Part shown: piece by piece, positions 1 through 24,775 of the stretch
How positions within the stretch are numbered: position 1 is the first letter of the stretch
Layout of the letters: every line of letters starts with the position of its first letter
Virus record (IMG/VR): IMGVR_UViG_3300018080_000569
Coordinates: 1-24,775 of that record
Source of the DNA: a virus
Strand: one strand, 5' to 3'
DNA length: 24,775 bases
The notes under the pieces: generated by a model
What the model was told of the DNA's origin: nothing
What the model saw: only the letters and a program-made list of their open reading frames with translations
Database searches by the model: none
Made by a program: the position numbers and the translations under genes

Positions 1-187
1 CATTGACGATCACGGCCTCTTGCCGGAAGAGGTGGCGGCCGGCATCGGAGCCGACCTCGGGGAAGTGGATCTCCTCTACCAAAATTCAATCTTCAAGGCT
101 CGCAACCTGGCCGAAGCTCCCTACTCGCGGGCATGGTATCCAGCGGAGGGAACGCCGCCAGGTCGGCCAGACAGGAACCCCAAATGA
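1..187 (+). CDS. C-terminal part of a small HTH-like protein, cut by the window edge
   Basis: An open frame enters at base 2 and ends at the TGA at 185-187, giving 61 residues. The stretch around 'LPEEVAAGIGADLGEVD' looks like a small helix-turn-helix (two short helices with a Gly turn), followed by a basic, Pro-rich tail. No start lies inside the fragment that would make it a sensible stand-alone gene. If the molecule is circular, the frame is completed by ATG 24750 at the right end, giving a 70-residue protein beginning MTRLTYHRP. It overlaps the next gene by the ATGA junction at 184-187, so the two are probably translated together, downstream of the integrase. A DNA-binding role is inference from the helix pattern only; it could also be an unrelated small phage protein. 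Confidence 0.6.
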   Translation, partial: IDDHGLLPEEVAAGIGADLGEVDLLYQNSIFKARNLAEAPYSRAWYPAEGTPPGRPDRNPK

Positions 188-429
188 TTCCAACCAACTT
201 CGAAGAATCCAACCACGTTCTAGGGAAACCAACGGCCATGACCCATGAGGATTGTAGTTGTCTCTCTGTCTTCGTCGGTCCGTCGCCAACCGGAATACCT
301 CTTGTCATTTCATGCTGGAAACTCACGGCAGAAGAACTTGAAGAAGTAAGCCGGACGGGCAGGGTTTGGCTCGGGATCGTGGGCCAAACCATGCCGCCGG
401 CCTGGGTGCTCGGGACGAACCCGTTTTAG
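184..429 (+). CDS. small phage protein of unknown function ('MTHEDC..LPVF..SCW' type)
   Basis: 81 residues starting MIPTNFEESNHVL. The ATG overlaps the previous stop as ATGA, and an AGGA lies 7 bases upstream (within the previous gene). I recognise the layout of a small conserved phage family: an N-terminal 'xTNFxExNxVLxKPxxMTxEEC', a central 'VF...SCW', an acidic helix ('LTAEELEEV'), then 'GRVWL...GQTxPP' and a short tail. Members occur as single small genes near replication or nuclease genes in many phages; no function is established that I know of. It converges with the HNH-like gene on the other strand, and the two stop codons overlap at 426-429. Family resemblance is from memory of the pattern. 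Confidence 0.7.
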   Translation: MIPTNFEESNHVLGKPTAMTHEDCSCLSVFVGPSPTGIPLVISCWKLTAEELEEVSRTGRVWLGIVGQTMPPAWVLGTNPF

Positions 430-905
430 AACAAGGAGGGTTGCTTCGGTGGTCTCGGCGGATCCTCAACCCCGTTCAGTTCTCGCATCCTGGCGCCGTG
501 AGCCAGGATGTCCGCAAACCCCGGCAAGGGGCCGTCGGACACTTGAACCTTCTCGGGGCGGCCGGAAGCGCGGAGGTGGTCCGCGGAGAATCGCGGGAAG
601 TTTCGGGTCGTCAGGGGGGCAAACCGGAAGCCGGCGGCGAGTGCCGCCTCGTACCTGGCAAAGGCGTCGGGGCACTTCGGCCGGCAATGGAGGATGATGT
701 GACAACGGTAACAAAGCGCGTACTGGTCAATATTGTCGCCAAATGGCTCGGAGTAGTCTTCGGCGTGCGCCTCGATCACCCCCTCCGTTTGCCCACAAAC
801 TTGACACTTGACCGGACGGGTCCGGCGGCCGGCGTCGTACTCCTTCCGCAACCAAACGCCGGACTTCGCTCGCAAGCTCGGGGAGAATCCGTTGTACGGG
901 TTCAC
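426..905 (-). CDS. HNH-like zinc-binding protein, putative endonuclease
   Basis: 159 residues from GTG 905, which lies 2 bases after the stop of the HTH gene and has GGGAAAG upstream; a longer frame up to 989 would overlap that gene. Zinc-binding residues are C34-x2-C37, H47, C65-x2-C68-H69 and H73, in the order CxxC / H-A-E-D-Y / CxxCH-x3-H expected of an HNH or treble-clef fold. In other phages such proteins nick or cut DNA, often near packaging or recombination genes; here activity is inferred. Arg- and Phe-rich segments follow the metal site. The last five residues are QPSLF, which resembles a beta-sliding-clamp-binding pentapeptide and fits a role at replication forks. It is the last gene of the leftward block. 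It could instead be a non-catalytic zinc protein, since a full catalytic HNH triad is not certain. Confidence 0.65.
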   Translation of the reverse strand: MNPYNGFSPSLRAKSGVWLRKEYDAGRRTRPVKCQVCGQTEGVIEAHAEDYSEPFGDNIDQYALCYRCHIILHCRPKCPDAFARYEAALAAGFRFAPLTTRNFPRFSADHLRASGRPEKVQVSDGPLPGFADILAHGARMRELNGVEDPPRPPKQPSLF

Positions 906-907
906 GG

Positions 908-1105
908 TTACTTTCCCTTCTTCGGCGGGCGTCCTACCGCCCTGGGTTTCTTGGCAAACCTCTTGAGGTCCGCCTCGGAGATTGCCCAATTGCGGCCAAT
1001 CTTCACGCCTAGCCGGCCGGCTTCGCAGAACTGGCGGACGCGGCGCTCATCGAGACCTAGCTTTTCAGCGGCCTCGGCGGTCGTAAAGTATTTTGCTCTT
1101 GTCAT
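908..1105 (-). CDS. excisionase/MerR-like helix-turn-helix DNA-binding protein
   Basis: 65 residues from ATG 1105 (MTRAKYFTTAEAAEKLGL). 'FTTAEAAEKLGLDERRVRQF' followed by 'CEAGRLGVKIGRNWAISEAD' is the standard HTH_17 / excisionase layout: helix, turn, recognition helix, then a wing with Arg-Asn-Trp. The tail is very basic (KKPRAVGRPPKKGK), as in DNA-bending excisionases. ATGs at 1111 and 1141 are possible, but the predicted -10 lies at 1113-1118, so transcription should begin at about the 1105 ATG. That argues for a leaderless message starting there. It has its own promoter with the operator-like 10-mer, unlike most genes around it. It could be the recombination directionality factor for the integrase or a regulator of the leftward block; the sequence cannot separate these. 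Confidence 0.75.
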   Translation of the reverse strand: MTRAKYFTTAEAAEKLGLDERRVRQFCEAGRLGVKIGRNWAISEADLKRFAKKPRAVGRPPKKGK

Positions 1106-1112
1106 GTTCATA

Positions 1113-1141
1113 ATACTACCGCTATCGGCCGGCAAAGTCAA
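1113..1141 (-). promoter_or_regulatory. leftward promoter A with operator-like spacer element
   Basis: On the minus strand: TTGACT (1136-1141), 17 bases, TAGTAT (1113-1118). The spacer contains CCGATAGCGG (1119-1128) directly before the -10. It drives the HTH gene; the predicted start falls on its ATG at 1105. Confidence 0.7.
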
Positions 1142-1147
1142 GGGGGC

Positions 1148-1444
1148 TCAGGCGTCCTCTGTGGGCTCCTGGCCGTCGGTGGGGAATAGGTCCAATTGTC
1201 CAGCGCAGCAATCCAGGCCGGCAAAGAGGGGCGTCTGGACTAGCTTCTCGGGCGGCTCGGGCTCCTGGGGCGCCAGCGGCTCGGGGTGGTTGTCCAGGCG
1301 GAAGGGCGTCGGTACCTCTTCCGCGAACGGGCAAGCGGACTCGTGGCACTCGGGCGTCAGTTGTCCAGGGTGCTCGCAACAGCCGTCGGTGCCCTGGTGG
1401 GGACAATCGTGTCGCCAGGTGGGGAGAATGTTCAACTCCTTCAT
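1148..1444 (-). CDS. Cys-rich hypothetical protein with a QLDLF motif
   Basis: 98 residues from ATG 1444, which lies 4 bases after the stop of the upstream gene with GGAAAG ahead of it; a longer frame to 1510 would run deep into that gene. The N-terminal half has repeated Cys and His (H13, C14, H16, C22, C23, H25, then C-H-x4-C), suggesting a small metal site. The middle is Pro-rich (PEPLAPQEPEPPEK). Near the C-terminus Q83-L-D-L-F87 matches the bacterial beta-clamp-binding consensus QL(S/D)LF almost exactly. I do not recognise the family. The context is an operon of small early phage genes. A clamp-binding adaptor or inhibitor is an inference from the motif. Confidence 0.6.
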   Translation of the reverse strand: MKELNILPTWRHDCPHQGTDGCCEHPGQLTPECHESACPFAEEVPTPFRLDNHPEPLAPQEPEPPEKLVQTPLFAGLDCCAGQLDLFPTDGQEPTEDA

Positions 1445-1448
1445 TGGT

Positions 1449-1919
1449 CTACTTTCCGCTCTTGAGTGTGTTGAGAACCTCGGTCCAGGTGTCGCCGGAT
1501 GCCAGCTCAAGGGAGCAAAACCCTCCCAAGTGCTCTACCGACACGGAGCACCGTCGCCCATAGCTTTTGCGTTTCAACGCCTTCTCCAGTTCACGGGCCT
1601 CCGCCAGGGCGTCACGGCACTCAACAAAAGCCTCGTACTCGGTGGCGGCCTTTTCCAACGCGGCCAGGGAGGTCGGATCCGCGTCAACGTCAAGGACAAA
1701 ACGGGCGGCCTTTCCCAGCGAGTCGGCTACCCCCTTCAGGACGTGCAAACTACACAGCTTCACCAGTCTCGTCGTCGTGGGCTCCAACGCCTTGAGCTCC
1801 TGTCGAGCCTCGGCCTGTTCGGGGGCCTTCGCGTCGTTCGGTCGGAACGTGGTCCACACCTGGCGGCCGGGGTTCTGTTTCTTCGCCAGGCGTTCAACTC
1901 GTTGTCGGATAGTCGCCAT
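1449..1919 (-). CDS. hypothetical helical protein
   Basis: 156 residues from ATG 1919, with a strong GGAGGAG 5 bases upstream, which settles the start. It opens with a basic stretch (MATIRQRVERLAKKQNPGRQ). A long, mostly helical central region (about residues 45-125) follows, with heptad-like Leu/Ala spacing around 'ALAEARELEKALKRKSYGRR', suggesting a coiled coil. The C-terminal part has two isolated Cys and ends 'WTEVLNTLKSGK'. No enzyme motif is visible and I do not recognise the family. It sits directly upstream of the QLDLF protein with a 4-base gap, so the two are probably co-translated. Confidence 0.6.
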   Translation of the reverse strand: MATIRQRVERLAKKQNPGRQVWTTFRPNDAKAPEQAEARQELKALEPTTTRLVKLCSLHVLKGVADSLGKAARFVLDVDADPTSLAALEKAATEYEAFVECRDALAEARELEKALKRKSYGRRCSVSVEHLGGFCSLELASGDTWTEVLNTLKSGK

Positions 1920-1960
1920 CGCACTCCTCCAGGGTTAAAGGTCAAGGGCCAATCCCGTCG

Positions 1961-1980
1961 GGCTCCACTCCGTTGGAGCC
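1961..1980 (-). other. hairpin between the DUF932 gene and the coiled-coil gene
   Basis: Perfect 7-bp inverted repeat GGCTCCA / TGGAGCC around a 6-base loop, in the 81-base gap between the DUF932 stop and the next start. Neither strand has a T-tract, so it is not a classical terminator. It could mark RNA processing, or be chance in GC-rich DNA. Confidence 0.35.
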
Positions 1981-2000
1981 GTCAGGGGCGGGCCGTCAAC

Positions 2001-3053
2001 CTAGCTAACCGTCGCAACGCCGGCAATCCGGCAAGCCGCGTCAAAGGCTCGGGCCTTCATGTCGCGGCCAGGGCCGGCCAGGGTCACGTTGAATCGCGTC
2101 TCGGCCTTTTGCCGGGGCGTGGCGCCTCGCCGGGGGAGGTGGTCAATATGCTCGGTGACCGCGTTGAACGCCGCCCATGCGGATCCTGCAATGCCGGGGA
2201 GTCGCTGGCGGTCGTTGTGGTAGCAATCCGTTATGGCGGAGCGGGTCTCGGAGATCCTCTTCGCTCGCATTTCGGTGTAGTCTGGATCCTCCTTCGGGAT
2301 CCGCGGGCACATCACGTCCAAGTACGTCGCCCACTCGTCGGTGGTCATTTTCTTCGCGGCCAGGTCACGGGCCGTGCTGGAGTGCTCATCGAACCGGGTG
2401 TTCGCCATGGAAAGGATCCCGCGGGCCTCTTCGAGCTTGCCGTCGATCCGGCCGGTGTGGCGGATAGTCAGGTCGCGGACGGTCCCCTCCTGCAAGGCAA
2501 TCGCGTAGGTGTTCGCACAAACAACCCTCACGTTGCACGGTCCGAACTTTATGGCGCCCGTCCCGTCGTGGGTCAGGCTCATCAGAATATACCGTTTCAG
2601 GGCGTCGTCGTCGGTAACGTAGTCCACTTCGGGCAATCTCGCCAGGAGCACCACCCGCCGGCCGCCGGCCAGGGAGAAGGCGGATTCGTATTCCATTTGT
2701 CCCTCTTCGACCAGGGCGTCAACAAACTGGAACGCCTCGGTATTCTGGACCACGGTGTACCGCTCGGACACCAGGCCGAGGAACAGGTTATTGTCACCGC
2801 GGACGTTCACCTTCACGGTCGGGTACTCTTCCCACAACAGGGTTTCGGTGGGGCCGTCGGGCGTTTCAATCGTCCGCGGGGTGCCGATTGCCATGGGGCG
2901 TTGCACCACCTCCCAATTCAACTGAGCGGCCGTCAGGGCTTCCTGACTGGACATCGCGTGGTCAAGGACGGTTCCAAGGCCATGCCAGGCGGGAGTCAAG
3001 GCAAAGGCGGCTTCGGCGGTTCCGTCGGCTCGTTCTGTAATCTCGTGGCTCAT
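2001..3053 (-). CDS. DUF932 / TIGR03299 phage-plasmid-like protein
   Basis: 350 residues from ATG 3053 (MSHEITERADG), chosen because AGGAG lies 7 bases upstream at 3061-3065; the longer frame to 3170 overlaps the upstream gene and has no ribosome site. The order of features matches DUF932: 'PAWHGLGTVLDHAMSSQEAL' near residues 21-40, 'L.SERYTVVQNTEAFQFVDAL' near 110-130, 'GGRRVVLLARLP' near 145, 'SLTHDGTGAIKFGPCNVRVVCANT' near 180-205, then a helical C-terminal half. Length fits the usual 300-400. The family is widespread on phages and plasmids and is seen near replication or conjugation genes. Its biochemical role is unknown to me, although single-stranded-DNA-related functions are often guessed. 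It is the largest gene of the leftward block. Confidence 0.85.
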   Translation of the reverse strand: MSHEITERADGTAEAAFALTPAWHGLGTVLDHAMSSQEALTAAQLNWEVVQRPMAIGTPRTIETPDGPTETLLWEEYPTVKVNVRGDNNLFLGLVSERYTVVQNTEAFQFVDALVEEGQMEYESAFSLAGGRRVVLLARLPEVDYVTDDDALKRYILMSLTHDGTGAIKFGPCNVRVVCANTYAIALQEGTVRDLTIRHTGRIDGKLEEARGILSMANTRFDEHSSTARDLAAKKMTTDEWATYLDVMCPRIPKEDPDYTEMRAKRISETRSAITDCYHNDRQRLPGIAGSAWAAFNAVTEHIDHLPRRGATPRQKAETRFNVTLAGPGRDMKARAFDAACRIAGVATVS

Positions 3054-3078
3054 AGCAATTCTCCTCAAATAAAAGTGG

Positions 3079-3261
3079 TTAGGAAATTCGTCGCATTCGT
3101 TGTCGGTAGGGGGAAGGGTTCGCCCGCAAATAGCCGGCGGCCTCTTCGCGGGAAGGGAATCGGTGGTCAAGATCCAGCCACCCGAAATAGTCGTGTCGGA
3201 ACTCCACTAGCCAGACTTGCGGCTCGCGGGGCGGATCGGCAAAAAGGGTCAACTGGATCAT
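3079..3261 (-). CDS. small hypothetical protein with N-terminal QLTLF motif
   Basis: 60 residues from ATG 3261 (MIQLTLFADPP), with GGAG 8 bases upstream; a GTG at 3270 overlapping the previous stop is the alternative. Residues 3-7, QLTLF, match the beta-clamp-binding pentapeptide. The remainder is a small compact domain, 'VWLVEFRHDYFGWLDLDHRF', followed by a helix 'SREEAAGYLRANP' and a basic end. It reads like a two- or three-strand sheet plus a helix. I do not recognise the family. Tight spacing to its neighbours places it in the same leftward transcript. Confidence 0.6.
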   Translation of the reverse strand: MIQLTLFADPPREPQVWLVEFRHDYFGWLDLDHRFPSREEAAGYLRANPSPYRQRMRRIS

Positions 3262-3266
3262 GGGTA

Positions 3267-3641
3267 TCACTCCGCAACAGCGGTCAGGTCCTCAAGGGAA
3301 ACGGTCAGCAGCTCGGCCGCCTGCCAATCCAGGGCGCCGTAGTAGCACGGGCGGTCAACGCGGGTCAGGGCAACGTGGCGGCCGTCGGGGGCGTACACCT
3401 TGACCAGGCCGGTCTTGTGACCGCGGTCGCAGAACTCCAGGCAGGCCAGCCAAACGGAATCATTCAGGGAGCGGCCTTCGCGGGGCTCACCGTCGCCAAA
3501 CATTTCAAGGGAGGCTCCTCCGTCGGGTCTCGGGGTAAAGGGGACGCCGGCGTCGGGGGCAACTACCGCCAGGTAGTCAGAGGCAAAATGCCCACCGTAC
3601 AATCAAATCTCGCCAACAATGGTTTTCGCGGGGGTGGTCAC
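3267..3641 (-). pseudogene. small hypothetical gene with an in-frame TGA after 12 codons (or a TTG-started gene)
   Basis: The clear 111-residue frame runs from TTG 3602 to the stop at 3267, but the TTG has only a weak ribosome site. A much better start is GTG 3641, with AGGAG 7 bases upstream and in the same frame. It encodes 12 residues (VTTPAKTIVGEI) and meets TGA at 3605-3603, directly before the TTG. The codon may once have been CGA (Arg), making a 124-residue protein. So the gene is either recently broken by a C-to-T change, re-initiates at the adjacent TTG, or carries a sequencing error. The protein has 'YGGHFASDYLAVVAP' near its start and a WYL-like 'CYYGALDWQAAELLTVSLEDL' near its end. 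I do not recognise the family. Confidence 0.5.
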
Positions 3642-3653
3642 GGGGAGGCTCCT

Positions 3654-3911
3654 TTACTGTTGCATTTCCCAAGTTCGGTAGGCACGGAAACCAGCGGGGC
3701 GCCGGCTGGCCGGGTAGCGGCGGACGCCGGGAAGCGGTTTCCAAACATTGCCGGCGGTATCCAGGCGGATTACGGTACCGCCATCGTCGGCATATTCGCG
3801 GTAAGGGTGCCCACCGTGCGGACCGTGGAAGCGGCCTTCCTTGCCGGTGGTCCAGTAGTGAACCCCGTTCACCTTCACGCAATCGTCGGTAGTAGTTCCA
3901 AGTACGGTCAT
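3654..3911 (-). CDS. small hypothetical protein, first gene of its transcript
   Basis: 85 residues from ATG 3911 (MTVLGTTTDDCV), which has GAAAGG upstream. An in-frame ATG at 3950 would add 13 residues (MRETNTTTRKAAT), and it coincides with the predicted transcription start of the promoter at 3957-3984, so a leaderless 98-residue form is also possible. The protein contains a compact region rich in Gly, His and aromatic residues ('VHYWTTGKEGRFHGPHGGHP'), then 'DGGTVIRLDTAGNVWK' and a basic Arg-rich end. It resembles a small beta-sheet domain. Function unknown. It lies directly downstream of the operator-bearing promoter, so it should be among the first proteins made from that unit. Confidence 0.6.
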   Translation of the reverse strand: MTVLGTTTDDCVKVNGVHYWTTGKEGRFHGPHGGHPYREYADDGGTVIRLDTAGNVWKPLPGVRRYPASRRPAGFRAYRTWEMQQ

Positions 3912-3956
3912 GGTCGCGGCCTTTCGTGTTGTGGTGTTTGTTTCCCTCATGCCCTT

Positions 3957-3984
3957 ATTGTACCGCTATCGGAACAGTTTGCAA
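3957..3984 (-). promoter_or_regulatory. leftward promoter B with the same operator-like element
   Basis: TTGCAA (3979-3984), 16 bases, TACAAT (3957-3962) on the minus strand, with CCGATAGCGG (3963-3972) directly before the -10. The predicted start is at about 3950, coinciding with an ATG in frame with the downstream gene. Confidence 0.7.
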
Positions 3985-4026
3985 GCGGCATTCGCCTTGA
4001 CCCTGGAATTATTTTTAGGGTGGCGT

Positions 4027-4070
4027 CCGAACTCGGGAGTCGGTCTCGACTTCGGACAGAAAAAAAACTT
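4027..4070. repeat. duplicated upstream element, copy 1 (hairpin plus A-tract)
   Basis: CCGAACTCGG (4027-4036) and TCGACTTCGG (4046-4055) form an imperfect stem, followed by GAC-AG and A8 then CTTTT. It lies about 45 bases upstream of the -35 of promoter B. Copy 2 is at 5917-5961. Confidence 0.65.
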
Positions 4071-4123
4071 TTCCGGCATCGGTATGATTTCGGGGTGGAC
4101 ACTTGCGAAAATAATAACGCCGG

Positions 4124-4152
4124 CCGAACTCGTTTGTCGGTACCGAGTTCGG
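4124..4152. repeat. related perfect inverted repeat (third element)
   Basis: CCGAACTCG (4124-4132) / CGAGTTCGG (4144-4152), 9 bp perfect, 11-base loop, containing GTCGGTACCGAG. That is the reverse complement of the core of copy 2. Together with copy 1 and promoter B it accounts for the 252-base gap at 3951-4202, where I see no gene. Confidence 0.6.
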
Positions 4153-4202
4153 AGCCACATCGCGGACAAGCCCCTGACGGGTGGTGTCGTTCGGTTCACG
4201 GC

Positions 4203-4970
4203 TTACACCTTAGCGAGAGTGGGATCGTGGATAATCAAGGCCAGTTTGTCACGCAAGTCATCTCTGAGGATCTCAATGTGGAGGGTGCCCTTCTTGTACC
4301 ATTTCAACCGGAAGTAAGGCGTCTCGGCCGTCCACTCTTTTCGGCTGATTGCCTCGCGGATTTTGGTTGCGGAGTCGCTGGGGTACTGGACCACGCCGCG
4401 GCCATCCAACAGGGAGAACAGGTTGTCCAGGTCGCGGAGACGGTCAGCGGTCGCGTACCCAAGGAATACGCCAAACTGAGTGTCAATTGCAAAGTCACGG
4501 ATAATCTTCTTTGGCACTCCGAGTTGTTTGTTATGCTCGTTCGTGCGATAAGACCTGTTGTAGTAGGAGTGGGGTCGGAGCCAATCGTAAACATCGCGTG
4601 CGGCCTCTTGAACAATCGTCGCGGCGGAGTTCCTTACGTTCTCCAGTACCGCGACGGCGTTCTCGACGGTGAGAGGCGGGGCCTTGCCGGCCTCAATCAT
4701 CTCTTCCGTTTCCTCCCGACGTTTTCGAGAGGCAAACTGATTCAGGCCGGTCTGTTGAAGGAGGTACCGCCACCCCTTCTTCTCGACCTCAGCGGCCTCG
4801 TGGTCACCGCTCCAACCGTGGGGCGTCACGGTGTTGTAGCCACCGAGGGCGGCCTCAAGGATCTCCTCGGCCTCGCCCAACAGGCGGCCGGCCTCGGCGG
4901 TCCTCTCCTTTGCGTCAGTGACCGCTCGGACAATTGCCTCAATGGTCTGGTGGGGGATCATATCTGCCAT
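4203..4970 (-). CDS. DUF4942 domain protein
   Basis: 255 residues from ATG 4970, with AGGAGGA 7 bases upstream overlapping the previous stop. An N-terminal helical region of about 75 residues (Ala/Glu-rich, probable coiled coil) precedes a DUF4942 domain. The marker stretches are 'LLQQTGLNQFASRKRREE', 'APPLTVENAVAVLENV', 'EAARDVYDWLRP', 'NKQLGVPKKIIRDF', 'LRDLDNLFSLLDG' and the closing 'YFRLKWYKKGTLHIEI'. The last corresponds to the family's 'G.YF..RWFKNGN.H..F' ending. DUF4942 occurs on phages, plasmids and genomic islands, sometimes fused to methyltransferases; a nucleic-acid role is suspected but not established to my knowledge. It is followed by a 252-base non-coding stretch holding the next promoter. 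Confidence 0.8.
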   Translation of the reverse strand: MADMIPHQTIEAIVRAVTDAKERTAEAGRLLGEAEEILEAALGGYNTVTPHGWSGDHEAAEVEKKGWRYLLQQTGLNQFASRKRREETEEMIEAGKAPPLTVENAVAVLENVRNSAATIVQEAARDVYDWLRPHSYYNRSYRTNEHNKQLGVPKKIIRDFAIDTQFGVFLGYATADRLRDLDNLFSLLDGRGVVQYPSDSATKIREAISRKEWTAETPYFRLKWYKKGTLHIEILRDDLRDKLALIIHDPTLAKV

Positions 4971-4973
4971 AAC

Positions 4974-5399
4974 TCAATCCTCCTCGGGGAGCATTACGGT
5001 CAAAACGGGCTCGGCGTCGTCGCCAGGGCCGCAAACGATCTTCAACTCGTGGTATCGCCGGCGGCCGGTACCGGTGATGATCACCTTGAACCACCTGGTC
5101 GTTTCGGTGGATCGGTGGGCACACGTTTTCGACATCCACAGAATGTCATGCCAAACGCCGGCAAAGTCGTTCAAGTATTTCTCATTGTCAACGGCCTTCT
5201 CGATCAGAGCGAACACCGCGGCCGTCATGGCTATCGGGTAACGGAAGTGCTGGCGGGACACGTCGGCCAGGGGGCCTTGCATCGCGTCAACCAGAAACCC
5301 GTCCTCAATGGCATCCTGGCGAGTGTAGGCATATATCACTTCGCCAAAAATGTCGTCAACGGGCTCCGCGTCGGCAGGGAACAATTCAAGCTGGGTCAT
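4974..5399 (-). CDS. DUF6573-like phage protein with N-terminal QLELF motif
   Basis: 141 residues from ATG 5399, with AGGAG 9 bases upstream. The pattern 'IYAYTRQDAIEDGFLVDA', followed by 'HFRYPIAMTAAVFALIEKAV' and a middle 'WHDILWMS', is that of the DUF6573 group. In that family a 'YSRAQAIEDGVLVDV...FPVAMT' core is shared among phages and plasmids. The C-terminal third is a beta meander ending 'LKIVCGPGDDAEPVLTVMLPEED'. Residues 3-7 (QLELF) match a beta-clamp-binding pentapeptide and are followed by an acidic linker. The stop overlaps the ribosome site of the DUF4942 gene, so the pair is probably translationally coupled. Biochemical role unknown. Confidence 0.7.
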   Translation of the reverse strand: MTQLELFPADAEPVDDIFGEVIYAYTRQDAIEDGFLVDAMQGPLADVSRQHFRYPIAMTAAVFALIEKAVDNEKYLNDFAGVWHDILWMSKTCAHRSTETTRWFKVIITGTGRRRYHELKIVCGPGDDAEPVLTVMLPEED

Positions 5400-5411
5400 G
5401 GGTCAAACTCC

Positions 5412-5825
5412 TCAAAAGGGGCAACGGTCCGCGGCGGAGGGCCGGGGACGCCGGGAAAGTATCTCTATCGCCTGGCGGTAGGTTTCACTCGCTGGGGGCA
5501 ACAGGTCTTGAGGCTCACAGAGAACCTCGTAAAGGGCGGCGGCCGGATCCCCATAGGCGTTCAACTCGGGGAACTCGTAAGTCATGCTCGCGGCCAGGCC
5601 GTCAAAACAAGGTATTTCGGAATGGTCGCCGGTGGTAAAGGCTTTGCGGTAAACCGCCTTGAAGTGCATACCATAGCCGGACCGCTCAAACGCCTCAGCG
5701 CGGAGGGTCCATTTTCGCTCACGGGCATACAGCTCATTCTCGCGGAGCTCGCAGTACAAGCATCGGACGTCGGTCCAATCCAGGCCGGCCTCGCGTGCTT
5801 CGTGTTTCAGCTCGTTTGTATTCAT
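5412..5825 (-). CDS. hypothetical early protein, first gene of the leftward operon
   Basis: 137 residues from ATG 5825, with AAAGGA 6 bases upstream. It starts with a helical 'NELKHEAREAGLDWTDV', has two closely spaced Cys-containing strands ('CLYCELRENELYARERKW'), then a basic/aromatic central part and a Pro-rich end. No catalytic motif is visible and I do not recognise the family. It follows the promoter at 5847-5874, which carries the shared operator-like element, and is divergent from the terminase gene across a 154-base control region. Position suggests the first gene switched on in the leftward direction. Confidence 0.6.
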   Translation of the reverse strand: MNTNELKHEAREAGLDWTDVRCLYCELRENELYARERKWTLRAEAFERSGYGMHFKAVYRKAFTTGDHSEIPCFDGLAASMTYEFPELNAYGDPAAALYEVLCEPQDLLPPASETYRQAIEILSRRPRPSAADRCPF

Positions 5826-5846
5826 GTTGTTTCCTTTACTGTCTAT

Positions 5847-5874
5847 ATTCTACCGCTATCGGTATATTTTGCAA
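5847..5874 (-). promoter_or_regulatory. leftward promoter C with the same operator-like element
   Basis: TTGCAA (5869-5874), 16 bases, TAGAAT (5847-5852), with CCGATAGCGG (5853-5862) directly before the -10. Transcription should start near 5840, leaving a normal leader with AAAGGA before ATG 5825. Confidence 0.7.
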
Positions 5875-5916
5875 TAGGGAATCGGGTAAAATTCCAAAAG
5901 TATTTTCAGGTCGCAA

Positions 5917-5961
5917 CCGAACTCGGTACCGACCCCCGACTTCGGACGAAAAAAAACTTTT
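5917..5961. repeat. duplicated upstream element, copy 2 (hairpin plus A-tract)
   Basis: CCGAACTCGG (5917-5926) and CCGACTTCGG (5936-5945) form a 10-bp stem with one mismatch, followed by ACG, A8 and CTTTTT. It lies about 43 bases upstream of promoter C's -35 and just before the terminase start, so it could act on either direction. Confidence 0.65.
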
Positions 5962-5979
5962 TGAAATTCAGCGAATTGC

Positions 5980-8151
5980 ATGGTTGACCAGGCTCAATTA
6001 AAGGCCGCCGAAAAAAAACTCGACCAACAGCTTCGGAAGATCCGCAAGCTGACGGGTTCGGACTCCGAACGTGATCGAGACGCGGCACGCAAGCGACGGC
6101 TCCGAGCGGCCGGCCGAGAGGTCATTATCCCTCCGGTCGCGGATCCAGAGCGACGGGCTCGCCTCGAAGCAAACGATGAGGAGTGGCTCGCATACTACTG
6201 CGGCGACTTGTTCTGGTATGACTTCACCGGCCAGCAACGAGCAATGATCGAGGCAATTCGCCACGCTATTCGATACGGCGGTGACCAGTCACTCGCGGCC
6301 AGCCGCGGGGAGGGCAAGACCAAACTCTTCGAGCGCATGCTCCTCAAACATTCGTTGTCCGGCGAAGTGACGTTCGCGGTGCTGTTCGCGGCGACCGGAT
6401 CCGCGGCTCAGGATTCTCTTCAATCTATCCGCGACACAATTGAAACCAATGACAAACTGTACGACGATTACCCCGAGGTGTGCGTCCCCGTGCGAGCTCT
6501 GGAGAACACTCCGAACCGCGCTCACTACCAGACCGTCACCGGCAAGCGGATCGACAACGGCAAGCCGTATGAGCAAGTGCCGAGCCGATTCGCGTGGTGC
6601 GGCCATGAGATCGTTTTCCCGCGGGTCCCCGGTTCACCGTCCAAGGGGGCGATCATCGCAACGAGGGGCCTAGACGCGGCGGTAAGGGGTCTGAACAAGA
6701 ACTCGCGGCGGGTCCAGGTGGCCGGCATTGACGACCCCGACACGGAGGAGACGGTCCGGTCCGAGGATCAGGCTCACAAGCTGGAGGAGCGGATCGACCG
6801 CGCTATCGCTGGCCTCGGCGGACAACAGCGGTCGGTGGCTCGCGTGATGCTCTCGACTATCCAGCGGCGGGAGTGCGTCTCCGCCTGGTATACCGACCCG
6901 AGCAAGAAACCCTCGTGGAAGGGCAAGCGGTTTCGGTTCCTACTAAAGAAGCCGGACCGTGAGGATCTATGGGATGAGTACGTACAACTCCGCCAACTCA
7001 ACCACCAGACAACAGACGAAGAGGGGAACTTCACGGACCCGAACGCTCGCGGCGCTCACAATTTCTACTTGGAAAACCGGGAGGCGATGGACGCCGGGGC
7101 GGAGGTGGCGAATCCGCATAGGTTTGACGCTCAAGAATTGCCGGACGGATCTCAGCTCGAAGTCTCTGCCCTGCAACGGTATTACAACGAAGTGGCTAGG
7201 ATCGGACCGGAAGCCGTGGCGTCCGAGTACGACAATGATCCGCCGGAAGAGACGGGGCCGATTGAGTCTGGTATCACGGCTCACCGGATCCAGCGGCAAG
7301 TCAACGGCTACCCGAGGCGAGTTGTGCCTCCTGGTTGCACGGTGGTCACCCAAGGGATCGACGTCCGAAAGATCGCGCTCCACTACGTCGTGAGGGCGTG
7401 GCGGCCGGGAGCCACCGGGTTCACCATTCATTACGACGTCCAAGAGGTACGCGGAACAATACGCGGATCCGACGAAGGCGTCGAGCACGCGATTATCAGG
7501 GCGTTAGAGGAGCGAAAGAGCGACCTGGAGAGTAACCCCTACACCACCGAGGACGGCGAGATCGTTCCAGTGGTCTCCACCCTCGTTGACGCCGGATGGA
7601 AAACGCCGGCGATATACCACTTCTGCAAGCTGGCCGGCAAGGGCTGGTGGCCGGCGATGGGGTTCGGCAAAAGCAACGGATGCGTTAAGGCGGCGTTCAA
7701 TATGCCGAGCAAGGATAGCGCGACGCGGCGGAGCGGCCAGGACTGGTTTCTCACGTACCAACGGGAGCCGAAAGTCTGGTTAGTCGCGTGCAATGCGGAC
7801 GGGTGGAAATCGTGGGAGCACGCTAGATGGTTGACGGATCCGTCGCAACCTGGATCCATGACGCTCTGGGGAAAGACGTCCGGCGGCAAGCGATTGTCGG
7901 ATGATGAACAAAAACACTTCGCCTACTCCAAACACCTCACGGCGGAGGTGGAGGTCGAGGAGGTGGTGAAGGGTATCCTTCAACGCTCGTGGAAGAGCAA
8001 GAGCGACAACAACCATTACCTCGATGCGTCGTATCTCTGCGACGTGGCGGCAAACATGGCGGGGATCCGGTTACTCGGGGGAACGGGGCGGACAGCGGTC
8101 AAGGCAGACTCTAGGCCGAGTTTGGCGGACCTAGCAAAGGGTAGGACGTGA
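5980..8151 (+). CDS. phage terminase large subunit, GpA family
   Basis: 723 residues. The N-terminal ATPase has the P-loop SRGEGKT (108-114) and a Walker B-like 'VQVAGIDDPDTEE' with acidic residues at 250-252. A C-terminal nuclease half carries spaced acidic residues as in RNase-H-like terminases: 'QGIDVRK' (D461), 'LVDAGWKT' (D537) and 'HYLDAS' (D682). Length and order match the lambda gpA group, which cuts concatemers and drives DNA into the prohead. The ATG at 5980 has no Shine-Dalgarno; it follows an A-rich leader (GAAAAAAAACTTTTTG), so initiation may rely on an unstructured AU-rich 5' end. Residues 1-60 are very charged and could carry a DNA-recognition role, because no separate small subunit is seen. 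It opens the late block. Confidence 0.92.
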   Translation: MVDQAQLKAAEKKLDQQLRKIRKLTGSDSERDRDAARKRRLRAAGREVIIPPVADPERRARLEANDEEWLAYYCGDLFWYDFTGQQRAMIEAIRHAIRYGGDQSLAASRGEGKTKLFERMLLKHSLSGEVTFAVLFAATGSAAQDSLQSIRDTIETNDKLYDDYPEVCVPVRALENTPNRAHYQTVTGKRIDNGKPYEQVPSRFAWCGHEIVFPRVPGSPSKGAIIATRGLDAAVRGLNKNSRRVQVAGIDDPDTEETVRSEDQAHKLEERIDRAIAGLGGQQRSVARVMLSTIQRRECVSAWYTDPSKKPSWKGKRFRFLLKKPDREDLWDEYVQLRQLNHQTTDEEGNFTDPNARGAHNFYLENREAMDAGAEVANPHRFDAQELPDGSQLEVSALQRYYNEVARIGPEAVASEYDNDPPEETGPIESGITAHRIQRQVNGYPRRVVPPGCTVVTQGIDVRKIALHYVVRAWRPGATGFTIHYDVQEVRGTIRGSDEGVEHAIIRALEERKSDLESNPYTTEDGEIVPVVSTLVDAGWKTPAIYHFCKLAGKGWWPAMGFGKSNGCVKAAFNMPSKDSATRRSGQDWFLTYQREPKVWLVACNADGWKSWEHARWLTDPSQPGSMTLWGKTSGGKRLSDDEQKHFAYSKHLTAEVEVEEVVKGILQRSWKSKSDNNHYLDASYLCDVAANMAGIRLLGGTGRTAVKADSRPSLADLAKGRT

Positions 8152-8153
8152 GC

Positions 8154-8438
8154 ATGAGCAAAAGTCACTTCACAGAACGCCCGTCTCTCGCGGAGATTGC
8201 CGGGGAGGCCAGCAAGCGGCGTCGGTGTCCGAAATGTAAGAAACGAGCGTGGGGAGTCACCTCGGTTTGGACGAACGCGGACGGCAGCCGGCGACGGTCC
8301 TTTCATTGCCGGGCGTGTGGGTACACCGACAACTCGACCGAGCGGTACGACTCCGACATTGCCAGTGGTGGCAAAAATGAACCGGATCCGCCACTTTCGC
8401 TTGACCCTCCCGTACTGGAAATGGACACTACTGAATAG
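8154..8438 (+). CDS. zinc-ribbon protein between terminase and joining protein
   Basis: 94 residues from ATG 8154, with AGGA 7 bases upstream; a GTG at 8148 overlapping the terminase stop is the alternative. Four Cys in two pairs, C25-x2-C28 and C52-x2-C55, lie 23 residues apart, with 'RCPKCKKRAWGVTSVW' and 'RSFHCRACGYTDN', as in transcription-factor-like zinc ribbons. A short acidic, Pro-rich tail follows. Possible roles are nucleic-acid binding during packaging or late regulation. It could stand in for a small terminase, but nothing in the sequence shows that. It lies just before the terminator at 8480-8516. Confidence 0.7.
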   Translation: MSKSHFTERPSLAEIAGEASKRRRCPKCKKRAWGVTSVWTNADGSRRRSFHCRACGYTDNSTERYDSDIASGGKNEPDPPLSLDPPVLEMDTTE

Positions 8439-8479
8439 ACTTCTACTAGGTCAACGGGGAGTAGCTACCCCACACAAGA

Positions 8480-8516
8480 GGCCGTTCGGGGCCGAACACC
8501 CGAGCGGTCTTTTTTT
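8480..8516 (+). terminator. rho-independent terminator abutting the gpW-like start
   Basis: An 11-bp stem GGCCGTTCGGG / CCCGAGCGGTC (two G-U pairs) with an 8-base loop, followed by seven T (8510-8516). The next base is the A of the following ATG. This is a textbook intrinsic terminator for rightward transcription. Confidence 0.8.
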
Positions 8517-8720
8517 ATGGCTGAGACGATTCAAGAGAAGATCGACGAAATCGCCAGGAGCGGCGTCAAGGAAGCTACCGTCGACGGCGCCACGACCAAG
8601 CGATTCACGCCGGCCGAGCTAGCGGAGGCGGACCAAGCCACCGCGACGAATACCGCGATGGGCAAGAACCACCTCGGTCTACGGTTCCGCAAACTGAAAC
8701 CACCGGGGGGCGGGCTGTGA
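8517..8720 (+). CDS. gpW-like head-to-tail joining protein
   Basis: 67 residues, the usual size for the lambda W group (about 60-70). The pattern 'QEKIDEIARSGVKEATVDGATTKRFTPAELAEAD' (helix, short strand pair with 'VDG', 'T...L.EAD' helix) and the basic end 'LRFRKLKPPGGGL' match small head-completion proteins encoded directly before lambda-type portal genes. Such proteins plug the portal after packaging and form the tail docking site. The ATG follows a T-tract with no ribosome-binding site, since a terminator hairpin occupies that place. The stop overlaps the portal start as GTGA, so the two are coupled. Confidence 0.75.
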   Translation: MAETIQEKIDEIARSGVKEATVDGATTKRFTPAELAEADQATATNTAMGKNHLGLRFRKLKPPGGGL

Positions 8721-10240
8721 ATTGGCTACAGAAATTCGCCTCTCGTGTTTTCCGGTTGCCACCTCCTCAGCGGAGTGTCACAACCGCTCAAGGCCCCGTG
8801 AGGGTGAGGGCACGATACGACGCCGCTCAAGATGGGACCGGCAACGAAGCTCACTGGGCGGCGGCTGACGCCCTGGACGCTGACGCGGCGAACTCGCTGA
8901 CCGTCCGCAAAAACCTACGGGAGCGGTCGCGGTACGAGCGAGAGAACAACGGTTACTCGAAAGGATCCTACCGCACTCACGCAAACTACGTTGTCGGATC
9001 CGGCCCGAAGCTCCGAATGGAGACGAAATCGGAAGGCTTCAACAAAATGGTTGAAGCGGCCTGGTCGCGGTGGTGCAAGGCGGTGTCGTTCCGCCGAAAA
9101 CTCCGCGTGATGCACCTGGCGAAGTGCGGCGACGGCGAATCCTTTGCAAGGCTAGTGAACAACCCACACCTACGCGACCCCGTTCAACTCGACATTTCCA
9201 CTTTTGAGTGTGACCAGTGTTCATCGCCTTCCTTGTCCTACGGTGTCGAGAACCACATCGACGGGATTAAGTTCGATAATTTCGGCAATCCGGTTTCCTA
9301 CGACGTATTGAAGCGTCACCCTGGCGGATTGTGGGGCTGGGGGTCCGGTTCTGAGGTCGATGAAGTTTCGGCCGGGAGTATTCTTCACTGGTTTCTCTTG
9401 GAGCGGGCGCAGCAACACCGCGGCGTACCCGACAACTCCTCGACTCTCAGCTTGACGGCGACGTCCAGACGGTTCCGCGAAGCAACGGTATCGGCGGCCG
9501 AGACAGCGGCGTCGTTTGGTATGGCACTTGAAACCACAGCAGCGTCATGCGTGGAAGCGGACGAGATTCGGCCGCTCACCGAATTGGAGGTGGATCACAA
9601 CATGGCGGTGGCGATGCCTATGGGATGGCACGCGAATCAGCTCAAATCGGAGCATCCTTCCACTACTTACGGCGACTTCACACGGCAAACCGTCAACGAA
9701 CAATCGCGGCCGTTGTCGATGCCTCGCAATGTGGCGATGTGCGACAGCTCTGACTACAACTTCTCTTCCGGCCAGCTCGATCACCACACCTATTTCGCAG
9801 CTTGCGACAACGAACGCCTCGACGCCGATGAGCTAGTTGTTGAGCCCACCTTTGAAGCCTGGTGGAAGGAGGCACGCGACGTCTACGGGTGGGTCTACGA
9901 TGCGGCGGAGGTGCCTCCTCATTCATTCGGCTGGCCGGCCTACCCAAAGATTGATCCAGAGAAGACGGCGAAGGGTCGATCCGTCTCCCTCTCCGATGGA
10001 GAGACCACCCTCAGCCGATTGCACGCCGAGGACGGCAAGGACTTCGAGGAGGAGCTGGTTGTCATGGCTCGTGACTACGGCGTCGAGCCGGATGAGATGC
10101 GGAAGATACTCCGCGAAAAGATATTCGCCAACGCTAAGCCGGCGGAAGTCGAAGAGGAAGCGGAAGTCGAAGAGGAACCGGACGGTGACGGAAGGAAGCT
10201 CCAAAACAGGTTTCGGAGAAACGGTCATGCAAAAGTATAG
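8717..10240 (+). CDS. portal protein, lambda gpB-like family
   Basis: 507 residues from GTG 8717, which overlaps the previous stop. 'RERSRYERENNGYSKGSYRTHANYVVGSGPKLRM' near residues 70-105 is the hallmark N-terminal segment of lambda-type portals. The central 'DGESFARLVNNP', 'EVSAGSILHWFLLERAQQHRGVP' (near 225) and 'RFREATVSAAETAA' also fit the family. The protein forms the dodecameric ring at one capsid vertex that passes DNA and binds the terminase. The C-terminus ends in an acidic repeat (EVEEEAEVEEE) and a basic tail. Its last 14 bases overlap the capsid gene start. Length agrees with the family (about 480-530). Confidence 0.92.
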   Translation: MNWLQKFASRVFRLPPPQRSVTTAQGPVRVRARYDAAQDGTGNEAHWAAADALDADAANSLTVRKNLRERSRYERENNGYSKGSYRTHANYVVGSGPKLRMETKSEGFNKMVEAAWSRWCKAVSFRRKLRVMHLAKCGDGESFARLVNNPHLRDPVQLDISTFECDQCSSPSLSYGVENHIDGIKFDNFGNPVSYDVLKRHPGGLWGWGSGSEVDEVSAGSILHWFLLERAQQHRGVPDNSSTLSLTATSRRFREATVSAAETAASFGMALETTAASCVEADEIRPLTELEVDHNMAVAMPMGWHANQLKSEHPSTTYGDFTRQTVNEQSRPLSMPRNVAMCDSSDYNFSSGQLDHHTYFAACDNERLDADELVVEPTFEAWWKEARDVYGWVYDAAEVPPHSFGWPAYPKIDPEKTAKGRSVSLSDGETTLSRLHAEDGKDFEEELVVMARDYGVEPDEMRKILREKIFANAKPAEVEEEAEVEEEPDGDGRKLQNRFRRNGHAKV

Positions 10241-12410
10241 CTCGATCAAAGCCAGCTTGAAGGATCTCCCCGACAGTATCGTCATTGCAGCCGAGGAGTT
10301 GACGATTGCCGCGGCGGCGGGCGAGAGCGAAGGGGACCGGGCTCGCCGGATGGATATTCGGGCCTATAACGGCGGGTTTCTCCGCGTCGAGAAATATCCA
10401 TACCCCGTCGTCTGCGACATCAAGGGGATGCGCGTCCGCCGCACCAAACTCCCCGTTGACCGTGAACACGATCCCGACCGCCTGGTAGGTCACATTCACA
10501 CAATCGACAAGAGCTCGGGCGAATACATAAACGCGGTTGCATTTGCCTCCGTACCGGGGGCGGACCGGGAGCAAATGCTCGCAGCCTATGACAACGACTA
10601 TCCATGGGAGGCATCCATCGAGGTTCGCCCGACGTCCCCTCCCAAGCTAATCCCCGAGGGGAAAACGATTCAAGTCAACGGCCGGGAACACACCGGCCCG
10701 TTCATCCTAGCCAAGACCAGCGAGCTTTATCGCATTTCAATTGTCGGACAAGGCGGCGACGACGAAGGCGCGACCGTGCGAATCGCGGCGTCTGCCCAAA
10801 CCCAAAACCACGATTCAGGAGGTTTACCCATGGACTTCACGGAATGGCTCAAGAAGATGCACCTCGACCCCGAGACGCTGACCGACCAGCAAACGGCCGC
10901 TCTCAAGGCGAAGTTCGACGCCGAGGTCAAGGATGGCCCGCCGCCGATCAAAGGCAAGGCCGGCAACGGCGACAGCGATCCGCCGATAGTCAAGGAGATC
11001 CCCGAATTTGACCCGGTGGAGATCCAGGCGGCCTACACTCACCACGTCGCGGTGATCGAAGCGGAGGCAGCCGGCTACGACTCCAGCAAGGTCGAGAAGC
11101 TGGCGGAGATCAAGGCGAAGGCGTTGGAGGGCAGCCTCGCAACCTACCGCCAGGCCGTCTCAGAGAAATGGCCGACGATCAAGCTCGAAGCCGAGACGAT
11201 CAAGGCGCAAGCGGACTTCCGCGTCGAGTTGGTTCGCGCCGAGCGTCCGACCGCTCCGCCGATCCACTCCAGCAGCAAAGACCTCAAGGCCGACGTGCTT
11301 GAAGCGGCCCTGTCAATCTCGGCCGGTCTGCCGGATTACGAGAAGGCGTATTCCGACAAGACCCTGGAGGAAGCCGACAAGCATTACCGAAGCCTCGGGC
11401 TCCAAGAGGCAATGCTCATTTGCGCCCGAGCCAACGGCTACAGCGGTCGCGGGAGTTTCCGGTCGGGATTGCGTGAGATCTTCGAGTACGCCTTCCCGAT
11501 TCGCGGTGCGTTCACCGCGGTCAGTCTGCCGGGAGTGTTGGGCGCCGCGGCCAATAAATTCATCCTCGCCGGGTTCAACCACGTCGACGACACATGGCGG
11601 CAGATCTCCGCGGTGAAGCCGGCGACGGACTTCAAAGCCATGACCCGCTACCGCCTCACCGATGGGCTCGAATACGAGGAGGTCGGTGCATCGGGCGAAA
11701 TCAAGCACGGTTCCCTGGGGGAAGAGAACTACACGAACCAGGCCAAAACCTACGCAAAGATGCTCGGTCTGACTCGCGTGAACATCATCAACGACGACCT
11801 GGGGGCGTTCGACACGATTCGCCAGCGGTTAGGCCGCGGGGCCGCGTTGAAGCTGAATACGGTCTTTTGGACCGCGTTCCTCGACAATGCCTCGTTCTTC
11901 ACCGATGCGCGTGGCAACTACATGGAAGGCGCCGGAACGACGCTCCAAAGTTCGCAGCTCACGGCGGCCGTGTTGCTGTTCCGCAAACTCAAAACGCCGG
12001 CGGTTCAAGGGCAAGAGGGACACGTCCTCGGAGTCAAGCCAAAGAACCTCCTGGTACCGCCCGAGTTGGAGGTGACGGCCGACGAGTTGTACGAATCGAC
12101 CAATATGGTAGGCGGATCTACCAAGTCGACCGCGAAGAACACTCACGCCGGCAAATACAAGCCGATTGTGACGCCCTACTTGTCGGACGATTCAATCACG
12201 AACTACTCGACGACGGGCTGGTACCTGTTGGGTGACAAGGATGATCTACCGGTGATGGAGGTGGTGTTCCTCAACAACCAACAGACCCCCATCGTGGAAT
12301 CGGCGGAGGCGAACTTCAACGTTCTCGGCGTTGAGTTCCGCGGGTACCACGACTTTGGGGCAGCCAAGGCCGAATACAACGGCGGTGTGAAATCTAAAGG
12401 AGCTGCGTAG
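10227..12410 (+). CDS. fused prohead protease, scaffold-like linker and major capsid protein (Mu gpT-like)
   Basis: 727 residues from ATG 10227, with GGAGAAA 5 bases upstream, inside the portal 3' end. Residues 1-195 look like a prohead protease: 'DREHDPDRLVGHIHTI' supplies a candidate catalytic His81, 'PWEASIEVRP' a candidate Ser130, and 'ELYRISIVGQGGDDEG' is the usual closing strand. Residues 200-420 are helical and charged, like a scaffold or delta domain ('AEIKAKALEG', 'ELVRAERP'). Residues 425-727 match Mu gpT-type major capsid proteins ('SLPGVLGAAANKFILAGF', 'LGRGAALKLNTVFWTAFLD', 'LLVPPELEVTADELY'). An internal in-frame ATG at 10830 with AGGAGGT 6 bases upstream should also give a 526-residue scaffold-plus-capsid product. 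The protease probably cleaves the fusion during maturation. Confidence 0.85.
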   Translation: MQKYSSIKASLKDLPDSIVIAAEELTIAAAAGESEGDRARRMDIRAYNGGFLRVEKYPYPVVCDIKGMRVRRTKLPVDREHDPDRLVGHIHTIDKSSGEYINAVAFASVPGADREQMLAAYDNDYPWEASIEVRPTSPPKLIPEGKTIQVNGREHTGPFILAKTSELYRISIVGQGGDDEGATVRIAASAQTQNHDSGGLPMDFTEWLKKMHLDPETLTDQQTAALKAKFDAEVKDGPPPIKGKAGNGDSDPPIVKEIPEFDPVEIQAAYTHHVAVIEAEAAGYDSSKVEKLAEIKAKALEGSLATYRQAVSEKWPTIKLEAETIKAQADFRVELVRAERPTAPPIHSSSKDLKADVLEAALSISAGLPDYEKAYSDKTLEEADKHYRSLGLQEAMLICARANGYSGRGSFRSGLREIFEYAFPIRGAFTAVSLPGVLGAAANKFILAGFNHVDDTWRQISAVKPATDFKAMTRYRLTDGLEYEEVGASGEIKHGSLGEENYTNQAKTYAKMLGLTRVNIINDDLGAFDTIRQRLGRGAALKLNTVFWTAFLDNASFFTDARGNYMEGAGTTLQSSQLTAAVLLFRKLKTPAVQGQEGHVLGVKPKNLLVPPELEVTADELYESTNMVGGSTKSTAKNTHAGKYKPIVTPYLSDDSITNYSTTGWYLLGDKDDLPVMEVVFLNNQQTPIVESAEANFNVLGVEFRGYHDFGAAKAEYNGGVKSKGAA
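10817..10832 (+). promoter_or_regulatory. internal ribosome-binding site and start for the scaffold-capsid product
   Basis: AGGAGGT at 10817-10823, 6 bases, then ATG at 10830, in the same frame as the protease-capsid gene (603 bases downstream of its start). This is the best Shine-Dalgarno in this part of the genome and decides that a shorter product beginning MDFTEWLKKM is made. The nested arrangement recalls lambda C/Nu3. Confidence 0.75.
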
Positions 12411-12420
12411 CTCTGGCTCG

Positions 12421-12460
12421 ACCCGGCGGGTGGCCTGCCCCTGCCCGCCGGGTTCCTTTC
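12421..12460 (+). terminator. hairpin after the capsid gene, weak terminator or attenuator
   Basis: A perfect 10-bp stem ACCCGGCGGG / CCCGCCGGGT with a 13-base loop lies 10 bases after the capsid stop and is followed by a pyrimidine run TCCTTTC. The T-content is low, so partial termination or 3'-end protection of the abundant capsid mRNA is more likely than full termination. Confidence 0.55.
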
Positions 12461-12525
12461 AGCAGGGCAGAACCTAGTAGAACCAACGAACCAAACAGTT
12501 TGACAAACCAAACAGGAGGCCAGTC

Positions 12526-13920
12526 ATGGCTCAAACACAAACACCCTCGCAACTGGCCGAAGACGAAGGCCGGTACATTCCGCACACCCCGTCAAGTGCC
12601 GTCTATGGCGGCGACGTGGTTGTCGTGGGCACGATGCCTCTCATCGCTCCCGTTGACATCGCGGCCAATGCCCTCGGGGCTCTCGACTCCGGCGGTATTT
12701 GGAAGGTTCCGAACACCGACGGCGAGAGCGGTTCCGAAGGGGACGCAATCTATTGGGACGAAAACGGCTCGCCCGAAGTGGGCACGGCGTCAACCGGATC
12801 CGCCACCGCGACGGCCAGCGGCAACAACCTCATGGGGTTTGCCGTCGCGGACTGGTCTGCGACCGATCGGTTCATCCACGTCAAAATGACGTGTGCCGAG
12901 CGGACCGCGACCATTGCCGGCAGCGTGACAGCCGACGACATCACCGGTTCGGACTCCAGCCTCGGCATCGCCGGTAAGGCGGGTGCGACCGGTAACGGTG
13001 GCGCCATCGCGGTCACCGGTGGTGCTGGCGACACTGGCAACGGCGGGGCCGTGTCGGTCACGGGTGGTGCCGGATCGACTGGTCTCGGCGGGGCCGTGAG
13101 CATGGTCGGTGGTGCTGGCAACGGTGCCAACGCCGGCGGAGCGGCGAGCGTGACCGGTGGAGCCGGTGGAGCCGCGGGGGCTGGCGGGGCCGTGTCAGTG
13201 GCCGGTGGTGTGCCGGCGAGCGGCAACGCGGCCGGCGGAGCGGCGAGCGTAGCCGGCGGAGCGGGCTCGGGTACCGGGGCCGGTGGTGCGACCACCCTGG
13301 TCGGCGGTGCATCGGGATCCGGTGCGACCGGTAACGGTGGAGCAATCTCCGCGACGGGCGGGGCGGCTTCCTCGACCAACGGGGCCGGCGGTGCGGCATC
13401 AATGGTCGGTGGTGCTGGTGCTGGTACCGGGGCCGGCGGTGCGGTGGCTATCACCGGTGGAGCGTCAGGCGCAGGAGCCACCGGAAACGGTGGAGCCGTC
13501 AATATCACAGGTGGAGCGGCCAGCTCGACCAACGGCAACGGCGGTGACATCAAGCTGACGCCGGGTGCCCTGGCCGGTACCGGGCGAGCCGGAAAGGTTC
13601 ACCTCGACGGGTTCTGTGCTCTCATGACCGCACAGACCATCGACATGAGCGACGCGCAGGTCGCGTTGACCGCGGTGACTCTCACCGGCAACTGGCTCCT
13701 GGTGGATCCGAACTCCTCGGGCGCCTCGGAGAATCTGTTGTTGCCACCGGAAGCTGACATGGCTGACGTCATGCTCATTATCAAAAACACGGGAGGCGAG
13801 CACATCGCCTTACAAAACGACGCCGGCGGTGCAATCGGCACAATCGAGGATGCCGAGGCGGCCCTGGTGCATTGCGACGGTACCACCTGGACAATCATCC
13901 AGTTTACCGAAACGACGTAA
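12526..13920 (+). CDS. DUF2190-like capsid decoration protein with a Gly-rich repeat insert
   Basis: 464 residues from ATG 12526, with AGGAGG 7 bases upstream. Residues 1-140 resemble DUF2190 decoration proteins: 'GGDVVVVGTMPLIAPVDIA', 'GIWKVPN', 'GDAIYWDENGSPEV', 'GFAVADWSATDRFIHVKM'. That family is normally about 110 residues and coats the capsid next to the capsid gene. Residues 147-342 are about 12 copies of a 15-18 residue repeat, consensus G-A-x(3-5)-G-x-G-G-A-V-S-V-x-G. Residues 352-464 form a beta-rich terminal module ('ENLLLPPEADMADVMLIIKNTGGEHIALQNDAGG', 'VHCDGTTWTIIQF') seen at the ends of many phage surface proteins. The architecture suggests a head-fibre or spike. Binding a host surface sugar is inference. 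Confidence 0.75.
   Translation: MAQTQTPSQLAEDEGRYIPHTPSSAVYGGDVVVVGTMPLIAPVDIAANALGALDSGGIWKVPNTDGESGSEGDAIYWDENGSPEVGTASTGSATATASGNNLMGFAVADWSATDRFIHVKMTCAERTATIAGSVTADDITGSDSSLGIAGKAGATGNGGAIAVTGGAGDTGNGGAVSVTGGAGSTGLGGAVSMVGGAGNGANAGGAASVTGGAGGAAGAGGAVSVAGGVPASGNAAGGAASVAGGAGSGTGAGGATTLVGGASGSGATGNGGAISATGGAASSTNGAGGAASMVGGAGAGTGAGGAVAITGGASGAGATGNGGAVNITGGAASSTNGNGGDIKLTPGALAGTGRAGKVHLDGFCALMTAQTIDMSDAQVALTAVTLTGNWLLVDPNSSGASENLLLPPEADMADVMLIIKNTGGEHIALQNDAGGAIGTIEDAEAALVHCDGTTWTIIQFTETT
12964..13560 (+). repeat. Gly/Ala-rich tandem repeat region inside the decoration gene
   Basis: About 12 degenerate coding repeats of 45-54 bases, dominated by GGCGGNGCNGT/GGTGGTGCTGG-type blocks. The protein repeat keeps two Gly pairs, with variation restricted to the short loop between them. 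Near-identical blocks ('SSTNGAGGAASMVGGAG' and 'SSTNGNGG', or 'GATGNGGA' three times) show duplication within the gene, so copy number may vary between relatives. Confidence 0.8.
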
Positions 13921-13936
13921 GTCTGTTTTTCTCCTT

Positions 13937-13973
13937 CCTCCGCCCCCGGTCTGATACTCGCCGGGGGCGGAGG
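13937..13973. other. strong GC hairpin between decoration and neck genes
   Basis: A perfect 13-bp inverted repeat CCTCCGCCCCCGG / CCGGGGGCGGAGG with an 11-base loop, in the 76-base gap. No T-tract follows on either strand; a T-run precedes it on the plus strand. It may stabilise or process the capsid-region mRNA, or cause pausing. Confidence 0.6.
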
Positions 13974-13996
13974 GGCCTCGGGGCTCAGGGTGCGAG

Positions 13997-14371
13997 ATGG
14001 GAAACATTTTCCAAGACGGCGCCAACGCCTTGCTCGACGACTTCGCGGAGTCGGCAAGCGTTCGCGTGAAGTACACGCAAGGCACGGCCGTATGTCAGTG
14101 GTCCGCCACCCTCGGCCGGCATGAGTATCAGACCGAGGATGAAATGGGCATTATGGTCACGCGCTGGACCGACCTGGACTTCCACGGTCGAGCGAGCGAC
14201 CTGATTATCGGAGGCGACCCGGTTATCCCCGAGCCGGGCGACACGATCGAGGTGTTTCGGGGACGCGACACCGAGACCTATGAAGTTCTGCCGGTGGATC
14301 GACAGTGTTACAAGCTGGACCCCACTCAACAGAAAATTGTGATTTACACGAAGCGGATCAATAAGGCATGA
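13997..14371 (+). CDS. putative head-tail connector (neck) protein
   Basis: 124 residues from ATG 13997, with AGGGTG upstream. The first 30 residues are helical ('IFQDGANALLDDFAESASV'). The rest is mainly beta: 'RVKYTQGTAVCQWSATLG', 'DLIIGGDPVIPEPGDTIEV', 'ETYEVLPVDRQCYKLDPTQ'. The phrase 'IPEPGDTIEVFRGRDTETYEVL', which describes an element required by a head-closure fold, and its place between capsid genes and the tail terminator fit the head-tail joining proteins of siphoviruses. Direct family identity is not certain. The stop overlaps the next ATG (ATGA at 14368). Confidence 0.55.
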   Translation: MGNIFQDGANALLDDFAESASVRVKYTQGTAVCQWSATLGRHEYQTEDEMGIMVTRWTDLDFHGRASDLIIGGDPVIPEPGDTIEVFRGRDTETYEVLPVDRQCYKLDPTQQKIVIYTKRINKA

Positions 14372-14814
14372 CCAACGCGGTAATCGTAGACGTCGCTGAC
14401 GCTCTGGTGAGCTTCCTGAATGAGGACCACTCCTGGTCGCAATCATTCACGGCAGCCAGGGCGGCTATCGACTTCCATGATGAGCTGGCTGACGACGGCC
14501 TTCACGTCGACGTGGCGATAGGCCGGTCCGCTCAGGGCGAACCTCTCTCGGGAGACGTCCAAGAGGATTCTCACCTCGTCGACGTGGGGCTCAGAAAAAA
14601 GTGCGACGTGAGCGATACGTCCGTCACCGACCCGTTGTGGTTGCTGGTGCAAGAGATCCGCGACGTGTGCCTACTCTCGCGGTTGACAGACTATGAGCCG
14701 GCGGTCTGCGTGGGGTGGCAACAGAAGCCAACCTACTACCGTTCGCACGCCCGAAACTTCCGCCAGTTCACGTCGGTTATCACGTTGGAATTTTCCATAT
14801 CCAGGGACTTGTAG
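14368..14814 (+). CDS. putative tail terminator / neck protein
   Basis: 148 residues. 'VIVDVADALVSFLNEDHSWSQSFTAARA' followed by 'DGLHVDVAIGR', 'DSHLVDVGLRKKCD', 'LWLLVQEIRDVC' and the closing 'FRQFTSVITLEFSISRDL' follows a common phage protein of about 140 residues. That protein is found between the head-closure gene and the gp10-like gene, and its alternating strand-helix order matches tail terminators (lambda gpU type). It would cap the tail tube at the head side. Translationally coupled to the preceding gene through the ATGA overlap. Confidence 0.65.
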   Translation: MTNAVIVDVADALVSFLNEDHSWSQSFTAARAAIDFHDELADDGLHVDVAIGRSAQGEPLSGDVQEDSHLVDVGLRKKCDVSDTSVTDPLWLLVQEIRDVCLLSRLTDYEPAVCVGWQQKPTYYRSHARNFRQFTSVITLEFSISRDL

Positions 14815-14825
14815 AGGTGTGAGCC

Positions 14826-15992
14826 ATGACACTCCCGACCGTTTTCCACCAGGAAGTACACTTCGCGGAGGCGGTGACGTTTGCACAGGACACCACCCTC
14901 CCCGACGGCACGATCACGGACGATATGGTCTCGGCCGGGGCAAAGGTCGCGGCGAGCAAGCTCCAACACCAGTACGAAAAGACCGTTGCCGACGACAGCA
15001 ACGTCACACCGCAATCTTTCTCGCGGGTTATTCACCACGTCGTCGGTGCAACGGGCGTGCTGGTCGGGTTCAAGGCGGGGGCGGTGGTTGCGGCGACGGC
15101 CGGCTCGGTCGAACTCGACGTTTTGAAAAATGGAACCACCGTATTGACTGGCGTGGTCACGGTGGATAGCTCCGTCGCGGCCTACGGATCCGTCTCGGGA
15201 ACGCTCTCGGTGACGGCTCTGGCCGTTGGGGACGTGCTGGAAATCGTCCAACAGGTCAAGGGCTACGACACCGGTGACTTCGAGTATGATGAGGAGTTCT
15301 CGAAGGACGCCGGTGACACCTTGCCGGACTATTGGGCGGTCGACGCCGAAACGGCGAACTCTACCGAAGATTACGTCACCGACGAAGTAGGCGGCGGCTA
15401 TTCGCTTATCAACTCCAGCGATTCGGAGGCGCAATCGACGCAACTATTTGGCGGCGACAATCTCCAGATCGACCTCAACGAAAAGCCAATTGTCGAGTTC
15501 TGGATCCGTATGGATCTCACCGGGACGAACGCTCTCGGATCCGCCGACCAGCGGCTCGTGATTGGCGTATGCAGCAACCACACGAACGCCGAAGACTCGC
15601 TAGATGCCGTGACTACGAGTGCGTGGTTCCGCATGGAAGGCACCTCCGCGAACATCCTGGTCGAAGCCGACGACAACAACACGAACACGGACGATCAAGA
15701 CTCGGGCGTCGACCTGGTAGACAACGCGGAAAACCATTTTCTTATCGACTTCTCGGACCTCTCGGCCGTGAAGTTTGAGATCAACGGCGTCGAGCAAAGC
15801 GGGGCGGCGGTGGTCATGAGCGACATAAGCTCCGAGACGAAGGTCCAGCCTGTCGTATGTCTCCAGCGGGACGCCGGGGCTGAGGAGGAAAAAATCTACA
15901 TTGACCGGTTTCGTGTTCGTGGCGGCCGGTCCGGCGGCGGCCTTCCGAAGGGCGTCTATTCATCCCTGGTGTGGAGAGAAGATGCGGCATAG
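14826..15992 (+). CDS. virion surface protein with lectin-like (LamG/concanavalin fold) C-terminal domain
   Basis: 388 residues from ATG 14826, with AGGTG upstream. Residues 1-45 contain 'LPDGTITDDMVSAGAKVAASKL', a short repeat typical of phage appendage N-termini. Residues 50-140 are a beta domain ('VGFKAGAVVAATAGSVELDVLKNG', 'VSGTLSVTALAVGDVL'). Residues 150-375 resemble a jelly-roll lectin domain: 'FEYDEEFSKDAGDTLPDYW' at its start, strands with 'VEFWIRMDL' and 'WFRMEGTSANI', and the closing 'VQPVVCLQRDAGAEEEKIYIDRFRVRGG'. Such domains bind carbohydrates on phage surfaces. Its position, between the tail terminator and the gp10-like gene, is unusual for a fibre and suggests a neck appendage or a later insertion. 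Confidence 0.6.
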   Translation: MTLPTVFHQEVHFAEAVTFAQDTTLPDGTITDDMVSAGAKVAASKLQHQYEKTVADDSNVTPQSFSRVIHHVVGATGVLVGFKAGAVVAATAGSVELDVLKNGTTVLTGVVTVDSSVAAYGSVSGTLSVTALAVGDVLEIVQQVKGYDTGDFEYDEEFSKDAGDTLPDYWAVDAETANSTEDYVTDEVGGGYSLINSSDSEAQSTQLFGGDNLQIDLNEKPIVEFWIRMDLTGTNALGSADQRLVIGVCSNHTNAEDSLDAVTTSAWFRMEGTSANILVEADDNNTNTDDQDSGVDLVDNAENHFLIDFSDLSAVKFEINGVEQSGAAVVMSDISSETKVQPVVCLQRDAGAEEEKIYIDRFRVRGGRSGGGLPKGVYSSLVWREDAA

Positions 15993-16000
15993 GGAACATC

Positions 16001-16402
16001 ATGTTCGGCATGAAAAGCAAAGTTATCGACGAGCACCACAAGGTCGCGGCGGCGGCCAGGCGGGCGACGTATCGAAACCTCTTTCATGCGGCGGCCTCGA
16101 TCCGCAAGACAGCCATCGAGTCTATCGAACGATCGCCGGACCCGAGCGAAGAAGGGGAGCCACCGCACACCCGCGGATTCCGCCGGGGTGGTCTCCGTGA
16201 GGCGATTGCGTTTGAAGTAGAGCTCCGAGACGAGCAGGCGGTCGTTGGAGTGGACGCCGACAAGCTAGGCCGGGCAGGGGAGCCACACGAGCACGGGCGT
16301 AAGTACAAGGGCCAGGAGTACGAAGAACGGCCTTTTATGGGGCCTGCACTAGAAAAGAACCGCGATAGGTTCGCCCGAGGGTGGGCTGGATCTATCGGCT
16401 AA
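16001..16402 (+). CDS. HK97 gp10-like tail-completion protein
   Basis: 133 residues from ATG 16001, with AGGGA upstream; an in-frame GTG at 15971 would overlap the previous gene. The N-terminal helix 'AAAARRATYRNLFHAAASIRKTAIESIERSP' is followed by 'RGGLREAIAFEVELRDEQAVVGVDA' and the 'EHG...Y.ERPFMGPALEKNRDRF' ending. This is the standard gp10 layout: amphipathic helix, 'GxLRxSI', a 'VGx' strand, then 'RPFMxPAL'. These proteins sit at the head-tail junction and are about 120-150 residues long. Confidence 0.8.
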   Translation: MFGMKSKVIDEHHKVAAAARRATYRNLFHAAASIRKTAIESIERSPDPSEEGEPPHTRGFRRGGLREAIAFEVELRDEQAVVGVDADKLGRAGEPHEHGRKYKGQEYEERPFMGPALEKNRDRFARGWAGSIG

Positions 16403-16426
16403 CACTGAAAACGGAGGTTTAGGACC

Positions 16427-16855
16427 ATGGCCGCAACTGGCGTCAAAATGGGGTTTGAGGGAAAGATCTACTACGGTGCTATCGGCTCGACGGCCAGCAC
16501 CGAGATCACCAACAGCCGGGACATCAACTATTCGATTGACCCCGAGAAGGGCGACACAACCGTCCGCGGGTCCGGCAGCTCTCCGCCGATCAATACGGAG
16601 CGGGTAACGGCCCTTGGAATCTCGATTGAGTGGACGATGCTCCGCCGGACGGACGCGACTCTCGAATCGCTCCTGGCGGCCGCTATCGCCGGTACCGGCG
16701 TTGCGATCCGCACAAAGGACTTCTCCAGCGGCAAGGGGTTCGACGGGGATTGCACTCTCGCCGTGAAGCTCGGCAAGCCGTTGAAGGGTGAGCAGACCTA
16801 CCAATTCACGGCCACCCCCACCGACGAACAGCGGACGCCGAGCCTGTATATCTAG
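16427..16855 (+). CDS. putative major tail tube protein
   Basis: 142 residues from ATG 16427, with GGAGGT 9 bases upstream. Beta-rich with the order expected of tail-tube folds: 'VKMGFEGKIYYG', 'TEITNSRDINYSIDPEKGDTTVRGSG', 'ALGISIEWTMLRR', 'AIRTKDFSSGKGFDGDCTLAV', closing 'LKGEQTYQFTATPTDEQRTPSL'. 'VTNVRDI...' followed by a conserved 'Y.FT..PT..ER.P' ending is typical of small planctomycete-type and proteobacterial phage tail tube proteins. It lies right after the gp10-like gene and before the chaperone, where the tube gene is expected. The strong ribosome site fits an abundant virion protein. Confidence 0.65.
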   Translation: MAATGVKMGFEGKIYYGAIGSTASTEITNSRDINYSIDPEKGDTTVRGSGSSPPINTERVTALGISIEWTMLRRTDATLESLLAAAIAGTGVAIRTKDFSSGKGFDGDCTLAVKLGKPLKGEQTYQFTATPTDEQRTPSLYI

Positions 16856-16906
16856 GATCGGGGACCTGTTCTACAAACAGCACGGAATCAAATAAGGAAT
16901 TGAATC

Positions 16907-17524
16907 ATGGCTACGGGAAAATTGCTCATCTCGGCCGAGATCGGCGGGAAGCAAATCAGCGAATCCTTCGACAAGACCGGGGACGCGGCCGAAGCTCTAC
17001 CGGACATCGTTCTCGCCGGCGGCCAGGCGGTAGGGAGCTGGGTCAAGACCGACGCCGACACCGCGGCCGGTACTCTCACTAACGGACACGGTTATTCGAC
17101 TGGCAAGATGGACGTCTACTGGACGTCGGGCACCACGGGGCTCGAAATGCGGTACGACGTAGACGTCACCGTAACCGACGACAACGTTGCCCTAGACGGT
17201 GGCTCGGGAGACGACTTCCCCGCAACGGCCGACGCGACGGTTGTGCTTTGTACTCACCAGCAGATCAATATGGCAATCGACGGCGACAATCTCGATGCGT
17301 TCGCGGCCCTGGCCGGTGTGCGGGCTCACATTCACGCCGAAGACGCCGACGCCGACGTCATTGGCGACATCGACCTGTACGCCGATGAGGTGTACCTCTG
17401 GCATGACTCGTGCGACCACGCAAACCCGTTGACCGGGGATCCGGTGACCGTGCTCTACGTAAGCCAGGGGACGGTGACAGACGACACTATCACCATCATG
17501 AGGTTGCAAGACTCGACACCGTAA
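16907..17524 (+). CDS. acidic beta-rich virion protein, tail-associated
   Basis: 205 residues from ATG 16907, with AAGGA 9 bases upstream. Very acidic (many Asp in 'VTVTDDNVALDGGSGDDF' and 'AEDADADVIGDIDLY') and beta-rich throughout; no signal peptide or membrane segment. Segments such as 'GKMDVYWTSGTTGLEMRYDV' and 'GDPVTVLYVSQGTVTDDTITI' look like strands of a tail tube-like or immunoglobulin-like fold. It may be a second tube-domain protein or a decoration of the tube. I do not recognise the exact family; assignment rests on location between the tube and chaperone genes. Confidence 0.5.
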   Translation: MATGKLLISAEIGGKQISESFDKTGDAAEALPDIVLAGGQAVGSWVKTDADTAAGTLTNGHGYSTGKMDVYWTSGTTGLEMRYDVDVTVTDDNVALDGGSGDDFPATADATVVLCTHQQINMAIDGDNLDAFAALAGVRAHIHAEDADADVIGDIDLYADEVYLWHDSCDHANPLTGDPVTVLYVSQGTVTDDTITIMRLQDSTP

Positions 17525-17566
17525 ACAACTTGACCGGGGCAATTACTCAACAAAGGGAACTAGGGC

Positions 17567-18064
17567 ATGGCAAAGTTCACTGACGGAAAAAAACGCGACT
17601 GGATCCTGACGGTTACCACCGGGGCAATCAAAAAGGTTCGAAAGGCTCTTGACATCGACTTGGCGGACATTGACCAGGCGACATACAGCCGCCTAGCCAA
17701 CGATCCGATTCTCCTGGTGGATCTCCTCTGGCTACTCGTGGAAGCGGACGCCAAAGGGAGAGAGGTCACCGAGGAGTCATTTGCCGAGGGGTTAGTGGGA
17801 GATCCGATTGACTCAGCGACGGCGGCACTACTGGAGGCCGTCGCGGATTTTTTCCCCGCTCAGAAGAGATCCCTACTCAAGACAGCGACGGCGAAACAAC
17901 TGGCGGTGCAACAGAAGGGTCTCGATCTGGCGATAGCGAAGGTGGGGGATCCAGTGTTGGAGGAGAAGCTAGTCAAGGCGATGGAACTCAAGATGGACCG
18001 GGAGGTCGAGGATTTATTGACCCGGTTGAACTCGCCTACGAACTCGCCGGCCAATGCGGAGTAG
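17567..18064 (+). CDS. tail assembly chaperone, zero-frame product (gpG-like)
   Basis: 165 residues from ATG 17567, with AAGGGA upstream. All-helical after an N-terminal basic strand pair ('FTDGKKRDWILTVTTGAIKKVRKALDIDL'), with 'NDPILLVDLLWLLVEADAKGREVTEESFAEGL' resembling the gpG-type chaperone core. It lies directly before the tape measure gene, the fixed place of this gene in siphoviruses. The stop at 18062-18064 is followed by a -1-frame extension. The chaperone coats the tape measure protein and recruits tube subunits. Confidence 0.75.
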   Translation: MAKFTDGKKRDWILTVTTGAIKKVRKALDIDLADIDQATYSRLANDPILLVDLLWLLVEADAKGREVTEESFAEGLVGDPIDSATAALLEAVADFFPAQKRSLLKTATAKQLAVQQKGLDLAIAKVGDPVLEEKLVKAMELKMDREVEDLLTRLNSPTNSPANAE

Positions 18065-18306
18065 ACCCCGACCCGAAAACGTTGCGTGACGTGTGGATTA
18101 TGGCTCGCGGCCGGTGGGACCTGACCGCGGCGGTGGTGGCGGCAATTGTCAACACTCACCTCGAAGAGGATGCGATTCCCATCGAGCCTGACCAGCTCAA
18201 CCCGTGTCGGGTGACGGCAAAGATTACTGAGGCAAATAACGTGATCCCCTATAGCCCGACAATCATGGAAGCACTACAAGCCCGTCAGGACGCCGAGAAG
18301 CCATGA
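18013..18306 (+). CDS. -1 frameshift extension of the tail chaperone (gpT-like part)
   Basis: The -1 frame relative to the chaperone is open through its 3' end, then encodes 'FIDPVELAYELAGQCGVDPDPKTLRDVW' and about 70 further residues ending 'LQARQDAEK P'. This is a short helical domain typical of the gpT part of gpGT fusions. There is no good start of its own: the first usable codon is TTG 18082, with no ribosome site. Just upstream of the overlap GGGAGGT (18000-18006) lies 6 bases before T-TTA-TTG (18013-18019), where an SD-stimulated -1 slip (TTA to TTT) could occur. The exact slip position is uncertain. The stop overlaps the tape measure ATG (ATGA at 18303). Confidence 0.6.
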   Translation, partial: FIDPVELAYELAGQCGVDPDPKTLRDVWIMARGRWDLTAAVVAAIVNTHLEEDAIPIEPDQLNPCRVTAKITEANNVIPYSPTIMEALQARQDAEKP

Positions 18307-20585
18307 GAAACATCCGCGCAGGTCGAGCGTTCGTTGAGTTGTATGTGAAGCGGTCCGCGTTCATGCGGGGCCTGGCGGGCGCTCAGGCACGTTTGAGGGC
18401 CTTCGGCCAATCGGCTCAGGCTATGGGCCGGCAGATGGTCATGATGTCGGCTATCGCGGCGGCGCCGATAGTCATGGCTACCCGGACGTTTGCCTCGTTC
18501 GACGATCAGATGAAGACGGTCCAGGCCGTCACCGGTGCGACCACCGAGAAATTCGGTGAGCTGTACGAGATGGCAAAGCGGCTAGGCAGGACCACCAGCT
18601 ATACCGCCAGTGAAGTCGGCGGCGGCATGGTCTCCCTCGGCCGGGCGGGCTTCCGGCCGGAAGAAATCAAAGCGGCCACGGCCGATATGTTGAACCTGGC
18701 TCGGGCGACGGGAACCGAACTTGCCGAGGCTTCCGACATCGCGGCGGGAACGTTGCGCGCTTTCCAGCTCGAAGCCGGACAGATGGGGCGGGTCGCGGAC
18801 GTAATGACCGCCACGGCCAACAACTCCGCACAGACCTTGACGGATCTCGGGGAGGCCATGAAGTATATCGCCCCCCTGGCGAATGAGGCCGGCGAATCGG
18901 TGGAGGATACAGCGAAGATTATCGGGATCCTGGCGAACATGCAAATCAAGGGGTCTATGGCGGGTACCGGCTACCGTCAGATGCTTCTGCAGCTCGCGGA
19001 CCCTGCCAAGCGGGCGAAGCTCGCGGCGATGGGGATTGCGACGGCAAACGACCAGGGCGACATGCGGGCCACGGCGGATATTGTGCGGGATATGGCCGCG
19101 GCCATGACCGAGATGGGGTCCGCGGAGCGGCTGGCGTTTGCGAAGGAGTATTTCGGGAGTCGAGCGGCCACCTCCGCGGTGATTCTCGGCAAGGCGATTG
19201 ACTCCTACGGTAATCTGTCAAACGCAATCGACCACGCCGGCGGGACGGCACAAAAGACCGCGGATCTCATGGACAGCGGCCTCGGCGGTTCGTTGCGGAT
19301 CCTATGGAGTGCGGTGGAGGGTGTTCAGATTGCAATAGGGGAGGCGCTCTCCGAGGCGTTTTCGAACCTGGCCGACGCGGCGGCGCCAATGCTCAATATG
19401 CTGGCGGAGTTCATTAAAGAGAACAAGGAGCTGGTGGTCCGAGTGGTCGCAGCCATCGCGGGCGTGGCGACCGCGGGCGTGGCTCTCATGACCTTTGGGG
19501 CGGCGGTGCAAATCGCCGGGTTTGCGTTGGGGGGACTCCACGCCGCGGTCATGACCGTCATTGGGGTGACAAGTACCGCTATGGCTATCTTCGGTGCGAT
19601 TCTGTCTCCGATAGGACTGTTGACGGCGGGTATCATGGCCGCGGCCGGGGCGTTTATCTACTTCTCTGGTCTAGGGGGGAAACTATTGGAGTGGTTGGGG
19701 AGCGTGTTCGGCTCCTTGCAAGACACTTTCGCGGCGATAGGCAACGCGATCAAGGCCGGTGACATCGAGGCGGCCGTCGGAGTGATAGTCGCTGGCGTAA
19801 AATACCATTGGATCCGATTGACAACGTGGCTGACGGAAACCTGGCAAGGGTTTCTGATTGTGTGGACGGACCTCACTACGGGAATAGCGTCAGCGTTTCT
19901 CACGACAATCGCGGGGCTAAAGTTGATGTGGGTAGAACTCGTCGGCTACCTTACAAAACTGTGGGAGAAGTGGAAGTCGTCAACGTTCCAAGAGGGCCTG
20001 GCTGAGGCGTTGGCGCCGATATTCGCCAGGATTGAGGGTGTATCTACAGAGGACGTTCGCAAGGCAATCGAAGAGGATTACGCCCGAAGCAGAAAGTCTC
20101 TACCTGGCCGCGTCAAGGCTATCGACGCCGCCACGGATGCAAAGAAGGCTCAAATTACGGAAGCGAATCAAGCCGCACAAGCCGCGTTGTACGGCGAGCG
20201 GGATCGAGCCAACGCAGAACGAGCAGAAAAGATAGCGGCGGCTAGCCGGGAGCTCGACGCGGCCCGAAAGGCACGCGACGCGGCACTTGAAAGGGCTCGA
20301 AATGCCAAGGCTACCGTCGGCGCTGACGGCGAGAGCAAGCCAACTATGCCGACATTGCCTGGCGTCCCTGCAATCATCCAGAACACACAAGCGGTGAAGG
20401 CCAAAATATCCTCGATGGGAACCTTCTCGGCCTCGGCCCTTTCAGCCATGGGCGGCGGCGGTCCGGTCGAGAAGATGGCCGACGGCATTGAGGATATTTG
20501 CAAGATAGCCGACAAGGACCACGAGACCAGCCTCCAGGTGCTCGGGGAATTGAAACGAATGGGGTTTGAGTTGGGAACGAGCTAA
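18303..20585 (+). CDS. tail tape measure protein (TIGR01760-type)
   Basis: 760 residues. Residues 60-330 contain the family core: 'FDDQMKTVQAVTGATTEKFGELYEMAKRLGRTTSYTASEVGGGM', 'LGRAGFRPEEIKAATADMLNLA', 'DLGEAMKYIAPLANEAGESVEDTAKIIGILAN', 'GSMAGTGYRQMLLQL'. Residues 378-460 form a long hydrophobic stretch of several potential membrane helices, as in many tape measures. Residues 616-673 are an Ala/Arg/Glu coiled coil. The protein sets tail length and may help DNA cross the inner membrane. At about 1.5 angstrom per residue the tail would be roughly 110 nm, an estimate from the general rule. Starts by ATGA overlap with the chaperone extension. Confidence 0.93.
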   Translation: MRNIRAGRAFVELYVKRSAFMRGLAGAQARLRAFGQSAQAMGRQMVMMSAIAAAPIVMATRTFASFDDQMKTVQAVTGATTEKFGELYEMAKRLGRTTSYTASEVGGGMVSLGRAGFRPEEIKAATADMLNLARATGTELAEASDIAAGTLRAFQLEAGQMGRVADVMTATANNSAQTLTDLGEAMKYIAPLANEAGESVEDTAKIIGILANMQIKGSMAGTGYRQMLLQLADPAKRAKLAAMGIATANDQGDMRATADIVRDMAAAMTEMGSAERLAFAKEYFGSRAATSAVILGKAIDSYGNLSNAIDHAGGTAQKTADLMDSGLGGSLRILWSAVEGVQIAIGEALSEAFSNLADAAAPMLNMLAEFIKENKELVVRVVAAIAGVATAGVALMTFGAAVQIAGFALGGLHAAVMTVIGVTSTAMAIFGAILSPIGLLTAGIMAAAGAFIYFSGLGGKLLEWLGSVFGSLQDTFAAIGNAIKAGDIEAAVGVIVAGVKYHWIRLTTWLTETWQGFLIVWTDLTTGIASAFLTTIAGLKLMWVELVGYLTKLWEKWKSSTFQEGLAEALAPIFARIEGVSTEDVRKAIEEDYARSRKSLPGRVKAIDAATDAKKAQITEANQAAQAALYGERDRANAERAEKIAAASRELDAARKARDAALERARNAKATVGADGESKPTMPTLPGVPAIIQNTQAVKAKISSMGTFSASALSAMGGGGPVEKMADGIEDICKIADKDHETSLQVLGELKRMGFELGTS

Positions 20586-21391
20586 TGGCGATCAAGTGGT
20601 GGGAACGACCGACAAGCCGGGAGACGAGCGGGGCTAACTCTAAGGTGTTGCACTTCGGGTTGTCTGGCACGGATAACGACATCCTGGCCTACAATCTCGC
20701 TCTTGGATATTCCCCCGCCCTGTACGCCGGCCTCTACCGGACAAACTTGAAGCTATCGCCACACGGGCACAATCTGTGGTACGTCGAAGTGACCTACGGA
20801 CCGCAGAACAAGAAACAACCCGAGGAAGGCGACTTCTCGTGGAATTTCACGGCCGGCGGTGGTTCGAAGCACATTACCCACTCGCTCGAAACGATCAGTA
20901 AGACAACGGCGGCCGGCAAGGCGGAGGTGGATCACAAGGGGGCAATCAATGTCACGGAAAACGGCGACATCGAGGGGACCGACGTCCCCGACTATTGTTT
21001 CAAGTGGACGGAGAACCACCAGCTTCTGCTCGCTGACTACGGGTGGGCCTATTCGCAGATCCTAGCGCAGATCCAGGGCCACTATAACGACGCGACTTTC
21101 CGCGGGTTTCCGGCTGGGGAGGTTTTGCTCGAAACGGCGACCGGCGGCCAATCCTCGAAGAACCCCGCCCTACTCGACGCGACTTTTAACTTTGCACAAC
21201 AGCCGACGGAGACGGACGTCGCGGTCGGGCAGATTACGGTCCCCGTGAAAATAGGCTGGCACTACGCATGGGTGCTCAGTGAGACCGAAGAGGATGCCAC
21301 CGGAAAGAAGCTCGCTCCGCGTGCTCGCCAGGTAAACGTGGAGAGGGTACTCCACTCAACCGACTTCTCTCAATTGGGGATCGGTACATGA
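20585..21391 (+). CDS. tail-tip region protein, unrecognised family
   Basis: 268 residues; ATG 20585 overlaps the tape measure stop. The protein is beta-rich with 'VLHFGLSGTDNDILAYNLALGYSPALYAGLYRTNLKLSPHGHNLWYVEVTYGP' in its first 80 residues, a central 'DFSWNFTAGGGSKHITHSLETISKT', and 'FKWTENHQLLLADYGWAYSQIL' in the middle. No catalytic motif is visible. Position directly after the tape measure is where distal tail or baseplate hub genes lie, so a distal-tail role is likely. I recall similar proteins in planctomycete genomes but cannot name the family. Confidence 0.55.
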   Translation: MAIKWWERPTSRETSGANSKVLHFGLSGTDNDILAYNLALGYSPALYAGLYRTNLKLSPHGHNLWYVEVTYGPQNKKQPEEGDFSWNFTAGGGSKHITHSLETISKTTAAGKAEVDHKGAINVTENGDIEGTDVPDYCFKWTENHQLLLADYGWAYSQILAQIQGHYNDATFRGFPAGEVLLETATGGQSSKNPALLDATFNFAQQPTETDVAVGQITVPVKIGWHYAWVLSETEEDATGKKLAPRARQVNVERVLHSTDFSQLGIGT

Positions 21392-22164
21392 GATGGCCGC
21401 GGCTGACGCCTGGTGCGACGATTCAGGACGTCTCCATTCATTTCTTGAACGCCCTGGCGGAGATGCTGGAGGATTACCAGCACCAGAAACACACGCTCGC
21501 TCACCATGCCGTTGACCGGCGGCCTGGCATCGTGAGGGTGAAAAACATCTCGGCAAGTGACATTCCCTGGCTAGGTATCATCGGCCTGGAGAGTGTCCTA
21601 TTTGACCACGACGATGATAACACCGCGTTCAAGGTGGAGGCGGTGTTGACCGGCGACACGCCAGACGAAGACGATCACCTCGGGAAGTTTGGAGTCTGTG
21701 TTGAGCCGATTGAAGCCGGCACAATAGGCAGGGCGATAATCTCAGGCGCGGCGACGTGCAAGATCAACGTAGGGGACGCGGATCACGGGTTTGCCGAGTT
21801 GAAGGACTCGGACAACACGCAACTCCAGAGCTGCGTTCACGGGCCGGCGGAGATCCTCTACAAGGAATCGGGAACCGGCGCCGGCAAGTGGGCCGTCGTT
21901 CGAATAGGTAACGGGTATCCGCCGGCAACTCACATAAAGTGTCAGGTCGACGGGGACACCACCAGTGACGACCCTATCGACGTCGATAATGTAAAAATCA
22001 TGCTTCCGCCGGGTGCAACGACTTACCCTGGCACGGGAACCACGGCACCGACAACCGTACCAAACACGCACAGCGGCGCCCTCGACGACGATACATGGAT
22101 TGAAGCTATTTGGAACGACGCCGATAGTGAATGGCGAGTTGTCGCGGGAGATTGTCCAGAATGA
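21388..22164 (+). CDS. beta-rich tail-tip or appendage protein
   Basis: 258 residues; ATG 21388 overlaps the previous stop. Typical segments are 'DRRPGIVRVKNISASDIPWLGIIGLESVLFDHDDDNTAFKVEAVLTGDTPDEDDHLGKFGVCVEPIEAGTIGRAIISG' across residues 45-125 (first shown parts only: 'VKNISASDIPWLGIIGL' and 'KFGVCVEPIEAGTIGRA'). They recur in planctomycete phage and prophage proteins, where I know them as 'VxNxSxxDxPRFGVLGL...GxFVVxxEPIxxGxIGRA'. The C-terminal third is Thr/Pro-rich with a beta end 'EAIWNDADSEWRVVAGDCP'. Likely a virion tail protein; no enzymatic motif is seen. Confidence 0.6.
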   Translation: MRWPRLTPGATIQDVSIHFLNALAEMLEDYQHQKHTLAHHAVDRRPGIVRVKNISASDIPWLGIIGLESVLFDHDDDNTAFKVEAVLTGDTPDEDDHLGKFGVCVEPIEAGTIGRAIISGAATCKINVGDADHGFAELKDSDNTQLQSCVHGPAEILYKESGTGAGKWAVVRIGNGYPPATHIKCQVDGDTTSDDPIDVDNVKIMLPPGATTYPGTGTTAPTTVPNTHSGALDDDTWIEAIWNDADSEWRVVAGDCPE

Positions 22165-22703
22165 TCGAACGACCGCAACTCTGGCTACCGGGGGACCCAC
22201 TTGACTGGCGACCCCGCCGAGATCGCCGTCGGTTGTCCACCTGGCGGAAATATGGGATTGGATACCCAGGGGAGTGCTGCGTCAACCCGTGTGACGTATG
22301 CGACGACGGCACAACGCCCGATGAATTTTCAATCGTGCTAGCGGGCTTCACACAATCATGTTGCACTAGTTTCAACGGCACGTTCGTGGCAATCCAAAAT
22401 ACGCCGTTCGTAGACAACCCGTGCATCTATCGGTACTTCTTCCCGGTCACAACCTGCTCTGCGGAAATGATAGAACTTTACCTACAACTTATCGGAGCCG
22501 ACGTCTATTTAACGGTGTCGATTCGCGCGGGCTCCCCGCCGGCATATAGCACGTATTACGTGACGTGGCAAAAGGTGTACTCGTCGACTAGTTCTATTGA
22601 TTGTGCACTCAGCGGCGAGTCGATCCCCTACGTTTCGGGTACGGGGCCTCTTGGCGCGTGCGCAAATGCGTCAAGCACTACTTGCGTAGTAACTGCCGTA
22701 TGA
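22161..22703 (+). CDS. Cys-rich protein of planctomycete phage type
   Basis: 180 residues from ATG 22161, which overlaps the previous stop as ATGA; a longer frame from 22131 is not needed. A basic N-terminus ('DWRPRRDRRRLSTWRKYG') leads into a Cys-rich core: 'GECCVNPCDVCDDGTTPDEFSIVLAGFTQ', 'CCTSFNGTFVAIQ', 'NPCIYRYFFPVTTC'. The C-terminal 'CALSGESIPYVSGTG' and 'CANASSTTCVVTAV' continue the pattern. The arrangement 'CxxC..G..P....v.l.G......C....NGTf.l......C.y' is one I associate with Planctomycetes proteins encoded after tail genes. Disulfide-stabilised and virion- or envelope-exposed is a reasonable inference; the function is unknown. Confidence 0.6.
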   Translation: MIERPQLWLPGDPLDWRPRRDRRRLSTWRKYGIGYPGECCVNPCDVCDDGTTPDEFSIVLAGFTQSCCTSFNGTFVAIQNTPFVDNPCIYRYFFPVTTCSAEMIELYLQLIGADVYLTVSIRAGSPPAYSTYYVTWQKVYSSTSSIDCALSGESIPYVSGTGPLGACANASSTTCVVTAV

Positions 22704-22906
22704 TTGTAGATTGCCAATTCGAACCGACGGGCAAAGACCCGCCCTCAATGCAATGCGTTCTATGCGGATATGAATTCGACGGCCAGGTCGCACCCCGGCG
22801 AAACTGCCCCAACGGCGACCCGGCGAAGATCATTTCGGGAATCAACCCTCACGGTTGCCTAAAGAAATCACGGCGGGCCAACCGTAAAGACCCGCCACAA
22901 CCTTGA
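22700..22906 (+). CDS. small zinc-ribbon-like protein, last late gene
   Basis: 68 residues; the ATG at 22700 overlaps the preceding stop (ATGA). C19-x2-C22 ('MQCVLCGYEFDGQ'), C36 ('RNCPNGDP') and C53 with H51 form a plausible metal site, and the tail is basic ('KKSRRANRKDPP'). Small Cys-knuckle proteins at the end of phage structural operons are common in planctomycete phages. The function is unknown, but nucleic-acid binding is possible. It is followed at once by the operon terminator region. Confidence 0.6.
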   Translation: MIVDCQFEPTGKDPPSMQCVLCGYEFDGQVAPRRNCPNGDPAKIISGINPHGCLKKSRRANRKDPPQP

Positions 22907-22982
22907 CCAGAGGGAGAACCTCACGCGACCACCGGCCCAAAACCAAGAAGCGGGAAAGAAGGCCGGTAAGCCACTTCTTACG

Positions 22983-23014
22983 GCCCCGTCGGGCTTCCGG
23001 CGGGGCTTTCTCTT
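22983..23014 (+). terminator. strong rho-independent terminator of the late operon
   Basis: A 10-bp stem GCCCCGTCGG / CCGGCGGGGC (one G-U) with tetraloop GCTT, followed by TTTCTCTT. A bulged hairpin (GGCCGGTAAG / CTTACGGCC) precedes and overlaps it at 22961-22985. This ends rightward late transcription 80 bases after the last structural gene. Confidence 0.85.
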
Positions 23015-23059
23015 CCGCAACGCAAGTCTTTCCCCGGAAACACCTTAAAGCCCGCGACA

Positions 23060-23105
23060 TTAGCTTCCCAAGCTCCAAGTGCGGGTTCGACTCCCGCTGG
23101 ACGCT
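23060..23105 (+). other. phage attachment site (attP) with the 3' half of a tRNA-Gly(CCC)
   Basis: The sequence can be read as tRNA positions 27-73: the anticodon loop TTCCCAA (23065-23071, anticodon CCC) with 3' stem GCTCC, a 4-base variable loop, a perfect T-arm GCGGG-TTCGACT-CCCGC (23081-23097), an acceptor strand TGGACGC and discriminator T (as in tRNA-Gly). No D-arm or 5' acceptor strand lies upstream. Pairing of the 5' anticodon stem fails at its first two bases, so identity to the host tRNA should begin near 23062. A tyrosine recombinase lies 0.7 kb away. tRNA 3' ends are the classic target; crossover in the anticodon loop is inference. Confidence 0.8.
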
Positions 23106-23107
23106 CT

Positions 23108-23179
23108 GGCGGGTGAGCCGGACGGTATCCGTGAGGACCGCGCTACACGCCGCGTGTCAGTCAACACGACTCGCCCGCC
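23108..23179. other. multi-branched inverted-repeat region between att and repressor promoter
   Basis: An outer 10-bp inverted repeat GGCGGGTGAG / CTCGCCCGCC (one G-U) encloses two smaller hairpins: CGGA/TCCG at 23119-23131, and ACACG/CGTGT with a 3-base loop at 23145-23157. It may be integrase arm sites, an operator region or a structured leader, but no T-tract follows. The rest of the 321-base gap between the last late gene and the repressor holds the late terminator, attP and the repressor promoter. Confidence 0.4.
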
Positions 23180-23184
23180 TGCTC

Positions 23185-23212
23185 TTGACAATCGGGTTTT
23201 ACCGGATAAAGT
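23185..23212 (+). promoter_or_regulatory. sigma70-type promoter of the XRE repressor
   Basis: TTGACA (23185-23190), 16 bases, TAAAGT (23207-23212). The predicted start falls near 23219, at the first ATG of the repressor frame. The AAGGAG at 23213-23218 would lie upstream of the transcript if transcription starts there. Confidence 0.6.
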
Positions 23213-23227
23213 AAGGAGATGCAAGAC

Positions 23228-23479
23228 ATGCCACCACTCAATGAAACGTTTGTTGCAAACGTCCGGTACCGCCTGGATTCGCTGAAAATCGACCAAAGGC
23301 AGTTTGCGAAGCGACTGGAAACGTCCGACGCATACGTTTCTCAGCTACTAAATGGGAAAATTATGCCCACATTGAAGACCGTTGAAAAGGTAGCTAAGTC
23401 TCTGGGGTGCAACGCTTTATTTCTTCTCACTCCCGTCGCGTCTGAAACTATTTCTAAAATTTCTTCAAAGACCACTTGA
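23228..23479 (+). CDS. XRE-family phage repressor-like protein
   Basis: 83 residues from ATG 23228, 9 bases after AAGGAG. An in-frame ATG at 23219 would add three residues (MQD), and as the predicted transcription start it may be used as a leaderless start. The helix-turn-helix is at residues 23-43 ('QRQFAKRLETSDAYVSQLLNG'), followed by 'TLKTVEKVAKSLGCNALFLL', the standard five-helix Cro/CI fold. There is no C-terminal peptidase domain, so it is a small Cro- or CI-like regulator without self-cleavage. It lies between attP and integrase, the usual lysogeny region. A likely target is the operators in the leftward promoters. Confidence 0.85.
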   Translation: MPPLNETFVANVRYRLDSLKIDQRQFAKRLETSDAYVSQLLNGKIMPTLKTVEKVAKSLGCNALFLLTPVASETISKISSKTT

Positions 23480-23562
23480 CGCGATTGTAGTTATCACTTA
23501 AACTAGCCGGCGTTGACTGGAATCACGCTGGCGACTCTTGACCGCTTCTGGTCACGGCCGCC

Positions 23563-23664
23563 TATACAGATGCTCGGCCTGGAAACCTGCGCCACCATTC
23601 CCCCGCGTCGGTACTCCGAGAGGCTTTCCAGGCCACTTGTAGACCGATGCGGGGGTTATTTTTT
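23563..23664 (+). ncRNA. putative stand-alone small RNA with interlocking stems and terminator
   Basis: A -10-like TATACA (23563-23568; a possible TTGACC -35 is 19 bases away) precedes a ~90-base segment. Stem 1 pairs GGCCTGGAAACCT (23576-23588) with AGGcTTTCCAGGCC (23621-23634), 13 bp with a one-base bulge. Stem 2 pairs CCCCCGCGTCGGT (23600-23612) with ACCGATGCGGGGG (23643-23655), 13 bp with one G-U, then TTATTTTTT. The two stems interlock (5'1-5'2-3'1-3'2), i.e. an H-type pseudoknot, with 11-, 8- and 8-base joins. No open frame or ribosome site fits the segment. It matches no RNA family I recognise. Confidence 0.6.
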
Positions 23665-23670
23665 GAGTGA

Positions 23671-23750
23671 GAAAATGGACGGAACCCTGCATTTTCCAAA
23701 CAACCGACACACCTTGTCCCCTCCCCCTACGTCAAGAGGGGGCTTAGGTG
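23671..23750 (+). promoter_or_regulatory. hairpins in the integrase leader region
   Basis: GAAAATG / CATTTTC (23671-23677, 23690-23696) form one hairpin. CCCCCT / AGGGGG (23723-23728, 23737-23742) nested inside CACCT / AGGTG (23710-23714, 23746-23750) form another. They fill the gap between the small RNA and the integrase, which has no obvious ribosome site. With the RNA element, they account for most of the 358-base stretch without a gene. Confidence 0.35.
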
Positions 23751-23837
23751 AGGTGGAGGTCAGAAAATTAGCCTCTTCCTCGGTTGCGGTGAATTACCAT
23801 AAGATTAATGGCCTTTGCCTTTATGGTCTTTCCGTTC

Positions 23838-24716
23838 ATGGACATCAAAGAATATCTCAAAGCGAAGTACCTTCCTTCCCGCCTCGACATGCGGCCGGGA
23901 TCGGCTCGACAATTGCGGACCGCGGCGGGGCAGTTCTGCGATTGGCGGCCGGTACCGCTCGGGGAGTTGTGCGACGAAATAGTGGTAGAGTGGCTACGCT
24001 ACTTGATCGGTCTCGGCCGGTCACCCGCGACCGTGAACTCCAAGCGAAGAGCGGTGCTAACTATCTGGCGTCACGCATATCGCAAGGGTTACGTCGACCG
24101 GGCGCCGCGAGATATTCCTCGGTGCCACGAGCCGCAACGGATCCCGAAGGCGTGGACGGTAGCGGAAGTCGAGTTGCTGGTGGCCGAGTGCCGCAAGACG
24201 CCAGGCATGATAGACAATATCCCAGCTCGCTACTATTGGCCGTCTCTGGTGCTGGCGGTATACAACACGGGCGCCAGGATCTCCGCGTTGAGGTCCGTCC
24301 GTTGTGCCGATTGCAACCTAGCGGAGCGGTGCTTGATTGTCCGCCATGCGTCACAGAAACAACGACGCGACCGGCTCTTCTGGTTGACGGATCAGACGGT
24401 CGCCGCAATTGCCTCCCACTACAACGAAGCGAGGGAGCTGGTTTGGCCCTGGCCCCTACACCCCGACCGTCTCTGGAAACGGTTTGGTCAGATTGTAGAG
24501 CGGTCTGGAATACCCGACAACCGACGGCATTGCGACCTGTTCTACAAACTCCGCCGGACCAATCTCAGCTACACGGCGGCGGCCGGCGGCGTGGAGATGG
24601 CGGCCCGTCAAGCCGGACACGCATCGAGCCGCACAACGCGGACTCACTACCTCGATCCGCGGATAGCACGCGAACAGACAGCGGCCGACGTGCTTCCGAC
24701 TCTCGAAATCAAGTAG
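23838..24716 (+). CDS. int: tyrosine recombinase (phage integrase)
   Basis: ATG 23838 (MDIKEYLKAKY) fits family starts best; in-frame ATGs at 23808 and 23823 would extend it to 302 or 297 residues, and none has a clear ribosome site. Numbering from 23808: an N-terminal core-binding domain runs to about residue 110 ('DEIVVEWLRYLIGLGRSPATVNSKRRAVLTIW'). The catalytic domain has Arg157 in 'NTGARISALRS', Lys184 in the beta-hairpin, Arg249 in 'YKLRRT', His271 in 'QAGHASSRTT' and the nucleophile Tyr281 in 'HYLDP'. The usual His of the HxxR box is Tyr246. It should integrate the phage at the tRNA-Gly site. Confidence 0.9.
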   Translation: MDIKEYLKAKYLPSRLDMRPGSARQLRTAAGQFCDWRPVPLGELCDEIVVEWLRYLIGLGRSPATVNSKRRAVLTIWRHAYRKGYVDRAPRDIPRCHEPQRIPKAWTVAEVELLVAECRKTPGMIDNIPARYYWPSLVLAVYNTGARISALRSVRCADCNLAERCLIVRHASQKQRRDRLFWLTDQTVAAIASHYNEARELVWPWPLHPDRLWKRFGQIVERSGIPDNRRHCDLFYKLRRTNLSYTAAAGGVEMAARQAGHASSRTTRTHYLDPRIAREQTAADVLPTLEIK

Positions 24717-24749
24717 AAAATTCCATTCTTGCAGCGGCGGCGTGGCGAT

Positions 24750-24775
24750 ATGACACGCCTAACCTACCACCGGCC
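24750..24775 (+). CDS. start of a small gene running off the window, probable 5' end of the gene at 1-187
   Basis: ATG 24750 begins MTRLTYHR, open to the right edge, 33 bases after the integrase stop, with a GC-rich purine stretch upstream (no strong ribosome site). The two leftover bases plus base 1 give a Pro codon that joins in frame to the open frame at base 2. The split gene would be a 70-residue HTH-like protein. Confidence 0.5.

Follow-up and report, generated by a model that had tools for sequence, protein, structure and literature searches.

The window analysed here, the whole 24,775-base stretch of DNA, is an IMG/VR phage record that is linear by classification, and relatives of its terminase are present in 49 of 392 Planctomycetota genomes. 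Downstream of the terminator that closes the late genes, a tRNA-Gly-like half sequence is followed by a gene for a helix-turn-helix (HTH) protein, by the element described below and by a tyrosine integrase gene (Table 1). The HTH gene, the element and the integrase gene share one strand. The HTH gene probably starts at ATG 23228, 3' of an AAGGAG motif, within a longer open reading frame from 23219. Likewise, ATG 23838 is the likely integrase start within a longer frame from 23808, and alignments with integrase homologues begin at about residue 12 of that longer frame. Elsewhere in the window, a gene after the capsid gene (12526-13920) encodes a 464-aa product with a long, repetitive Gly/Ala-rich stretch (GGAG.. 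repeats, collagen-like), and the leftward early region encodes, on the - strand, a DUF4942 and a DUF932 (PHROG 1221) protein of unknown function (4203-4970 and 2001-3170, respectively).

Table 1. Features of the right-hand region, from the end of the late genes to the integrase gene.
Feature	Position	Strand	Basis
Terminator closing the late genes	22982-23007	+	Terminator/promoter scan
tRNA-Gly-like 3' half, candidate attP core	23060-23107	+	Matches to planctomycete tRNA-Gly genes
HTH (Cro/C1-type) protein gene	23228-23479	+	Pfam HTH_3, E 7.8e-12
Promoter-like TTGACG-17-TAAACT	23476-23504	+	Consensus scan alone, 9/12
TATACA	23563-23568	+	Sequence; with TTGACC 23538-23543, spacing 19 nt
S1 5' arm GGCCTGGAAACCT, candidate for antitermination or a pseudoknot	23576-23588	+	Pairs with 23621-23634
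S1 3' arm AGGCTTTCCAGGCC, inside the S2-enclosed loop	23621-23634	+	Sequence pairing
Intrinsic terminator: inner hairpin closed by S2, followed by the T-run TTATTTTTT (23656-23664)	23600-23664	+	Folding
Tyrosine integrase gene	23838-24716	+	Pfam Phage_integrase, 1.6e-8; PHROG integrase

Two long pairings make up the element, and both were located where the original prediction had placed them. S1 has 10 contiguous Watson-Crick pairs, a 1-nt bulge (C23624) and then 3 further pairs, with a duplex energy of -20.9 kcal/mol. S2 (23600-23612 with 23643-23655) has 13 contiguous pairs, one of them G-U, and a duplex energy of -27.5 kcal/mol. The two interlock, as had been proposed, the 3' arm of S1 sitting within the loop that S2 encloses, and the flanking TATACA and T-run are also present, the T-run directly 3' of S2.

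S2 closes a continuous hairpin of -39.0 kcal/mol that abuts the T-run. A G+C-rich hairpin directly before a T-run on the transcribed strand is the mark of an intrinsic terminator, and the suggestion that the S2 stem doubles as one was supported. The S2 terminator was missed by the simple terminator scan because the loop limit of that scan is 3-8 nt. The region 23550-23670 folds at -52 kcal/mol (z -3.3). S2 base-pair probabilities are about 1 and S1 has no weight at equilibrium; among nested folds, an S1-type antiterminator fold (-32.1 kcal/mol) is worse by 13 kcal/mol than the S2 fold (-45.1 kcal/mol). When model transcripts of increasing length, all taken to start at 23511, were folded, S1 had a probability of 0.98 for 3' ends at 23636-23644, and S2 took over from 3' end 23652. 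The hairpin, the T-run, the gene order and this order of folding are direct results of the computation.

Since the S2 terminator separates a regulator-like gene from the integrase gene, control of read-through into the integrase gene is the best reading. The element is probably a strong intrinsic terminator between these genes, with S1 possibly tuning read-through. The earlier proposal that S1 does so stands in part: read-through control is retained, while S1 itself dominates only over the short stretch of 3' ends given above.

The pairings had been called very unlikely to arise by chance, which is overstated. Counted only by run length, with G-U allowed, interlocked stems of 10 or more pairs each occur 1.4 times per dinucleotide-shuffled window. 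By summed helix energy, S1 plus S2 is the best combination in the window by a margin of 12 kcal/mol, and its sum was matched by 1 in 100 shuffles of the whole window and by none of 2000 in which the nearby 701 bases were shuffled; 1.04 Mb of natural DNA held two places with equal summed energy, S1 plus S2 being one. S2 accounts for much of this rarity. As S2 is a terminator, and hence no random stem, the proper measure is the oddity of S1 given S2. An exact 10-bp run like that of S1 was found in 0 of 1461 real 60-mers and in 2 of 1500 shuffles. Of 116 terminator-like sites in related DNA, 13 (about 11%, the present site included) have an upstream arm at least as good as S1 by a gap-tolerant score; many of the 116 hairpin-plus-T sites probably lie in coding DNA and would not be real terminators. 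These stem-like scores replaced a conditional test on gapped duplex energies, in which 5-11% of controls were as good as S1, without strong significance, and with which the 116-site result agrees. Because the 10-bp run is rare but 13 of the 116 sites match S1, the significance of S1 given S2 is suggestive rather than established.

These figures bear on the chief alternative, that the element simply terminates the HTH transcription unit and that S1 is a functionless chance complementarity. The equally good arms at other terminator-like sites and the lack of weight of S1 at equilibrium favour it, as does the fact that conservation of S1 could not be shown; an exact 10-bp run is, however, rare for the loop of S2, and the summed interlock ranks in the top two of 1.04 Mb. 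On balance this alternative seems rather unlikely, if still a serious one.

S1 pairs with the loop rather than with the 5' arm of the terminator, so that the two stems could coexist as a pseudoknot. The layout is H-type, in that the stems interlock and the loops could bridge them: the A-form spans are about 34 and 45 Å and the loops, of 11 and 8 nt, are long enough. A crude energy sum gives -47.0 kcal/mol for the pseudoknot against -45.1 kcal/mol for the nested fold, a gap within error; with loops able to span the stems, simultaneous formation of S1 and S2 is possible in this model. Both points would also suit an 89-nt small RNA (about 23576-23664), folded as an H-type pseudoknot and acting as a trans regulator, decoy or antitoxin-like RNA, a reading that follows the original prediction. 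The self-contained transcription unit that it called for has a terminator at its end and TATACA 7 nt 5' of its first arm, but as a promoter TATACA is weak, its sole partner being TTGACC at the 19-nt spacing, and it was not called in the promoter scan. The nearest called upstream promoter-like site lies before the element, at 23476-23504.

The element was also said to contain no open frame, which does not strictly hold, as one + strand frame is open from 23513 to the end of the window (24775). Its codon score is nevertheless not gene-like: 23513-23808 scores -0.02 per codon, compared with 0.13 for the HTH and integrase genes and an in-frame 5th percentile of 0.14 for the late genes. This score, together with the out-of-frame overlap with the integrase gene, led to the rejection of 23513-24775 as a gene.

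Several searches for relatives were made. In Rfam 15, the window had no match at gathering score, whether to C4 antisense RNA or to another family, and 23540-23680 gave sub-threshold chance matches and nothing else. DNA similarity in phage records and an exact 21-mer search revealed no relative of the element, and plasmids gave short scattered matches alone. A pattern search with the S1 arms returned five viral loci, which on inspection were simple hairpins, none with an interlocked terminator. Close relatives were not found with the integrase and the HTH protein as search anchors, nor did the terminase relatives and their records yield a convincing relative of the right-hand region; tail-gene anchors led to one contig, ending about 0.5 kb past the matched gene, and to none in the other search. 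Another locus, L003, was rejected as a relative, its match being to a peptide by chance. By these comparisons, the interlocked element appears to belong to no family. No toxin-like partner was recognised beside it, and it is not unusually complementary to other parts of the phage within the window.

With neither an Rfam match nor a relative in viral or phage records, and with a fold that uses S2 without S1, the small RNA, decoy or antitoxin reading is not supported. A broader version, in which the phage makes an 89-nt pseudoknot RNA with one stem as terminator and the other setting integrase read-through or yielding a free regulatory RNA, is improbable, and the small RNA acting in trans is more improbable still.

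The tRNA-like sequence comprises the TTCCCAA anticodon loop, the T-arm and the acceptor strand of a tRNA-Gly-like sequence. It matches planctomycete tRNA-Gly genes with anticodons CCC and GCC, at up to 97% over 31 nt, and gives a partial, sub-threshold tRNA match in Rfam. It is thus a candidate attP core, and suggests that the phage integrates at a host tRNA-Gly gene. Such integration would place the HTH gene, the element and the integrase gene downstream of the host tRNA gene and co-directional with it, and would displace the tRNA gene's own terminator. The core lies about 0.5 kb from the element and about 0.7 kb from the integrase gene. A DNA-level site near the att site, bound by integrase, the HTH protein or a directionality factor, would suit two inverted repeats lying between the candidate attP core and the integrase gene, but the distance of the element from the core, the lack of any excess of S1 or S2 arm copies elsewhere in the window and the terminator-like T-run at the end of its coding strand make this reading barely credible.

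Homologues of the integrase are distant (about 29-35% identity). One of them is encoded in the Phycisphaerae genome STB_87 (L100), and its gene is preceded, at a distance of about 280 nt, by a terminator whose 5' arm can also form 13 bp, three G-U pairs included, with an arm further upstream (L100:3482-3597; also L127 and G026:C673). Judged by its pairing, this leader resembles a textbook antiterminator/terminator layout; it shares with the phage element the logic of a competing upstream arm, whereas its geometry is different. Among the Planctomycetota integrase or prophage regions scanned for interlocked terminators it was the one candidate to precede an integrase homologue on the same strand and, found by a scan of many loci, it is not counted as statistically significant. 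With the L100 integrase as query, 367 Phycisphaerae-class genomes yielded no further close relative. A comparable element is absent from four other integrase homologues (L123-L126), one of which (L126) has a weak hairpin alone (-11 kcal/mol) upstream of the integrase gene. In L123 and L124, about 200 nt before the integrase gene are near-identical, from about GACCCGCGTAGAATGCGGGTGAAAC onward, possibly representing a conserved leader or attachment region.

Attenuators combine a terminator with an upstream arm able to pair with part of that terminator earlier in synthesis. S1 resembles such an arm in this respect and differs in its target, the loop in place of the terminator's 5' arm; moreover, no ligand, leader peptide or factor was identified for the element. 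The brief predominance of S1, the L123-L126 loci without the element and the share of sites that equal S1 count against the reading of a terminator with a tuning S1. Among phage RNAs, the P4 CI RNA and the P1 c4 antisense RNAs are small and encoded near the immunity region, and work by pairing and, in P4, also by termination; the element, in contrast, has no Rfam match and no complementary target in the window.

A closer parallel is offered by ICEKp1, in which a tRNA promoter is reported to drive int, the tRNA terminator being displaced on integration, and stem-loops in the int 5'-UTR, a potential terminator, to attenuate int transcription (PMC13023037). In both cases a tRNA-type attachment site, here a presumed one, lies 5' of the integrase gene and in the same orientation, with terminator-like stem-loops between. 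Unlike ICEKp1, the present case is a phage with an intervening HTH gene and some 0.7 kb between core and integrase gene; it has a single, very strong hairpin followed by a T-run, and is known from sequence, its host and integration site being putative. By analogy, the order of HTH gene, element and integrase gene, with a tRNA-like half upstream, is consistent with a terminator in the integrase leader, of the ICEKp1 type.

In the reading preferred here, a terminator with a possibly tuning S1, the termination in vivo, the control of read-through and any regulatory role of S1 are inferred. Transcripts would enter from upstream, either from the promoter after the HTH gene, from the HTH gene or, in a prophage, from the host tRNA-Gly gene that integration would restore at the att site, and would mostly end at 23656-23664, so that the integrase would be expressed from read-through or a downstream start alone. 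S1 would pair with the first-made part of the hairpin loop, and the antiterminator-like fold would be favoured while roughly a dozen nucleotides are added, before S2 wins. S1 may in this way tune read-through, or may stay folded within a pseudoknot that still terminates.

As a plain terminator, the element would be ordinary. The control of lysogeny in relatives of planctomycete phages has, to our knowledge, been little studied, and if the terminator gates the integrase, the tRNA-linked control of int reported in ICEs would be extended to these phages.
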